DNA from: Mageeibacillus sp.
Lineage (GTDB): Bacteria > Bacillota > Clostridia > Saccharofermentanales > Saccharofermentanaceae
NCBI GenBank assembly: GCA_022484595.1
Contig: JAKVLB010000003.1
Coordinates: 62,001-126,000 of the forward strand
Direction of reading: 5' to 3'
DNA: 64,000 nucleotides
Part shown: in pieces, positions 1 to 64,000 of the stretch
Layout of the letters: every line of letters begins with the position of its first letter
How positions within the stretch are numbered: position 1 is the first letter of the stretch
Notes under the pieces: model-generated
The model's input: only the letters and a program-made list of their open reading frames with translations
Database searches by the model: none
Told to the model about the DNA's origin: nothing
Made by a program: the position numbers and the translations under genes

Positions 1-1
1 G

Positions 2-448
2 CTGATGAGTGCAGACGCGGCAAAAGCGGCATTCGATGTAGTGAAGCTTTCAATGGCAGGCAGACCTCGCCGGGTACGCGGACGTGTCATCCTTGCAACC
101 GTAAAGGGCGACATACATGATATCGGCAAAAACATAGTAAAAGTAATGCTTGAGAACTACGGATATGAAGTAATCGATCTCGGCAAGGATGTATCGCCTG
201 AAGTAATTGTCAGTACAGCAATAGAACAAAATATAGAAGTGGTAGGACTGTCTGCCCTTATGACAACTACCGTCGTCTCAATGGAGAAGACAATAAAGCT
301 ACTTCGCGAAAAGAAGCCCGGAACAAAAGTCGTAGTCGGTGGAGCCGTTATGACACAGGAATATTCAGATCAGATAGGTGCCGACGCATACGCAAGCGAC
401 GCAATGGCAACAGTCAGGTACTGCGATTCTGTGTTTGCTGATAATTAA
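2..448 (+). CDS. metH: MetH-like cobalamin-binding C-terminal part (cut by window edge)
   Basis: This is the 3' end of a corrinoid-dependent methyltransferase, most likely the homocysteine methyltransferase (MetH) type. The frame is open to the left edge, so the first visible ATG at position 5 is probably internal. The cobalamin-binding fold is clear: DIHDIG gives the DxHxxG motif whose His is the lower axial cobalt ligand, followed by GLSALMTTT and VVGGAVMT, which line the nucleotide loop. The preceding MSADAAKAAF stretch resembles the end of the helical cap domain. The catalytic and folate-binding parts lie outside the window. A corrinoid protein of a methylamine- or methanol-type system is the alternative. 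A stem-loop follows the stop. Confidence 0.8.
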   Translation: MMSADAAKAAFDVVKLSMAGRPRRVRGRVILATVKGDIHDIGKNIVKVMLENYGYEVIDLGKDVSPEVIVSTAIEQNIEVVGLSALMTTTVVSMEKTIKLLREKKPGTKVVVGGAVMTQEYSDQIGADAYASDAMATVRYCDSVFADN

Positions 449-471
449 CAAGTCATGGTAAATTAGATCGT

Positions 472-514
472 ACGGAGGGCGCAGCATCTGAATGGCCAGC
501 TGCGCCACCTCCGT
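472..514. terminator. Stem-loop between convergent genes
   Basis: ACGGAGG-GCGCAGC at 472-485 pairs with GCTGCGC-CA-CCTCCGT at 499-514, leaving a two-base bulge and a 13-base loop. It sits in the 80-bp gap between the convergent methyltransferase and GH3 genes and probably ends transcription from both sides. Neither side has a strong T-run, so termination efficiency is uncertain. Confidence 0.55.
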
Positions 515-528
515 CGATCAGGCAAAAA

Positions 529-2637
529 TCAGACAGGAATGGTTATACTATGTTTATTCGTGAGCTCATAAGTTCTCTTATCAGGCTGACCAAATCCGAC
601 GTAAAGCTCAACGGTACCGTCGGCAGGCTTCATTTTGCCGGCATCATCAACCAGAATAAAAGCACCTGAAGGAACATCTATTGTAAACTCACACTCAGAA
701 CCAGCCTCAAGCTTGATTCTTCTGAATGCAACAAGTCTTGAATTCAAGACTTCATCTTTATCATCTATAGCTTTTGCATATACCTGCAAAACTTCTGATA
801 TATCACAATCACTCTTGTTTGTTACAGTTACACTGAGCTTGATTCCGTTCTCTATCACATCGGATCGCCCGGAAGAAGACACTGCCTTGACAGATTCAAT
901 CCTGATATCGCCATATGTCAGACCAAAACCAAACGGATACAAAGGATCCTGCTCAAGGAACCTATAGGTTCTGCCCTTCATCGAGTAATCCGTAAAATCA
1001 GGAAGACTTTCAATACTCTTATAGATTGTAACAGGGAGCTTGCCTGAAGGATTGACATTACCGAAAATAACATCTCCGATTGAGCTTCCACCGCATTCAC
1101 CCGGATACCACGCCTGCATAATTGCTGAAGAATGTTCAGACAACAGGTTAAGATCCATCGCACTGCCGGCCATAACTACAACTACTAACGGTTTCCCGCT
1201 TTGTATCGCACAATCTATGAGCTTCTGCTGCGGCTTCGGGAAAGACATGTCAGGCTTGTCTCCGGATGCAAACTGGTTGCCTTCATCTCCTTCTTCACCT
1301 TCAAGAGTCTCATCAAGACCGATGCAGAGAATTACCACATCAGATCTCTCCATTACAGCTCTTGCTTCCGCAAGTCTGTTATACTCACGGGACAGAAAAT
1401 CCGGCTTCTCTCTTCCAAGATCACAGCCTTCCGAGTATAGAATTCTGATATCATCACCGGCAGCTGCTCTAATACCTTCAATAGCAGTAATATATTCTGA
1501 TGCCGTTCCGTAGTAATTACCCATCAAAGCGCGTCTGCTGTCAGCATTTGGACCGATCACAGAAATAACCTTTGTCTTCTCACGGCTAATCGGAAGGATT
1601 CCGTCATTCTTAAGCAAAACTATACTCTCGTCAGCAGCTTTCTTGGAAAGAGCTACGTGTTCCTTAGTCTCGACATCAAGGTAATTGAGATTATCATATT
1701 CAGTGTCTTCAAACATCCCCAGCATATATCTGGTTGTAAACAGCCGAACTGCAGACTCACGGATAACATCCTCAGACACCAAACCCTTGTTGAAAGCCTT
1801 CATTATATAAGCATACGTACAGCCGCAATTAAGATCACAGCCTTTATTAAGTGCCAGTGCAGCACTCTCTTCAGGCTTGTTCGTTATCTTGTGATGCTCG
1901 TGAAAATCACGTATTGCCCAGCAATCAGAAACGAAATGTCCTTCGAAGCCCCATTCGTCACGAATTATATCCTTGATATAAGAATGTGCGCAGCATGGTT
2001 CATCATTGGTTCTGTTGTATGCACCCATTACAGCTTCAACATCTGCCTCCTTGACACACGCCTCAAAGGCCGGGATATAAGTCTGCCGCAAGTCCTTCAG
2101 GCTGCAGATGGCATTGAACCCGTGTCTCAACGACTCCGGTCCGGAATGTACAGCGAAATGCTTAGCACACGCCGCAATCTTCATGTGTTCGCCATCACCC
2201 TGAAGTCCCTTTATAAAACTCACTGCTAATCTTGAGATTAGATATGGATCTTCACCATAAGTCTCCTGTCCTCTGCCCCAGCGAGGATCTCTGAACAGAT
2301 TGACGTTAGGTGCCCAAAATGTCAGGCCCTTGTATATATCGTTATCATTATTCCTGATATACTCGTTATACTTTGCACGAGCCTCTGTAGAGATACAATC
2401 TCCAACCTCGGACATTAACTCTGCGTCAAAAGACGCACCCAGACCGATAGCCTGCGGAAATACCGTTGCGGTCCCGGCTCTGGCAACACCATGAAGGCAC
2501 TCATTCCACCAGTTATACTCCGGTACTCCAAGCCTTCGGATGGCAGGTGAATCAAATCTTAATTGTGAGGACACTTCTTCCACTGTCATTTGTGAAACAA
2601 GTTTCTTTGCTTTATCCTTTGCATCAGATCTGTTCAT
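529..2637 (-). CDS. GH3 glycoside hydrolase, beta-xylosidase-like
   Basis: The 702-residue protein is a family 3 glycoside hydrolase. The N-terminal TIM-barrel domain carries the family signatures YNWWNECLHG near residue 41, RDPRWGRGQETYGEDP near 116, KHF at 159-161 and VSDCWAI, where Asp238 is the expected nucleophile. The second domain follows (KNDGILPI near 345, VVIGLDETLEGEEGD near 435) and a fibronectin III-like domain ends the protein. The YNWWNECLHG and RDPRWGR forms are typical of beta-xylosidases and related enzymes. No signal peptide is seen, so it probably acts in the cytoplasm on imported oligosaccharides, as the adjacent importer suggests. AGGAG lies 8 bases before the ATG. The substrate is inferred; beta-glucosidase or arabinosidase activity is possible. 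Confidence 0.9.
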   Translation of the reverse strand: MNRSDAKDKAKKLVSQMTVEEVSSQLRFDSPAIRRLGVPEYNWWNECLHGVARAGTATVFPQAIGLGASFDAELMSEVGDCISTEARAKYNEYIRNNDNDIYKGLTFWAPNVNLFRDPRWGRGQETYGEDPYLISRLAVSFIKGLQGDGEHMKIAACAKHFAVHSGPESLRHGFNAICSLKDLRQTYIPAFEACVKEADVEAVMGAYNRTNDEPCCAHSYIKDIIRDEWGFEGHFVSDCWAIRDFHEHHKITNKPEESAALALNKGCDLNCGCTYAYIMKAFNKGLVSEDVIRESAVRLFTTRYMLGMFEDTEYDNLNYLDVETKEHVALSKKAADESIVLLKNDGILPISREKTKVISVIGPNADSRRALMGNYYGTASEYITAIEGIRAAAGDDIRILYSEGCDLGREKPDFLSREYNRLAEARAVMERSDVVILCIGLDETLEGEEGDEGNQFASGDKPDMSFPKPQQKLIDCAIQSGKPLVVVVMAGSAMDLNLLSEHSSAIMQAWYPGECGGSSIGDVIFGNVNPSGKLPVTIYKSIESLPDFTDYSMKGRTYRFLEQDPLYPFGFGLTYGDIRIESVKAVSSSGRSDVIENGIKLSVTVTNKSDCDISEVLQVYAKAIDDKDEVLNSRLVAFRRIKLEAGSECEFTIDVPSGAFILVDDAGKMKPADGTVELYVGFGQPDKRTYELTNKHSITIPV

Positions 2638-2650
2638 ATCAGGTGCTCCT

Positions 2651-2677
2651 AACTTATGTATCTTCTATACTTAAGTT
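2651..2677. promoter_or_regulatory. Imperfect dyad in the GH3 upstream region
   Basis: AACTTA-t-GTAT at 2651-2661 mirrors ATAC-t-TAAGTT at 2667-2677 around a short centre. The dyad overlaps a possible minus-strand -10 element (TATAGA, plus-strand 2664-2669) that has no good -35, as expected for an activator-dependent promoter. Its role is not known. Confidence 0.3.
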
Positions 2678-2709
2678 ACAATAATTCGCGCTGTTTTTCT
2701 TGTCATATC

Positions 2710-2757
2710 TTGCTAATGTTTTGCCATATTTTGCTAAGTTACACGTTTTTATAGCAA
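2710..2757. promoter_or_regulatory. Phased TTGCTA-type sites between GH3 and araC-type gene
   Basis: TTGCTA starts at 2710, TTGCCA at 2721 and TTGCTA at 2731, so the copies are 10-11 bases apart. An inverted copy, TAGCAA, lies at 2752-2757. The same hexamer recurs upstream of the sugar-binding protein gene and of the xylulokinase operon. A monomeric AraC-type DNA-binding domain reads two adjacent major grooves, so this spacing fits binding by the adjacent regulator. The assignment is inferred. Confidence 0.45.
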
Positions 2758-2781
2758 TTAGAGACAAACCTAGGATTGCTT

Positions 2782-2811
2782 TTGACTAATTATGAATTTA
2801 CAATTGATTAT
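2782..2811 (+). promoter_or_regulatory. Possible promoter of the AraC-type regulator
   Basis: TTGACT at 2782-2787 and GATTAT at 2806-2811 are separated by 18 bases and lie about 33 bases before the start codon at 2844. The -35 match is good and the -10 is weak. Confidence 0.4.
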
Positions 2812-2843
2812 AGACATATCAAACATCTATGGAGGATCTCATA

Positions 2844-3779
2844 ATGCAGTTCAAAGACAATACTGTACCTGGCAATTATCAGCAGCCAATCAGAAATTTT
2901 GTTGGAAGAATTGTCAGTGACTTCGTTGAAGAAGTTGATTTTGTACCGAATTCCAATTTAAGAATTTGGTACAACAATAAAGCTGAGGATTATCCGGCAC
3001 ACAGGCACTCATCTCTTGAGATAGCAATTCCTATGGAAGGAAAATACAAATATGTATTTGATGACAGAACAGTTATTCTGAATGAAAAGGAAATACTGAT
3101 AGTACCGCCAAATTCTTTACACAAGATTACCGGAACTCATACAGGTATTCGCTTCATATATCTGTTTAAGATTGATTTTATGAAATCTTTTTTCGACTAT
3201 TCCGATTTTGAGAATCTTCTAAAAGAGCCGGTAATTATCAACAGCGAGACCTATCCTGACACCTACAACAAAATATATGAGAAATTCATGGAAATCAATA
3301 ATCTTTATTTCTTCTATACAACAACCATAAAGGAGATTCCTATATTCTCTGCACTTATGTCCGTAATTGGACTGCTTGTAAAACCTGAATATACAGAGGA
3401 CATGATAGTTCCGCCGAACGCAAAGCAACGCGAAGTATACATCAAGTTCAAGAACCTGACAGAGTGGCTTAATCTTCATTATCAGGACGACATAACAATG
3501 GATGAGGCCGCAAATTTTATAGGATATTCGAAGTATCATTTTGCAAGGCTGTTTAAAGAGTATTCCGGTATGACATATTGCGATTATCAGGTATCCCTGA
3601 AAATGAAATGTGCCGCCGGGCTGCTCGCTGACACCGATATATCTATAGCTGATGTTGCATTCAAATCAGGATTTAACAATATAACTTCCCTCAGCAGAAA
3701 TTTCCAGAAGTTATATAACTGCTCTCCGTCTGTATACAGGAATCGCATCAGACGCAAGAAAGCTTCACAGCGCAGCTGA
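2844..3779 (+). CDS. AraC-family transcriptional regulator
   Basis: The 311-residue protein has an N-terminal cupin-like sensing domain (YPAHRHSSLEIAIP, then PNSLHKI) and a C-terminal AraC-type double helix-turn-helix. The first helix pair is in MDEAANFIGYSKYHFARLFK and the second in SIADVAFKSGFNNITSLSRNF, ending with the usual NCSPSVYR. The start is placed at 2844 rather than the in-frame ATG at 2829, because GGAGG at 2831-2835 is correctly spaced only for the later ATG. It is transcribed away from the GH3 gene and sits next to the sugar importer, so it is probably the local activator of these genes in response to a sugar or oligosaccharide. The inducer is unknown. Confidence 0.9.
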   Translation: MQFKDNTVPGNYQQPIRNFVGRIVSDFVEEVDFVPNSNLRIWYNNKAEDYPAHRHSSLEIAIPMEGKYKYVFDDRTVILNEKEILIVPPNSLHKITGTHTGIRFIYLFKIDFMKSFFDYSDFENLLKEPVIINSETYPDTYNKIYEKFMEINNLYFFYTTTIKEIPIFSALMSVIGLLVKPEYTEDMIVPPNAKQREVYIKFKNLTEWLNLHYQDDITMDEAANFIGYSKYHFARLFKEYSGMTYCDYQVSLKMKCAAGLLADTDISIADVAFKSGFNNITSLSRNFQKLYNCSPSVYRNRIRRKKASQRS

Positions 3780-3814
3780 TAGAAATCAGTTATCAACTTG
3801 TATGCATAAAATAG

Positions 3815-3848
3815 TACAGGTGCAAACCGATATCGGTTTGCACCTGTA
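3815..3848. terminator. 34-bp perfect palindrome, bidirectional terminator
   Basis: ACAGGTGCAAACCGAT is followed immediately by its exact reverse complement, and the palindrome extends by one further T/A pair at the ends (3815-3848). It lies between the convergent AraC-type and permease genes, with ATTTAATTT on one side and TATTTTATG on the other. A long GC-containing stem with U-rich flanks fits a two-way intrinsic terminator. Confidence 0.75.
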
Positions 3849-3918
3849 TTTAATTTACCTGGTGAGAGTGTAAAAAACTGTATTAATCTTAACTGCTTTA
3901 AAGTAAAAATAACTAATA

Positions 3919-4782
3919 TCAGGATTTGACACCACCGAGTGAAACACCTTCAACAATGTATTTGGAAAGAATTACATAGACTACAATCAAAGGCAATACA
4001 GTGAGTGACAGTCCAAGATAAACTGAACCATACTCTGTCTTGTAGATATCACCTCTGAGAAGGCTGATCATAATTGGAAGCGTATACTTCTCCTTATCCG
4101 TAAGGAGTACAAGAGGAGTAAAGAGGTTATTCCAGCTTGACACGAATGTAAAGATAGCCTGAGTTGCAATTGCCGGCTTCATAAGCGGCAACACAATCTG
4201 ATTGAATATTCTGAACTCTCCGGCACCATCAATTCTCGCGGACTGAACGATTTCCATAGATAACGCAGCCTGGAGATACTGTCTCATAAAGAATACCATC
4301 ATAGGTGATGCAATAGCAGGAAGAATGAGAACCAGAAGGTGGTTCGTCATATGAACCTTATATATCATCTGATAGAAGCCGATCATTGTTACCTGTGCAG
4401 GAATCATCATGACACCCATGATAAAACTGAAGAATGCATTGCGAAGCTTCCATTCATATGCAGTAAGTGCATATGCCGTAAGTGAAGAAAAGTATACAGC
4501 AAGACCGGTAGTTCCGATTGAAACCAAGGCGGAGTTCAAAAAGCCCGTAGCCGGATGGAAATCCTTACCTGTAAGCACTCCCCAGTTCTTAACTATATTT
4601 CCGATAGGATTCTTTGAAAACAATGATATGGCGTGCTGCTCAATCTCTGAAGTACTTCTTGTAGCATTAATAAACATTATCAGAAACGGCATTATACTCA
4701 AAACCGATAGAATGACACATACCACATAGATAATAACCTTCATAGTTTTAGAGGTGCCTGTTTTTCTTGATAAATCACTCAT
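3919..4782 (-). CDS. ABC sugar importer permease, MalG type
   Basis: This 287-residue inner-membrane permease belongs to the carbohydrate uptake CUT1 group. Hydrophobic segments begin near residue 14 (VIIYVVCVILSVLSIMPFLI) and about six are visible. The EAA loop that contacts the ATPase reads SARIDGAGEFRIFNQIVLPL near residues 178-197. The C-terminal VEGVSLGGVKS is typical of MalG-type proteins. It lies 2 bases after the MalF-type gene, so the two are translated together and form the channel heterodimer. No ATPase gene is nearby. CUT1 systems in Firmicutes often share an MsmK-type ATPase encoded elsewhere, which is the likely case here. Confidence 0.93.
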   Translation of the reverse strand: MSDLSRKTGTSKTMKVIIYVVCVILSVLSIMPFLIMFINATRSTSEIEQHAISLFSKNPIGNIVKNWGVLTGKDFHPATGFLNSALVSIGTTGLAVYFSSLTAYALTAYEWKLRNAFFSFIMGVMMIPAQVTMIGFYQMIYKVHMTNHLLVLILPAIASPMMVFFMRQYLQAALSMEIVQSARIDGAGEFRIFNQIVLPLMKPAIATQAIFTFVSSWNNLFTPLVLLTDKEKYTLPIMISLLRGDIYKTEYGSVYLGLSLTVLPLIVVYVILSKYIVEGVSLGGVKS

Positions 4783-4784
4783 GA

Positions 4785-5762
4785 TCAGTTACCCCCCGCT
4801 ATTTTATTGCGCATTTCACTTCTCATTTGCTGTCTCTTAAGTTTGCGCATCTTATCTTCATCCTTATCTCTAAGAATCACAAACAGAATAGCTGAGAAGA
4901 ACATAATAATTACAAACATAATCAAACTTGCAGCTGCAGCATTGTTATACTGATAGCTTCCGCTAAATGCCTGTTTGTAAATGAATATACTTGTTGTTAT
5001 CGTTCCGTTGTTAGGACCACCAAGCAGGAAGAGCTGCGGAACATCGAACATATTCAGACCGCCGATAAGGCTCGTTACAAGAACAAACAAGAGAATTGTT
5101 CTGATACACGGCAACGTAACTCTGAAGAATGTCTGAGTCTTGCTCGCGCCATCAAGCTCGGCAGCTTCAAATATCTCAGGGTTAATTCCGATTACACCGG
5201 AAATCAGCATTACCATCGTGTAGCCGTACCACATCCAGAACTGGATGAAAGCCACGATAGCTCTGGCATTACTTTTGCTGACCAGAAAGTTAATAGCAGT
5301 CTTTGTCATACCAAGTCTGCTCAACAAATCATTAACAGGACCTTTTGGATAGCCGAACAATGAATTAAATAGAATAGCAACTGTGGCAGCCGTGATAATG
5401 TTCGGCATATAGAATAAAACTTTGAACAGTCCCTGACCTTTAATTTTTGTTCTTCTGTCTGTAAACCATGCTGTAAGCAGCAATGCCAGTCCGATTTGCG
5501 GAATGAAATTGACTATCCAAATTAAAAATGTGTTGCCCAATGCAGTTCTAAATATTTTATTGGATAATACACTTTTAAAATTGACAAAAATGTCGTCAGT
5601 TTCAAAATGAATATCTGTACGGCCTAGGCCCTTCAGATCAGTAAAACCGATAATTATCGTGTAAAGAATCGGATAAAGAGAAAAAATCAAGAATGTCAAA
5701 GCGAATGGTATCGAGAAAATGTATCCGTATTTGGCATAATTAACAAGTTTTCTGCTTTTCAT
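4785..5762 (-). CDS. ABC sugar importer permease, MalF type
   Basis: This 325-residue permease is the partner of the following MalG-type protein. It has a hydrophobic segment near residues 13-36 and five more between about 85 and 300. The EAA loop EAAELDGASKTQTFFRVTLP lies at about residues 199-218. The highly charged C-terminal tail (RDKDEDKMRKLKRQQMRSEM) is cytoplasmic by the positive-inside rule. A strong stem-loop with a T-run lies between this gene and the upstream binding-protein gene, so it is probably expressed by read-through at lower level than the binding protein. GGAGGTGGAG precedes the start. Confidence 0.93.
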   Translation of the reverse strand: MKSRKLVNYAKYGYIFSIPFALTFLIFSLYPILYTIIIGFTDLKGLGRTDIHFETDDIFVNFKSVLSNKIFRTALGNTFLIWIVNFIPQIGLALLLTAWFTDRRTKIKGQGLFKVLFYMPNIITAATVAILFNSLFGYPKGPVNDLLSRLGMTKTAINFLVSKSNARAIVAFIQFWMWYGYTMVMLISGVIGINPEIFEAAELDGASKTQTFFRVTLPCIRTILLFVLVTSLIGGLNMFDVPQLFLLGGPNNGTITTSIFIYKQAFSGSYQYNNAAAASLIMFVIIMFFSAILFVILRDKDEDKMRKLKRQQMRSEMRNKIAGGN

Positions 5763-5791
5763 AACTCCACCTCCTATGATTATTTTAAAAA

Positions 5792-5821
5792 CGGCAGGGT
5801 AAATCTGAATTTACCCTGCCG
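5792..5821 (-). terminator. Intrinsic terminator/attenuator between binding protein and permeases
   Basis: On the minus strand CGGCAGGGTAAAT pairs with ATTTACCCTGCCG across a TCAG loop and is followed at once by TTTTTAAAATAA. It stands between the stop of the binding-protein gene and the start of the MalF-type gene. Partial termination here would give excess binding protein over channel, as is common in sugar importers. Confidence 0.8.
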
Positions 5822-5846
5822 AATCAAGGCTAAAAACTAAGGAAAA

Positions 5847-7253
5847 TCAGTCAACAGTTACATCAAGTGTACCTGCAACAGTATCCTTGAACGCCTGGAT
5901 AGCATCATCCCTTGAAAGTTCTCCGGATGTATACTGTCTGACTGCATCACGCCATGCTGTGTTGATTGTCTCATCATACTGCGTGAGGTTGGAGCCGTTT
6001 GCATAATCGTTAGCAGGAATAAATACGTCAAACATGTTCTGACCGCCGAGGAAGTCGAGAGTACCGTCTGACATCTCCATGACCGTACCGGAAGCAACAG
6101 CATCCTTTGTACCGTCTTCACTCATCAGGCCGTTAGCCCACATATACTGAAGTCCGTCCTTAGTGCAATCAAGTGTAATCCAGTTGATAAGCTCAGCAAC
6201 GCCTTCCTTCTGCTCTGTGTCCTTGTTAGCAAGGAGCCATGTGCCGCCCCAGAAGAAGCCGACCGGTGGCTTACAAACTGCCCAGTCACCAGCTGTGTCG
6301 CCACAGTTAGAACCGATTGTATAGTTAATGAGCCATGCAGGTCCGAAGAAGCAGAATACAGGCTTCTCGCCTTCATCTCTCATATCAGCAAACCAGCCTT
6401 CTGACCAGTCCTGAGTCTGATTGGAATAACCATTCTCGGTAAGCTTCATAGACAAATCGAGGAAATCCTCACGCTCAGTAGGGATATTGAGGGCGCCATC
6501 AACAATCCAGCCGGAAGAAGAACTGTTCTCAACTGAATGCCAAATGTCTCCGTCTCCTGAAACAATTGCATAGCCCTTTCCCTTAAGAGTCTCTGCAGCT
6601 GTAAAGAAGTTATCCCAGCCAGGTCCAGAAACGAGATTCGCAATCTCATCAGGATCGTCAGTACCGAAAGCATCCTTTGCAATAGAGCGTCTGTAAATCA
6701 TAGCTCCGCCTGTAGCCTGATAGCCAAGAGCAACAACATCGCCGTCTCTTGTTCCGATATCTACGGAATACTGAGCTATCTTAGCAGCATCAATCTCTGC
6801 ATCGACATCAATTCCAAGGTCTTTGTATGTAGCAGCATATCCGGATGCATCACCCTGAGTATACTTGAGTACAAATGCAGACTCTGCGCAATAGATGTCA
6901 GGCGCATCTTCTCCGCCGGCAGCTAATGCCTGGTCAAGAGCAGGCTGATATGCGCCGTCAGTTGTAGCAATAACTGTGGTCTTAACGTCATACTTCTCTC
7001 CAAATTCAGGGTGGAGTTCGATGTACTTCGCAACCATGTTAGGAACCTCATCTGTAAAAGCCCAGAGGTTGATAACTTCCTTGTCGCCACTACCTGTGTC
7101 GGCACCTTCTGTCGCAGCAGAAGCACCGCTCTCTGCGCTATTTCCTGCTGTGGCTGTTGTTGAACCTGACTCATTGGTTGATGTTGATGTACAACCAGTT
7201 GCAAGTGCAGCAATCATAGCTAGTGAAAGAACGCTGGCAATAACTTTTTTCAT
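5847..7253 (-). CDS. ABC sugar importer, extracellular solute-binding lipoprotein
   Basis: The 468-residue protein begins with a lipoprotein signal, MKKVIASVLSLAMIAALATG followed by Cys21, giving the lipobox LATGC. A Ser/Thr/Gly-rich linker runs to about residue 55. The rest matches the family 1 extracellular solute-binding fold (INLWAFTDEVPNM, then PDIYCAESAFVLKY near 125 and WGGTWLLANK near 335). It would capture sugar outside the membrane and deliver it to the two permeases downstream. Context with GH3, xylulokinase and transketolase suggests a pentose-containing oligosaccharide, which is inferred. GGAGG lies 8 bases before the ATG. Confidence 0.93.
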   Translation of the reverse strand: MKKVIASVLSLAMIAALATGCTSTSTNESGSTTATAGNSAESGASAATEGADTGSGDKEVINLWAFTDEVPNMVAKYIELHPEFGEKYDVKTTVIATTDGAYQPALDQALAAGGEDAPDIYCAESAFVLKYTQGDASGYAATYKDLGIDVDAEIDAAKIAQYSVDIGTRDGDVVALGYQATGGAMIYRRSIAKDAFGTDDPDEIANLVSGPGWDNFFTAAETLKGKGYAIVSGDGDIWHSVENSSSSGWIVDGALNIPTEREDFLDLSMKLTENGYSNQTQDWSEGWFADMRDEGEKPVFCFFGPAWLINYTIGSNCGDTAGDWAVCKPPVGFFWGGTWLLANKDTEQKEGVAELINWITLDCTKDGLQYMWANGLMSEDGTKDAVASGTVMEMSDGTLDFLGGQNMFDVFIPANDYANGSNLTQYDETINTAWRDAVRQYTSGELSRDDAIQAFKDTVAGTLDVTVD

Positions 7254-7283
7254 AAAATTTCCTCCTTACGAGTGTGTAAATTA

Positions 7284-7299
7284 TGAATCGGCCGATTCA
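7284..7299. promoter_or_regulatory. 16-bp perfect palindrome near the binding-protein transcription start
   Basis: TGAATCGGCCGATTCA is its own reverse complement. It lies 31 bases before the binding-protein start codon, next to a possible minus-strand -10 (TACATA, plus-strand 7301-7306). A dimeric repressor bound here would block transcription, but no LacI- or TetR-type regulator is encoded nearby. The protein that would bind it is unknown. Confidence 0.4.
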
Positions 7300-7348
7300 A
7301 TATGTATTGTTATGTTATCCAAAATTAGCCAATCTTTCCTTACTTATC

Positions 7349-7445
7349 TTGCTACACTTTGTACATTTATTGCTAATTTTGCTATTTGCTGGACTCTTTT
7401 TGCTCACTTTGCCCTATACCATTTATTTGTTCGTCTTTCTTGCTA
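7349..7445. promoter_or_regulatory. Phased array of TTGCTA-type sites
   Basis: Exact TTGCTA copies start at 7349, 7370, 7379 and 7440. Variants start at 7359 (TTGTAC), 7386 (TTGCTG), 7400 (TTGCTC) and 7409 (TTGCCC). Most are 9-11 bases apart, so they fall on one face of the helix. The array begins about 50 bases upstream of the possible binding-protein transcription start and also precedes the divergent DUF624 gene. It shares its hexamer with the GH3/AraC intergenic region. Confidence 0.5.
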
Positions 7446-7449
7446 TAAT
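7444..7449 (+). promoter_or_regulatory. Candidate -10 element of the DUF624 gene
   Basis: TATAAT lies 33 bases before the DUF624 start codon and directly abuts the last TTGCTA copy. No good -35 is present at 17 bases upstream, which fits control by an activator. Confidence 0.4.
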
Positions 7450-7481
7450 GAATTATCAATAATATCCGGAGATCAATACAT

Positions 7482-8123
7482 ATGAGTTCTTTCTTTAATA
7501 GTAATAATCCAGCGATGAAGTTTCTTACTAATGTCTGTAACCTTCTGTTTGTCAATTTATGCTTTATTATTAGCTGTATTCCGCTGTTCACCATAGGTGC
7601 ATCAATCACTGCAATGTTCAAAATTACAATTGCCATTCTGGCCGGTGATTCGCCCTCGGTTTTCAAAGATTACATACGTGCCTTCAAAGAGAATTTCAAG
7701 AAATCAACACTTGTTTTTATTGGTTCCGCATTGCTGATTTCACTATTTGTATATGAGATATATATAGCAATATATGTTCTGCCTCAGCAATTCTCCTGGA
7801 CACAATATCCAATTTATTTCTTTCTGATTGTCATATGTTCGTTATTATGCTACGCGTTTCCTCTGATTGGCTGGTTTGACGAGAACCTTAAAGAGATAAT
7901 CAAGAACTCAGCATTGCTTGCAATACTTAATTTCCCTTCAACTGTATTCTTCATTGTCACCTCCGCCGCAGTAGGCCTTGCAATGTATCAATACACCGTT
8001 ATTACAGCAAGTCTGCTTCTATTTATGGGATTTGCACTGATTGCACTGCTATACTCAATCTTCCTTAAAAGAATCTTCGAGAAAAACGGTGCTGTCATCA
8101 GTTATCGTCCTGATAAGGACTGA
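7482..8123 (+). CDS. DUF624 (YesL-like) membrane protein
   Basis: The 213-residue protein has about five hydrophobic segments, at roughly residues 15-55, 80-105, 108-130, 140-165 and 168-190. The N-terminal CNLLFVNLCFIISCIPLFTI and following GASITAMF match the DUF624/YesL family. These proteins are usually found beside CUT1 sugar importers and two-component or AraC regulators, and their function is not established. It is divergent from the binding-protein gene and shares the phased TTGCTA region with it, so it is probably co-regulated. Its last 22 bases overlap the convergent gene on the other strand. Confidence 0.8.
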   Translation: MSSFFNSNNPAMKFLTNVCNLLFVNLCFIISCIPLFTIGASITAMFKITIAILAGDSPSVFKDYIRAFKENFKKSTLVFIGSALLISLFVYEIYIAIYVLPQQFSWTQYPIYFFLIVICSLLCYAFPLIGWFDENLKEIIKNSALLAILNFPSTVFFIVTSAAVGLAMYQYTVITASLLLFMGFALIALLYSIFLKRIFEKNGAVISYRPDKD

Positions 8124-8809
8124 TTAATAAGGTATTCTATATATCTGCCTGCTTCCTGACTGTTTCCGGATAGCTTTGAGACGGTGATTACATACCTGTC
8201 AGTATCTCCGTCATACATGGCCGCAAGCTTTGGAATCGCATTGATATATATACCAACCGGTACTTTATTGCCGTCGTCGTCTGTTTGATAATACAGCTCG
8301 ACAGAAGAATCATTAAGTGTATCATCATCAATAATTTCCTTAAGATTTTCGAAAACGTCCGCATCGGCATAATCTCTCATAAGCCTCTCATTTATTACCG
8401 ATATATCAATTGTTCCATCCAGGAGCATGGAATCATATTTTTGAACATTGGCATCCTGATACTGACTTGTCTCAGTATCCATAGAACGCGGCACAATCAG
8501 ATCATCATTAACGGAAACAATGAAATCTGATTTTACGTTCTGAGGAACATACCCATCCGTCAGAAAACCTGAATCAACAGCTGTGTTTGCGTTTGTAAGC
8601 GCAATATAAAGCGAACTGTTATCCTTATTTGAGTTATACCAAAACACAGAATATATGATTGCTGCCGCAATCAGCACAACGGCTATAAGCCAGCCTTTGT
8701 AAAGATCGAAGAAAACCCGGAATTTCTGTTTTCCCGATAAACGAGAAAAGAATTCCTCTTCAGGAATTCTTCTCTCATAATTGTCATCACCGTAATCTCT
8801 AAGTTGCAA
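8102..8809 (-). CDS. Membrane-anchored extracytoplasmic protein, unknown function
   Basis: I do not recognise the family. The 235-residue protein has a charged cytoplasmic N-terminus of about 38 residues and one membrane helix (GWLIAVVLIAAAIIYSVFWY, near 39-58). An acidic extracytoplasmic domain of about 175 residues follows. The start appears to be TTG at 8809, preceded by GAGGT with 7-base spacing. It is 30 bases after the transketolase C-terminal subunit and looks like the last gene of the xylulokinase operon. The late segment VGIYINAIPKLAAMYDGDTD could belong to a solute-binding-like fold, but this is a guess. A DUF624 protein and a binding lipoprotein are encoded close by. Confidence 0.65.
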   Translation of the reverse strand: MQLRDYGDDNYERRIPEEEFFSRLSGKQKFRVFFDLYKGWLIAVVLIAAAIIYSVFWYNSNKDNSSLYIALTNANTAVDSGFLTDGYVPQNVKSDFIVSVNDDLIVPRSMDTETSQYQDANVQKYDSMLLDGTIDISVINERLMRDYADADVFENLKEIIDDDTLNDSSVELYYQTDDDGNKVPVGIYINAIPKLAAMYDGDTDRYVITVSKLSGNSQEAGRYIEYLINQSLSGR

Positions 8810-8839
8810 GTCAGTACCTCATAAATCAGAAGAATGAAA

Positions 8840-9781
8840 TTAACCAAGTTTCTCCCTTATGGCTCTGGCTATTCCTTTATAATCAAGTCCATATTCAGCC
8901 ATAAGGCCTGATGCCGTGCCGCTCTGACCGAACACATCGTTAATTCCGATCTTGCTTACAGGCGTAGGCATATGCTCGCTGAGAACATCGCAGACAGCAC
9001 TTCCCAATCCGCCAATAACGGAATGCTCCTCACATGTAAAGACACGTTTCTTACCTTTGGAACAATCAAGAACAGTGTCACTGTCAATCGGCTTAAGTGT
9101 ATGAACATTTACCACGCAGACTTCAATGCCCTCTTTTGAAAGCATATCTGCTGCCAGCAAGGCTTCAGAAACACATACTCCGTTAACAAAAATTGTTGTA
9201 TCTGCGCCCTGTCTCAGAACGACAGCCTTTCCAAGTTCAAATTTGTAGCCTGGGTCATCATTTACAATCGGAACCGGAGAACGACCAAACCGCAGATAAA
9301 ACGGCCCGTCAGTCAAAGCAGCTGCCCGGACTGCAGCCCTGGCTTCTATGTCGTCACACGGTACTACAACTGTCATACCGGGAATTACGCGCATTAATGC
9401 AAGATCCTCGATACACTGGTGTGTTGCTCCATCCTCTCCCACAGTAATACCCGCGTGAGTTGCACCTATCTTGACGTTTAGATGAGGATAAGCAATGGAA
9501 TTACGCACCTGTTCATAGTTTCTGCCTGCAACAAACATCGCAAATGATGATATGAACGGAATCTTTCCACATGTTGCCAGACCTGCGCCGATTCCTGTCA
9601 TGTCAGCTTCTGCAATTCCGCAGTCTATATGACGTGAAGGAAATTTCCTTTTAAATACCGATGTCTTCGTAGCACCGGCAAGATCGCAGTCAAGCACTAC
9701 AAGCTGTGGCAGTTCATCACCCAATTCGGCTAATGCATTTCCGTAACTGTCTCTGGTTGCTATCTTTATATCGCAATTCAT
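8840..9781 (-). CDS. Transketolase, C-terminal subunit
   Basis: This 313-residue half of a split transketolase contains the pyrimidine-binding and C-terminal domains. Visible signatures are HIDCGIAEADMTGIGAGLA near residue 52, the region THAGITVGEDGATHQCIEDL near 108 and the late EEHSVIGGLGSAV near 250. Together with the N-terminal subunit it would form the thiamine-diphosphate enzyme that moves two-carbon ketol units between pentose, heptose and triose phosphates in the cytoplasm. Its ATG overlaps the stop of the N-terminal subunit gene (ATGA), so the two are translationally coupled. Location after xylulokinase fits feeding of xylulose 5-phosphate into the pentose phosphate pathway. Confidence 0.93.
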   Translation of the reverse strand: MNCDIKIATRDSYGNALAELGDELPQLVVLDCDLAGATKTSVFKRKFPSRHIDCGIAEADMTGIGAGLATCGKIPFISSFAMFVAGRNYEQVRNSIAYPHLNVKIGATHAGITVGEDGATHQCIEDLALMRVIPGMTVVVPCDDIEARAAVRAAALTDGPFYLRFGRSPVPIVNDDPGYKFELGKAVVLRQGADTTIFVNGVCVSEALLAADMLSKEGIEVCVVNVHTLKPIDSDTVLDCSKGKKRVFTCEEHSVIGGLGSAVCDVLSEHMPTPVSKIGINDVFGQSGTASGLMAEYGLDYKGIARAIREKLG

Positions 9782-10629
9782 ACCGACCCCACCTCTGATT
9801 TCTCAAGCGCTGATATTCTTGCGTCAATCTCCTGAACAGCAAGTTTATACTCTTCATCGTTTGGAGCTTTGCCATGCCATCCGGCCTGGTTTTCCATAAA
9901 CGAGACACCTTTACCTTTTATCGTGTGCATAATTATCGCTGTAGGCTTGTCAGTACACGAATGCGCAGCCTTGAATGCACCTCTTATCGCGTCAAAATCA
10001 TGTCCGTCGATGCAAATAACGTTAAAATTAAACGCTTCGAATTTCTTGTCAATCGGATAGACATTACAAACATCCTCAACTCTTCCGTCAATCTGAAGAC
10101 CGTTGTTATCAACAATAACAGTCAGATTATCCAGCTTGTGAGCACCTGCAAACATTGATGCCTCCCAGATCTGACCTTCCTCAATCTCACCGTCGCCCAA
10201 AAGGGCATACACATGATATGACTTTCCGTCAAGCTTTGCATTCAATGCCATTCCGCACGCGGCAGAAAGTCCCTGACCAAGAGAACCCGTACTCATGTCA
10301 ACACCCGGAGTCTCTGTCATACAAGGATGTCCCTGCAGATAGGAACCAAGTTTTCTGAAAGTCTTCAAATCTTCCACCGGAAAAAATCCGCGATTGGCCA
10401 GTACAGAATATAGCCCCGGTGACGTATGTCCCTTTGACAGGACAAATCTGTCGCGATCAGAATTGCGCGGATTCGCTGAATCAATATTCATTTCTTCAAA
10501 ATACAGATATGTAAACATATCCGCTGCTGATAATGATCCGCCCGGATGTCCTGACTTTGCACTGTAAACGGCTGTGACTATGCCCTTACGTACATTCTCA
10601 GCCATAATCTTAAGTTGCTTGTTATTCAT
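9778..10629 (-). CDS. Transketolase, N-terminal subunit
   Basis: This 283-residue subunit carries the diphosphate-binding half of the cofactor site. It shows SGHPGGSLSAADMFTYLY near residue 24, the substrate-contacting KGHTSPGLYSVL near 66, and the metal/diphosphate motif LLGDGEIEEGQIWEASM near 143 with VDNNGLQIDG further on. Split transketolases of about 280 and 310 residues are common in Firmicutes. GAGG lies 8 bases before the ATG. The gene follows the FucI-type isomerase gene after a 115-base gap that holds a stem-loop, so transcription is likely shared with, or reduced relative to, the isomerase. Confidence 0.93.
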   Translation of the reverse strand: MNNKQLKIMAENVRKGIVTAVYSAKSGHPGGSLSAADMFTYLYFEEMNIDSANPRNSDRDRFVLSKGHTSPGLYSVLANRGFFPVEDLKTFRKLGSYLQGHPCMTETPGVDMSTGSLGQGLSAACGMALNAKLDGKSYHVYALLGDGEIEEGQIWEASMFAGAHKLDNLTVIVDNNGLQIDGRVEDVCNVYPIDKKFEAFNFNVICIDGHDFDAIRGAFKAAHSCTDKPTAIIMHTIKGKGVSFMENQAGWHGKAPNDEEYKLAVQEIDARISALEKSEVGSV

Positions 10630-10675
10630 TATATTATCCTCATGTTGTTTTCAAATTTTTTACTTTCAAACCACA

Positions 10676-10704
10676 CCCGCATCCTGATGGCTGTCAGATG
10701 CGGG
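10676..10704 (-). terminator. Stem-loop between isomerase and transketolase genes
   Basis: CCCGCATCCTGA pairs with TCAGATGCGGG, with one bulged base and a TGGCTG loop. There is no T-run directly after it on the minus strand (GTGTGGTTTG follows). It may act as a partial terminator, an RNA-processing signal or an mRNA 3'-end stabiliser. Confidence 0.45.
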
Positions 10705-10744
10705 AGATGGCTGTTTAATGAAAGTCTTTATACACTGAGTAATC

Positions 10745-12241
10745 TCAGTTAAAAGGATTCTCTTCCGGATATCTCTCTCCTGCCGGATGATTGTATCCGA
10801 TATCTTCAGAAGGAATTCCAAGATAAGTAAAGAGGTTATACATAGCTTTTCCATAGTGTCCAAAGGCAACTGCACCATGGTGAGGGAAGTTCTTCTGGAT
10901 GAGATAGTATCTGTAGAATCTGCCCATCTCAGAAATAGCGAATACGCCGATAGACCCGAACGAACGAGTTGCAACAGGCAATACCTCTCCCTGCGCCACG
11001 TAAGCACGAAGCTTAGCGTCTGAAGTAGACTGAAGTCTGAAGAATGTTATGTCTCCCGGTACGATATCGCCCTCAAGTGTGCCGTTTGTTACTTCTTCCG
11101 GCAGACTTCTCGCCATAATCATCTGGTTCTTCATAGAACATGCGGATAACTTGCTTGAGCATGTATTGCCGCAGTGGAATCCCATAAACGTATCCGTATG
11201 CTTGTAGTTAAAGACACCCTTGATTGATTCTTCGTACATATCCGCAGGTACAGAATTGTTGATGTCAAGAAGAGTAACTGTGTCCTCTGAAATACAATAT
11301 CCGATGTACTCACTTAACGCACCGTAAATGTCGACTTCGCAGGAAACCGGTATACCCATTCCGGTAAGACGGCTGTTGACATAGCAAGGAACAAATCCGA
11401 ACTGAGTCTGGAATGCAGGCCAGCATTTGCCTGCAACAGCAACATATTCACGTGAACCCTTATGGGCTTCTATCCAGTCAAGAAGTGTAAGCTCATACTG
11501 AGCAAGCTTGGGAAGAATTGTCGGTTTGTTGTTGCCGCCTCCAAGTTCTGCCTCCATCTCCTTTACCTTTGCAGGTATGCGGGAATCTCCCGCATGCTTG
11601 TTATAAGCTTCGAAAAGGTCAAGCTCTGAATTCTCTTCTATTTCAACACCAAGGTTGAAAAGAGGACCGATAGGTGCATTGCACGCCATAAAATTGAGCG
11701 GCCTCGGGCCAAAACTGATTATCTTCAACTTTGACAATGCGTCAAGAGCACGTGCAACCGGAACAAAATCCTTGATCATGTCTGCACATGCGTCTGCAGT
11801 GCCCACAGGATATTCCGGAATATATGCCTTTATTCCTCTTAGCTTGAGATTGTAGCTGCAATTAAGCATACCGCAGTATGCATCGCCTCGTCCGCCTACC
11901 AGGTTATTCTGTGATTCTTCCGCTGCTGCGCAGAACATCACAGGACCGCCGAACTCCTTTGCCAACATTGTCTCCGCAATCTCAGGGCCGAAATTGCCGA
12001 GATAAACGCAAAGAGCATTACAGCCGTTCTCACGTATATCGGCGAGAGCCTTTCTCATGTGAATCTCGCTCTCAACAATACAAATCGGACACTCGTAAAT
12101 CTCGTCAGATCCATACTTCTCAGTATAAGCCTTTACCAGAGCCTTTCTTCTGTCTACTGAAAGACTCTCCGGAAAGCAGTCGCGGCTGACCGCAACAATA
12201 CCGATTTTTACATTTGGTGCGTTGAATAATTTTGATGCCAT
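10745..12241 (-). CDS. L-fucose isomerase-family sugar isomerase
   Basis: The 498-residue protein resembles the FucI/AraA superfamily of metal-dependent aldose-ketose isomerases. The N-terminal part (VKIGIVAVSRDCFPESLSVD) and the middle region (ALCVYLGNFGPE, FGGPVMFCAAAEE) match the usual Rossmann-like domains. CEVDIYGALSEYIG near residue 300, LLDINNS near 325 and GFHCGNTCSSKL near 350 supply Glu, Asp and His in the family's metal-site positions. Its neighbours are xylulokinase, DUF4867 and transketolase. There is no fuculokinase or aldolase, so the substrate is more likely a pentose such as xylose or arabinose than fucose. That is inference. GGAGG lies 8 bases before the ATG. Confidence 0.82.
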   Translation of the reverse strand: MASKLFNAPNVKIGIVAVSRDCFPESLSVDRRKALVKAYTEKYGSDEIYECPICIVESEIHMRKALADIRENGCNALCVYLGNFGPEIAETMLAKEFGGPVMFCAAAEESQNNLVGGRGDAYCGMLNCSYNLKLRGIKAYIPEYPVGTADACADMIKDFVPVARALDALSKLKIISFGPRPLNFMACNAPIGPLFNLGVEIEENSELDLFEAYNKHAGDSRIPAKVKEMEAELGGGNNKPTILPKLAQYELTLLDWIEAHKGSREYVAVAGKCWPAFQTQFGFVPCYVNSRLTGMGIPVSCEVDIYGALSEYIGYCISEDTVTLLDINNSVPADMYEESIKGVFNYKHTDTFMGFHCGNTCSSKLSACSMKNQMIMARSLPEEVTNGTLEGDIVPGDITFFRLQSTSDAKLRAYVAQGEVLPVATRSFGSIGVFAISEMGRFYRYYLIQKNFPHHGAVAFGHYGKAMYNLFTYLGIPSEDIGYNHPAGERYPEENPFN

Positions 12242-12265
12242 AGGTCATTCCTCCGTTTTATTTTT

Positions 12266-12904
12266 TTATTTATCTATATCTGTGTTTACACCGATGAGCC
12301 CCGGGAAATGTCCCTTCTCACTCTCGGCATCCGGATGGCAAATAAGCCACTTGTTCTTTGCAGTCAATAATTTGTCCTCATCATTTCCTTCGAAAGACAC
12401 AGCCCTGTGTGGTTGCTCAAGGTCATAATTTGTACCGGCAGGAAGAACAACGCCAACCATAAAGCCTTCGCCGTCAACTCCACATGGCGCGTAATGAAGC
12501 GTTGTAGCATATATCTCAACTGCTGTCCCTTTGTGAATTCTGAATGCCTCCATCTTGGATGTGTCGTAATGGAAATCATTTGTAACATCCTGCCTTAATC
12601 CGAGAAGGAGAATGCAATCAGTAGCACATATATTTACCTCTGAAGATCTGTGATACTCAACTGCGTTAAGAACCGAATTATGTCCGGCACAATATCCGGT
12701 CTCGAGAGCAAGCTCTCCGCCGAAAATTCTGTCAAGAGCAACGGCTTCCGAAGCTTTTTCAAGAGAATCCACCGACGGCTTATATTCCACGCCATCGGGG
12801 ATCTCTATGTTACCGAGCGCATCGATAACAGGACCGAAGTCCATATTTCCTATAATCCGTCCATATCTGCGGAACCTATCTGAATGCTGTTCAAAAATTA
12901 CCAT
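12266..12904 (-). CDS. DUF4867 family protein
   Basis: The 212-residue protein matches DUF4867 as I know it from clostridial sugar operons. Key stretches are EYHRSSEVNICATDCILLLG, YDTSKMEAFRIHKGTAVEIY and TTLHYAPCGVDGEGF. The His/Glu-rich central part looks like a cupin-type barrel (KGTAVEIYATTLHYAPC), consistent with a sugar-handling enzyme, but no reaction is established. The start is placed at 12904, not the in-frame ATG at 12922, because GGAGG is correctly spaced only for 12904. The start overlaps the xylulokinase stop (ATGGTAA), so translation is coupled. A role in preparing or opening the sugar substrate of the isomerase is inferred from position only. Confidence 0.8.
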   Translation of the reverse strand: MVIFEQHSDRFRRYGRIIGNMDFGPVIDALGNIEIPDGVEYKPSVDSLEKASEAVALDRIFGGELALETGYCAGHNSVLNAVEYHRSSEVNICATDCILLLGLRQDVTNDFHYDTSKMEAFRIHKGTAVEIYATTLHYAPCGVDGEGFMVGVVLPAGTNYDLEQPHRAVSFEGNDEDKLLTAKNKWLICHPDAESEKGHFPGLIGVNTDIDK

Positions 12905-14361
12905 AACCCTGCCTCCATACACATAGGATAAAGTTTACTGAATTCCATATATCTGTCATTATAGCGGGATACAAGCAACGGATCCGGTCTGACTGTGACC
13001 TGTTTCTTAACGATTGCATCACATGCCGCCTTAACACTCTTGTATTCACCGCATGAAACTGCAGCAAGTATCGCTCCTCCGAGAGCCGGACCTTCATCGT
13101 TCTCGGTCTGAAGTAGTTCTATATTAAGGACATTGGAAACTATCTCGCACCAAAGTCTGCTCTTGGCGCCTCCGCCACAGATGCTGGAACGGGTTATCTT
13201 CACTCCCATTTTTGCGGCAGCCTCAAAAGAATCCCTGAGTCCGAAAGCTACTCCCTCAAGAACCGCCTGAGTCATATCCTCCCTGACAGTATCCATAGAC
13301 ATGCCGATAAACATTGCTCTGCAATCCGGATTGTTCTTCGGCGACCTCTCGCCCATAAGATATGGCAGGAAAAACACTTTATTATTGCCTAACTGCTTTA
13401 TCTCGCTCTGTTCTGCTTTAAAATTCGTGGCTTTGAGTATATCCTCAACCCACCACTTATTGCAGCTGGCGGCACTGAGCATACATCCCATCAGATGATA
13501 TCCTCCATCCGCATGGTCAAAACTGTGAAGAGAATTGTTCTCATCAGTTCTGAATTCATCGGATGATATAAATATCGTACCGCTGGTCCCGAGCGATATA
13601 TTGCACTCCCCGTTACCGATTGTGCCGGTTCCGATGGCAGCGGCCGCATTATCTCCGGCTCCCGCAACTATCCTGCAGCTTTTGTTGATGTTCAGCTGTT
13701 CAGCAAGCTCAGGAAGAATATTACCTATTGTCTCACAGCTCTCATATACCTTGGGAAGCCATTCCTTCTTTATTCCGACAATCTCGCACATCTCATCAGA
13801 CCATCTGCGTCTCCTGCAATCAAAATACAGCGTACCCGACGCGTCAGATACATCTGTCGCAAATACACCGCTCATTCTGTATGCCAGATAGTCCTTCGGA
13901 AGAAGAATCTTGCTGATCTTTTCATAATTATCCGGTTCGTTCCTCTTCATCCAAAGAACCTTCGGAGCAGTAAAGCCGGCAAATGAGATATTTCCTGTAT
14001 ATTCGGAAAGCTTCTTCTTCCCTATAACATTGTTAAGATAATCAGACTCATGCGATGAACGTCCGTCATTCCATAGAATTGCAGGTCTGATTACGACTCC
14101 ATCACTGTCCAGCGCAGTAAGTCCGTGCATCTGGCCGCCGAAACTGATACCTGCAATCTGCTGACCGTCAAAATCCTTGATAAGCTTTGCTATACCTACT
14201 ATTGATTTGATATACCAATTCTCAGGATTCTGTTCTGACCATCCCGATTGTGGGAATGAAACCGGATATGTCTCGGACACAGTGTTAAGAATATGTCCTT
14301 TGCCGTCCATCAGCAGCAGTTTTACCGCTGATGTTCCTAAATCGACACCAATGTAAAGCAT
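12898..14361 (-). CDS. xylB: Xylulokinase (FGGY carbohydrate kinase)
   Basis: The 487-residue protein is an FGGY-family kinase that phosphorylates a sugar with ATP in the cytoplasm. It begins MLYIGVDLGTSAVKLLLMDG, the phosphate-1 motif. Xylulokinase-type substrate residues are seen in GISFGGQMHGLTALD near 78 and RPAILWNDGRSSHE near 97. The ATP site appears in ISLGTSGTIFISSDEF near 250 and SICGGGAKSRLWCEIVSNV near 395. The start at 14361 is chosen because GGAGG lies 8 bases upstream; the in-frame ATG 21 bases earlier has no ribosome binding site. It is the first gene of the operon with DUF4867, the isomerase and transketolase. Confidence 0.9.
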   Translation of the reverse strand: MLYIGVDLGTSAVKLLLMDGKGHILNTVSETYPVSFPQSGWSEQNPENWYIKSIVGIAKLIKDFDGQQIAGISFGGQMHGLTALDSDGVVIRPAILWNDGRSSHESDYLNNVIGKKKLSEYTGNISFAGFTAPKVLWMKRNEPDNYEKISKILLPKDYLAYRMSGVFATDVSDASGTLYFDCRRRRWSDEMCEIVGIKKEWLPKVYESCETIGNILPELAEQLNINKSCRIVAGAGDNAAAAIGTGTIGNGECNISLGTSGTIFISSDEFRTDENNSLHSFDHADGGYHLMGCMLSAASCNKWWVEDILKATNFKAEQSEIKQLGNNKVFFLPYLMGERSPKNNPDCRAMFIGMSMDTVREDMTQAVLEGVAFGLRDSFEAAAKMGVKITRSSICGGGAKSRLWCEIVSNVLNIELLQTENDEGPALGGAILAAVSCGEYKSVKAACDAIVKKQVTVRPDPLLVSRYNDRYMEFSKLYPMCMEAGLW

Positions 14362-14426
14362 GTTGGCAGCCTCCGTTCGCAAGAGTTTACAGAATTAATA
14401 CTATAAGAAAAATCGCAAATATGTAT

Positions 14427-14454
14427 ATTCTAAAATGATGATAAATATCGTCAG
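14427..14454 (-). promoter_or_regulatory. Possible promoter of the xylulokinase operon
   Basis: Read on the minus strand, CTGACG (14454-14449) and TAGAAT (14432-14427) are 16 bases apart, about 65 bases before the xylulokinase start. The -35 is imperfect. Confidence 0.4.
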
Positions 14455-14486
14455 ATTTTCGTCGGAATAAACAAATTAAACACTTA

Positions 14487-14492
14487 TTGCTA
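14487..14492. promoter_or_regulatory. TTGCTA site upstream of the xylulokinase operon
   Basis: A single exact TTGCTA, in the same orientation relative to the gene as the copies upstream of GH3 and the binding protein, lies about 33 bases upstream of the possible -35. The rest of 14362-14608 is AT-rich and shows no gene. Confidence 0.35.
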
Positions 14493-14608
14493 AAATGCAA
14501 AACCCTATGTAATCAAGGAACTTAATAACATGCCGTCAGGCTTGTCTTTACTGAATTTTCCGGTATTTGACAATTAGCACAAGATGTCGTTTTGTACACA
14601 ATAATTCA

Positions 14609-16027
14609 TCAATTATTGCTATTTTGTTCATCAATACTTTTCCACTTGACAAAAGCAATTCTTAACATGAAAACAATACCTCGAAAAGTAAGTTCTATTC
14701 CCATTGCTACCCATATTCCGACGAGGCCGTACCCGGCAATCAGAAGATAAGACAAAGGTATCCTCACTGCCCAAAGAGACAGCAGTGACATGAGACTTGC
14801 TGCCACCGTATCTCCTGCACCGCGAAGCGCACCTTCGGCTATTATGGATGCTCCGTAGAACGGTTCGGCAAAAAGTTCATATCTTAATACAGTAACGCCG
14901 AGCGATGCTACCGCTGCGTCGCTTGTCAGAAAAGAAAAGACCTTCGGACAGATAAAAAACATTATGGTTCCAAGAATCAGCATCAGCGCCATTCCAAAGA
15001 AAATTATCGTCCATGCGAAATTTTTCGCGAGCTTGGACTTGCTTGCTCCGACACTCTGTCCGACGGCTGTTGTAGCTGCGCTTGCCATACCATAGGCAGG
15101 CATATAGCAGAAGCTCTCCGCGGTAACTGCCAGAGAATTGGCGGCAATTGCAACGTTGCCAAGAGGTGCCGCAATATGGGTGGTCATAATCATAGCGCCG
15201 GAAGTGACCATCTGAGTGAATGCAAGTGGAACGGACAGTCTCGCAGTCAAAAGCATTGTATTGCGGGATATTCTGATTACTGTATCCCTCTTGATTTTCA
15301 GCGTTTCGTATCGAAAAGCAGCGTAGCAATACAGTATCACGGCAGACACAGACCAGGCAAGACATGTTCCGAGTGCGGCACCGGCAACACCGAGTCCTGC
15401 ACCGGGACAACTAAAGGTTACACCGAATACGGTATGCTCGCCGCCGGGATATATAAGAAAAAAATTGAATATAATATCCAGCAGTGACATTGTCGAGAAT
15501 AAAACAGCGGGCAGCTTCATTGAACCGGTAGCCTGAAGAGACTGTCCTGCATGATAATTCAGAGCGTCTATAGGAGCGAACACCTCATATATTATGAAAT
15601 AAGTAGCGGCTGATTCCCTGATTGAATCGTCCGCTCCCAACCATATGGGCAGATACGGTCCTATAAGAAGTGCCGCAAAGGCAATAACAAATCCTGCGGC
15701 GACAGAAATAACAGAACCCTGTGCAAAAAGATTTCTCGTCTCATCGGATTTTCCCGCGCCCGTCTTCTGTGCGAGCTGTATCGCAATTCCAGTGATAACT
15801 GCATAAAGCAGCCCGTCCAGAAGCCACGTGGTCGATGCGACTATTCCTATTGAAGCCGAGGCGTCAGCTCCAAGTTTGCCAACCATTGCGGCATCAATAT
15901 ACTGCATCAGTATCATGGTAAGCCTGGAAAGTATCGCCGGAACACTGAGGCGCCGGACAAGACCAAGCTTGCCTTTGAGACTCAACGGCCTGTCACTTCT
16001 TATAGCAGCAGTAATTTCAGATTCCAT
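14609..16027 (-). CDS. MATE-family efflux transporter
   Basis: The 472-residue protein has about twelve membrane segments and the MATE (multidrug and toxin extrusion) layout. The N-lobe contains VPAILSRLTMILMQYIDAAM and VGKLGADASASIGI near residue 55; the C-lobe repeats the fold from about 245 onwards (MVTSGAMIMTTHIAAPLGNV). Such proteins export small cationic or aromatic compounds using a Na+ or H+ gradient across the cell membrane. The substrate cannot be told from sequence. It is apparently transcribed alone. The only ribosome binding site seen is GAGG 11 bases before the ATG. A second, distinct MATE gene lies at 22887-24251. Confidence 0.92.
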   Translation of the reverse strand: MESEITAAIRSDRPLSLKGKLGLVRRLSVPAILSRLTMILMQYIDAAMVGKLGADASASIGIVASTTWLLDGLLYAVITGIAIQLAQKTGAGKSDETRNLFAQGSVISVAAGFVIAFAALLIGPYLPIWLGADDSIRESAATYFIIYEVFAPIDALNYHAGQSLQATGSMKLPAVLFSTMSLLDIIFNFFLIYPGGEHTVFGVTFSCPGAGLGVAGAALGTCLAWSVSAVILYCYAAFRYETLKIKRDTVIRISRNTMLLTARLSVPLAFTQMVTSGAMIMTTHIAAPLGNVAIAANSLAVTAESFCYMPAYGMASAATTAVGQSVGASKSKLAKNFAWTIIFFGMALMLILGTIMFFICPKVFSFLTSDAAVASLGVTVLRYELFAEPFYGASIIAEGALRGAGDTVAASLMSLLSLWAVRIPLSYLLIAGYGLVGIWVAMGIELTFRGIVFMLRIAFVKWKSIDEQNSNN

Positions 16028-16100
16028 AGTAGATTAACCTCAGAATAGCGATAATCGGCGGCCCGGCGGTGAACTGCCACCGCAGAAATATCGGAAACAG

Positions 16101-16529
16101 TCACGAGGCCGGTTCAACCCACGAGAAACTCATAGTGTTATCAGAATTTATGATAACCCTTATAACCTTGCCTTTGCAGTCCAGTTCCGGAGAGTAATCA
16201 AGTCTTGTTCTGACATGATCAGAAGAGCCGACCATGCCGGTGCCTCTGCCATAGCCTTCAATACCGTTAAGGTCTTCGTCAAGCGAATAGTACTTTGCGT
16301 CATAGTAAAATGTTACGGAATCGATTCCAACTGTCTTCCACCCGATTTTGCTGTAGCTCTCAAGCTCAATGGTGGCAAGGTCTTCGCAGTCTCGCAGATT
16401 GTCAAGATCGAGTGATTCCGAACTTTGTTCATGTTTTCTGACTGTTACCGGAATGAAGACAGCGCAAGCTAATCCCAGGATAATCAGGACAATAAGCATA
16501 TCTTCCCATGTGAAACCCTTCCTGTTCAT
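16101..16529 (-). CDS. Orphan type IV pilin-like protein
   Basis: The 142-residue protein starts MNRKGFTWEDMLIVLIILGL. This is a type III prepilin signal: a short basic leader, Gly, then a processed Phe and a hydrophobic helix. Mature residue 5 is Asp rather than the usual Glu (Glu is at position 4). The globular part shares FYYDAK and GYGRGTG with the YYYDA and GYGKGT of the pilin at 39763-40188, and both end in a similar strand, so they appear paralogous. The start at 16529 is set by GGAGG 6 bases upstream; the TTG 15 bases earlier is less likely. It lies about 15 kb from the pilus locus. Use of the same PilD peptidase is inferred. Confidence 0.75.
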   Translation of the reverse strand: MNRKGFTWEDMLIVLIILGLACAVFIPVTVRKHEQSSESLDLDNLRDCEDLATIELESYSKIGWKTVGIDSVTFYYDAKYYSLDEDLNGIEGYGRGTGMVGSSDHVRTRLDYSPELDCKGKVIRVIINSDNTMSFSWVEPAS

Positions 16530-16564
16530 ATCAGCCTCCGCCAACGATAGATATATATTAACCC

Positions 16565-17686
16565 TTAAAGATGTTTGTCGCTACGGAAAAATTTGCCTGC
16601 AGAGCTTTTCCTGATACTCCTTAAACAGCATAATGCAAAAGGTTCAACGAATTTCAGACGCACAGTGTCTATCAGCATACCGGACAGGAAAATCAGAATT
16701 ACAATTATTACCGCGGCCGGAATAAATACCGGTGTGTAATAAATACCATATATGTGGAACACGTTATACCATATTACATATCTCAACAGGTTCGATTCAT
16801 GAATAAGATATATTCCGAATGTTGTCTTTGCAACATTATTCACGAACTCACTGTAAAAATTCAGAGTTCCCGTCAGCACAAACAGACTGACGACACCGAT
16901 CGGAACAGCAGCGGAATATATGATGCTGCAGCCGTAAGATATATTCGTCGCAAAAAACATGCCGTCTTCAACGAATTTCGTTATTACGAACAGCACCCAG
17001 GACTCGACAAAAAGCGCAAGCAGCAGAAATCTTCTGAGTCTGCTTCCGGAAATTTTTCTGATATCCTCATGAACCGCAAGATAGTAGCCGATTGCATAGA
17101 AGAATACACTTGTTACGAGATTACTGTATTTGTAATCAAACGCATTGTTAATCACATAGTCTACAAAACCCAAAGTGCATATTGAAATAAGCATTCCGCT
17201 CCGGCTTAGCTTCGAAAAAATGCTGTTGAGCTGCGGTGCAAGAAGTACGAGAAGTACATATGATGAAACAAACCAGAAAGAGTTGCTCGACAGAGGCGAG
17301 AAAATATCTCCTGCCGCCCTTGATAACACTGAGAAATCCTGTCCTTTTGGAAAATATGCGCCGAAACGCCTCGCTATAAAGAAAACAACAACTGTCAGAA
17401 GCGAATAAAACAACACCTCAAGAACAATTCTGACAAGCGACCGGAGTTTAATCTCAGTTCTGCCGGATAAAAAATAACCGGTAATCATAAAGAAAGACGC
17501 TACGCCGAATTTACCGCCCGGAGAACACATGAATGCCGCGACATAATTTATCCCGGAACCCGTTGTCCAGTTCCCGTTTTCCAATATATGCGTCACGCCG
17601 TGAACATACAGGTGGTACGAAATAATCATCAGAATAGAAATTATTCTGAGAAGCTCAAAACCCGATTGTCTCTTTGTTACACACAT
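16565..17686 (-). CDS. Acyltransferase family 3 membrane protein
   Basis: The 373-residue protein has about ten membrane segments and the Acyltransferase_3 (OafA/NodX-type) pattern. The N-terminal GFELLRIISILMIISYHLYV contains the family's conserved His in the first helix, and FFMITGYFLSGR follows near residue 64. This family transfers acyl groups, often acetyl, to exported polysaccharides, peptidoglycan or lipids. The C-terminal half includes GIYLIHESNLLRYVIW near 290. The acceptor is unknown. The pilin-like gene begins 35 bases downstream, so the two may be co-transcribed. Confidence 0.87.
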   Translation of the reverse strand: MCVTKRQSGFELLRIISILMIISYHLYVHGVTHILENGNWTTGSGINYVAAFMCSPGGKFGVASFFMITGYFLSGRTEIKLRSLVRIVLEVLFYSLLTVVVFFIARRFGAYFPKGQDFSVLSRAAGDIFSPLSSNSFWFVSSYVLLVLLAPQLNSIFSKLSRSGMLISICTLGFVDYVINNAFDYKYSNLVTSVFFYAIGYYLAVHEDIRKISGSRLRRFLLLALFVESWVLFVITKFVEDGMFFATNISYGCSIIYSAAVPIGVVSLFVLTGTLNFYSEFVNNVAKTTFGIYLIHESNLLRYVIWYNVFHIYGIYYTPVFIPAAVIIVILIFLSGMLIDTVRLKFVEPFALCCLRSIRKSSAGKFFRSDKHL

Positions 17687-17741
17687 GTGAGAGAATATAC
17701 CACAATAAGCAGTTGCCGCTCAATAGAACATCTGACAAAAA

Positions 17742-18644
17742 TCAGATAAAATAATCACGCGCGACGCTCATATCCTGAACACATTCAATCATACCGAGAT
17801 ATTTGCCGAGTTTATCACGGACCGCAATATATCTGAGCAATATCGGAACTCCGCTTTTCTCACTCCACATCTCGACAGAATCCTGCCGTCCGGTTCTGAA
17901 ATCGTCCAGTATAGAACGGACAACTTCGCGAGACTTAGGCGGATGGCAACTGAACACGTCTCTTTCAAGCGCCATCATCGGTCTGTTGAAGAGCTTGTCT
18001 CCTTCATTAAAATAAGAATTGATATTATCTGCATCTATAAATGTCAGCTCAACCGGAAGTGCAGCAAGCACAGCCTGGAGCTCACGCAGGGTAAACTTTC
18101 CGGTCGGAAGTACTACCTCCGCGTCATCATATGTATCAGCCTGCACATGTTTCTCGCCTTCATCCCAGACAGGATACTCACCGATAAGGCAGGGCCTGTA
18201 GTGCTTGAATTCTCTGTAAATGCCAATCCATTCCTCTTCCGAAAAGAGCTGCGCGCACATGGGAAAAAGCGAAAGCTTCTCCTTCTTAAGCATCTCGTCG
18301 ATTCTTGCAAGAAAACCGTTCGCCTCGGTTCTGGTCTCTATGAAACCGATTGTGTCACGTATTGCTATATCCTCAGACCAAAGGACCTCCGATGGCCCGG
18401 TTACCTTGTATTTGAAATCCAGAAGCGGATAAATGTTATCGCCGATTTTGGCTATATGGGGCTTTATAACCGATAATGAACCGACGGATTCCTTAATATT
18501 GCGGCCCCCCTCGATATCTCGGCGGGCATCGGAAACAGCCCCCGCTATTGCTTTGTTCTCAAGCATAAGAATGTGAACGGGATGTCCGATAATTCTTGCA
18601 AGCTGCTCGCTCTTCTTTATTTTCGCTTCCATATTGCTGTTCAT
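17742..18644 (-). CDS. DUF438/PAS-domain sensor-like protein
   Basis: The 300-residue protein resembles DUF438-type proteins, which combine a hemerythrin-like part with a PAS domain. The N-terminal half has HPVHILMLENKAI (His21, Glu29), His63, Asp69 and YPLLDFKYKVTGPSEVLW. The C-terminal PAS part starts at about residue 178 (LPTGKFTLRELQAVLAALPV) and contains FSCHPPKSREVV and RYIAVRDKLGKYLGMIECVQ. Where related proteins have a His in an HDEIR-like segment, this one reads SEDIAIR, so metal binding may be changed. It probably senses redox state, oxygen or a small molecule, but has no output domain. GGAG lies 7 bases before the ATG. Confidence 0.75.
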   Translation of the reverse strand: MNSNMEAKIKKSEQLARIIGHPVHILMLENKAIAGAVSDARRDIEGGRNIKESVGSLSVIKPHIAKIGDNIYPLLDFKYKVTGPSEVLWSEDIAIRDTIGFIETRTEANGFLARIDEMLKKEKLSLFPMCAQLFSEEEWIGIYREFKHYRPCLIGEYPVWDEGEKHVQADTYDDAEVVLPTGKFTLRELQAVLAALPVELTFIDADNINSYFNEGDKLFNRPMMALERDVFSCHPPKSREVVRSILDDFRTGRQDSVEMWSEKSGVPILLRYIAVRDKLGKYLGMIECVQDMSVARDYFI

Positions 18645-18694
18645 ACTTATCTCCGGAATAACAACTCAACAAACTGATAAAAACCCAACACTGA

Positions 18695-21328
18695 TCAACG
18701 AGGGACAAGTGTCACCTCAACGCATCCGGGATTGCATTCCATGGCCTCCTGCGGAATCTCAAACTCATCGGCGTCACAGTCAAATACTCTGCCATTTATT
18801 CTTACATTTCCGATTCTGTAACTGCCGTAATCGGCGTGTGATTCGTTAATGTACACCACCTTCAGCGGCAATCCGTCGCGATAAAGCATTACTGAAGCCC
18901 TTCCGTCCGCGCCGAACTGTCCGGCGAGAAGTTTTGGCATCAATGTAAGTCTTCCGCCCCGACCGGTCACACCGAACATCTCGTTCAGAACCAGCATTAC
19001 CGCCCAACTGGCAGCTCCCGTAAGATAAGGGTACATTCCCCTTCCGTCAGGTCCGAAATATTCAGGTATTCCCGGATACATACGTCCTTTGTCTCCTACG
19101 CTCTGCCTGTAAAGCGCGTCGAAAACCTTGTATCCCTCAGCCGCAAAGCCCCTCTTGTAAAGTGCATACGAATACATAACCGCCATATGGCAGAAAACAG
19201 CTCCGTTTTCCTTTTGGCCATAGCCAAAACCAAAGGCACGTCCCATGTTCATCTTAACTTCGTTGAAATTAGTATTAAGCCTGTAGCCGCCGCATTCAGG
19301 GTCGAAAAGATACCTGTCCGCCGATTTGATTATCTTGCCGACCTGATCTTCAGTGGCAATGCCGAACATAACAGTAAAAACCTGCGATGTCAGCATCATT
19401 CTGACGCTGCCGTCATGTACACCTTCGACTTTCGCAGAGTCATTGTCATAGTATCCGTTATACCAGGAATTACCCAGATCATCCGAAACAAATTCGTTTC
19501 TGCGAAGATGATCTTTTATCATCATCGCTCTGCGCTCAAGAATCTGTGCCAACTCTCCGGCATCAATGCTGATTCTTGTCCCTGAAACATTCTTCGCGCA
19601 CGACATCTCATATTCTTCAAGTATATGTGCGCGACGTTCCGGCTGCTCGCAGTCGGGAGCATAAATCAGGGTCTTGAGTTCACTTAAGACCTCAATTTCT
19701 TTTCTGTCACAAAGTCTGATCATCTGCGCGAGAATCTCGATGGAGCCGGCATACGCCGCCGTAAATGCAACGCTCTCGCCTTTGGATGCCGCCATATCAA
19801 AAGCGTCATTCCAATCAGCGCCGCGAAGCCTCATATTCCCATGTTCCCCGCAATCAAAGAACTGCGTCAGCTGCTGAATCAGAAGATGCTCAAGCAACGT
19901 ACCCTCATAAACGTTTCCGTTCGCATCAAGTTCTACAGGTCTGGCATCAACCGGGAAGTCCTCGTCGACATCCTGACCTCTCAGTATCTGTCTGTCCTTG
20001 AAATATGTATTCTTCTCAAAAAGGAAGTCATAGTCGCCTGTCTGGTTGATATACATCTGAACAGTAAACATCGGCCAGAATCCGTGATCCATCCATACTC
20101 GTACAATTCCGTTGCGATCCGCTATGAACTCGCCCTTTGAAGACCCGATAATAGTCGCGTTGGATCCGTCAGTTCTGATACCGGCAAAATAACCTGCCAG
20201 ATCATCGCGAGCCTGAGCAGGGCTTCTCATAAGAAGTGCCAGAGAATCCTGCCAAAGGTCTCTCCAGCCCCTTCCGCCGCGTCCGTAATCGTGGTATGGA
20301 AGGAAAGAACACCCGTATATTTTTCTGAGTGCCGGCTGAACAGATACCCATTCCATCCATCCGTCGAAAACAGGATCGCCTGTCGAGGTTGTTATTACCT
20401 TCTCTGAATTCCAGTAATCAACAGTTGCTTCAAAAGCACTCTTTACCTTAGCGGAATCAAGATATTCAAGTCCTTCGCCGTCAAAGCTCATAACTACTGT
20501 ATATGTCAGACTCTGTCCGGCCTTAAGTACCGTCTTCTCAAATTTGAGTCCGGCAAAAGCCTCTTCTCCCGTTATTTCACTGCCTGTCGATACTCCCGTG
20601 CCTTCTTCAAACACGCTTTTCGGAGCAATCAGGCTCGCGCCTTCGCCGGTAAAACTCATAACTGTAGGATATACGGCAGCCACCTTTCCCATCGGATCTA
20701 TTCCGTGAACACCGTAGGTATCGCTGTTGCGATGATGTCCACGTTCATCAAAAGCCATCGTCGGCTTAACTGTCACGCCGTCATCTTCTACCTTGATAAC
20801 ATTAAGAAGCGACGTTACGTGCCTGTGGTCTCGTATGTGATCTGCTCCGCGCGCGAAAACCGGTATCGCGGCAACCGGGGTCAGACTTATATCTTTGTCC
20901 GAGCGATTGACAAGCGTCACCTGCATAATCTCGGCCTTCTGTTCGCCGTCAGGTGCAAAAACCAGTGTCTGAGCCTCAACAGCCTCATTGACTCTGACTG
21001 TCAGCTTCTGCCATAGCATACCGGCCTCAAGCTCTGATTCATAACCTTCAGCCATCTGCGATGCGGAAAATCCTAATGCAGACAGAGGCCTGTCGCTGCC
21101 TTCAATATCAACCCAGAAGTTACGGGAATACATAGATTCCTGCAAATCTTCGATGACAACAGGAGGCAGCAGATATCTGTTCTGTGACAGCTTCAAATCG
21201 CCGTGACCGTCAGGTGAAATATCACCCATAACGCCGGATCTGCTGGCTACAGGCATATACAGAAAGCTTGTCTTCTGTGGGTTATGCACCCTGAAAGTGC
21301 CATGACCGTCAATAAATTCAAACTTCAT
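18695..21328 (-). CDS. GH94 glycoside phosphorylase
   Basis: The 877-residue protein is a family 94 phosphorylase, cytoplasmic with no signal peptide. An N-terminal beta-sandwich (HGTFRVHNPQKTSFLYMP) precedes the (alpha/alpha)6 barrel. The barrel has RKIYGCSFLPYHDYGRGGRG near 340, WRDLWQDSLALL near 360, and ADWND near 504-508, where the family's catalytic Asp is found. Phosphate-binding regions are expected near LTGAASWAVMLVLNEMFGVT at about 790. These enzymes split beta-glycosides with inorganic phosphate and release a sugar 1-phosphate, saving ATP. The GRGGRGWRD form is close to beta-1,2-oligoglucan or related phosphorylases rather than cellobiose phosphorylase. The exact substrate is not settled. 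Confidence 0.85.
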   Translation of the reverse strand: MKFEFIDGHGTFRVHNPQKTSFLYMPVASRSGVMGDISPDGHGDLKLSQNRYLLPPVVIEDLQESMYSRNFWVDIEGSDRPLSALGFSASQMAEGYESELEAGMLWQKLTVRVNEAVEAQTLVFAPDGEQKAEIMQVTLVNRSDKDISLTPVAAIPVFARGADHIRDHRHVTSLLNVIKVEDDGVTVKPTMAFDERGHHRNSDTYGVHGIDPMGKVAAVYPTVMSFTGEGASLIAPKSVFEEGTGVSTGSEITGEEAFAGLKFEKTVLKAGQSLTYTVVMSFDGEGLEYLDSAKVKSAFEATVDYWNSEKVITTSTGDPVFDGWMEWVSVQPALRKIYGCSFLPYHDYGRGGRGWRDLWQDSLALLMRSPAQARDDLAGYFAGIRTDGSNATIIGSSKGEFIADRNGIVRVWMDHGFWPMFTVQMYINQTGDYDFLFEKNTYFKDRQILRGQDVDEDFPVDARPVELDANGNVYEGTLLEHLLIQQLTQFFDCGEHGNMRLRGADWNDAFDMAASKGESVAFTAAYAGSIEILAQMIRLCDRKEIEVLSELKTLIYAPDCEQPERRAHILEEYEMSCAKNVSGTRISIDAGELAQILERRAMMIKDHLRRNEFVSDDLGNSWYNGYYDNDSAKVEGVHDGSVRMMLTSQVFTVMFGIATEDQVGKIIKSADRYLFDPECGGYRLNTNFNEVKMNMGRAFGFGYGQKENGAVFCHMAVMYSYALYKRGFAAEGYKVFDALYRQSVGDKGRMYPGIPEYFGPDGRGMYPYLTGAASWAVMLVLNEMFGVTGRGGRLTLMPKLLAGQFGADGRASVMLYRDGLPLKVVYINESHADYGSYRIGNVRINGRVFDCDADEFEIPQEAMECNPGCVEVTLVPR

Positions 21329-21400
21329 TAAAGACCTCCGTAAAATAAAAACTGACTTATATTTTATTGCAAAAGCCTGTTGTGAAGTGTGTCGAGAGTG

Positions 21401-21880
21401 TTAATTTTCGATACAGCCGCCATATCCGTCAGCATAACGTTCAAGGGCCGATTTAAGCGCATTATATCTCTCAAGCTTCTCCTGACGCGCAAAATGCTGC
21501 ACGCGCGACTGCAAGTTTGACTTATCGTAAACGAGAAGCCCGGCCCTGTCGCCGAACTGCCCGGACGTAAGATCAAAACAGACATTGCCGACACAGTTAT
21601 AGCAATGAAAATTTCCGCCTGACATAGGAATTCCGTAAACCTGACCGCCAAAAATGTCCTGCACTATGAAAGCAGTAACTGAACACTGACCCAACGTCAT
21701 GTTCTCACTGCTCCATTCATTTCTCATTCTGGGCGCACAGGTATCCGCGCACCAGAGACCTGACGCAAGCGCATCATAAAGATCCGCGGGACTGTTAATT
21801 CCATTGAGCCTGACACCTGTCGGAATAATGTCGCCGCACTTCTCCCGTCCGAAGAAACAATTCTCTGTTCCGCCCGGCAT
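21401..21880 (-). CDS. YunG-like protein
   Basis: The 159-residue protein resembles Bacillus YunG. The key region is LGQCSVTAFIVQDIFGGQVY, then GNFHCYNCVGNVCFDLTSGQFG and a C-terminal helix (RYNALKSALERYADGYG). Cys and His in GQC and FHCYN followed by the Asp of DLT could form a papain-like (NlpC/transglutaminase-type) active site, but that is inference. The start is placed at the ATG at 21880, 2 bases after the lactate dehydrogenase stop. GAGAAG is the ribosome binding site. The location suggests co-transcription with lactate dehydrogenase. Eight Cys residues make it unusually cysteine-rich for its size. Confidence 0.65.
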   Translation of the reverse strand: MPGGTENCFFGREKCGDIIPTGVRLNGINSPADLYDALASGLWCADTCAPRMRNEWSSENMTLGQCSVTAFIVQDIFGGQVYGIPMSGGNFHCYNCVGNVCFDLTSGQFGDRAGLLVYDKSNLQSRVQHFARQEKLERYNALKSALERYADGYGGCIEN

Positions 21881-21881
21881 A

Positions 21882-22829
21882 TCAGGTCTTCTCAACTTCA
21901 GCTATTATTGCCTTGAGAGCGTCTGCGCTCTTGATAAGCGCCACCTGTTCAGAACCGTTGAGAGGCATCTCAAGCACAGTCTCAATTCCGTTCTTTCCGA
22001 GAACCGTCGGGATTGAGAGGTGAACACCATCAATACCATACTGACCGTGAAGAGGGACTGAAATCGGAAGCACCGCGTGCTCGTCTCTCGCCAGACATCT
22101 GACTATTCTTGTAACCGCCATGGCTACTCCGTAATATGTAGCGCCCTTGCGCTCGATTATTTTGTAGGCACTGTCTCTGACATCCTCGTAAATTTTCTGC
22201 ATTGCTTCCTTATGATTCTTGTGCCCGCGAAGTTCGCAGAAATCGTTTAATGGAACTCCTGCGATATTCGTGACACTCCAGACCGGAACCTCGCTGTCTC
22301 CGTGTTCTCCGATTATCATTGTGTGAACGTTTGTTGCATCTACCTTGAGGTGCTCGGAAATGTCATCTTTAAGTCTGGCTGTATCCAGAACCGTACCGCT
22401 GCCTATAACTTTGTTCTCTGGGTATCCGGAAAGCCTGAGCGCTTCATGCGTGAGTACATCTACCGGATTGCTTACTATAAGAAGTATCCCCTCAAAAGCA
22501 GTGCTCTTAATGTCATTTATAATTGAAGCCATAATTCTCGTGTTCTTGGCCACCAGATCAAGCCTTGTCTCTCCCGGCTTTTGAGCCGCACCTGCGGTGA
22601 TTATTATCAGTGATGCATCTTCAGCATCCTTATAGTCTCCTGCCGTAATTGTCATGGCATTTGCGTACGGAAGACCGTCAGACAGATCCATAGCCTCGCC
22701 CTCTGCCTTCGGACGAACGGCATCTATAAGAACCATCTCCGAATAATACCCTCGCTGCATAAGCGTAAACGCAATTGAAGCTCCCACAAACCCACAGCCG
22801 ACAATCGCAACCTTACGTGTGTTAACCAT
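21882..22829 (-). CDS. ldh: L-lactate dehydrogenase
   Basis: The 315-residue NAD-dependent enzyme converts pyruvate to L-lactate, regenerating NAD+ in fermentation. It shows the Rossmann glycine motif VAIVGCGFVGASIAF at 7-21, the mobile loop with AQKPGETRLDL near 81-91, the substrate-binding NPVDVLTHEA near 121, and the catalytic His in IIGEHGDSEVPVWS near 175. The Gln of AAQKPGETR is at the position that selects pyruvate (lactate dehydrogenase) over oxaloacetate (malate dehydrogenase, Arg). GGAGG is 7 bases before the ATG. A minus-strand extended -10, TGGTATAAT, lies about 45 bases upstream. Confidence 0.95.
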   Translation of the reverse strand: MVNTRKVAIVGCGFVGASIAFTLMQRGYYSEMVLIDAVRPKAEGEAMDLSDGLPYANAMTITAGDYKDAEDASLIIITAGAAQKPGETRLDLVAKNTRIMASIINDIKSTAFEGILLIVSNPVDVLTHEALRLSGYPENKVIGSGTVLDTARLKDDISEHLKVDATNVHTMIIGEHGDSEVPVWSVTNIAGVPLNDFCELRGHKNHKEAMQKIYEDVRDSAYKIIERKGATYYGVAMAVTRIVRCLARDEHAVLPISVPLHGQYGIDGVHLSIPTVLGKNGIETVLEMPLNGSEQVALIKSADALKAIIAEVEKT

Positions 22830-22873
22830 AATGTCATCCTCCTGATTGTAAAAACTATCATTTTTATATGTTT

Positions 22874-22882
22874 ATTATACCA
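22874..22882 (-). promoter_or_regulatory. Extended -10 promoter of ldh
   Basis: TGGTATAAT reads on the minus strand about 45 bases upstream of the ldh start codon. The TG at the extended -10 position compensates for a poor -35. Confidence 0.5.
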
Positions 22883-22886
22883 TCTG

Positions 22887-24251
22887 TCACAGTTTTTGCG
22901 CAGATGATTTGCACAATATATAAATAAATAACGGAAGACAGTACATCAGCGCGAGCCCCCATGCCAAAGGGTCTGTGCAGCATGCAGCGCTCCATCCGAG
23001 TGACGGGATGACCAGTATCGACATGACAAGTCTTGCAATCATCTCGCAAACACCCGCGACAACAGCTATTGCGCTTCTTCCCATGCCCTGAATGGAGTAT
23101 CTGAAAATAAAAAGCAGTGCAAGAACAAAAACAAGCGAAACATCAATCAGTATGTACCGATAAGCCGCCTCAATTACGCCGGCATTGCCGGGATCTGAAG
23201 AACGGATGAAAATACCTATCAGATATTTACCAAACAGAACATTCACCGCGACGGTAACAACATAGAAAACCGCAGAGACAAGCATCGAACTTCTGATTCC
23301 CTCCCTTATTCTGTCGTTTCGCCCCGCGCCGTAATTCTGACCGACATACGTTGCCATTGCGGTACCAACAGAATCAAATTCAGGTATAAACAACTGCTTG
23401 AGTTTTATTGCAATCGTATAGGCCGATACATAAACGATATCAAGTCCGTTGACCGCCGTCTGCAGCAGTATGGATCCTATGGCAGTAATGGAGCTCTGAA
23501 GTCCCATAGGAAGACCGATTCTTATCAGTGTCAGACAGGATTTCATATCCGGACGCAACGATATCCTGCCGACAGACTTTTCGCCGTGAAGAACAGGATA
23601 CTTGGTAAGGAGACTCACCATGCAGAGCACACCGGATATTCCCTGAGAGATAATGGTTGCTATGGCTGCGCCGCAGACGCCGCTTCCGAAGCCGAAGATA
23701 AACAGAATATCAAGTCCGACGTTGAGCAATGCCGACAAAACAAGATAGAAGAAAGGTGTCTTTGAATCGCCGAGAGCTCTGGCAATTGCGGCACATTCGT
23801 TATAAATTACCGTAAACGGAAGACCCAGAAAAATGATAAACAGGTATGAAGACGCGTCGTCCATCAGTTTTTCAGGGGTGTTGAGCAGTTCAAGAATCTG
23901 TCTTGTAAACACGCATGTAAGCACCGTCATAACCGCCGCCATAACGCCCGAAAGATAGAAGCTTGAAAGAGTAAGTCTTCGTACTCCATCGAAATCTCTT
24001 GCGCCGAAACGCTGCGCAACCGGAATGCCAAATCCTGCGCATATGCCTATGCAGAACCCGAAAATCAGGAACGTCACTGACGAACTCGCACCTACCGCTG
24101 TCAGTGCGTCAACGCCGAGCTTCTGCCCGACTATGCAGCTGTCCGCCATATTGTAAAGCTGCTGGAAAATATTGCCAAGAAAAAGCGGTATCGCAAATTT
24201 CACGATAAGTTTAAGCGAACTTCCGGATGTCATTTCAATTGTCTTTGCCAT
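22887..24251 (-). CDS. MATE-family efflux transporter
   Basis: The 454-residue protein has about twelve membrane segments and a two-lobe MATE fold. The N-lobe begins IVKFAIPLFLGNIFQQLYNM at about residue 14, followed by ADSCIVGQKLGVDALTAVGA; the C-lobe begins around GLPMGLQSSITAIGSILLQT at 245. This N-terminal form is typical of the NorM/DinF-like group common in Clostridia. Transport is powered by Na+ or H+; the substrate is unknown. The ribosome binding site is poor, so the start could instead be the ATG six codons downstream. It is divergent from the HPP-like gene across a 73-base gap. Confidence 0.9.
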   Translation of the reverse strand: MAKTIEMTSGSSLKLIVKFAIPLFLGNIFQQLYNMADSCIVGQKLGVDALTAVGASSSVTFLIFGFCIGICAGFGIPVAQRFGARDFDGVRRLTLSSFYLSGVMAAVMTVLTCVFTRQILELLNTPEKLMDDASSYLFIIFLGLPFTVIYNECAAIARALGDSKTPFFYLVLSALLNVGLDILFIFGFGSGVCGAAIATIISQGISGVLCMVSLLTKYPVLHGEKSVGRISLRPDMKSCLTLIRIGLPMGLQSSITAIGSILLQTAVNGLDIVYVSAYTIAIKLKQLFIPEFDSVGTAMATYVGQNYGAGRNDRIREGIRSSMLVSAVFYVVTVAVNVLFGKYLIGIFIRSSDPGNAGVIEAAYRYILIDVSLVFVLALLFIFRYSIQGMGRSAIAVVAGVCEMIARLVMSILVIPSLGWSAACCTDPLAWGLALMYCLPLFIYILCKSSAQKL

Positions 24252-24324
24252 AGCGATACATTAACAAATTTGACGTGATTTGTGGGTTGGCATAATATAC
24301 AAACATTTGGAAAGCAGGTAAGAA

Positions 24325-25290
24325 ATGACAATTAAAATAACAGACAGGCTGCCAGAGATAATAGTTGCCGGCATATTGATGACTGCCATGATAGTTCTGC
24401 ACGGATTGACAGGCATCGCCGACATCATTTTCCCCGAAGCCTTCTCACTGGCATGCGGCCTTGTAATAAGCCCGATAATACCATGGAACTGTCCGAGGCG
24501 CGCAATGATTCCGTTAATGGTCTTCGGAGCCTTTGTCGGAATAGGTCTGAATATATTCGTTCCCGGACCTGTCTATCTGAGGATTATCGCCGGTTTTGTA
24601 ATTGTTATGGCAACCTTTGAGATAACAAGATATTTTCTGGCGCCAATGATCTCCGCCGTAATTCTGCCTGTTATGCTCGGGACAAGAACCATCTTATATC
24701 CTGTCTGCGTCGCCGTGATTATCACCGTGCTGTGTCTTATTAATTTTTTACTTGAAAAGCGTTCACGTTCAACCGCCGTACCCTCAGTCAGAAAAGATTT
24801 CAGACCAGTCCACACTCTTCTGATAATTCTGATCTTCGCCATACTGTGCTGTCTTGCCTGCTTCTCAGGTTACATATACCTGTCGGCACCGCCGCTTATA
24901 GTAATATTCTACGAGCTTTGCTCTGAAGGCTGTAAGGCAGCCGCCCATCCGGTGAAAACAGTACTTTCTGCAGCTTTGGCAGCATGCTCAGGTATTCTGG
25001 TAAGATTCTTCATAATCTACCACACGGCATTCAATTGTCCTTATGTTGCGGCTCTGCTGATTGCAGGCGTGTCACTTTATATTCTTGTAATAATCATCTG
25101 GCGCGTTTCCGGAGTATGGCTGCCGCCTGTCGGTGCAATTGCATGTCTTGCGATTATGATACCGTCTGAACTTCTGATATATTTTGCTGTTGAAGTAATC
25201 TCAGGTATAATAATATGGGTAGCGGCAGCAGGACTTGTAAGAGCAAATACAGGGAGAATAGAGAATGTTTTTCTACAGCAACAACAATGA
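24325..25290 (+). CDS. HPP-like multi-pass membrane protein
   Basis: The 321-residue protein has about nine to ten hydrophobic segments and no recognisable soluble domain. The first half (APMISAVILPVMLGTRTILYPVCVAVI, near 108-134, given here as its start APMISAVILPVMLG) looks like HPP-family membrane proteins. The second half repeats the plan: PPLIVIFYELCSEG near 192, then WLPPVGAIACLAIMIPSELL near 270. An internal duplication is therefore possible. HPP proteins have been linked to nitrite transport in chloroplasts, but no function is claimed here. It overlaps the next gene by 26 bases, which couples it to a secreted zincin-like protein. The ribosome binding site (AGGTAAG) is weak. Confidence 0.6.
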   Translation: MTIKITDRLPEIIVAGILMTAMIVLHGLTGIADIIFPEAFSLACGLVISPIIPWNCPRRAMIPLMVFGAFVGIGLNIFVPGPVYLRIIAGFVIVMATFEITRYFLAPMISAVILPVMLGTRTILYPVCVAVIITVLCLINFLLEKRSRSTAVPSVRKDFRPVHTLLIILIFAILCCLACFSGYIYLSAPPLIVIFYELCSEGCKAAAHPVKTVLSAALAACSGILVRFFIIYHTAFNCPYVAALLIAGVSLYILVIIIWRVSGVWLPPVGAIACLAIMIPSELLIYFAVEVISGIIIWVAAAGLVRANTGRIENVFLQQQQ

Positions 25291-26251
25291 TAACGGTAAC
25301 AGGCGTTTGTTGCTCTTTATCGTCATTGCAATAATCGCTGTTTCCAGAATCTGCCTTTATATTGGTGATAACAAAACCGCTGATAACAACGACACTGAAA
25401 CAGAATCATCTGCGGCTGATTCTGTAAATGTATCAATCAACACTTCGTATTTTAATAACTCCAATCTGTCTTATCCTATGGGTTCGGCAGAAGAACTGAG
25501 CGGTGATGTTGCCGTGGTATCGGTTTTCGCTTCGACACCTGATTACAGTTGGGATTTCAGCGACAGCGAAGATTGCAGGACACGTGAGGACACTCTCAAA
25601 TATATGGATATTGCCTCCGAATGGATAGAGAAAAACGCCGTAGAATGGAATCAGGATGTTAATTTCATCTACGACTGGAAGAAATGTGAATACCTTTATT
25701 ACGAAGCCGATCTTTCTGAGAATGTCTTGATTTCAAGGCATAATTACGGAGGAGATGAAGTCGGCAGATATATCGACAGCAACATTCCTTCAATATCTCA
25801 GATTAAGAATAAGCTGGACTGTGACGAAGTCGTTTACATTATCTATTACAACACCGACGACAAATTCACTGATGTCTCGAATACTTCAGTTTACTATGAC
25901 GGCTGTAATTATCCCTATGAATATGTAAGTTTGTATTGCAACAACAATTACTGCGAGGAGCCGCCCGCGGTATATGCACATGAGATTCTTCACGCCTTCG
26001 GAGCTCCGGATCTTTACACTGCCGATGAATACGGAAACAATTACGGAACAACCGATGAACTGGTGGATTACATAAAGAATAACCTTGATAACGAGATAAT
26101 GTACACTACCTATGACCGCGTCACCGGCGAGTGTCACTACAGCTCAATCACTAATGACCTTACGGAAATCACAGCCTACTACATAGGCTGGACCGACAGA
26201 AGCGCGATTGCAGAAAAGTTCGGCATGCAGAGCAGCTCCCACTCGGGCTGA
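25265..26251 (+). CDS. Secreted or membrane-anchored zincin-like metallopeptidase
   Basis: The 328-residue protein has an N-terminal membrane segment (LLLFIVIAIIAVSRICLYIG near 15-34), which is an uncleaved anchor or signal peptide. An acidic Asn/Asp-rich linker and an extracytoplasmic domain follow. Residues 239-249 read HEILHAFGAPD, which fits the extended zinc motif HExxHxxGxxD of metzincin-type peptidases (His239, Glu240, His243 and a third ligand at Asp249). IMYTTYDRVTG downstream could supply a Met-turn-like segment. I do not recognise a named family. The substrate is unknown. The gene overlaps the preceding HPP-like gene by 26 bases, with GGAGA before the ATG. Confidence 0.65.
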   Translation: MFFYSNNNDNGNRRLLLFIVIAIIAVSRICLYIGDNKTADNNDTETESSAADSVNVSINTSYFNNSNLSYPMGSAEELSGDVAVVSVFASTPDYSWDFSDSEDCRTREDTLKYMDIASEWIEKNAVEWNQDVNFIYDWKKCEYLYYEADLSENVLISRHNYGGDEVGRYIDSNIPSISQIKNKLDCDEVVYIIYYNTDDKFTDVSNTSVYYDGCNYPYEYVSLYCNNNYCEEPPAVYAHEILHAFGAPDLYTADEYGNNYGTTDELVDYIKNNLDNEIMYTTYDRVTGECHYSSITNDLTEITAYYIGWTDRSAIAEKFGMQSSSHSG

Positions 26252-26290
26252 ACATAATTACGGTGCCGTACCGGCAGCAACTGCCTGGTC

Positions 26291-26854
26291 TCAGCTGATC
26301 ATCTCCCAGAGAATTCTTCCGCATACCTCGGCATCTTCAACTGCCCTGTGCGCGCACCTGTTCTCTATTCTGAAAAATTCCGCAACATCAGACTGTCTGT
26401 GATGCTCAAGCTGCGGAAGTCTTGCCCGCGACAGTGCCAGTGTATCACAATATCTGATATTACCTTCAAGTCCGAATCTCTCTGAAACCTCGCGCAGAAA
26501 ACCGATATCAAACGGCGCGTTATGTGCTGCCAGGATCGTTTCTCCGTCAAGCACTCCGTGTTTATCAAGAAAACACATAAACTCCGGATACACCGCGCGC
26601 TCACACGGAGCACAATCAAGCATTCCGTTTGTAATTCCGTTTACTGCCGTAGCCGAAGGCGAGATTCTGATTGCAGGATTTACAAGCGTGCCATATGTGT
26701 CTGTTATTCTTCCGTCGCGAAAAATGACCGCACCCAGTTCGACTATTCTGTCATCACCGGCCCTTAGCCCTGTAGTCTCCGTATCAAATGCCATAAAACC
26801 TGCCTTAAGGCTGGCTTCAGTCTCACAATCAACCTTTACTCTGGTAAATTTCAT
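26291..26854 (-). CDS. DnaQ-like 3'-5' exonuclease
   Basis: The 187-residue protein is a DEDDh exonuclease of the DNA polymerase III epsilon/RNase T type. FDTETTGL at 23-30 is Exo I with the first Asp and Glu, HNAPFDIGFL near 110 is Exo II, and HRAVEDAEVC near 168 is Exo III with the catalytic His and last Asp. It would trim DNA or RNA 3' ends in the cytoplasm. Its ATG overlaps the stop of the macro-domain gene (ATGA), so both are made from one transcript. It lacks the polymerase-binding C-terminal extension of true epsilon subunits, so it is more likely a stand-alone nuclease. Confidence 0.9.
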   Translation of the reverse strand: MKFTRVKVDCETEASLKAGFMAFDTETTGLRAGDDRIVELGAVIFRDGRITDTYGTLVNPAIRISPSATAVNGITNGMLDCAPCERAVYPEFMCFLDKHGVLDGETILAAHNAPFDIGFLREVSERFGLEGNIRYCDTLALSRARLPQLEHHRQSDVAEFFRIENRCAHRAVEDAEVCGRILWEMIS

Positions 26855-27366
26855 AATAACTCGTCCCTGTATATCCCAAACGTAACATCATCGAACAATA
26901 CCCACATAATGAGATCAAAAGCACCCTGATGTTCATTCACATACTGTCTGACCGCAGCCGTGGCGCAAGACGCCGCGCGCTTTTTGGGAAAAGCGTAGAC
27001 ACCTGTTGAAATTGATGAGAACGCAATCTTTCTTATGTTGTTCTGCAAAGCTACATCGAGCGAGCGTATGTAGCACGACTTGAGAAGTTCATCCTCGCCG
27101 CGTTCACCGCCATGCCACACGGGACCTACGGTATGGATAACATACCTGCACGGAAGGTTATAAGCCGGAGTAATCTTGGCATCACCTGTATCGCAGCCTC
27201 CAAGAGTGGCGCACTTAGCAAGAAGCTTAATTCCCGCAGCTCTGTGTATTGCGCCGTCAACACCCCCGCCGCCAAGCAGTGAACAGTTTGCGGCATTTAC
27301 TATCGCATCAACACCCCAATCGTCGGTAATATCGCCCCTCACAGCCTTAATTTCAGTATCAGCCAT
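26851..27366 (-). CDS. Macro-domain ADP-ribose-binding protein
   Basis: The 171-residue protein is a stand-alone macro domain, the type that removes ADP-ribose from proteins or deacetylates O-acetyl-ADP-ribose. It has the motif VRGDITDDWGVDAIVNAANC at 9-28, GGGGVDGAIHRAAG at 32-45 and the pyrophosphate loop FSSISTGVYAFPKKRAA near 115-131. These match the MacroD/YmdB group. It overlaps the stop of the zinc-ribbon gene upstream by 8 bases and the start of the DnaQ-like gene downstream by 4 bases. Pairing with an exonuclease and a membrane zinc-ribbon protein is unusual. Confidence 0.92.
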   Translation of the reverse strand: MADTEIKAVRGDITDDWGVDAIVNAANCSLLGGGGVDGAIHRAAGIKLLAKCATLGGCDTGDAKITPAYNLPCRYVIHTVGPVWHGGERGEDELLKSCYIRSLDVALQNNIRKIAFSSISTGVYAFPKKRAASCATAAVRQYVNEHQGAFDLIMWVLFDDVTFGIYRDELL

Positions 27367-29014
27367 TATTTCCTCCCTCTATTACAATAAGGCACAGACA
27401 TAAAATAATAAAAGTAACCGTAGCCACCAGTATAATATTTCTGCGGTTTCCCGTAAACCAGGCGTATTTCTGCAGTTTCTTCTCAGTCAGCGGGCATGCG
27501 ACAGCAATCATCGGTATATGAATTGCAGAATGAATTATATAAGACGCGGAGTTTTTGCCGATGCCTTCAATCAGCATGACAAGCATTACCAACACAAGAA
27601 AAAGAGAGACTATCCATCGTAAAGCCATACAAATAACACCTGCAAAAGCCCTCATTCCGGTAAGCTTTGCATCTTTCCCGTCTATCGACTCCTCACTGTT
27701 ATTCTCTGATACAGACGCTCCGGTTGCTATGACGGCACCTTCAGCTGGCACTTCCGGGACGGTTCTTGTCTCCTTCCCGGATTGACTGACGGCTTCCCCG
27801 CCCAAAGCATAGTCAGTTCCGGCAAATTCTCTGTAATCAAAATCTCTTCCGTCTGAATAAATGCCGCTAAAAGTATAGTTGCCTTCGATGAATCCGTTCC
27901 TGACAGCTTTGGTTATTGCACGATTAGCGTCGATCTGCTTTCCGATTTCTGCCTTTGCCGCATGATATTCCTTATCCTTCTTGATACATAAATATAAGCT
28001 GACAGAAAGAGTCAGAATGCAAAGAGCTCCCGGCAGAACAGCCGATACAGAGCAGAGGAACAGTATGCCTGACACTATTGTCAGAACCATAAAAATCTTT
28101 CCTTCATTCTTTAGGTGCTTCTTCTCTTCTGTCTTACCTGCGTCAAAATCCATTCTCAGTCGATCCGGCTGCGGAACATAATCCGTGTAGCATCTGTTCC
28201 CGGTCCCGTCAAAGTAAAATGTTGCCTGAACTCCGTCTATATCGCATACAATCTCATATATACCAAGACTTACTCTTGTCTCACTGTCTCTTTGAATACT
28301 TGCATTCCCGACATAAAGATTATCGTACTCGCTGCCGCTTAAGGCATTCTCTGCTTCCATTTGGAGCTCATCACGAACGCATGGCTTGACAACCTGATCA
28401 AAAGCTTTAACCAGAGGAAGATTGAAACCCGGCGCCAGAACATCTTCCGGATAATCAAGCTCCTCAACATCAATCAGATTATTGGTATCAAAGCCCATGT
28501 AAAGACTGTTCACTATATCAGAGTATTCAGCATTCCCGCATGCGATATATGATCCTGTCGCAGTGACTGTTCCGTTCATGTGCGTCCACTCGGTATACTC
28601 GCTGCTTACAACATGGGCATTCGTTCCGTATCCTTCTACTTTCTGTCTCAGTCTCTCATTGCCTGCATCATATGTATAAGTCGCGCTGCTGCTGCAAAGT
28701 ATCAGAAACGCCGGAACAGATATGTGATGTTCCTCAAGAACCGTGACAAGTCCAAGAATGTCCGGCCTTACAAATTCAGCATCTGTCAGCCTGCCGGCAA
28801 TTATACGGGTAAACTGTGACGATGATCCACTTAGAGGTACGCCGCTGTTTATATCGTTCTTCCTTAAAAGTTCCCCGTTGACGTTAAGTCCGTCGAGATA
28901 CAGTGTTGAGCCGCAAAACTCACATACTGCGCTGCCGGTAAAGTTCCTGGCTACCTTAATCCTGCCGCCGCAATTGGGACAACTGATCTCATTTACTTTA
29001 ACTTCTTGCTTCAT
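27359..29014 (-). CDS. Zinc-ribbon membrane protein, unknown function
   Basis: The 551-residue protein begins with a zinc ribbon, CPNCGGRIKVARNF then CEFCGSTLYLD (Cys13, Cys16, Cys32, Cys35). A soluble alpha/beta region to about residue 320 follows. Two hydrophobic hairpins come next: one near 320-355 (IFMVLTIVSGILFLCSVSAV, LCILTLSVSLYLCI) and one near 465-550. The last helix is in ILVATVTFIILCLCLIVIEG. I do not recognise the central domain. The ribbon resembles that of the small protein at 31374-31682. It is the first gene of an operon with the macro-domain and DnaQ-like genes. GGGGAATAG lies before the ATG. Confidence 0.65.
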   Translation of the reverse strand: MKQEVKVNEISCPNCGGRIKVARNFTGSAVCEFCGSTLYLDGLNVNGELLRKNDINSGVPLSGSSSQFTRIIAGRLTDAEFVRPDILGLVTVLEEHHISVPAFLILCSSSATYTYDAGNERLRQKVEGYGTNAHVVSSEYTEWTHMNGTVTATGSYIACGNAEYSDIVNSLYMGFDTNNLIDVEELDYPEDVLAPGFNLPLVKAFDQVVKPCVRDELQMEAENALSGSEYDNLYVGNASIQRDSETRVSLGIYEIVCDIDGVQATFYFDGTGNRCYTDYVPQPDRLRMDFDAGKTEEKKHLKNEGKIFMVLTIVSGILFLCSVSAVLPGALCILTLSVSLYLCIKKDKEYHAAKAEIGKQIDANRAITKAVRNGFIEGNYTFSGIYSDGRDFDYREFAGTDYALGGEAVSQSGKETRTVPEVPAEGAVIATGASVSENNSEESIDGKDAKLTGMRAFAGVICMALRWIVSLFLVLVMLVMLIEGIGKNSASYIIHSAIHIPMIAVACPLTEKKLQKYAWFTGNRRNIILVATVTFIILCLCLIVIEGGNNG

Positions 29015-29135
29015 AACTATTCCCCATAGATTCTTGATAGTTTCATTCTACTCTACAAGAAGCTCGCCTTAAACCCAAAACAGAGCACAATTGTCGATAA
29101 GTCCTATTAAACGTGCAGTTTTAACAATTATCAAA

Positions 29136-29164
29136 TTGCAAAATTGAAAATAGTAGTTTATACT
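29136..29164 (+). promoter_or_regulatory. Promoter of the LTA-synthase-like gene
   Basis: TTGCAA at 29136-29141 and TATACT at 29159-29164 are 17 bases apart. Transcription would start near 29171, giving a 5' leader of about 40 bases. Confidence 0.65.
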
Positions 29165-29211
29165 CGACTAATTGTTATATACGTGTTCTGTTTTTATCGG
29201 GGGATAGTAAA

Positions 29212-31284
29212 ATGGGATTATTGAGTCGTTATAACAAGTGGGATTACATTCGTATTTTTTTATCAATTGTGATTTCAGTTGTTGGAACTGTCTATTCATG
29301 TCAATACTTCGGCGATGCCATTTTTTGGTTCGAAGGCTTATTGGTGCTGTCGCTTATCAAGAGCGACGTACGAGAACGTCCTAAGGTAATTAAGCATAAA
29401 TTAATGTTTCTGATTATCAGCGATATTCTTTTCGCCCTGTTTACTCTGTTGTTTACACAATACTTCATGAGTTTCATAGGACTCGCCGGGCATGATTCCG
29501 TGTCCGGAATCGGCATTCTGTATCCGATGCTAATCAATCCTGCCTCATTGCTATACAGGCAAAGGTATCTTGTTGAATTAACTTCATTAGCCGCTGTCTA
29601 TTGTTTTCTCAGGGCTTGCCGCATTCCGCAGCATATCAGCGCATGTATCACACCGGCGCCTTTTTTTCTGCTGAGTCTCATTAACTATTTCGTTTTCGCA
29701 TTCAGAGGACACGAAATGCTTGAAGCAGATATCTACAATGTCAGAACAGCTTTAAGTGTTGCTTCGTCATACTGTTTTCCTGTTGTGCGGCCTCTGCTGT
29801 GTCTTGGAGCTCCATACCTGCTGTTCATTTTTGCCTGCACTAATTTTAAGCAGGACAGAGCATCTGAAGCAAATAAGAAATGGATAGCCTCAATTGTCTA
29901 CGGTTCAATATCAATTCTATTCATATTTATCTTTATCATGTCAATCAGTCAACTGGTCAAAGAACGCCTTCGTCCACAGGAGTGGGGAGATTCGGGAACT
30001 AACTTATATGGAACACTGATGAATTTCTCGTTATCCGCAGCAACAATGCACGTCGCTGTTCCGGAAGATTATTCGGTTTGCAAGCTTGATTCAATGATTC
30101 AAAATGCCGGTGTTGATATGAATGATAACGGAAGTGCGGATGAAGCTTCAAATATAATAGTTATAATGAGCGAATCCTATATGCAGACAAAAGACTTAGC
30201 ACCTCAGCTCGGAGTAGATGAAGACATCACACCATTCTGGAATTCGCTGAATGAGAATGCCCTTCATGGATACGCTCTGTCTTCTGTTGTCGGAGGAGGA
30301 ACGGCCAACTCCGAATTCGAGCTGCTTACAGGAATTACAATGGCCTACATGCCGGCAGGAGTAATCCCCTACAGACAATATATCTGTCACGATATGTATT
30401 CTCTTCCAAGAGCGCTTAAAAATCTCGGTTATTATACTGAAATCATGCATCCTTACATAGCTTCAGGCTGGAACAGACCTCAGGTGTACCCTTGCCTTGG
30501 ATTCGATAAGATGATGTTCATAGACGATTTTGAGTATTCAGACTCTGATTTGACACGGGATTTTGTTTCCGATGAGTGTGCTTACAGAAATCTTATCAGC
30601 GAGATTGAGAGCGCTCCAGAAGGTCAGAAAACTTTCACGATGTTGATAACTATGCAAAATCACGGAGGTTATGCGGAAAATTACACTAACTTTCCGATAA
30701 CTGATTATGTTGATGCCGGTGATTTAAGCAGCCAGTCCTCCGAGGACGCGAATATGCTGAATACGTATTTTTCGCTCATACACAGAAGTGATGCCGCTCT
30801 TCAGGAATTAATCCAATACCTGCAAAATCAGGATGAGAAATATACCCTTCTGATATATGGCGATCATCAGCCGGGTTTGCCGGAGATTAATGACTACGTG
30901 GATAACAGGTTCCAGATTCCCTACATAATCTGGACAAACTATGACATGGACGATAGTCTCACTGAACAATACAGCACCGGTGAACCTCCGTTGACAAGTA
31001 TCTGTTATTTGCCTGTTGATCTGATGAGAGCCGCGGGAATTAAGCTCCCTGCCTACTATCAGGTGATAAGCAGTATCAGAGATGAAATTCCCGCACTAAA
31101 TAACAGCATGTGCTATGTCCGGGGCGGAGAAAACCCGATTGATCTGTATGGCGATACACAGCCGATGACAGATTCTGACCGTCAGGCTCTGCTGCTGTAC
31201 CACTATATTCAATATAACCTGTTGTTTGACAGCAATACAGGTGATTTTAAAGATCACCTTCTCAAAGTAGTTAATGCAACATGA
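29212..31284 (+). CDS. LTA synthase-like sulfatase-family phosphotransferase
   Basis: The 690-residue protein has an N-terminal membrane domain of about seven segments to residue 250. A large extracytoplasmic sulfatase-fold domain from about 305 follows. Visible catalytic-site segments are IIVIMSESYMQTKDL near 320 (metal-binding Glu), GGGTANSEFELLTG with Thr364 as the expected nucleophile, and YGDHQPG near 550 (metal-binding Asp-His). LtaS-type enzymes build polyglycerol-phosphate on a lipid anchor outside the membrane; relatives transfer phosphoglycerol to other glycans. Which acceptor applies here is not clear. GGGGGA lies before the ATG. The flanking genes both encode zinc-ribbon proteins. 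Confidence 0.88.
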   Translation: MGLLSRYNKWDYIRIFLSIVISVVGTVYSCQYFGDAIFWFEGLLVLSLIKSDVRERPKVIKHKLMFLIISDILFALFTLLFTQYFMSFIGLAGHDSVSGIGILYPMLINPASLLYRQRYLVELTSLAAVYCFLRACRIPQHISACITPAPFFLLSLINYFVFAFRGHEMLEADIYNVRTALSVASSYCFPVVRPLLCLGAPYLLFIFACTNFKQDRASEANKKWIASIVYGSISILFIFIFIMSISQLVKERLRPQEWGDSGTNLYGTLMNFSLSAATMHVAVPEDYSVCKLDSMIQNAGVDMNDNGSADEASNIIVIMSESYMQTKDLAPQLGVDEDITPFWNSLNENALHGYALSSVVGGGTANSEFELLTGITMAYMPAGVIPYRQYICHDMYSLPRALKNLGYYTEIMHPYIASGWNRPQVYPCLGFDKMMFIDDFEYSDSDLTRDFVSDECAYRNLISEIESAPEGQKTFTMLITMQNHGGYAENYTNFPITDYVDAGDLSSQSSEDANMLNTYFSLIHRSDAALQELIQYLQNQDEKYTLLIYGDHQPGLPEINDYVDNRFQIPYIIWTNYDMDDSLTEQYSTGEPPLTSICYLPVDLMRAAGIKLPAYYQVISSIRDEIPALNNSMCYVRGGENPIDLYGDTQPMTDSDRQALLLYHYIQYNLLFDSNTGDFKDHLLKVVNAT

Positions 31285-31373
31285 GTAAATCTGTCTGAAC
31301 AAATCTGTTGCCAATCAGTTCCCATAAACCGTATAATTATCCGGTATTCTACTATTATTCAGAGGAGCGGATT

Positions 31374-31682
31374 ATGGAAATTCGTAATATGAAATGCCCG
31401 AACTGTGACGCGACATTGACCTTCGAAGACAGCGTAAGCATATTAACATGCAATTACTGCGGTTCTACGATTATGATTGACGATAAGGCCGCTGAAGCGG
31501 ACAGAGAACTGATTGCCCGGTCTCAGGCCAAGCAACGGGATGCCGAGATTGAGACTGAACGAGCACGGAATCTATCCGAAATTGATGAGAAAGAAAAAAT
31601 CATTGACGCACTGACTCAGAATCCGTCTGCCACTCTTGGCATTGTAAAGACCGTACTTGACATTATCGACGACATCACCTGA
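31374..31682 (+). CDS. Small zinc-ribbon protein
   Basis: The 102-residue protein has a zinc ribbon at its N-terminus (CPNCDATLTF, then CNYCGSTIMID; four Cys). A charged helical region, AEADRELIARSQAKQRDAEI, follows and is probably a coiled coil. A hydrophobic C-terminus (LGIVKTVLDIIDDIT) ends the protein. The start is placed at 31374, where GAGCGG precedes the ATG; the ATG 66 bases earlier has no ribosome binding site. Its ribbon is like that of the 551-residue protein at 27359-29014. The function is unknown. Confidence 0.7.
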   Translation: MEIRNMKCPNCDATLTFEDSVSILTCNYCGSTIMIDDKAAEADRELIARSQAKQRDAEIETERARNLSEIDEKEKIIDALTQNPSATLGIVKTVLDIIDDIT

Positions 31683-31702
31683 AACATATATATGTAACAT
31701 CT

Positions 31703-31719
31703 CTTCAGCCGGACTGAAG
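31703..31719. terminator. Weak stem-loop between convergent genes
   Basis: CTTCAG pairs with CTGAAG across CCGGA in the 64-base gap between the small zinc-ribbon gene and the PilO-like gene. There is no T-run, so termination here is uncertain. Confidence 0.3.
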
Positions 31720-31746
31720 CACAATTCGGCAGTCACCTGTCACCCG

Positions 31747-32553
31747 TCAGCCTGCATCCGCCGTGCTTGTGGTCTCTGTCGTATCAGAAGCCGACGCAGT
31801 TCCGGATTCTTCAGTGCTTACTGTTGACGCACTCGTCGGATCAGGCGCCACAATTCCGTTTGTATTATCGGAACCTTCAAGTGTCTCGTACATTGTGATA
31901 CTGATTGAAACAACATATGACTTTTTCACACCCTCAGAAGCGGATACTGATGCAGAAGTATCGCTTGTAGCAGTGTCGGTTGCGGCAATGTCAGTTGAAA
32001 CAGTTTCCGAGGATTGGGTCTGTTCGGCGGCAGTTGTAACCTCCGTCTCACTGATGACATCGCTGAGTTCAACCTTCTGCTGATTAATGCTTATAGTGTT
32101 TACGACAAGCCGGTCGTCGCATCCGGCAATATCGTTGATCAGCTTGAATGCCTCTTCACAGGTATCGGTTGTAAATCCGATTGTTGCATCACGTCTCACA
32201 TTGGTTCCGTCGCTGCTGGTCGGTTCTGAGAATATAAACGACAATCCTGTGACGTTGCCGTCAAGAATAGTATTGATATCGTCTATAGCCGTATTTATGT
32301 TGTTATATGTCTTAATCTCGCCGGGGAGAACGACATCATTGTTATCGATTTCCGAACTCATTGCTATAACCCTGTCGGCAAGCTCTGACTCATATTCTAC
32401 CTGCATTGACATATCTTCAACATCAACTCCGCTTAGCTGATTCTGGAAGTACTTATAAACGAATGAATAATACAGATAGGCGAAAATAAACACGCCAAGT
32501 ACAACGAGTACTATTATCTCCTTAATTGAGAACTTATGACTCAGCATCTTCAT
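31747..32553 (-). CDS. pilO: PilO-like type IV pilus assembly protein
   Basis: The 268-residue protein has one N-terminal membrane helix (IIVLVVLGVFIFAYLYYSFV near 13-32). A coiled-coil segment and a ferredoxin-like domain follow (NINTAIDDINTILDGNVTGL near 85), as in PilO. It would pair with PilN on the outer face of the membrane to link PilM/PilB to the pilus. Two Ser/Thr-rich low-complexity stretches are unusual: one at about 168-208 and a C-terminal tail at about 228-268, separated by a short strand, KKSYVVSISITMYE. It overlaps the PilN-like gene by 20 bases. The assignment rests on position and topology more than on motif. Confidence 0.72.
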   Translation of the reverse strand: MKMLSHKFSIKEIIVLVVLGVFIFAYLYYSFVYKYFQNQLSGVDVEDMSMQVEYESELADRVIAMSSEIDNNDVVLPGEIKTYNNINTAIDDINTILDGNVTGLSFIFSEPTSSDGTNVRRDATIGFTTDTCEEAFKLINDIAGCDDRLVVNTISINQQKVELSDVISETEVTTAAEQTQSSETVSTDIAATDTATSDTSASVSASEGVKKSYVVSISITMYETLEGSDNTNGIVAPDPTSASTVSTEESGTASASDTTETTSTADAG

Positions 32554-33175
32554 TCACCTCCTCTGCGGTTTCAACACCCCAGTTAATCATGTAATTTGCG
32601 CTGAAAACCTTCGTTGAATCCTCAGTCTCGTCTTCTGTACTTTCAGAAATGGCAGTTATCGTAGCGTAACTTATGCGTGAATCTTCACGGAGAATACCGA
32701 GCACCTTGTTCAGTGTAGCGACATCTGAGGCCTTGGCGTCAAGAATAATGGTATTTGATTCAATCTCTATTTTGGATATATCGACATATGGAACTATATC
32801 GTCTGACAGTGTTGCCAGAATGTCGGGTCTGTTTATGCACTCGAGTTCCTCATCCGTCATGTATAGGTTCATATTCTGATTATAGTCCGACTGAATGGAA
32901 GAATATTTATCTGCAATTGCAGCATATTCATCATATTGCGACTTAAGGAAATTGTAGTTGTTCTGTGTCTTAATAACATTATTTAGCGGTGATATTACAC
33001 CGACGAAAATGAAAACCGCAAGAACAACCATAAATACCATAAAGCAAAGGAATGCCTTCCTGTTATCGGCCCTGCGGTCATCCATTACAAAGTTTATTAC
33101 CTGCTTAGTAGGGTAGTCCTTACTGCGAATCATGCGGCTCTTAGTTATGGAACCGCTGCTTTTGTTAATTGCCAT
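32534..33175 (-). CDS. pilN: PilN-like type IV pilus assembly protein
   Basis: The 213-residue protein has a basic cytoplasmic N-terminus of about 35 residues, one membrane helix (AFLCFMVFMVVLAVFIFVGV near 41-60), a coiled coil and a small periplasmic-type domain. PilN uses its N-terminal tail to bind PilM. Here the usual INLLP-like motif is replaced by TKQVINFVMDDRR, which is a plausible equivalent. It overlaps PilM upstream by 11 bases and the PilO-like gene downstream by 20 bases, which fits the conserved pilM-N-O order. Confidence 0.75.
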   Translation of the reverse strand: MAINKSSGSITKSRMIRSKDYPTKQVINFVMDDRRADNRKAFLCFMVFMVVLAVFIFVGVISPLNNVIKTQNNYNFLKSQYDEYAAIADKYSSIQSDYNQNMNLYMTDEELECINRPDILATLSDDIVPYVDISKIEIESNTIILDAKASDVATLNKVLGILREDSRISYATITAISESTEDETEDSTKVFSANYMINWGVETAEEVNEDAES

Positions 33176-34166
33176 AGGTACCTCCGAGCTTCATTCCGAT
33201 TGCAACAGCGGCAAGACCGTCGTTGAGTGAATCATTGATGTTGTATTTGTTTTTCGTCTGAAGAGAACTCATAAGATTGAGAGGTACAGCACTCTGAATA
33301 GCTGCAGTGTATTGAGGCAGGCGAGCACCTCCGCCATAAACGTAGAAATTCTCAAGCGTGTTGTCGGGATTCTCGTAGGTGTAATAATTGACGGCTCTCA
33401 TGACCTCAACCGCAACTTCATCCATAATGTTGCGAACCTGTTCCGAATCCAGTACGTTGTCGGTATTATCCCTCACATGTATCCTCGCCAGGTGTCTGTC
33501 ACAATGGAGTACATTCGCGGCGGCAGCTTCAATATGTGAGACTCCGAGATCGAGCGTTCTCGTCAGGTCATAGACACCGCCTTTGAAGATATCAACCTTC
33601 GTCGTCTCATATCCCAGATCCAGTGTTGCGAAGTCCTTTCCCTTCTCGAATGGAGACACAACCTGTATAAGGTGTCCGAGTGATATTTCTCTCGGTGATA
33701 TCTTGACAAGCTTAAAGCCTGCCCTTCGAAACATATCAGAATACTTTGCAATAAGTTCTTTACTGACAGCCGCGGCCGTCATATCAAGATACTCCTTGCC
33801 GTCTACCTGAATACGGTCAATAACCGAATAGTCGTATAGATACTTGTCCGCATCGTCTTTAACGATGTCGTGAAACTCATACGGCAGATTGCTGTTAAGC
33901 TGGCTTATCGTCATAAGAGGAAGCTTGAGTCGCCTGACGTATGATACCGGTGCCGGAAGTACAAGCGCAACATCACGCGTTGAGAAATGCTTGCGTACTT
34001 CCTTTCTGATAAACTCACCCAGAGCTTCGAACGCCACTACCTCATCACTCTTGACCAGATTCTCCGGCAGTTCGAACGACGCGAACTCCTTCAAAACATC
34101 GCCGCGCCACTCCGCAGCTTTGAGGCTGAAGTTGCCTATGTCAATGCCTAATACTGATTTAGCCAA
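33165..34166 (-). CDS. pilM: PilM type IV pilus assembly ATPase-like protein
   Basis: The 333-residue protein is an actin-like (FtsA/PilM) ATP-binding protein. It begins SVLGIDIGNFSLKAAEW, the phosphate-1 loop. Further features are LVLPAPVSYVRRLKLPLM near 64, TLDLGYETTKVDIFKGG near 180 (phosphate-2) and VYGGGARLPQY near 282 (adenosine loop). PilM sits on the inner face of the membrane, binds the PilN tail and links the assembly platform to the PilB motor. It follows the prepilin peptidase gene by 4 bases. Confidence 0.9.
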   Translation of the reverse strand: MAKSVLGIDIGNFSLKAAEWRGDVLKEFASFELPENLVKSDEVVAFEALGEFIRKEVRKHFSTRDVALVLPAPVSYVRRLKLPLMTISQLNSNLPYEFHDIVKDDADKYLYDYSVIDRIQVDGKEYLDMTAAAVSKELIAKYSDMFRRAGFKLVKISPREISLGHLIQVVSPFEKGKDFATLDLGYETTKVDIFKGGVYDLTRTLDLGVSHIEAAAANVLHCDRHLARIHVRDNTDNVLDSEQVRNIMDEVAVEVMRAVNYYTYENPDNTLENFYVYGGGARLPQYTAAIQSAVPLNLMSSLQTKNKYNINDSLNDGLAAVAIGMKLGGTYGN

Positions 34167-34170
34167 TTCT

Positions 34171-34959
34171 CTATCCTCCTATCAAAGTTAAATAGCTGTT
34201 TACAAAGTAATCTCCGACCAGAAGTACAAATACCGTCGCACCTGAAATGAACGGCGCCAGGGCAATCTTCTTTTTACGACTGACAAGCATTCCAATAAGA
34301 CCTGAAAGGCATGTCAGTATCAGCATAAAAAGTCCGTTCCAAAGGCCTGTGAATAGAAACATAACTGCGAAAAGCTTAAGATCCGCCCCGCCGATAATTG
34401 TCTTCTTTACAGCTTTTTCCATGATCGTGGATGCAATCAGAAGTACCGCCGAGATTCCCACAGACGCGACAACCCCATCAAGCGCATAGCTCGTAAGATT
34501 CGGCATAAACGGTTCAGTCAGTATGTACACCGCAATGGCCGCGAAAAGAAAACCGTTGGTAATCTTGTGCTGCCATATATCGGTCAGTGATATACCGAGC
34601 AGAATAACCTCTAGTGCCAGATTGCGCAGCAAAACAGCGTCGATATAAGGGTTTGCAACTGCTGTCAAAACAAACGCAACACCCAGAAGAACTTCGGTAA
34701 ACAGACAGCTTATCGGCACTCGAGCGCCGCAATAGCGGCATTTGCCCTTAAGAGCTATGTAAGACACTATCGGAAACAGATCGCCAATGGCAAGTTCGTG
34801 ACCGCATGTGTCACAGTGGCTGTGACCGTGTACCCAGTCGACACCTGCAAGTACTCTTCCGGCAGTACATGCTATGAAGCTGGCAAATATGGTTCCAAAA
34901 ATGAACAGCAGCACCAGAACATATACAGCAATAAAGGTATTCTCAAAAATCGGCATCAA
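34171..34959 (-). CDS. pilD: Prepilin peptidase (A24 family)
   Basis: The 262-residue membrane enzyme cleaves the basic leader from prepilins and methylates the new N-terminus. The cytoplasmic N-terminal region has two Cys pairs, Cys49/Cys52 and Cys74/Cys77, which form the zinc site of bifunctional enzymes. The two catalytic Asp residues are in LTDIWQHKIT (Asp127) and IGGADLKLF (Asp193, the GxGD-type motif in a GGAD form). About eight membrane helices are predicted. It would process the three pilins, the minor pilins and probably the orphan pilin at 16101. Confidence 0.93.
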   Translation of the reverse strand: MMPIFENTFIAVYVLVLLFIFGTIFASFIACTAGRVLAGVDWVHGHSHCDTCGHELAIGDLFPIVSYIALKGKCRYCGARVPISCLFTEVLLGVAFVLTAVANPYIDAVLLRNLALEVILLGISLTDIWQHKITNGFLFAAIAVYILTEPFMPNLTSYALDGVVASVGISAVLLIASTIMEKAVKKTIIGGADLKLFAVMFLFTGLWNGLFMLILTCLSGLIGMLVSRKKKIALAPFISGATVFVLLVGDYFVNSYLTLIGG

Positions 34960-34971
34960 CTGTAGTCCCCC

Positions 34972-36183
34972 TTACATTAAATCGTAAACCGTAAACATCG
35001 GCAGATATATTGATATTACTATAAAACCCGCAAAAACAGATAAGAAAACAAGAATTGCCGGCTCAAGCTTCGCAAGAGCCTTTGCCGTCGCCTGGTCGTA
35101 TTCGTTTGTATAATACTCGCCTATAGTCTTTAATGTCTCTTCAAGTTCTCCCGTAGCCTCTCCGACTGACACCATCTGCTTCATGATATCCGGAAAAAGC
35201 CTGCTCTGATTCATTGATTCGGCGATTGTATGTCCTGTCTGAATTCTCTCGACCATTGAAGCAATCTCGCGCCTTATAATATAATTGCTCATTACCTTGG
35301 AAGTGGTCTCAAGAGCCTTATCAATCATCAGACCGGACGAAAGCATCGAAGACATTGTATCTGAAAACTGCTCGCAGGCATGATAGGTGATAATCCTGCC
35401 TATGATTGGAAGCTTAAGCTGTATCTTGGACACAGTTACTTTCCCGGACTCCGAGTGCGAATAAATAATCCCTCCGACAACCACGATCGCTATCACGACA
35501 CAAATAGCTATAAAATTGTGCGCGAAAAAGTTCGACATCGCAATCAGAATCCTGGTTGGTACAGGCATCTGACCGCCAAGATCCGTAAAGGTCTTTGTAA
35601 GCTTCGGAATAACAAATGCCATTATTACAATAAGAACTACTACCGACAAGGCCAGCATAAATGTCGGATATGCAAGTGCTGATTTGAGTTTGGAATTAAC
35701 CTTGTATGACTTGGCGTAGAAGGTTGAAAGTGACGCAAAAGATCTGTCAAGTCTTCCGCTCATCTCACCGGATCTCACTGTCTCAAAGAATGTTATCGGA
35801 AAATCAGGACAGTTCTTCTCAAATGATTTGGCGACTCCGTTGCCCTGTGTAATATCATCGGCAGCCTTCAGAAGTTCGTTTCTCACCTGCTTGTTCTTTG
35901 TCTGGTCCGCAATCATTCTTACACATTGACCGATAGGAATTCCGGCCTTAAGAATAATTGCAAACTGCTGGCAGGCGACCGACAGATACTTGGACGTAAC
36001 AACTTTGCCGACACTGTGTCCAAGCAGATTATCAAGCGTCGTCTTCTTAACCTGTTCAATTGAAAGTACAATAGGGAAATTGACTTTGATTTTGCTTACG
36101 GCATCAAAACGGTCATACGCTTCGATAACGCCTCTCCTTCGTTCTCCTTCAACAGACTGAGCATAGTATTTAAATGTTTCCAA
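34972..36183 (-). CDS. pilC: PilC inner-membrane platform protein
   Basis: The 403-residue protein has two GspF/PilC domains. The first lies at about 65-190 (FAIILKAGIPIGQCVRMIAD, SGEMSGRLDRSFASLSTFY) and the second at about 265-390 (FSDTMSSMLSSGLMIDKALE, VSVGEATGELEETLKTIGEY). Three membrane helices are visible near 170-192, 213-235 and 370-392. It is the platform on which the PilB motor turns to assemble the pilus. It lies 20 bases after PilB. Confidence 0.93.
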   Translation of the reverse strand: METFKYYAQSVEGERRRGVIEAYDRFDAVSKIKVNFPIVLSIEQVKKTTLDNLLGHSVGKVVTSKYLSVACQQFAIILKAGIPIGQCVRMIADQTKNKQVRNELLKAADDITQGNGVAKSFEKNCPDFPITFFETVRSGEMSGRLDRSFASLSTFYAKSYKVNSKLKSALAYPTFMLALSVVVLIVIMAFVIPKLTKTFTDLGGQMPVPTRILIAMSNFFAHNFIAICVVIAIVVVGGIIYSHSESGKVTVSKIQLKLPIIGRIITYHACEQFSDTMSSMLSSGLMIDKALETTSKVMSNYIIRREIASMVERIQTGHTIAESMNQSRLFPDIMKQMVSVGEATGELEETLKTIGEYYTNEYDQATAKALAKLEPAILVFLSVFAGFIVISIYLPMFTVYDLM

Positions 36184-36203
36184 AAGCTTCTCCTCCCAAT
36201 TTC

Positions 36204-37886
36204 TCAGTCAATTGCAGGAACGACGCGAAGCAGCTCGTCTGCCGTCGTTATACCTGCTTTAACAAGATCTCTTCCGTTCTCAATCATTGAAGTGAAGCCT
36301 GTACCGGCAAGAGCTTTTCGAAGTTCTGAGCCGTTCTTTCCGGAGCTTATGGCATCCCTTAAATCGGAATTCATCGTGAGTATCTCAAAGACACCGATTC
36401 TTCCCCTGTATCCGGAGCCGAAACATCTCTCGCATCCGTGTCCGTGGTAATATGGAGTTCCGTCATCCGGCAACCCGAGCAATGACAAAACATACGGGTC
36501 AGGTCTGAACTCCTCGCGGCAGTTCGGGCAGACTCTTCTCAGGAGTCTCTGTGATATTACGCCTCGCAATGAACCGGCTATCAGATACGGTTCCACTCCG
36601 AGATCTCTCAGGCGGTCTACTGCTGACACCGCGTCTTCCGTATGGATAGTTGATAACACGAGGTGACCCGTCATGGCGGCACGCATCGCAATCTCTGCTG
36701 TCTCGCCGTCTCTGATTTCTCCGACACAGATTACATCCGGATCCTGACGCAGACATGAGCGAAGCGCACTGGCGAAAGTCAGTCCGGTCTTCTCATTTAT
36801 CGCGACCTGTGTAACTCCTGCTATCTGGAACTCAACCGGATCTTCAAGAGAAATGACGTTTACAGTCTCTCCCTTGAGTTCGTGAATCATGGTGTAAAGC
36901 GTGGAAGTCTTGCCTGAGCCCGTTGGTCCGACGACAAGAATCATTCCAGAAGAGTTGCGAAGAATTCTGTCAAATCTCTCGTTGTCCTTCTCGGTAATTC
37001 CTATGCCGCGCCTGTTAAGTGTATTCTGATCGCGCCAGAGAATTCTGATTACAACCTTCTCACCGAAAATAGTCGGCAATGTATTAAGTCTTAAATCAAC
37101 AACCGTTCCGTCCGGTCTTCTGACAACGGCTCTTCCGTCCTGAGGCACCCTTCTCTCCGTAATATTCATTGCAGCCATTACCTTAAGCCTCGAAATGACC
37201 GAATTCTGAAGTTCCTTCGGAACCTTCATTATTGTATTGAGCCTTCCGTCAACTCTGATTCTGACAAGCATCTCCTTTTCATATGGCTCGAAATGCACAT
37301 CCGACGCCTTCTCCGCAATTGATCGCTCAAGAAGCGAGTTGACAAGCTTTACTGTTGGCGCCGCAACTTCATCATTGTTGCTCTCAAGTTCTGTACTGAG
37401 CTCCTCAACGGTGAGCTGATGTTCTTCTCTCATCTGCTCAATCGCTTTATTGGCACCTTCATTCTCATATAGAACACTAAGTGCCCTCGTAATCGCATCG
37501 CTGAACGCAATCATCGGTATGACGCGTCGTCCCGTCATTTCACGGACTGTCTCTATTGCTCTGAAATTGAGCGGGTCTTCCATAGCTATATAGAGGTTGT
37601 TGCCATCCTGCTTAACAGGAACAAGTCTGTTAAGACTCGCAGTATCCCGCGGAATTAGCGTCGTGACAGACGGATCTATCGTCGCCTTGTTGAGGTCGAT
37701 ATACTCAACGCCGAGCTGAAGTCTCAATGCCTCAACGAAAGAATTCTCAGAGATATACCCGTCATCAATAAGAACCTGTCCGAGTCTCTTACCGCTGCCC
37801 TTCTGCTTTGCCAATGCCTCTTCAAGCTGCGATTCCGTGATTGCGCCGGAATCTATAAGCATTTCACCCAGTCTCTTGTTCTTCAA
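36204..37886 (-). CDS. pilB: PilB pilus extension ATPase
   Basis: The 560-residue cytoplasmic ATPase powers pilus extension. It has an N-terminal MshEN/GSPII_E_N domain (RLGEMLIDSGAITESQLEEA, then KRLGQVLIDDGYISE) that in some relatives binds cyclic di-GMP. The ATPase core has Walker A VVGPTGSGKTSTLY near 316-329, an Asp box (ISLEDPVEFQ), Walker B and a His box (STIHTEDAVSAVDRLRDLG). The zinc-binding tetracysteine of PilB/GspE is present as CPNCREEF and CERCFGSGYRGR near 455-500, which separates it from PilT. Confidence 0.95.
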   Translation of the reverse strand: MKNKRLGEMLIDSGAITESQLEEALAKQKGSGKRLGQVLIDDGYISENSFVEALRLQLGVEYIDLNKATIDPSVTTLIPRDTASLNRLVPVKQDGNNLYIAMEDPLNFRAIETVREMTGRRVIPMIAFSDAITRALSVLYENEGANKAIEQMREEHQLTVEELSTELESNNDEVAAPTVKLVNSLLERSIAEKASDVHFEPYEKEMLVRIRVDGRLNTIMKVPKELQNSVISRLKVMAAMNITERRVPQDGRAVVRRPDGTVVDLRLNTLPTIFGEKVVIRILWRDQNTLNRRGIGITEKDNERFDRILRNSSGMILVVGPTGSGKTSTLYTMIHELKGETVNVISLEDPVEFQIAGVTQVAINEKTGLTFASALRSCLRQDPDVICVGEIRDGETAEIAMRAAMTGHLVLSTIHTEDAVSAVDRLRDLGVEPYLIAGSLRGVISQRLLRRVCPNCREEFRPDPYVLSLLGLPDDGTPYYHGHGCERCFGSGYRGRIGVFEILTMNSDLRDAISSGKNGSELRKALAGTGFTSMIENGRDLVKAGITTADELLRVVPAID

Positions 37887-37905
37887 TTTGCAGCCCCCCT
37901 ATAGC

Positions 37906-38424
37906 TTATTGATTATTGGTCAGGTGATCCGGATGAACCGTAATCACATTAGAAACAATCTCATTATTATCTTTATCCAGAATCGAGACCGTGAATGTAA
38001 ACATAAAGGTCTGTGAATCCAATCCGTTATTAAGTCCTTCAATATGCGTCTTCAGTCCGAGATTTGCGTAGTAGTTCTCGAAAAGTTCTTCCGTTGAGGT
38101 CGTGCCGTAAGCCGAGCGCACTATTCCGTCTGTTCCGTTCTTGTATGTGAAATACTCACCTGTCGCATCATCACAATAATAGATGATATTCGCTGAATCA
38201 GTCTTGGATGAACCATTGCAGCCGTTAAGTCCTTCGGATATCGTGTAGACAGCTGCCTGTTCAAGCGTCTGTGCGGCATTGGTGACTTCAAGACTCTTGC
38301 GCATAGTAAGCAGAAGTGCAATGCCTCCGACGGCAGCAGTTGCGACAAAAGCGGTGATAGCCATCGCGACTATCATCTCACCCATTGTAAAACCCTGTCT
38401 GCTTCTTCTCTTCATCATTCCCAC
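37906..38424 (-). CDS. Minor pilin, PilW-like
   Basis: The 172-residue protein has a canonical prepilin signal, RSRQGFTMGEMIVAMAITAF: cleavage after Gly, Phe at +1 and Glu at +5. The hydrophobic helix is followed by a globular domain of about 130 residues. Minor pilins of this size usually help start pilus assembly or sit at the tip. It follows a PilV-like protein with a 10-base overlap and precedes PilB by 19 bases, so it belongs to the assembly operon. Confidence 0.8.
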   Translation of the reverse strand: MGMMKRRSRQGFTMGEMIVAMAITAFVATAAVGGIALLLTMRKSLEVTNAAQTLEQAAVYTISEGLNGCNGSSKTDSANIIYYCDDATGEYFTYKNGTDGIVRSAYGTTSTEELFENYYANLGLKTHIEGLNNGLDSQTFMFTFTVSILDKDNNEIVSNVITVHPDHLTNNQ

Positions 38425-38825
38425 CAGCGTGAATAAATATATGTAAATTTCAACTTGTCGTCACTGCCATAAACGCTGTAAAAACTGGCAGTATCCGTGG
38501 AAACCTTCTTATTGCCGTCTGTAACATTATATATGTCAATATTGCCTGTAAAATAATCATAAACACTCGTTCTCTCGTTAAGATAATCCGAGATAACAGT
38601 GGCAGCGTTATCTTCCACGTTATATTTGGGTTCCGCGGCTTCTCTCGCATTCAGAAGGCTATAATACTCCGTATACCTTGACTTGGCCTGCGCCATTGAT
38701 TTATACGCTACCTGAGAGACAGACAGAACAGCAACCAGCGACAGCGAGATGATAAGCGCAGCCGCAAGCGCCTCCGGAAGCGAGTCTCCTGTATCACTTT
38801 TAAGTTTATCAAGTAATGCCTTCAC
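38415..38825 (-). CDS. Minor pilin-like protein, PilV-like
   Basis: The 136-residue protein has a degenerate prepilin signal: GDSLPEALAAALIISLSLVA. Gly is followed by Asp instead of Phe/Met, while Glu is kept at +5 (D-S-L-P-E). The 20-residue hydrophobic helix follows. The remaining domain is Tyr-rich (RYTEYYSLLN, YIYSRWWE at the C-terminus). It overlaps the PilX-like gene by 4 bases and the PilW-like gene by 10 bases. Processing by PilD is uncertain with Asp at +1. Confidence 0.68.
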   Translation of the reverse strand: MKALLDKLKSDTGDSLPEALAAALIISLSLVAVLSVSQVAYKSMAQAKSRYTEYYSLLNAREAAEPKYNVEDNAATVISDYLNERTSVYDYFTGNIDIYNVTDGNKKVSTDTASFYSVYGSDDKLKFTYIYSRWWE

Positions 38826-39562
38826 GACTCATCCTCCATCCATAACACTTGTTTCCAGTACTGGTTGTGAACAATCAGCAGAGCCTTTATCTTGCGCACA
38901 AGCGGATATTTGCTTACAACATTGCCGACGCTGTCATACCCGGAAATTGAAACCGTCATACTGTAATCTGTATCCATTGTGATCGTGACCAGAAAATGAT
39001 CCGGCAAATCCCAGCATCCGATAGCTATAAGGTCTGATACATTAACTTTTTTCGAAAAGTTAACCTTGCTTGGCATTACCAGATTAAAGGTCTTTGTAAC
39101 CGAAGTCTTTTCTTTGAATACGGCTGTTGCCATAATTGATACAATCTTCTGATAGTAATTGCTCTTACTGATATAAAGACTTCCGTCACTATTTACGGTT
39201 CCGGCATATCCGCAGCTGTAATAAGTATTGGTGTTAGGATCAAATACACTCCAATATCCGTAATTATTCTTATCAGCTTTTACTTCCGACAGGAACTGAT
39301 CAAACAGATATCTGTACACGGTACTGGTCGGAACGTCAGCTGTGATCTTATTAGTACCGGTCGAGCCCGACGAGGCAGGTTCTGACGTCTTGGTCTCTGC
39401 ATATTTATAGGCATTCTGAGCCGACTGAACGGTAGACAGCATCAGCGTCAGCATAGTAACTCCGATAAAAGCGACTATGATAAACAGAAACATTGCAAGA
39501 GCCAGTGAAGATCCTTCACACGATGAAAGTTTTCTCCTTATGTACGACGTAGTCTTCATCAC
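38822..39562 (-). CDS. PilX-like minor pilus component
   Basis: The 246-residue protein has a basic leader (YIRRKLSSCEG) and a hydrophobic helix (LALAMFLFIIVAFIGVTMLT). It lacks a clear Gly-Phe-Thr-Leu-x-Glu prepilin site; EGSSLALAM is the only candidate and has no Glu at +5. This pattern is like PilX/PilV-type proteins, which often begin with GxxLxxAL. A Ser/Thr/Gly linker near 83-92 precedes a beta-rich domain. It is the first gene after the pilin terminator and may start a second transcript. Confidence 0.62.
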   Translation of the reverse strand: MMKTTSYIRRKLSSCEGSSLALAMFLFIIVAFIGVTMLTLMLSTVQSAQNAYKYAETKTSEPASSGSTGTNKITADVPTSTVYRYLFDQFLSEVKADKNNYGYWSVFDPNTNTYYSCGYAGTVNSDGSLYISKSNYYQKIVSIMATAVFKEKTSVTKTFNLVMPSKVNFSKKVNVSDLIAIGCWDLPDHFLVTITMDTDYSMTVSISGYDSVGNVVSKYPLVRKIKALLIVHNQYWKQVLWMEDES

Positions 39563-39705
39563 CCGGTAGCCTCTCTTGCAGACAAAAGGTCGCTCACGCT
39601 AATTAATATTATTATAATACAAAAGCGTGTGCCATCGACTCTTATTTGAATAATGTTATCAAAAAAATCACAAATTTCAGCGCAAGACATTATCTGTAAC
39701 AAAAA

Positions 39706-39729
39706 GGCTTCCGGCAAATACCGGAAGCC
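39706..39729 (-). terminator. Intrinsic terminator after the major pilin
   Basis: On the minus strand GGCTTCCGG pairs with CCGGAAGCC across TATTTG and is followed by TTTTTGTTACAG. It lies 33 bases beyond the pilin stop and separates the pilin from the assembly genes. Confidence 0.85.
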
Positions 39730-39762
39730 CCTTAATTACTGTGCTTTACCTCTTGGTTATAC

Positions 39763-40188
39763 TCAGGATGCTGCTGCCCATGCAATAGTAACTGTCTGTG
39801 AACCATCGGTTGCAGGTGTAATTGTTACGTTACAAACCTCATCTGTGTAAGCAGTTGTCGAAACATAACCAAGTGCTGCATTGGAGTTGCCGCCGTCAGC
39901 TGTAGTGCCCTTGCCGTAGCCTGTGATGCCTGTGGATGCGTCCTTGACTGCGCCATTGACCGCATCGTAGTAATATGTCTTTGTCGTAGTCTCACCGTTG
40001 CCCAGGAAAGCTGCTACTGCGGCTGCCTTTGCGGCACGGGCGTTAGCGAGGTCTGTCGACTCTCTTGACTTCTCAAGCTGCGCTGTAAAAATCGGCACCG
40101 AAACACCTACCAAAACTGCAATGATTGCAACTACAACGAGGAGCTCTGCGAGTGTAAAACCCTTCTTGCTTGAACGAATCTTTTTCAT
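39763..40188 (-). CDS. Major type IV pilin
   Basis: The 141-residue protein has a textbook prepilin signal: leader MKKIRSSKKG, then FTLAELLVVVAIIAVLVGVS with Phe at +1 and Glu at +5. The globular part is Ala/Thr/Gly-rich with YYYDAV and GYGKGT, and ends TVTIAWAAAS. A consensus promoter and an intrinsic terminator that frame this gene alone argue for high expression, as expected for the fibre subunit. AAGGAG lies before the ATG. Only one Cys is present (near residue 120), so no pilin disulfide loop is formed. Confidence 0.88.
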   Translation of the reverse strand: MKKIRSSKKGFTLAELLVVVAIIAVLVGVSVPIFTAQLEKSRESTDLANARAAKAAAVAAFLGNGETTTKTYYYDAVNGAVKDASTGITGYGKGTTADGGNSNAALGYVSTTAYTDEVCNVTITPATDGSQTVTIAWAAAS

Positions 40189-40252
40189 AAATTTGTCTCC
40201 TTCCGAATCCTTGTTAGATTATCTTCGGGTATCACCCCTGCTTGATGATTCG

Positions 40253-40281
40253 ATTGTAGTCGCACGCCACATTTCTGTCAA
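40253..40281 (-). promoter_or_regulatory. Consensus promoter of the major pilin gene
   Basis: Read on the minus strand, TTGACA (40281-40276) and TACAAT (40258-40253) are exactly 17 bases apart. Transcription would begin near 40246, leaving a leader of about 57 bases before the start codon. Confidence 0.8.
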
Positions 40282-40444
40282 TATTCAAAGATTTTATTTC
40301 AAAGTAAGTTCATCTCCTGTTAAAATTTGCTCTGTAAATGTATAAAAATATACTTAAAAATAAAAACAGAAAACCAGGCAATTATCCGGGAACTTCTTAT
40401 TTCAGCCACATTTGTTAAGACGGAATGTACAGGTTTCTTCTGTA

Positions 40445-40942
40445 TCAGCCTGCGTTTGTATATGGAGACGCTACAGCCTTCTTAACCCATCCGGTCATAT
40501 CATGATCAATATTGCCCTTGTTGTCTTTGAAGATGACAACTACAAATCTTCCGGCCTCGCCGTTATTCGGGTAACCGAATGTACTGTCGTTGGTAAGTGC
40601 GCCAATGTCAAATATATCGTTCTTCCAGTCAAGACTGGTAGAGAGTCCGTAGCCCGCCGGCAGCACCATATTATCAGATGTCTTTATTATCTGTCCTGTC
40701 GAAGCATCATAATAATAAGCAACTTCGCAATTAAGACCGCTGCTATAGTAAGATGAGACCGCCGCAGCTACAGCGGCATTGTAGAATGCCCTGTCGGCCG
40801 ATTTACGGTTGGATTTGAGCTGACCGACGAAAACAGGAACACCTATAACCGCGACGATGGCAATGACTCCAACCACCATCATCAGCTCCGCAAGGGTAAA
40901 TCCCCTGAGATGAGAAAATCCTGTCTTCGCAATGCGTGTCAA
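40445..40942 (-). CDS. Type IV pilin, second type
   Basis: The 165-residue protein has the prepilin signal LRGFTLAELMMVVGVIAIVA with Phe at +1 and Glu at +5. The start is placed at TTG 40942 because GGAGG lies 8 bases upstream; earlier in-frame ATGs fall inside the MalY-type gene. The globular part shares AYYYDAS and AGYGLST with the other two pilins and adds a longer C-terminal region (FGYPNNGEAGRFVVVIF). It follows the aminotransferase gene by 52 bases and precedes the major pilin by 256 bases. It may be a minor or alternative fibre subunit. Confidence 0.8.
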   Translation of the reverse strand: MTRIAKTGFSHLRGFTLAELMMVVGVIAIVAVIGVPVFVGQLKSNRKSADRAFYNAAVAAAVSSYYSSGLNCEVAYYYDASTGQIIKTSDNMVLPAGYGLSTSLDWKNDIFDIGALTNDSTFGYPNNGEAGRFVVVIFKDNKGNIDHDMTGWVKKAVASPYTNAG

Positions 40943-40994
40943 ATCAGATACCTCCAATCGGAAACAGTTGCAAACTATACAGTTAATTTTAACT

Positions 40995-42188
40995 CTATTT
41001 TGCCAAGGTCTCAAGGCGATGCATCGCCTCTTCGACAAATACTCTGGGAGTTGCCACATTGAGCCTGACAAAGCCGGACAGTCCTTCGCCATACTGTTCT
41101 CCGCACGACAAAAAGAGTCCTGTTCTGTTTCTTATATAAGCAGCGACATCAGCGAATCCCGCGTGTTCCGAAGCCGGGCAAAGAGATGTGGCGTCTATCC
41201 ACAGAAGATATGTTGCATCGGATTGAAAGACGTGGAGATGCGGCATGTGTGATTCCATAAACTGCATACAGTAGTTCTTGTTTCCGCTCACATACCTGTT
41301 AAGCTCATCAAGCCATCTCTCCCCCTTTTCGAACGCTGATACTGCAGCCGTCACAGCCATGAAATTCGGCTCGGCGACCTCGTCGTTATTGAGACCTCTG
41401 ACTATTTGCGCCCTGAGTCTTGGGTTAGGTATGAAGCCGGCTGCCGACTGCATTCCGGCCAGGTTGAATGCCTTGGACGGTGACCAGCACGATATCGAAA
41501 TCTTACGGCAAATATCCGAAGCCGACGCGAATGGAACGTAGGAAGATTCCGGACTATGCACATCACAATGAATTTCATCTGATATCACCGTGACGTGATA
41601 TCTGGCGCAGAGCTCTCCGACTCTTGCAAGTTCGTTCTTCGTCCATATTCTGCCGCAGGGATTCTGCGGATTGCATAGAATCATCAGAGTCGTCTGCGGG
41701 TCCTTAAGCTTTTCTTCCAGGTCCCTGAAATCCATCTGCCAGGCATGTCCGTCGTAAAACAATCTGTTGGTCAGAACTCTGCATCCGTTGTTCACTACGC
41801 AGTTGAAAAAGACGTTATAGACCGGGGTCTGTAAAACAACATTCTCATTTGGATGTGTAAGTCTTCTGACAGCTGAAGAAATCAAAGGCACAACTCCCGT
41901 AACAAAGAATATCTCTTCCTTTGCCACTGTCAGGCTGTGACGTCTGGACCACCAGGAGATGTAAGCTTTATACCACTCGTCAGGAACGTAGGTATAGCCA
42001 TAAGCAGCGCAGTTCAGGCGAGCCTTGAGGTCGGCCACTATTTCCGGAGCTACTTCAAAGTCCATATCGGCAACCCACATCGGGAGCTCACCCGGTGAGA
42101 CCTTCCATTTCCATGACCACGTGTCACGGCGGTCAGGCGCAATATCAAATTCATACTGCGGAGCAGAGTCTGATTGTCCTTGTTTCAT
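40995..42188 (-). CDS. MalY/PatB-type PLP-dependent aminotransferase or C-S lyase
   Basis: The 397-residue fold-type I enzyme matches the MalY/PatB group, whose members usually act as cystathionine beta-lyases. Visible motifs are the N-terminal WKVSPGELPMWVADMDFEVA, NPQNPCGRIWTKNELARV near 175, SDEIHCDV near 203 (PLP-pyridine Asp) and SCWSPSKAFNLAGMQ near 233 with the Schiff-base Lys. The C-terminal domain ends GFVRLNVATPRVFVEEAM. Its reading frame overlaps the end of the DUF3737 gene by 38 bases. AAGGGA lies 5 bases before the ATG. Confidence 0.9.
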   Translation of the reverse strand: MKQGQSDSAPQYEFDIAPDRRDTWSWKWKVSPGELPMWVADMDFEVAPEIVADLKARLNCAAYGYTYVPDEWYKAYISWWSRRHSLTVAKEEIFFVTGVVPLISSAVRRLTHPNENVVLQTPVYNVFFNCVVNNGCRVLTNRLFYDGHAWQMDFRDLEEKLKDPQTTLMILCNPQNPCGRIWTKNELARVGELCARYHVTVISDEIHCDVHSPESSYVPFASASDICRKISISCWSPSKAFNLAGMQSAAGFIPNPRLRAQIVRGLNNDEVAEPNFMAVTAAVSAFEKGERWLDELNRYVSGNKNYCMQFMESHMPHLHVFQSDATYLLWIDATSLCPASEHAGFADVAAYIRNRTGLFLSCGEQYGEGLSGFVRLNVATPRVFVEEAMHRLETLAK

Positions 42189-43071
42189 TGTTATCCCTTA
42201 CCTGTATCAAAGTTCTGGTGCAGTCACAGTTGTCCGGCTCAATTATAAGTTCGTCAAGTTCACGGACAGTTATTTTGCCCGATCCGGGGTTAAGTATGGA
42301 ATCGACCTGACTGATCACATAGGCATCAATATCCTCCGAAAGCTCAAACGCGAGCTTTGTGTTGATAAGTCTGCAGCCGGTCATCTTAAGATGCCTGATG
42401 TAGCACAGTCCCTGATCCGACTCAATTGTACAGTTCACCAGCGTCAGGTTCTGAGTGTTCCATGCCAGATACTCGCCTGATATGTATGAGTCATAGACGG
42501 TAACATTCTCACAGTTCCAGAAACAGTCCTTGGTTATTAGTCTGCTGCTGCGTATCTCGACGTTATGCGCGCCGTCAAAAGCATAGTTGCCGAGCAGTTC
42601 GAGATGTGATGCCTTTATGTTTGACGAATTCATTCCAAAATAATCACCTTTTGCAGTTACATGATCCAGCGTCACACTGTCACATGACCACAAGGTCTCC
42701 TGGGCATCCGGAATAGAGGTATTTCTTATAGTCAGATCATGGCAGCGGCGAAAATTTTTCGGCGCTCCCACCATAGAATCATCAACCGTCATATGGTTGG
42801 TATACCAGACGCCGGAACGCGCAGTCGTATTCCAGACGCAGCTGTTGATGCTGATATTGTTTGAATACCAGACCGGATATTTCCACTGGAACTCACATCT
42901 GGCAAGCTCGATATCCGCACTCTCCTTGAGCGGCGACTCGCCGTCATGGAAAACGGTATCATATATCTTGAGTCTGCGGCCTTTATAAAGCGCACGCTCG
43001 CCTGAAAGGCTCTCCTGCCTTATCTCCTCATCCTCACGGCGTACAGGGTTAAATCTTTTACAATCACTCAT
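42151..43071 (-). CDS. DUF3737 family protein (parallel beta-helix-like)
   Basis: The 306-residue protein matches DUF3737. It is built of repeating short strands with regular Asn, Cys and Ser turns (NISINSCVWNTTARSGVWYT, NVTVYDSYISGEYLAWNTQN), which suggests a right-handed beta-helix. There is no signal peptide. The function is not established. The 3' end overlaps the start of the MalY-type gene by 38 bases, so the two are read from one transcript. Comparable proteins are often annotated only as hypothetical and occur in many gut Firmicutes. Confidence 0.78.
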   Translation of the reverse strand: MSDCKRFNPVRREDEEIRQESLSGERALYKGRRLKIYDTVFHDGESPLKESADIELARCEFQWKYPVWYSNNISINSCVWNTTARSGVWYTNHMTVDDSMVGAPKNFRRCHDLTIRNTSIPDAQETLWSCDSVTLDHVTAKGDYFGMNSSNIKASHLELLGNYAFDGAHNVEIRSSRLITKDCFWNCENVTVYDSYISGEYLAWNTQNLTLVNCTIESDQGLCYIRHLKMTGCRLINTKLAFELSEDIDAYVISQVDSILNPGSGKITVRELDELIIEPDNCDCTRTLIQVRDNNETRTIRLCSAV

Positions 43072-43204
43072 ATTTGAATCTCCTTTTGCGTAAGCTTACT
43101 ACCTATGCAAAGCATTATCAAACCGTCAGTCACTAAAATTTCCATTTTTAACACACTGTTCAAAGTTAATCCTTTGTTTACTGTTAAACCATTTTTCTTT
43201 GCGT

Positions 43205-43210
43205 TATAAT
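43205..43210 (+). promoter_or_regulatory. Candidate -10 element of the zinc-ribbon gene
   Basis: TATAAT lies 33 bases before the start codon at 43244. The -35 at 17 bases upstream (TGTTAA) is poor. Confidence 0.4.
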
Positions 43211-43243
43211 TTGATATATAAAATTTGTAGGAGGATTAATGGT

Positions 43244-43684
43244 ATGCCTATATTCCAGGATGCAAAACAGAAGAACATCGCCAACTTCCAGAAGTCCATT
43301 GACGAGAAGAAGAACACGATCAAGAGAAATTATGACGAGATCGGTCACCTCTATTATGGTCAGTACAAGGATATAAATATCGATTGCACAAAGGACATCA
43401 ACGCCAAGTGCGACGCTATTTCCAGTCTTAACGATGACATAGAAGAGCTTGAGATAAGAATTCTGCGTGAGAAGGGACTTAAGAGATGCCCTTCCTGCCG
43501 TACGGAGAACAATCTCTCATATGCTTTCTGCTTTAAGTGCGGTGCAAGATTTGATGATGCTGACGCAGTCGCTGCTCCTTCATCTGCACCTGTTCAGCCA
43601 GAAGCTTCTGAACCCGCAAAAGAGAAACCTGAAGCAGATGCACCTGCAGCAGAAGCTCCGGTACAGACAAACGCTGAAGTATAA
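43244..43684 (+). CDS. Coiled-coil zinc-ribbon protein
   Basis: The 146-residue protein has an N-terminal helical region (KNIANFQKSIDEKKNTIKRN), a long coiled-coil-like segment, then a zinc ribbon CPSCRTENNL / CFKCGARFDD near 87-108. It ends with an Ala/Pro/Glu-rich tail (APAAEAPVQTNAEV). The start is placed at 43244, where GGAGG is correctly spaced; the ATG 45 bases earlier has none. There is no membrane helix. The function is unknown. It is transcribed alone, and a terminator follows. Confidence 0.75.
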   Translation: MPIFQDAKQKNIANFQKSIDEKKNTIKRNYDEIGHLYYGQYKDINIDCTKDINAKCDAISSLNDDIEELEIRILREKGLKRCPSCRTENNLSYAFCFKCGARFDDADAVAAPSSAPVQPEASEPAKEKPEADAPAAEAPVQTNAEV

Positions 43685-43722
43685 GCAGGAATTATTGCGA
43701 CAGCCAATAAGACTTGAACCAC

Positions 43723-43753
43723 AAAGCGCAGCCCTGAATTCAGGGTTGCGCTT
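43723..43753. terminator. Bidirectional intrinsic terminator
   Basis: AAAGCGCA-GCCCTGAAT pairs with ATTCAGGG-TTGCGCTTT with one G-T pair, followed by CTTTTCTGTTG. It lies between the zinc-ribbon gene and the convergent SGNH hydrolase gene and would serve both. Confidence 0.8.
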
Positions 43754-43802
43754 TTCTGTTGTCTGCGGCATTATTCTTTGAAACATAATAATGCCTCAAT
43801 AA

Positions 43803-45002
43803 TCAGTGTGAATAACCCACCCGTTTCTCGAAAATTGCCGCGTTATCCGCTACCAGCTGCGCCATTTTTCTGTAGCCGGACTTGCTCGGATGCAGATGAT
43901 CGCCGCTGTCATATTCCGGAAGCATACGTGTCTTATCTTCAGGATCTGCGAGCGCATTATCGAAATCAACAACTCCGTCAATCATATCCGTGCTGCGTAT
44001 CCATTCATTTACGTCATTTCTCAAAGTCTCGCGGAACGGGGCATATGTGCGCCAGCCTCCGATCGGAAGAAGCGTTCCGGCATAAACCTTATAACCATAT
44101 GATCTGGCAAGCTTAACATAGTATGCAAGTCCTTCGGTAAGTTCGCCTGCCGTCGGAAGATCCGACATGGGACGGAAAGGATTGATATCCGTTCCGACCG
44201 GATGGATTATATCGTTGATCCCCTGCTGAATTATTACAGTGTCCGCCCCGTCCGTCGGTACTTCATGGGCAAATCGTCTGCTCCCCTTAAGTCCATAGGA
44301 CTGATATGTCAGGCACGTATATTCACGAAGTATCCTTGAACCGCTGGTAGCGCGGCGAATAACCGACGTATCGCCGATTTGACGGCTCTTAAGCATGACA
44401 GCAAGATCATCGGGCCAGTTCTGTGCGGTAATTGAATCCCCGTAACAGACAACAGCGCGATTTTTCTTGTCGGTTCTTAAGGATACATTGCTGAGAAAAT
44501 AGAAATAGTGTGTGGGACGCGAAAGCTCTTTGGGGAACGTCTCCGACCCGGTCAGGTTGCCGCTTGCGAACTGTGCTCCGTCAGACAGGGCTCCGCATGT
44601 AAAAACGCATGACCGAAGCTGAGTATAGTCTCCGAGATACATGGACACATCGAAAGTACTTCCGGCTTTGACATCAAGCGATAACTCGTCGGAACAAACC
44701 CTGCTTCCCGCGGGAATAACACAAGAACGTGACCCTCTGAATGTAACAGGAAAGAATTCTTTTTCGGCCGTATCATCAGACGGGTTCTTTGCCATTATGC
44801 TTACCTGGCTTATTGTCACCTGTTCCGTGCCGCAGTAATTGTCGAATGTCAGTCTGACTGCGTCACCGTCAAAGGCCGAATATACAGGATATCTTAAAGT
44901 TATATCTTTACCGTAGCTCTCAGGACGCGCTTCTCCGACTGAGACTGCATTGCCCCAGATACTCACGAACCGTCTTCCGCTGTTTGCGTCTGCCATACTC
45001 AT
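43803..45002 (-). CDS. SGNH/GDSL-family hydrolase
   Basis: The 399-residue protein is a GDSL-type esterase with an N-terminal beta-domain of about 190 residues. The catalytic blocks are CYGDSITAQNWPD near 190-202 (Ser nucleophile in GDS), QQGINDI near 250 (Asn) and DHLHPSKSGYRKMA near 375 (Asp and His). The class removes acetyl or other acyl groups from sugars. No signal peptide is seen, so it is likely cytoplasmic. Possible roles include deacetylation of imported xylo-oligosaccharides, which is inferred from the sugar genes in the window. It follows the MaoC-like gene by 4 bases. Confidence 0.85.
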   Translation of the reverse strand: MSMADANSGRRFVSIWGNAVSVGEARPESYGKDITLRYPVYSAFDGDAVRLTFDNYCGTEQVTISQVSIMAKNPSDDTAEKEFFPVTFRGSRSCVIPAGSRVCSDELSLDVKAGSTFDVSMYLGDYTQLRSCVFTCGALSDGAQFASGNLTGSETFPKELSRPTHYFYFLSNVSLRTDKKNRAVVCYGDSITAQNWPDDLAVMLKSRQIGDTSVIRRATSGSRILREYTCLTYQSYGLKGSRRFAHEVPTDGADTVIIQQGINDIIHPVGTDINPFRPMSDLPTAGELTEGLAYYVKLARSYGYKVYAGTLLPIGGWRTYAPFRETLRNDVNEWIRSTDMIDGVVDFDNALADPEDKTRMLPEYDSGDHLHPSKSGYRKMAQLVADNAAIFEKRVGYSH

Positions 45003-45006
45003 GTAA

Positions 45007-45465
45007 TTATTTCTTCAGCCTGCGCGCCACTACTGCCAGAGTGACGTCTGTCAGAACAAGCTCTTCGTTCTGGTTATATACATCAATTGTTATCTCAACA
45101 TTGCCATTGTATGGATTGCGGGGTTCAAGCGATGTAACGTGAACCCTGCCATAGACAGTATCTCCCGCAAACACGGGTTTGATCCACTCCATCGAAGTAG
45201 AACGCCCGGCTATGAGCTGCTCGCCGGCATAATCTGTCTCTTTGATATATCTGGCCCAGACCAGCATGAATACCATGACTCCCGGAGCAATCAGCTTACC
45301 GTAGCGCGTCTTTGCAGCACATTCCGGATCCATATGAATCGGTACAGGATCGTAGCCGGCGGCAAACTTTACCATCTCCGATTCCTCTATCGTAACTTTA
45401 CTTGTGACGGCTGATTCGCCAAGCTTAATATCTTCGTAAAACAACGGTGTAACCTCTTCTGTCAA
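45007..45465 (-). CDS. MaoC-like hot-dog dehydratase
   Basis: The 152-residue protein has a single hot-dog fold of the MaoC/(R)-hydratase type. It has FYEDIKLGESAVTSK near the N-terminus, AAGYDPVPIHMDPECAAKTR near 34-53, whose Asp and His match the hydratase motif, and APGVMVFMLVWARYI near 60. Such enzymes hydrate or dehydrate acyl-CoA thioesters. The start is uncertain: TTG at 45465 gives the usual N-terminus, but the upstream GGGA is only a few bases away. The gene lies directly after the V-type ATPase operon with a 41-base gap. Confidence 0.8.
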   Translation of the reverse strand: MTEEVTPLFYEDIKLGESAVTSKVTIEESEMVKFAAGYDPVPIHMDPECAAKTRYGKLIAPGVMVFMLVWARYIKETDYAGEQLIAGRSTSMEWIKPVFAGDTVYGRVHVTSLEPRNPYNGNVEITIDVYNQNEELVLTDVTLAVVARRLKK

Positions 45466-45506
45466 AATCCCGATTATTATATCATTATCAAATTGATCGG
45501 ACAGGT

Positions 45507-46169
45507 TTACTCCTCACGTTCCTTATAATGATGAGCATCTTCAAGCATCATATCCTTTACCTTCATCAGGCGGACCTGTGTCGACCGTTCATTCTCGTCG
45601 AGCTTCATCGATATATAGCGTATGCCTTCCTCGGTCTCCGGAATGATGACATACTCAAGCGCATTGACGCGGCGGCGTGTCCGTTCAATCTCGGCAGACA
45701 GAAGCGAGCAGGCTTTCTCGGTCTCGGCAAGCTTAATCATGTCAGGCAGAACAGACGACAAAGAAGCGACAGCCTCGTCAAGATCACCGCTTGTCATACC
45801 GAAACCGTAAGAATATATATCTCCCGGATCCGCGGACTTATACCTGGCGGTAAATCTCGGGATATCGCAGCTCATAATATTGCGCGAAGAAGTGGTGATT
45901 GTTACTTCCTGCTTTGGCGCCATAAGCGCTGTGGAGAGAATCTGCTCATCCATTCCGGCTCTCGCTATAACAAAATCCTTGTTCGACTTGCCGATGGCTT
46001 CCTCAACGCGAAGCCTGAGATCCATATTCTCGCGCGCGAGATCGAGGAACTGACGCATCAGCTCATCTCTTTTATCCTTAAGAAGCTTGTGTCCGCGGCG
46101 CGCGGTTACCAGCTTGCGCTTAAGTCTGGTAAGCTCCATCCGCGTAGGATTTACAACTTTTGCAGCCAT
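45507..46169 (-). CDS. ntpD: V-type ATPase subunit D
   Basis: The 220-residue protein is the central rotor subunit. It is an almost wholly helical hairpin: PTRMELTRLKRKLVTARRGH at the N-terminus and ERTRRRVNALEYVIIPETEE near 165, matching the family. It connects the A3B3 head to the membrane ring through subunit F. Its ATG overlaps the stop of subunit B (TAATG). It is the last of the nine ATPase genes. Confidence 0.95.
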   Translation of the reverse strand: MAAKVVNPTRMELTRLKRKLVTARRGHKLLKDKRDELMRQFLDLARENMDLRLRVEEAIGKSNKDFVIARAGMDEQILSTALMAPKQEVTITTSSRNIMSCDIPRFTARYKSADPGDIYSYGFGMTSGDLDEAVASLSSVLPDMIKLAETEKACSLLSAEIERTRRRVNALEYVIIPETEEGIRYISMKLDENERSTQVRLMKVKDMMLEDAHHYKEREE

Positions 46170-47554
46170 TACTTTGCTTCCTTGTATTTGTCGTAGTATT
46201 CGTCGAGCATCATGTCGCTGATTCGCTTAAGTTCCGAACGAGGGAACATGGTCAGAAGCTTCCACCCCAGATCAAGCGTCTCAGTGATACTTCTGTCAGT
46301 GTCATTACCCTGTGATATGTAGGTTTTCTCGAAAGCGTCCGCAAATCTCGCGTATATCAGATCCATTTCAGTCAAAGCCGATTCGCCGAGAATAGTCATG
46401 AGTTCCTTGGCTTCCTTGCCTCGTGAGTAGCAGGCGAAAAGCTGGTTCATGGTCGCGGCGTGATCCTCCCTTGTCTTGCCCTTGCCTATACCCTTGTCTT
46501 TAAGTCTTGACAGTGAGGGCATGACGTCTATCGGAGGCGTCACGCCTCTGCGGAACAAATCTCTTCCGAGTATGATCTGTCCTTCGGTTATATACCCCGT
46601 AAGGTCCGGAATAGGGTGCGTCTTGTCGTCTTCGGGCATCGTCAGTATCGGGATCATAGTGATGGATCCTGTGCAGCCTTTCTGTCTTCCGGCACGCTCA
46701 TACATGGTTGCAAGATCTGTATACATGTATCCCGGATAACCTCGTCTGCCCGGGACTTCCTTGCGTGCCGCCGATATCTCACGCAGAGCGTCGGCATAAT
46801 TCGTGATATCGGTCATAATAACCAGAACGTGCATGTTCTTGGCAAAAGCAAGATACTCAGCGCATGTCAGAGCCATACGCGGCGTTGCGATTCTCTCGAC
46901 GGCCGGGTCGTTGGCAAGATTGACAAACATAACCGTTCTGTCAATAGCACCAGTCTTACGGAAACTCTGAATGAAGTAATCGGATTCTTCAAAGGTGATT
47001 CCCATAGCGGCGAAAACAACCGCAAACGGCTCATCCGTTCCGACTACCTTTGCCTGTCTTGCTATCTGTGCCGCAAGCTGGGCATGAGGAAGTCCTGAAG
47101 CTGAGAAAATCGGAAGTTTCTGACCTCTTACCAGTGTGTTAAGTCCGTCTATTGCGGATATTCCTGTCTGAATAAACTCGGAAGGATATACTCTCGCAGC
47201 CGGATTCATCGGCAGTCCGTTTATGTCACGTCTCTCGTCAGGAAGAATCTCCGCGCCGCCGTCAATCGGACGTCCCATACCGCTGAAAATTCTTCCGAGC
47301 ATATCCTCGGAAACGCCGAGTTCCATTGTATGTCCAAGGAACCTGACTTTGCTGTCGGAGAGATTGATTCCGGCGGAATTTTCGAAAAGCTGAACAAGCG
47401 CATTGCCGCCGTCAATCTCAAGCACCTTGCAACGTCTGACCTCTCCGCTCGCCAGCTCTATCTCACCAATCTCATCATAGGCAACATCGGTGACATTTCT
47501 TACAAGCATCAAAGGTCCTGCGACCTCCTGGATTGTTCTGTATTCACGTGGCAT
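46169..47554 (-). CDS. ntpB: V-type ATPase subunit B
   Basis: The 461-residue protein is the non-catalytic head subunit and lacks a Walker A sequence. It shows [17 protein letters not shown] at the N-terminus, [20 protein letters not shown] near 137, the conserved QIARQAKV, and [20 protein letters not shown] near 355. The start is set at 47554, where GAGGAGGATAAC precedes the ATG by the right distance; the ATG 42 bases upstream lies inside subunit A. The two genes are only 1 base apart (TGAGATG). Confidence 0.95.
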
Positions 47555-47555
47555 C

Positions 47556-49325
47556 TCAGTTATCCTCCTCTGGTTGCGCAACAGCACCGATTTCAATTTC
47601 CATCTCGTCCCTTATGGCTTCGTAGCTCTCCTCGAGCTTGTCAGCAGTGACATATTTGAAACGTCCGATTTTCTCCTTGACCGGAAGGTTCAGGATATTT
47701 CTGATTGTCGCGCCTGAATCAAGAGCGTTGCGGCTCTTCTCATAGAACCTTATGATGAGTTCCATCATATAGAACTGTTTCTTGAGCGGTGTGTAGGTAT
47801 CAACTTCATCGAAAGAATTCTGGTGAAGGAAATCCTCTCTTATCGAGCGCGCAGACTCCATCTTCAGCCTGTCGCCTTTAGAAAGCGCATCCATTCCGAC
47901 CATTCGAACTATCTCTTCAAGTTCCGACTCATCCTGAAGCAGTGTCATAAGCTTCTGTCTGTCTTCAAGCCAGTGTCTGTCAACATTGTCATTGAACCAG
48001 TCACCTATATTCTGAAGATAGAGCGAATAACTCGTAAGCCAGTTTATTGCCGGGAAATGGCGCTTGTAGGCAAGGCTCGCATCAAGTCCCCAGAATACCT
48101 TGACTATTCTCAGGGTTGCCTGAGATACAGGCTCGGAGATATCTCCGCCCGGAGGCGAAACAGCGCCGATTACAGACAGATATCCTGTTCTTCCTTCGGA
48201 ACCCAGAACCGTTACAGAACCCGCTCGCTCGTAGAATTCTCCGAGTCGCGAGCCCAGATAGGCAGGGTATCCTTCTTCACCCGGCATCTCCTGAAGTCTG
48301 CCGCTCATCTCACGCAGCGCTTCCGCCCAGCGCGAAGTGGAGTCAGCCATAAGGGCAACCGAATAACCCATATCCCTGAAATATTCTGCAATCGTAATTC
48401 CGGTATATATTGAAGCTTCGCGGGCCGCAACCGGCATATCGGATGTATTGGCGATAAGCACGGTTCTCTCCATAAGCGAATGACCAGTCTTGGGATCTAC
48501 AAGTTCCGGGAACTCGTTAAGAACATCTGTCATCTCGTTTCCGCGTTCACCGCATCCGATGTAGACAACAATGTCCGCCTCCGCCCATTTCGCGAGCTGG
48601 TGCTGGATAACTGTTTTGCCGGAACCGAACGGACCCGGAACAGCGGCGACGCCGCCTTTTGCTATCGGGAAGAAAGTATCGATGACACGCTGCCCGGTAA
48701 TAAGCGGCATGTGAGGCGCAAGCTTTGCCTTGTAAGGTCTTCCGCGTCTTACCGGCCATTTCTGCATCATTGTTACTTTGGATATTCCTCTGTCGGTCTC
48801 AATCTCACAGACAACATCTTCGACTGTATAATTGCCTGACTTAATGCTCTTGATGGTTCCCTTGATTCCTAAAGGCACCATTATCTTCTGAAGCACAACA
48901 GCAGTTTCCTTTACGGTTCCGATGATGTCGCCTGCTTCAACAATATCACCGACAGCGCGGGACGCCACAAAATTCCACTTGTTCTCGCGGTTGAGCGAAG
49001 GAACACTGACTCCTCGCTCAAGATTATTTCCGCACTGCTTCATTATCTCCGTAAGCGGTCTTTGAATTCCGTCATAGATGCTTCCGATAAGTCCCGGACC
49101 AAGCTCAACGGAAAGCGGCATACCTGTCGATTCAACCGGCTCTCCCGGACCCATTCCGGATGTCTCCTCATAAACCTGTATTGACGCCTCGTCACCGCGC
49201 ATCTCGATGATCTCGCCGATAAGTTTTCGTGAACTTACACGCACAACATCGAACATGTTGGCATCTCTCATTCCGGTTGCTATGACAAGCGGTCCTGCCA
49301 CTTTCTTGATAATCCCTGTCGCCAT
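47556..49325 (-). CDS. ntpA: V-type ATPase catalytic subunit A
   Basis: The 589-residue subunit holds the nucleotide-binding catalytic site. Walker A reads [17 protein letters not shown] near 231, the GER loop is [14 protein letters not shown] near 258, and Walker B lies in [20 protein letters not shown] near 325. The extra N-terminal non-homologous domain (about 100-200) distinguishes it from F-type beta. Three copies alternate with subunit B in the head. In this operon it couples ATP hydrolysis to ion export or, in reverse, ATP synthesis. Confidence 0.96.
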
Positions 49326-49348
49326 ACGATTACTCCTAACTGTATACT

Positions 49349-49669
49349 TTAGTCTTCGCCGAAAAGAATATCCGACCCGACTGCTCTCTTGACGTTGCTC
49401 TTGACATTGAGCACGCCGGATCCGTTGTTGCCGACGACTCCCGGAATCGGAAGTACCGCCGGTGTCATCGTCTCCTGATAGCGTTCAACATCACGTCCGA
49501 GAAGCGCGTAATAATTCTCGGTTATAAAAATAATGTCATACCCGTTCTCGGATATCTGCCTGAGACATTTAGACGCCGCTTCAGAAGAAACGACGGGAAA
49601 AGTCGCGAGACCTATCGCCGCGAACCCGTAGATACTGTCATAATCTCCGATTACTGCTACCTTAGACAT
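49349..49669 (-). CDS. ntpG: V-type ATPase subunit F
   Basis: The 106-residue protein has the Rossmann-like fold of subunit F ([20 protein letters not shown] at the N-terminus, [12 protein letters not shown] near 48, [13 protein letters not shown] near 72). It binds subunit D in the central stalk and is called NtpG in Enterococcus. Its start overlaps the stop of subunit C by 8 bases. The position between C and A matches the Enterococcus order. Confidence 0.9.
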
Positions 49670-50642
49670 ATGTCATCCTCACCCTTTCAACTAAAACATC
49701 GTCTGATACTAGATTTCTCTTACCTGACAGAATTATTCTGACGTTCTTAATCTCGCAGAGTCTCGCGAGCACGTAAGCGGCAATAGCACCGACCGTAAAC
49801 GAATCATATTTTGAAGGTCTGATAAGTTCCGTAATCTCGTCATCGAAAAGTTTCTCAAACGCCGCGCTTCCTGCTTTAAGCGCTTCGGCCGCCTTCAGAT
49901 ATCCGACCGCCGATATATATTCCAAAACCTTATCTGTTCCGCCCAATGCCGCGCTGACCAGTTTATCCTTGTCAAGTCCCTCGCAGGCCGCAACGGATCT
50001 CATGATAAAGTCCTTAGGTCTGGCAGTAGCCGCGGCGCGGTAAGCGATTCTTATATCACAATACGCCACATAAAGTTCACTGTACTTTATCGCAAGCCCG
50101 CTGCCGCTGGACTTCGCTTTGCTGAGCATCGTCTCAAGACAGGTTCTGTCTATCACGGCGTCACTCATCTGGCCGTTGCCCGTATGCGCAAGGCTCTTGA
50201 AGGCCTCATCGGCACAGTCTCTCATATATTCCGGAAGCCTGCCGTATTCGCCTTTCTGTATTATCCGCACAAGTTCATCGCCGGTCAGAGATGAAGAATC
50301 TTCGTTCCCGTAAAACACAGTTCCGCCGGGATAACCGCATGCCGCGCACTTTACAGCCGCTTTGAGATTATGGAAGCTCTGAGGAGTCTTGAGAACATCG
50401 ATGACTTCGCTTTCACCCGCAAGCTCCTGCGCATCCTTCCATGTTCTGCCGATTTCGTATTTGAGTATCTCTTCTTCTGTCATCGACTGTGAATTATCTC
50501 CGCCCCAGCCATGTTCTCTGACAGCGGAAATACATGTGTCATAGTCGCCGGAAGACACCAGCTGCGCAATCATCTGATTATCAAAAAGCCTGTTCTCAAG
50601 GCTTCTTACACGCGCTATCTGAAATATGTATTCACGCTTCAT
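49662..50642 (-). CDS. ntpC: V-type ATPase subunit C
   Basis: The 326-residue subunit forms the funnel-shaped socket between the D-F stalk and the membrane ring. The N-terminus is YIFQIARVRSLENRLFDN; the protein is mainly helical, with VDVL-like and ALGGTDKVLEYI segments near 230. The start is set at 50642 because AGGAGG is spaced correctly for it; the in-frame ATGs at 50651 and 50684 are directly at or before that site. It lies 13 bases after subunit E. Confidence 0.9.
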   Translation of the reverse strand: MKREYIFQIARVRSLENRLFDNQMIAQLVSSGDYDTCISAVREHGWGGDNSQSMTEEEILKYEIGRTWKDAQELAGESEVIDVLKTPQSFHNLKAAVKCAACGYPGGTVFYGNEDSSSLTGDELVRIIQKGEYGRLPEYMRDCADEAFKSLAHTGNGQMSDAVIDRTCLETMLSKAKSSGSGLAIKYSELYVAYCDIRIAYRAAATARPKDFIMRSVAACEGLDKDKLVSAALGGTDKVLEYISAVGYLKAAEALKAGSAAFEKLFDDEITELIRPSKYDSFTVGAIAAYVLARLCEIKNVRIILSGKRNLVSDDVLVERVRMTYV

Positions 50643-50655
50643 ATACAGCATCCTC

Positions 50656-51249
50656 CTAACCAAATACAATCCTGTTGACAGCATCGGTCAGCTCACTGCG
50701 CCTGTCGTGGAACAGTGATTTAAGCGAACAGTTGATTTCAATTCCGCCGTAAACCAGGACAAAACCACCGTCAATCACAGCGGGGGTGCTATCTATTACG
50801 AGTTCGCTTCCTCCGGCCTTGGCCCTTGACAGAATATCCGCTTTGTCCTGCTCCGTGAATCTGTCAAGATCCCGCCGGCTGAGACGGCATATGCCGTTCT
50901 GACCCAGAACACTGACGTCGATAAGCTTGAGGATAAATTCAAGATAATCATCTTTGTCCATGTCCAGAATCGACGCGTAAGCCTTAGTCAGAACTGAACC
51001 GACTATGTCATACTTGGCATTAAGAACAGCCTGGCGTCTCACCAAATCAGCAGATGAACGTGCAGAGCGCTCAAGCCTTGACCTCGTCTTCTCGAGTGCT
51101 TTTCTGTTGGCATCTTCAGCGAGGCGCGCTTCATCACGTGCCTGGCTCACTATTCTCCCGGCAGAGGCTTCTGCCTGTGAAAGGATTGCTTCACACTGAG
51201 AGTCGCTGTCAGCTTCTATTTGCTTGATTATGTTATCTATACCAGCCAT
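50656..51249 (-). CDS. ntpE: V-type ATPase subunit E
   Basis: The 197-residue subunit forms the peripheral stalk. It begins with a long Ala/Arg/Glu-rich helix (ILSQAEASAGRIVSQARDEA) and ends in a small globular domain (VDVSVLGQNG-like segment, then VLVYGGIEINCSLKSLFHDR). This pattern is typical of subunit E. It pairs with the G/H-like protein encoded first in the operon to brace the head against subunit I. A 41-base gap separates it from subunit K. Confidence 0.9.
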   Translation of the reverse strand: MAGIDNIIKQIEADSDSQCEAILSQAEASAGRIVSQARDEARLAEDANRKALEKTRSRLERSARSSADLVRRQAVLNAKYDIVGSVLTKAYASILDMDKDDYLEFILKLIDVSVLGQNGICRLSRRDLDRFTEQDKADILSRAKAGGSELVIDSTPAVIDGGFVLVYGGIEINCSLKSLFHDRRSELTDAVNRIVFG

Positions 51250-51290
51250 TTTTATTGCAAACTCCTAAAAAGTTCTAATGGGTTCCGTTA

Positions 51291-53842
<2,552 letters not shown>

Positions 53843-53846
53843 GAAA

Positions 53847-54170
53847 TCACTCTTGCTTCAATATAATACTGATGACAGCCTCAACGGCTTCTTTCTCGCA
53901 GCTCTGAGCCTGCTCACGCAGTCTCTTGATCTGTTCTCCCGCAATTCCCTGAGCCTCAAGGTTCTCCTTCTCAGCTTCGCGCTTCCCGGTCACATCAAGG
54001 ATCTGCCTCGATACTTCAATATGTCTCTGAGAATCAAGTCTAATCTTCTGTGCCTTGCTGTTGGCATCACTGATAATCTTCTGCGCCTTTCCCTCAGCAA
54101 CAGCCTGCTTGTTATCCGCAGCCTTTTCCGCAGCTGCAATCACAGCCATGGTCTCCTTAAGCATAAACAA
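53847..54170 (-). CDS. ntpF: V-type ATPase G/H-like peripheral stalk subunit
   Basis: The 107-residue protein is one long charged helix with Ala, Glu, Lys and Gln repeats (EKAADNKQAVAEGKAQKIIS, EAQGIAGEQIKRLREQAQ), the hallmark of NtpF/AhaH-type subunits. It would form a heterodimer coiled coil with subunit E. It is the first gene of the operon, so the order is F-I-K-E-C-G-A-B-D, the same as in Enterococcus hirae. A good promoter lies about 80 bases upstream. Confidence 0.82.
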   Translation of the reverse strand: MFMLKETMAVIAAAEKAADNKQAVAEGKAQKIISDANSKAQKIRLDSQRHIEVSRQILDVTGKREAEKENLEAQGIAGEQIKRLREQAQSCEKEAVEAVISIILKQE

Positions 54171-54242
54171 ATTCCACCTTTCCCGACGGTCATGATGCCC
54201 TTACATCAAAAAACTGGTCGACCGGTCAATTTTTACACTTAA

Positions 54243-54271
54243 ATTCTAACACTGCACAATAGCTTGTACAA
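54243..54271 (-). promoter_or_regulatory. Promoter of the V-type ATPase operon
   Basis: Read on the minus strand, TTGTAC (54271-54266) and TAGAAT (54248-54243) are 17 bases apart, and TGT before TAGAAT gives an extended -10. The leader to the first ATPase gene would be about 65 bases and contains GGTCGACC. Confidence 0.65.
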
Positions 54272-54331
54272 TTAGTCAATTATCTGTGGTATTCAGTCAA
54301 AATTACTGAAGAATTTGTTTGTTTTGATAGG

Positions 54332-55156
54332 TTACCACTTGGGATCGCCGTAATCTCCATTGTAATTGGAACCGCCGGGGTTATTTCCCGAACTGCTGCC
54401 GCTGTTATTATTACTGCGCTGGCTGTCATACGCATCAGAACGTTCCTGATTGAGTTCGTCTTCAATTTCCTGCTCTCTGTCAGACTCTTCATCGCCTGAA
54501 TTGCCCGAATTTCCCTCATTGTCACCGTCTGAATCACTGTCTGAATCGCTGTCGGAAGAACCTGCACCGCTCTGTTGCTGCTGCTCGAGCTGCTCTATAA
54601 GCTTGTCTATCTCTTCCTTGAGAGTCTCGGCCTCAGGGTCATGTCCGTCATGGCCGTCCTTGTCTTCGTCGGCACAGCCTTCTTCCGTTAGAATGCTTCG
54701 GCAGGCGTTAAGTGAATCTATTGCGTCACTTATGTCTTCCTGAGTCTTAAGATTCTTCAGATCGATCTGCTGCAGCATTGACAGCGCGAGATTGACTCTG
54801 ATATTACATTCCGGGCTGTCTGCGCCGTCATGAGGCGGCTGACGGTTCAGAGCATCTGTATAGTCCTGCTCCGCCTGTGCATATTCACCGTTTCTGTATT
54901 CAACATTTCCGGAATTATAGTAGACAAGATACGGCTCGTTGAAGTTCATTGTATAAAGTGAATTCTCATCAAGATTGTCATACTTTCCGTCTTCATATTT
55001 GCTGATGAAATTCTCATTTATCATGTGCCTTGCGAGAAAATAATAGCTCAGCAGAAGCAGAAGCGTCGATACCACTGCAAGAATAACAAAACACCTGATT
55101 CTTGTTCTGCGAGATAACTTTCTGTCTTTATTCTTATAACTTTCAAGCTTGTTCAT
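54332..55156 (-). CDS. TPR protein with acidic low-complexity tail (BatC-like)
   Basis: The 274-residue protein has a basic N-terminus, one membrane helix (CFVILAVVSTLLLLLSYYFL near 23-42), then tetratricopeptide-like helices (LVYYNSGNVEYRNGEYAQAE near 77-96, ADYTDALNRQPP-like). The last 90 residues are low complexity: a coiled-coil stretch (LKEEIDKLIEQLEQQQQ), a run of Ser-Asp repeats at about 200-211, and an Asn/Gly/Ser tail. It is the last gene of the MoxR/VWA cluster, where BatC-type TPR proteins are typical. The acidic Ser-Asp run is outside the membrane by topology. Confidence 0.7.
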   Translation of the reverse strand: MNKLESYKNKDRKLSRRTRIRCFVILAVVSTLLLLLSYYFLARHMINENFISKYEDGKYDNLDENSLYTMNFNEPYLVYYNSGNVEYRNGEYAQAEQDYTDALNRQPPHDGADSPECNIRVNLALSMLQQIDLKNLKTQEDISDAIDSLNACRSILTEEGCADEDKDGHDGHDPEAETLKEEIDKLIEQLEQQQQSGAGSSDSDSDSDSDGDNEGNSGNSGDEESDREQEIEDELNQERSDAYDSQRSNNNSGSSSGNNPGGSNYNGDYGDPKW

Positions 55157-55160
55157 ACCG

Positions 55161-56129
55161 TCAGACCGTTCTCTTCCTCATTACCATGTAAATCTCGATT
55201 ATCAGCATAAGCATCAAAGGATACAGAAAAACATAATATGTGTCTGCGTATGTCACAAGATCCGAATCACTTATGATGTCTTCAACTATCTTAAGAATAG
55301 AACCGGTCTTGTTGTCAATATGTTCAGTATCACTGCTGTAAAGATAATCAATCCCCAGTTCATCCGCAAGACTCTTAAGCGAGTCTTCATCAAGCTTTGA
55401 CACCGCGCGTTCTCCATCTTCATCCTTGATGTATTCGCCGTTGACACGCATCGTCGAACCGTCTTCAGTACCGAATCCTATCACGGCTCCGTCGTCTATC
55501 ATGTCTGCGAGCGAAGAAAAATCCTCCCCGGTATCAGAACCGCTTTCTGTCTGGTTGCTCTCGCCGTCACTCAAGAAAAAGACCACAGTCTTCCTGTCTT
55601 CCTTGCTGCTGCTTGACCTGAGAAGTTCTTCCATAGGGTCATAGGCCGTCTCAAGTGATGTCCCCGTCGCATAGTCAGGATCAGGCTCTTTCATTGTGTC
55701 AAAGGCATCCTCTACAAGAGTAGTATCCTGCGTAAACGGCGCGAGGATCTGACCGTAGTTATCAAACTGCACCACTCCGAAATTCGCGCCCTTGAGGCTC
55801 TCCATTATCCTCCCGCATGTATCCTGAACATCTTCCATACGGCTGTTGCCGTGAAGACCGTCATCCGCCCACATGCTCAGAGTATTATCGACCACGAAAA
55901 GCACGTCCAGATTCTTCGTGTTTACTTTGGTCTCCTTGTAAGGCGTCATTATTCTCAGGTTCACACAGAAAATCAAAGCGAGAACAATTATCATGCGGAT
56001 CGTCATAAACAGCTTGCGCCTAATTGCCTGCCTGTTCTTCAGCAGATTGTAGATTATGGCAATCAGAAGAATTGCTGTCACCGGAATCATTACATAGAGA
56101 GGGATTATCGGACTTATTATTTTTTCCAT
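55161..56129 (-). CDS. VWA-domain membrane protein (BatB-like)
   Basis: The 322-residue protein has two N-terminal helices (near 7-25 and 40-58), a von Willebrand A domain from about 80 and a final membrane helix near 300. The metal-ion site reads VVDNTLSMW, a DxTxS variant of DxSxS, with ATGTSLETAYDP near 154 and FLSDGESNQTE near 185. BatA/BatB-type proteins work with MoxR ATPases in envelope or stress functions. It overlaps the end of the first VWA gene by 13 bases. Confidence 0.85.
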   Translation of the reverse strand: MEKIISPIIPLYVMIPVTAILLIAIIYNLLKNRQAIRRKLFMTIRMIIVLALIFCVNLRIMTPYKETKVNTKNLDVLFVVDNTLSMWADDGLHGNSRMEDVQDTCGRIMESLKGANFGVVQFDNYGQILAPFTQDTTLVEDAFDTMKEPDPDYATGTSLETAYDPMEELLRSSSSKEDRKTVVFFLSDGESNQTESGSDTGEDFSSLADMIDDGAVIGFGTEDGSTMRVNGEYIKDEDGERAVSKLDEDSLKSLADELGIDYLYSSDTEHIDNKTGSILKIVEDIISDSDLVTYADTYYVFLYPLMLMLIIEIYMVMRKRTV

Positions 56130-57286
56130 TGAAACTGTCCTCCCATCATAAGCGTCGCTGTTACATACGCCGCAAAAGCGAAAAGGAATATCGCCACAAA
56201 CGCATACGGCATATTGATCTGCTTGTTGATCAGCACTTCTTTGGATTCTTTGGCTTCGGTATTCTCGATGTCTTCTACAATCTGCTTCGGGGTCATTCCC
56301 TTGCCATACTCGTAGAATTTACCATCGGTCGTATTGACGCAGTCCCGAAGCTCGTCGCCCGCGCTCTTATAATCTATGTCGGTCTCAACGTCGGAAAGGA
56401 AGAAATTATTGGCTCTTCCGGCCTGACTGAAAGCCGCTTCACCTCTGAAGAGGGCATACAGCTTCACATTATACTTGCTGCAAAGCTCACACGCTTCAGG
56501 AAGTCTTACCACCGGATCTGCCCCTACAGCTTCGGTATTCTCTGTAGACAGAATTATGATCCTCGTGCGTTCTTCATCCTTAAGTGCCGGAAAGCTGTAA
56601 AGACACGAAGCGACACCGTCACCGACAAGGAAAGGTCCCTTCTCGCTCTCGTTTATGGAAGTCGCGTCATGAATCCAGGTCAGCTCCTCCATCCTTGCAT
56701 AGTCTGCATCGTAGTCATCCATAAGGTCTGACGGAATTGAGCCCTGCGACACCACATATCCGCCGTAATACTGATCGAGCTTCACTCCGAGACTGAAATA
56801 CTCCTTCAGCACGTCAAGTTTTGACTTGACGTATTCGAAATCGTCCGTAAGCGGAACATATGTGAGAGACGATGAAGAATACAGCGTCACGCCTACGCGG
56901 TCGCCGGAATCGAGCCCGTCTATTACATCTTCGAGGGCGTCAATGAATTCATCGTTCAGATCATCAAGATAAAAAGATGTGTCCATACATATCATAATGT
57001 CACGTTTCTTAACGCCGGCGGTAACCTCTTCCTCTTTATACGGATTGGCGATAATTATAACTATCGAGATAATCTCGACAATCACCGCAATCTTCTTGAT
57101 AAGTCCAAGGATAAAATGCCTGCGGCGAGCCCTTATAAACTCGGGCTGTTCAAGTACAAGACTGCTGTTGGCAACTCTCTGACCGCCATGATAACTTCCT
57201 TTACGGTTTATAAGCAACAATACAATGCACACAAGCAGGATTGCCGCGATTGATATGAAAACAAACAAAGGATATTGCAATTTCAT
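56117..57286 (-). CDS. VWA-domain membrane protein (BatA-like)
   Basis: The 389-residue protein has two N-terminal membrane helices (near 6-24 and 62-80), a VWA domain at about 95-330 and a C-terminal helix (YAFVAIFLFAFAAYVTATLM). The metal site appears as MICMDTSFYLDD: the second Ser of DxSxS is replaced by Tyr, so metal binding may be lost or altered. It is BatA-like by position before BatB-like and BatC-like genes. The gene starts 7 bases after the 158-residue protein. Confidence 0.82.
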   Translation of the reverse strand: MKLQYPLFVFISIAAILLVCIVLLLINRKGSYHGGQRVANSSLVLEQPEFIRARRRHFILGLIKKIAVIVEIISIVIIIANPYKEEEVTAGVKKRDIMICMDTSFYLDDLNDEFIDALEDVIDGLDSGDRVGVTLYSSSSLTYVPLTDDFEYVKSKLDVLKEYFSLGVKLDQYYGGYVVSQGSIPSDLMDDYDADYARMEELTWIHDATSINESEKGPFLVGDGVASCLYSFPALKDEERTRIIILSTENTEAVGADPVVRLPEACELCSKYNVKLYALFRGEAAFSQAGRANNFFLSDVETDIDYKSAGDELRDCVNTTDGKFYEYGKGMTPKQIVEDIENTEAKESKEVLINKQINMPYAFVAIFLFAFAAYVTATLMMGGQFQWKK

Positions 57287-57292
57287 TTTCTG

Positions 57293-57769
57293 TCAGCTCC
57301 ATCTCGAGATAATATCTTCCGCCATATTAATGGTGGCTGTAAACTCATCACTGTTCAGTTTGGGCGACTCACGGGCGAATTCAGGTTCATAGCAGTGCGA
57401 TACAAGCATCGTAAGAGAGTTCATTCGAAGTGCCGCAATCTCATCCAGAGTGTAATTCTGAACATCGATTCCGACGGCGGCCTTGACAAAGTTCCTTGTG
57501 ATAATGCTGACCTTTGCAAATCCGCGGCGCGAATCAATTTTGCCGGATATGACATCCTGTCTGACTTCGGTAATTTTGGCCAGATATTTTCTCTTTATGG
57601 TCTCTATCGATTTATGCACGGCGCGCGGTTCTTTATGTCTGTTACCTGACAGAAAAACAACAGCCGCAATATATCCGGCAGCTGCCAGTGCAGCCAAAAC
57701 AATACCAAGAACCTGCCATCCGCCGGCAAATGAGAAAACATCCTGAATATCTACTGTAATACCATCCAT
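57293..57769 (-). CDS. Small membrane protein of the MoxR cluster
   Basis: The 158-residue protein has one membrane helix (VLGIVLAALAAAGYIAAVVF near 20-39) followed by a basic helical cytoplasmic domain of about 115 residues. The pattern resembles the DUF4381-type proteins of MoxR operons, but I see no definite motif. It sits between the DUF58 and VWA genes with 4- and 6-base gaps. It probably forms part of the complex acting with the AAA ATPase. Its exact role is unknown. Confidence 0.62.
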   Translation of the reverse strand: MDGITVDIQDVFSFAGGWQVLGIVLAALAAAGYIAAVVFLSGNRHKEPRAVHKSIETIKRKYLAKITEVRQDVISGKIDSRRGFAKVSIITRNFVKAAVGIDVQNYTLDEIAALRMNSLTMLVSHCYEPEFARESPKLNSDEFTATINMAEDIISRWS

Positions 57770-57773
57770 AAAC

Positions 57774-58640
57774 TTATGCTCTGTAACTGACCTGACGCAT
57801 CAGAGATACAATCCCTTCTATTATGTCCTGTTCGCCCGACATTCTTACAAGGTTGGCGCCGTTATGCCTGAGGAGCGCTTCGGCGCCGCTGTAAATTCTG
57901 TCCTTTATTTCCTGTTCCTTACACTTAAGCACATCATTGGTGACCATATAAGTATCTGTATAATCGCCGCCGGAAATATCATATGAACCGCCGGAAGTCA
58001 GCATTGCGTCTTCAATGCAGACAACCATAAGTTCCTTGTTATACATGATGTTCCTGACGGATTTCTCACTGAGCCTCGACAGACCTTCAAGATCCGTAAT
58101 CATGAAAACAATCATCTCTTTTCTGAAATTAACCGCGCTGTATTCAAGAATGTCGCCTATCGGCATGTCACCTTCATCGACGCAACTCCTGTAATTCTCA
58201 GTAATGTTCAGCATTGACTGAAGGCTTCCATTGAACAGTGACCTGTAAATCCGGTTATCCTTCGCGCACACCATCGCGTAATCGACTCCTATCTCAGTGA
58301 ACAGTCTCGCAGTGACGCCAAGCAGGGTAACGGCAAGGCTGTCCTTGAGTTCGCCTGAACCGGTATGCCCTGTCATCTTTGTTCCCGTATCACAGACAAA
58401 GAGCGCAAGATGCCGCCTTTGTGCCTTATATCTTCTTACCAGCAGATCACCGGTTCTCGCCGATGATTTCCAGTCGATATCCCTTACATTATCGCCATAA
58501 ACGTACTGCGCGAGATCATCAAATTCTCTGCTGCGGTTTCTGTATGATGACAGATAATCACCTTCAAGCTGGCTTACTGCTTTTCGAAAAGTATTAAGTG
58601 ATACAAGTTCGCTTATTCTGTCGATATAATCGTAATTCAT
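57774..58640 (-). CDS. DUF58-domain protein
   Basis: The 288-residue protein has the DUF58 signature: the N-terminal EFDDLAQYVYGDNVRDIDWK, then SSARTGDLLVRRYKAQRRHL near 60-80, followed by a degenerate VWA-like fold (ALFVCDTGTKMTGHTG, FMITDLEGLSRL). DUF58 proteins are conserved partners of MoxR ATPases and are thought to act as VWA adaptors. There is no membrane helix in this version. It follows MoxR after 6 bases. Confidence 0.9.
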   Translation of the reverse strand: MNYDYIDRISELVSLNTFRKAVSQLEGDYLSSYRNRSREFDDLAQYVYGDNVRDIDWKSSARTGDLLVRRYKAQRRHLALFVCDTGTKMTGHTGSGELKDSLAVTLLGVTARLFTEIGVDYAMVCAKDNRIYRSLFNGSLQSMLNITENYRSCVDEGDMPIGDILEYSAVNFRKEMIVFMITDLEGLSRLSEKSVRNIMYNKELMVVCIEDAMLTSGGSYDISGGDYTDTYMVTNDVLKCKEQEIKDRIYSGAEALLRHNGANLVRMSGEQDIIEGIVSLMRQVSYRA

Positions 58641-58646
58641 ATTGCC

Positions 58647-59642
58647 TTACGGAGTCTGAACACTCTGCAGGATCTTGGAAATAATGTCTTCCGTTCTGAT
58701 CTTCCCCACAATTGCCGAAAAGCTCAGACTGATTCTGTGGCACAGCACGCACTGCGCGACTTTCTTGACGTCATCCGGCGTAACATATCTTCTGCCTGAA
58801 TTAAGTGCACTCGCCTTTGCCATTCTGATAAGCGCAATCGAAGCACGCGGACTCGCGCCCATCTTGACGTATTCCGCGTATTCCTTTCCGATTACTGTCT
58901 CCGGATGTCTTGTGGCATAAACAATCCGGGCGATGTAAGTCTTGACCGAAGAGTCTACATAAACCTTTGAAGTTATATCCTGAACGCGGTCTATCTCGTC
59001 GATTGACACAACCGGAAGAGCTGCCTCGCCTGACTTCTGCTGTTCCTTGAGGTTCATAATCATAACCTCTTCTTCGGCAGTCGGATACTGAATTACCTCT
59101 TTGATCATAAATCTGTCCGTCTGAGCCTCGGAAAGCGGATATGTACCCTCCTGCTCAATCGGGTTCTGAGTCGCTATAACGATGAAAACATCGCTCGGGA
59201 CCTTGTGCGTCTGGCTTCCTATAGTAACCTGCTTCTCTTCCATTACCTCGAGCATCGCGCTCTGCGTCTTTGCGTTCGATCTGTTGATCTCGTCAAGCAG
59301 CACTATGTTCGCGAAAACAGGTCCCTTAATTGTATTGAACTCTCCCACTCTCTGGTCATATATCATCGTTCCCGTAATATCGCTCGGGAACAGATCCGGC
59401 GTACACTGTATTCTCGAAAACGAGCCGCTTATTGAATCTGCAAGCGCCTTTGCAGCCGTCGTCTTGGCAAGACCCGGAACCGATTCAAGCAGTACATGAC
59501 CGTCGGCCATCAGTGCGAGAAGCAGTGCTCTTTTCAGGTTCAGCTGTCCGACAATTCTGGCTGCAAGATAGTCATAAACTTTCTTCACCGTATCACGCGC
59601 GAACGCAAATTCCTCATCACTGATCTGAATATTCTCACTCAT
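58647..59642 (-). CDS. moxR: MoxR-family AAA+ ATPase
   Basis: The 331-residue cytoplasmic ATPase has Walker A VPGLAKTTAAKAL near 55-67, Walker B IVLLDEINRSNAKTQSAMLE near 110-129 and sensor 1 FIVIATQNPIEQEGTYPLSE near 154-173. A typical MoxR lid domain follows (MGASPRASIALIRMAKASAL near 268). Such ATPases act as chaperones that load or remodel VWA-domain clients. It is the first gene of the six-gene cluster. A possible promoter lies about 80 bases upstream. Confidence 0.93.
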   Translation of the reverse strand: MSENIQISDEEFAFARDTVKKVYDYLAARIVGQLNLKRALLLALMADGHVLLESVPGLAKTTAAKALADSISGSFSRIQCTPDLFPSDITGTMIYDQRVGEFNTIKGPVFANIVLLDEINRSNAKTQSAMLEVMEEKQVTIGSQTHKVPSDVFIVIATQNPIEQEGTYPLSEAQTDRFMIKEVIQYPTAEEEVMIMNLKEQQKSGEAALPVVSIDEIDRVQDITSKVYVDSSVKTYIARIVYATRHPETVIGKEYAEYVKMGASPRASIALIRMAKASALNSGRRYVTPDDVKKVAQCVLCHRISLSFSAIVGKIRTEDIISKILQSVQTP

Positions 59643-59719
59643 AGTGTATTCTCCTTATTGTTACCCGGATGTCGGGACATCTCCCCAAGCCTTTCGGCAT
59701 CCGTTTATATAGCAGAAAC

Positions 59720-59748
59720 ATTAAAACACTAAAAATTATTAAAGTAAA
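59720..59748 (-). promoter_or_regulatory. Possible promoter of the MoxR cluster
   Basis: On the minus strand, TTTACT (59748-59743) and TTTAAT (59725-59720) are 17 bases apart. The leader would be about 70 bases. Confidence 0.45.
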
Positions 59749-59801
59749 ACATTTTTTGCAGTTATTTTGGGGCAAAATACGGCTCGTCCGGATATTTTCA
59801 G

Positions 59802-59830
59802 TTGAAAAATGGCTCTCTCATTTGTACAAT
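59802..59830 (+). promoter_or_regulatory. Promoter of the NifU-like/GGGtGRT pair
   Basis: TTGAAA at 59802-59807 and TACAAT at 59825-59830 are 17 bases apart. A small stem TTCCG-TATT-CGGAA at 59866-59879 lies in the leader just before the ribosome binding site. Confidence 0.65.
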
Positions 59831-59892
59831 AGCCATTAAGTGAATTACGACTATAAAGTCGGTTATTCCGTATTCGGAAAGGAGACAAATAG

Positions 59893-60585
59893 ATGATTTA
59901 TTCAACAGAGATCAAGAACATGTGCACTGTACATCAGGGGGCTAAGCATGGCGCAGCGCCAATCCCTGAGGAAGCAAAGTGGGTCAAGTCCAAGGAGGTT
60001 AGCGATATTTCAGGCTATACTCACGGCGCCGGCTGGTGTGCACCTCAGCAGGGTATGTGCAAGCTTTCTCTCAATGTTAAGAACGGTATTATTCAGGAGG
60101 CTCTTATAGAGACTATCGGATGCTCCGGCATGACACATTCTGCGGCTATGGCAGCAGAGATTCTTCCGGGTCTTACAATTCTTGAAGCCCTCAACACAGA
60201 CCTCGTTTGCGATGCCATCAACACAGCAATGAGAGAGCTTTTCCTTCAGATTGCATACGGCAGATCCCAGAGTGCATTCTCCGAGGACGGACTTCAGATC
60301 GGCGCAGGCCTTGAGGACCTGGGCAAGGGTCACCGTTCAATGGTTGGTACTACTTACGGTACACTCGAGAAGGGTCCCCGTTATCTGGAGCTTACAGACG
60401 GATACATCACAGAACTGGCACTCGACGAGAACGACGAGATTATCGGCTACAAGTTCGTTAATTTCGGAAAGATGATGGATTTCATCAAGAACGGTGAGAG
60501 TGCTGCCGATGCTTTGAAGAAGGCTTCCGGTCAGTACGGTCGTTGCGACGATGCGGTTAAGTTCATTGATCCGCGTAAGCAGTAA
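59893..60585 (+). CDS. NifU-like iron-sulfur cluster scaffold protein
   Basis: The 230-residue protein has the scaffold fold of the IscU/NifU N-terminal family. Cys49 (GAGWCAPQQ), Cys56 (GMCKLSL), Cys77 (IETIGCSGMTHS) and Cys106 (LVCDAI) are candidate ligands, and the GCSGMTHSAAMAAE segment resembles the GCGSAIASSS-type scaffold loop. A C-terminal extension (from about 150) is not part of classic IscU. It is the usual partner of the GGGtGRT protein, whose gene follows after 18 bases. Codon choice is strongly biased, suggesting high expression. GGAAAGGAGA lies before the ATG. Confidence 0.82.
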   Translation: MIYSTEIKNMCTVHQGAKHGAAPIPEEAKWVKSKEVSDISGYTHGAGWCAPQQGMCKLSLNVKNGIIQEALIETIGCSGMTHSAAMAAEILPGLTILEALNTDLVCDAINTAMRELFLQIAYGRSQSAFSEDGLQIGAGLEDLGKGHRSMVGTTYGTLEKGPRYLELTDGYITELALDENDEIIGYKFVNFGKMMDFIKNGESAADALKKASGQYGRCDDAVKFIDPRKQ

Positions 60586-60603
60586 TTAAGGAGGAACATA
60601 CAA

Positions 60604-61626
60604 ATGGCAGAGCTATTTGAATCATACGAGAGAAGAGAACCCCAGATTCTCAAGAAGCTCTCTGAATATGGAATCGGTTCCATAGCAGAAGCTGAGAAGA
60701 TTACAAAGGATGCCGGTCTTGACGTCTACACGATGGTAGAGAAGATCCAGCCTATCTGTTTCGAGAACGCAAAGTGGGCTTACACAATAGGTGCCGCTAT
60801 CGCAATCAAGAAGGGCTGCCGCAAGGCTTCCGAGGCTGCCGCAGCTATCGGTGAAGGTCTTCAGTCTTTCTGCATTCCCGGTTCCGTCGCAGATCAGCGT
60901 AAGGTTGGTCTCGGTCACGGCAACCTCGGCAAGATGCTTCTTGAAGAAGATACAGAGTGCTTCGCATTCCTCGCAGGTCACGAGTCTTTCGCAGCTGCTG
61001 AGGGTGCTATCGGAATCGCAGAGAAGGCAAACAAGGTTCGTAAGACACCTTTGCGTGTAATCCTCAACGGTCTCGGCAAGGATGCAGCTCAGATTATCTC
61101 AAGAGTTAACGGTTTCACACACGTTGAGACACAGTATGACTACCACACAGGCAAGCTCATTGAAGTATCACGCAAGTGCTACTCAAAAGATGCCAACTCC
61201 GCAAGAGCCAAGGTCAACTGCTACGGTGCCAACGATGTCCAGGAAGGCGTCGCAATCATGTGGTATGAGAACGTTGACGTATCAATCACGGGCAACTCGA
61301 CAAATCCTACAAGATTCCAGCACCCTGTTGCAGGAACCTACAAGAAGGAAAGACTTGAAGCAGGCAAGAAGTATTTCTCAGTTGCATCAGGCGGCGGTAC
61401 GGGAAGAACACTTCACCCGGACAACATGGCTGCAGGTCCTGCAAGCTATGGTATGACAGACACAATGGGCCGTATGCACTCAGACGCTCAGTTCGCAGGT
61501 TCTTCTTCAGTTCCGGCACACGTTGAGATGATGGGACTTATCGGCGCAGGCAACAACCCTATGGTTGGTATGACAGTATCTGTTGCGGTTTCCATCGAAG
61601 AAGCTGCAAAGGCCGGAAAGTTCTGA
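60604..61626 (+). CDS. GGGtGRT protein
   Basis: The 340-residue protein carries the motif that names its family: SGGGTGRTLHPDNMAAGPAS near 260-279. Other family features are KPICFENAKW-like (IQPICFENAKWAYTIG near 49), GLGHGNLGKMLLEEDTECFA near 100 and CYGANDVQEGVAIMWYENVD near 202. It has several Cys residues and no membrane helix. The family is found next to NifU-like scaffolds in anaerobic Firmicutes. Its biochemical role is not established. AAGGAGG lies before the ATG. Codon bias points to strong expression. Confidence 0.9.
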   Translation: MAELFESYERREPQILKKLSEYGIGSIAEAEKITKDAGLDVYTMVEKIQPICFENAKWAYTIGAAIAIKKGCRKASEAAAAIGEGLQSFCIPGSVADQRKVGLGHGNLGKMLLEEDTECFAFLAGHESFAAAEGAIGIAEKANKVRKTPLRVILNGLGKDAAQIISRVNGFTHVETQYDYHTGKLIEVSRKCYSKDANSARAKVNCYGANDVQEGVAIMWYENVDVSITGNSTNPTRFQHPVAGTYKKERLEAGKKYFSVASGGGTGRTLHPDNMAAGPASYGMTDTMGRMHSDAQFAGSSSVPAHVEMMGLIGAGNNPMVGMTVSVAVSIEEAAKAGKF

Positions 61627-61659
61627 TTATTGTCTGATTTTCAGACCGATATACATATC

Positions 61660-61692
61660 AAGGGAGTCCGCAAAATACGCGGGCTCCTTTTT
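61660..61692 (+). terminator. Intrinsic terminator after the GGGtGRT gene
   Basis: GGAGTCCGC pairs with GCGGGCTCC (one G-T pair) across AAAATAC, followed by TTTTTATTCTCTG. It lies about 35 bases beyond the stop codon. Confidence 0.85.
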
Positions 61693-61773
61693 ATTCTCTG
61701 ATTTTTGGCAGCATCGAAAACTGAGCGGGTGATACAAAACCGGATTTCCGTTTTCTTTCCTCTGTCTTCCCGC

Positions 61774-62415
61774 TTACAATTTATAGTAGTTTATATCCTG
61801 TGACGGATCGTAATAAATTCTGTCAACTGCTTCGACACGGCTCTTGTTTCCGTCAAAGCTCACAATCGTGAACGAACAGTTCGGCGGTACTCTGCCCTGC
61901 CAGAAATCTGACGGATTCTCAAACAGATGGTTGGTTATGGCGCGTATGGCACAGCCGTGAGTAGATACAAGTACTGTTTTGTTCATGTATTCCGGATTGC
62001 CCGTCAATGAATCATAGAAAGACCGGCCGCGCTTAATTACGTCTGTAACTGCTTCTCCGCCCTCTGGCGCTTCCATATTCAGCGGATCGTTGTAAAATTT
62101 CAGCAGATTTGCCTCCTGACCGAGTGCGGCAACCTGTTCGCGTGTCATTCCGTCCCATATGCCCCAGTCAATCTCTGCCAGTCTTCCGTCTGTTGTCATT
62201 TTCAGATCAGGGACCGCGGTTACCAGACGTGCCGTATCTCTTGCCCGTGTCAGCGGACTGGAAAATACAGCGTCAAACCTGATTTTACCTGTTGTCATTC
62301 CTGTCTGCCGCGCAAGCTCGATTCCTTTTGAATTGAGCGGCACATCATGTCTGCCTGCCATTCTTGACTGAACATTCCAGTCTGTCTCTCCGTGCCTTAC
62401 AAAATATATAATCAT
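61774..62415 (-). CDS. Histidine phosphatase family protein
   Basis: The 213-residue protein has the phosphoglycerate-mutase-like histidine phosphatase fold. RHGETDWN at 8-15 gives the phosphohistidine, the second Arg is in FSSPLTRARDTARLV near 51-65, and the late His is in VSTHGCAIRA near 150-159. Such enzymes act on small phosphate esters such as cobalamin or sugar phosphates. Its substrate is unknown. It starts on the stop codon of the iron-sulfur subunit gene (4-base overlap), so it is in the same operon. Confidence 0.88.
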   Translation of the reverse strand: MIIYFVRHGETDWNVQSRMAGRHDVPLNSKGIELARQTGMTTGKIRFDAVFSSPLTRARDTARLVTAVPDLKMTTDGRLAEIDWGIWDGMTREQVAALGQEANLLKFYNDPLNMEAPEGGEAVTDVIKRGRSFYDSLTGNPEYMNKTVLVSTHGCAIRAITNHLFENPSDFWQGRVPPNCSFTIVSFDGNKSRVEAVDRIYYDPSQDINYYKL

Positions 62416-63113
62416 AATCTGTCACCGCCTATAAGCTTCCATATTTTCCAGACTGACAGTCTGTTAGCATCTGACATCATCGTCACAAGGGGAAGATTCA
62501 TCGGACACACCTTTTCGCACGCCATTGATTTTGTGCAGCCCGCGAAAACCTGTTTTCTGTAGTTCTTCTCCATCGCATCTCTGTGTTCGCCTCTGCATGT
62601 TTTCGGAATCAGGTTAAGCGAAGCCATAGCCTCAGGCATCCCTTTGAAAATGTCGCCGGGAGCATAATTAGGGCATGCTTCAAGACAAAGCCCGCACATC
62701 AGGCAGAGCGCGGAGTTATTGCACGTCGCCGACACTGATGTTCCAGTTGTCTTCTCAGTCCAGAGTTCTGCCCGTTTCATGGCTTCATGCAGTTCGCTTC
62801 TGTCGACAAGAAGATCACTTATAACCGGAAATTTTCCGAGAGGTCTTATCTCAACTGTATCAGTGCCGAGTTCATCTATGAAAGTACGGCAGGCAAGGAC
62901 AGGCCTTGAGCAGACCACCATGGCACAGGCACCGCAAAGCCCGTGCTGACAGCTGTTGTCATAGGCAATCTCTGCGAGACCGGCAGAAGACAGCCTTATG
63001 TTAAGCCACTCTATAACATTGACTACGGTCACATGCTTTTCGCCGTCATAAACGAACTCCTGACAGTAGCTTTCGCTTGAACTGTCTGCCTGTCTCTTAA
63101 TTCGGATTATCAT
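62412..63113 (-). CDS. Fumarate reductase/succinate dehydrogenase iron-sulfur subunit
   Basis: The 233-residue protein has the expected cluster-binding motifs. The 2Fe-2S site is CQHGLCGACAMVVCSRPVLAC with Cys55, Cys60, Cys63 and Cys75; the 4Fe-4S site is CLMCGLCLEACP near 136-147; and CTKSMACEKVCP near 193-204 is the second cluster region. It passes electrons between the flavoprotein and a membrane or soluble partner. In a fermenting anaerobe the fumarate-reducing direction is likelier, which is inferred. Its ATG overlaps the flavoprotein stop by 4 bases. No membrane anchor subunit follows. Confidence 0.9.
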   Translation of the reverse strand: MIIRIKRQADSSSESYCQEFVYDGEKHVTVVNVIEWLNIRLSSAGLAEIAYDNSCQHGLCGACAMVVCSRPVLACRTFIDELGTDTVEIRPLGKFPVISDLLVDRSELHEAMKRAELWTEKTTGTSVSATCNNSALCLMCGLCLEACPNYAPGDIFKGMPEAMASLNLIPKTCRGEHRDAMEKNYRKQVFAGCTKSMACEKVCPMNLPLVTMMSDANRLSVWKIWKLIGGDRL

Positions 63114-64000
63114 ATATCTACCCTCAAATTACGTCCGCCGTCGGAAGTTACGATTGTACTGCGTCTGTAGCGGCTGTCATCAGTTTCAGGAAAATCAACC
63201 CGCTGATGTGCGCCGCGGCTTTCCTTTCTTGCAAGAGCCGACATGACGGAAGCTCTCGCAAGCAGGAGCATCGCGCCGAGGCGCTGCCTGTCAGAATAGC
63301 TTGTATTGAGGCTGAGACCGTCAAGTTTATCTTCAATTTCAACAAGTTCCGCCAGTGCGGCATTAAGTCTCACACCGTCGCGGTATATACCCATTGCGCT
63401 GTTCATTACTGATGCCGTCTTCTTCAAAACCTCTGCCCGGCTGACGGAACAGAGGTCTTTATCTGTCCTTGCATTCCATTGCGCCCGGCGCGCGGCTGCA
63501 TCCGCAAGAGCTTTATCCGCGGCACTTTGCGACATTCCCTCGCTCACCTCTTCAAGAATCGTCCGTGCTGCCATCATTCCGCCATGAACAGCACCAAGAG
63601 TTGAGTTGCCTCCGAGCCTGTTCGCGCCATGATACTGGCACGAGCACTCGCCTGCGGCATAGAGTGATTCTATTCCGGTTCTGTGCCGCATGTCTGTACT
63701 GATACCGCCCATAAAATAGTGAATTCCGGGATAGACAGGTATCGGCTCGGAATGCGGGTCTATATTGATATAACTGGTACAGGTGTCAAGGACTTCGTCA
63801 AGCCTGGTCCTGATTATCTCATCTGACATCATAGTTATATCAAGAAAGACCTGATTCTTCCCGTCTATTCCGAGTCCCATCATATTGCAGACCTTATATA
63901 TGCTGCGGCTTACTACATCACGCGGCATGAGAGCGCCGCGTTCGGGGTACCATTCTTCCATGAAATACCATCGCTCGCCGTTTCGCATCGTATAGAGACG
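63110..64000 (-). CDS. Fumarate reductase/succinate dehydrogenase flavoprotein subunit (C-terminal part, cut by window edge)
   Basis: The visible part is about 297 codons of a flavoprotein; the reading frame is open to the right edge and the N-terminal FAD domain lies outside. Present are ERGALMPRDVVSRSIY near the visible start, which matches the capping domain with its catalytic Arg, and AAGECSCQYHGANRLGGNST, the FAD-contacting segment. A C-terminal helical domain follows (GVRLNAALAELVEIEDKLDG). The last residues SDGGRNLRVDI precede the stop at 63110. The first visible ATG at 63988 is internal to the frame, so no start is proposed. Confidence 0.88.
   Translation of the reverse strand, partial: RLYTMRNGERWYFMEEWYPERGALMPRDVVSRSIYKVCNMMGLGIDGKNQVFLDITMMSDEIIRTRLDEVLDTCTSYINIDPHSEPIPVYPGIHYFMGGISTDMRHRTGIESLYAAGECSCQYHGANRLGGNSTLGAVHGGMMAARTILEEVSEGMSQSAADKALADAAARRAQWNARTDKDLCSVSRAEVLKKTASVMNSAMGIYRDGVRLNAALAELVEIEDKLDGLSLNTSYSDRQRLGAMLLLARASVMSALARKESRGAHQRVDFPETDDSRYRRSTIVTSDGGRNLRVDI

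Follow-up and report, generated by a model that had tools for sequence, protein, structure and literature searches.

A conserved two-box operator at three sugar-gene promoters and the AraC-type regulator that very probably reads it

Hexamers resembling TTGCTA recur upstream of three groups of sugar genes in the window, the whole 64,000-nucleotide stretch of DNA analysed in this study, and the locus raises the question of what these words mark, which protein reads them and to what effect. The gene order at the locus is GH3, AraC, two permeases, solute-binding protein, DUF624, two transketolase halves, Fuc-type isomerase, DUF4867 and xylulokinase (xylB), in a source genome of 1.92 Mb. Coordinates of the features are listed in Table 1. 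The Fuc-type isomerase and DUF4867 genes (10745-12241 and 12266-12922) share an operon with xylulokinase and the split transketolase, and a classical xylose isomerase was absent among the scanned window proteins.

Table 1. Features of the locus and of the related GH43 promoters (site scores in bits of the operator motif)
Feature	Position	Strand	Details
GH3 glycosidase, beta-xylosidase-like	529..2637	-	Pfam; top-ranking NCBIfam names are beta-xylosidases, none reaching its cut-off
Possible GH3 -10, TATTGT	2678..2683	-	15 bp from site A; weak hexamer
GH3 operator site A (proximal)	2699..2714	+	CTTGTCATATCTTGCT, 16.2 bits; second-best match of the window
GH3 operator site B	2720..2735	+	TTTGCCATATTTTGCT, 12.9 bits; 21 bp from site A; matched by the 21-bp pair pattern
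AraC-family regulator: cupin N-terminal domain, two helix-turn-helix motifs	2844..3779	+	Pfam, predicted fold, ortholog-consensus start
Two importer permease genes	3919..5762	-	Pfam BPD_transp_1 in each
Sugar importer solute-binding protein	5847..7253	-	Pfam SBP_bac_8
Predicted importer operon -10, TAACAT	7312..7317	-	20 bp from site A
Importer operator site A (proximal, over the -35 place)	7338..7353	+	CCTTACTTATCTTGCT, 12.9 bits
Importer operator site B	7359..7374	+	TTGTACATTTATTGCT, 16.6 bits; 21 bp from site A; highest score in the window
Probable weaker third importer site C	7389..7404	+	CTGGACTCTTTTTGCT, 10.0 bits; 30 bp from site B; three-site arrays in relatives too
DUF624 extended -10 (TGnTATAAT)	7440..7449	+	TTGCTATAAT; contains the TTGCTA of 7440; site score -0.4
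Pentose operon: xylB, DUF4867, Fuc-type isomerase, two transketolase halves	8840..14382	-	
Single operator site upstream of the xylulokinase operon	14476..14491	+	TTAAACACTTATTGCT, 14.6 bits; third-best match of the window
GH43 genes preceded by the pair (other genomes)	L176, L177, L178, L179, L180, L183, L185, L188, L190, L191, L192		

The original prediction had described a helically phased array of hexamers, mostly 9-11 bp apart, and all of its hexamers were found at their coordinates. TTGCTA was not enriched across the window, with 30 copies observed on both strands and 36.3 expected. The 228-bp gap between the solute-binding protein and DUF624 genes holds four copies on the plus strand (shuffle mean 0.23; none of 3000 shuffles reached four), the GH3/AraC gap holds two (P ~0.02) and the xylB gap one (P ~0.06). 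The phasing proved weak as worded: the real steps are 10, 11, 9, 7, 14, 9 and 31 bp, and the coherence of the eight hexamer positions, tested on positions that the original prediction had itself chosen, was R = 0.57 with P = 0.07 at 10.5 bp, P = 0.005 at 10.0 bp and P = 0.93 at 11 bp. The exact regularity is instead a 21-bp repeat of a longer two-box site, at 2699/2720 and 7338/7359.

This site was learned by expectation-maximisation on a non-redundant set of 30 promoters taken from the first 20 relatives, the window being left out. A first, 14-bp motif obtained from 300-bp xylB upstream regions was dropped because of coding contamination (the TTGCTA at 14616 is the end of the upstream MATE gene), and for the final motif the xylB regions were trimmed to 170 bp and the pseudocounts raised. 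The final motif is bipartite, TTaTACAaaTnTTGCT, and 16 bp long; 27.0 of its 29.9 weighted sites lie on the strand that reads plus in the window, and on the gene strand the operator reads TAGCAAnATnTGTATA. When all 127,970 window positions were scored, the top five (7359, 2699, 14476, 7338 and 2720; 16.6 to 12.9 bits) all fell in the three named promoters, while 20 shuffled windows gave a mean of 1.75 matches as strong as these, and at most 4.

As the unit of recognition, the hexamer held for only part of the list. Six of the 13 listed are sites of at least 10 bits, those with TTGC at 2710, 2731, 7349, 7370, 14487 and 7400 (16.2, 12.9, 12.9, 16.6, 14.6 and a weaker 10.0 bits, respectively), and the other seven score below 10. 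The hexamer at 7379 (8.1 bits) overlaps importer site B; those at 2721, 7359, 7386, 7409 and 7440 each score below 5 bits, TTGCCA at 2721 falling within the first box of GH3 site B; and the inverted copy at 2752, with only 5.8 bits, could not be upheld as an operator. The copy at 7440 was likewise rejected and assigned to the extended -10 of DUF624. In clade L036-L045, TTGTTATAAT precedes DUF624 in seven of the eight importer/DUF624 gaps, which lack an operator site. On the sequence evidence gathered here, the hexamers mark a genuine operator of which TTGCTA is one half: it forms the box farther from the promoter, read as AGCAA on the gene strand, in a predicted bipartite operator of 16-17 bp.

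The sites share one orientation relative to the downstream gene at GH3, importer and xylB, as had been proposed, and have the opposite one relative to AraC and DUF624. Multiple tandem sites do occur at the importer, in keeping with the suggestion that several units could bind there side by side. The further proposal that one local AraC protein controls GH3, the importer, DUF624 and the pentose operon stands as far as a shared operator at GH3, importer and xylB, conserved together with the regulator, is concerned; its DUF624 part found no support, there being no fixed geometry: in gaps that have sites, the last of them lies anywhere between 20 and 198 bp from the best DUF624 -10.

Relatives of the AraC protein were sought in 148 whole genomes, and the stretches around all 60 places found were taken. 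Full-length relatives were present in 40 genomes of the same genus at 62-69% identity, and 20 more were found at 40-51%. One stretch (L119), a short contig without a visible neighbouring gene, was left out, as were L040 and L043 from the importer count, their contigs beginning inside the importer gene; the AraC alignment omits L118 (249 aa). Orthologous promoters lacking the hexamer had been named as the outcome that would speak against a shared operator, and the result was mostly favourable: sites of at least 12 bits on the expected strand were found in 55 of 59 GH3/AraC, 46 of 54 importer and 16 of 19 xylB promoters (window and training loci included), counts that are not independent as the relatives share ancestry. 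Shuffled promoters gave means of 0.6 of 59, 0.5 of 54 and 0.2, respectively. Outside the window and the training loci the site was present in 34/38 GH3/AraC, 35/35 importer and 9/11 xylB promoters. Among stretches L086-L105, also outside the training set, all 20 GH3/AraC and all 16 importer promoters carried a site of at least 12 bits, and where AraC is only 40-51% identical (L106-L125) the same held for 14 of 18 and 19 of 19. Sites of this strength numbered 181 on the expected strand versus 3 on the other. They were missing from the GH3/AraC gap in L113 (11.98 bits), L123, L124 and L125, and from xylB in L046, L123 and L124.

Eleven of the 25 same-genus genomes without a close AraC relative have the isomerase, and nine of these isomerase loci were fetched. 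No site of at least 13 bits was found upstream of isomerase/xylulokinase in eight of them (seven with xylB, one without), which form a weak control with other gene order, one contig ending 148 bp upstream and two loci with another AraC-type protein nearby; two stray matches were kilobases distant. At the ninth locus (L173) the contig carries the importer with its pair of sites and stops before the AraC place.

The start of the regulator at 2844 is preferable to the mechanical start at 2829, as the ortholog consensus begins at that Met. Pfam identified HTH_18 (2.8e-19) and AraC_binding (8.2e-7) in the protein. Its C-terminal domain contains two helix-turn-helix motifs and has PDB matches to RamA, SoxS, MarA and AdpA, as in the AraC/XylS family, and its N-terminal cupin, as in the AraC subgroup, matches 1xja and 2arc, structures of the dimerisation domain of AraC, with a TM of 0.56-0.63 by target length. 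An AlphaFold2 model built with 27 aligned proteins had a mean pLDDT of 84; in it the cupin resembles the arabinose-binding domain of E. coli AraC and the double helix-turn-helix matches SoxS, MarA and AdpA, while the pTM of 0.55 makes the relative placing of the domains unreliable.

The distance from the top operator site to the -10 of the AraC gene was recorded in 31 gaps (those of L046-L055 and L086-L105, plus window positions 2736-2828). It was 42-43 bp in 18, 31-32 bp in nine and 1 bp in three, the two commonest distances differing by about one helical turn; in the window it was 63 bp, measured from site B, which was chosen by hand. It is possible that the operator also regulates the AraC gene itself in a phased manner.

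Promoter geometry was most regular at the importer. Among 54 importer promoters, 24 showed spacings of 31+29 bp, 12 had a single 21-bp pair and nothing more, and another 12 lacked a pair; of the remaining arrays, three (window included) combine 21 bp with 20 or 30 bp and three have other forms, so that inter-site spacing differs between clades. The distance to the -10 was constant, a TANNNT lying exactly 20 bp from the edge of the proximal site in 45 of the 46 importer promoters with a site, including that of the window, and the lone exception (L124) also fits 20 bp if its weaker proximal site is used. A TANNNT at this distance places the importer site at about -40, with its end over a poor -35. 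Of 57 GH3 promoters, 11 had a gap of 15 bp and 13 one of 20 bp, and other values were common; TATAAT stands at the equivalent 15-bp gap in nine of ten loci of clade L036-L045. The xylB gaps peaked at 15 and 29 bp (8/19 each). A fixed class II distance of 20 bp was thus found at the importer only, and not at the window GH3 promoter (15 bp) or at xylB, and with gaps varying at the latter two, the importer is the one promoter for which class II action has good support. Near the predicted start, the importer mRNA leader contains a hairpin (GAATCGGCCGATTC) at 7285-7298 on the minus strand; hairpins of different sequence occur at about the same leader place in relatives such as L036, L046, L048 and L051, and are unclear in L106 and L108. 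The leader hairpin is possibly a conserved 5' stabilising stem.

Most likely, the locus encodes an AraC-type switch that would turn on genes for xylan-derived sugars. We consider it very probable that the AraC protein binds the bipartite operator, with two subunits head to tail at GH3 and the importer, and activates the importer in class II fashion on a sugar signal. What the sequences establish is the motif with its conservation and spacing, the geometry at the importer, how rare the pair is elsewhere and its company of xylan-type genes; we infer the regulator as the binder, its activating role, its ligand and any role of a third site. The two helix-turn-helix motifs of each subunit would fill the two boxes, about one helical turn apart, and at GH3 and the importer the two subunits would be spaced by 21 bp. 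Where the proximal site of the importer overlaps the poor -35, bound protein would hold sigma factor and RNA polymerase, and the weaker third site may extend the array; a single site would serve the xylB operon. The signal would probably be a xylo- or arabinoxylo-oligosaccharide or a pentose held in the cupin domain.

Among other explanations, the one that fares best, though improbable, is that the AraC-type protein uses its sites mainly for repression or looping, like araO2/araI1 without arabinose, with activation secondary. The 15-bp gap at GH3 in the window and in clade L036-L045, which lays the proximal box wholly over the -35 place, would suit a repressor, and araI1 also works in the E. 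coli repression loop according to the excerpted account (PMC4760080). The importer promoter argues otherwise, having a poor -35 and a geometry equal to that of class II activation. In clade L036-L045, which retains AraC and the GH3 site, the eight importer promoters examined reach no more than 0.3 to 7.7 bits on the expected strand, an absence that counts against the reading preferred here. Against repression, all eight carry the near-consensus TTGACG-17-TAAAAT, as expected if loss of an activator had been compensated. Those of L036-L039 have a match of 11.9-15.9 bits on the opposite strand. The importer promoter of this clade also bears an AGAAAACGAAAACA stretch, which we take to resemble a catabolite-repression (cre) site.

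That a different regulator, rather than the adjacent AraC protein, binds the sites appears less probable again. Four more AraC-type proteins are encoded in the source genome, and linkage alone is no proof of binding; against this, AraC adjoins at least one of its window neighbours in 59 of the 60 stretches, with the sites in those gaps, two-box sites repeated in the same direction are a pattern of the AraC family, and among the 20 window proteins scanned with Pfam only this regulator carries a DNA-binding domain. There is hardly any likelihood that the hexamers arose by chance in promoters rich in T or are themselves promoter elements, extended -10 boxes for example, which is true of 7440 and probably of 7386, 7409 and 2752 and is refuted for the main sites by the motif of the relatives, the spacing, the strand bias and the rarity of the pair in the source genome.

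Binding by the adjacent AraC protein, the preferred explanation, was followed into the rest of the genome and into other genomes using the 21-bp pair. With up to 2 mismatches, the pair occurs in the 1.92-Mb source genome only at GH3 and the importer, and a backward control gave 0 matches. A single site with 3 mismatches was rejected as a genome-wide search, as it gave no discrimination there (79 matches versus 86 in the control). In a blind, genus-wide search of 85 genomes the pair (at most 2 mismatches) gave 81 matches versus 55 for the backward control: 23 at the AraC locus, 11 before GH43 genes and 47 at neither, the last being about the number that the backward control leads one to expect. 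Of the 24 matches with at most 1 mismatch, 14 were at the AraC locus, five before GH43 genes and five elsewhere. Three of the matches elsewhere lie inside a thiamin pyrophosphokinase gene (L184), between a deaminase and a DHH gene (L182) and without an annotated gene close by (L189). The other two, L181 (genome G013) and L193 (genome G021), are close 21-bp pairs behind a gene of 1070-1116 aa without a Pfam match; genes for a GntR-type regulator and a mannitol dehydrogenase follow in G021.

The GH43 genes preceded by the pair were assigned by Pfam in seven cases and by 80-99% identity to these in the other four, and the two GH43 sequence groups compared are ~62% identical. Six pairs face forward as at the importer (L176, L177, L185, L190, L191 and L192), and in the three measured (L176, L177 and L185) a TACTAT stands at 37 bp as at the importer, with the -10 20 bp from the site. 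The other five (L178, L179, L180, L183 and L188) are inverted; four of them were measured and have -10 candidates at distances of 28-40 bp. Related GH43 genes thus bear the same 21-bp pair in opposite orientation in different clades. GH43 was not found in the source genome with the Pfam model, which was positive in 5 of 14 control genomes. Members of the GH43 family usually act as beta-xylosidases or arabinofuranosidases, and given these activities the pair before GH43 genes fits a xylan regulon.

A bolder, tentative reading, which we regard as possible and rather unlikely, is that the regulator uses three-site head-to-tail arrays whose spacing was reset between clades by about one helical turn (21+30, 21+20, 31+29 or 21), the proximal site staying locked 20 bp from the -10, and that GH43 promoters flipped between class II and class I-like layouts. 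If it were true, AraC-type dimers with flexible linkers, or higher-order chains, would tolerate whole-turn changes, and the genus would be a natural record of operator re-engineering.

Taken together, the comparisons are best read as a new regulon, well supported and ordinary among those of AraC type, whose predicted operator strikingly resembles araI. Among the best-matching titles of a literature search, none on this operator was noticed, and no paper was found that joins AraC, xylosidase and TTGCTA. The analysis defines, closely enough for testing, the operator and regulon of a xylan-oligosaccharide-type system in one bacterial genus. The natural variants in spacing and orientation could be used to probe how strictly AraC-type activators need helical phasing.

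The araI1-araI2 layout, a 21-bp direct repeat with a site at about -40, appears to be in use here in a quite different genome. At E. coli araBAD, as at 2699/2720 and 7338/7359 in the window, two-box half-sites stand as direct repeats 21 bp apart, and their distal box is TAGC. Both araBAD and the window importer have the proximal half-site at the -35, and the distance from TAGC to the -10, which we take to be TACTGT at araBAD, is 37 bp in both (E. coli K-12 sequence). The second box and the inner bases differ from araI: only the TAGC box is clearly shared, and the matrix scores araI1 at -8 bits. Three-site arrays and one-site promoters also occur in this genus, unlike at E. coli araBAD.

Other members of the family offer partial parallels. 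RamA, in one report (PMC8811837), is placed at about -41 where it acts on a class II promoter, and at a class I promoter it faces the other way, at about -71.5; similarly, the importer site lies near -40 and some GH43 orthologs carry inverted, more distant sites, but RamA is described there as a single-domain monomer, whereas the present regulator has a cupin ligand domain and tandem sites. At AggR-dependent promoters a site to -10 distance of 22 bp is best and 21-23 bp is used, according to PMC6392122. The fixed distance, 20 bp here, is comparable; unlike here, a single site suffices at those promoters, and consensus and biology differ. Finally, in a Caldicellulosiruptor study (PMC8579813), the AraC-family regulators AxuRS, XylQ and PecR are predicted for alpha-xyloside and pectin genes, and the regulator described here resembles them as a local AraC-family regulator of a sugar importer recognised by comparative genomics.
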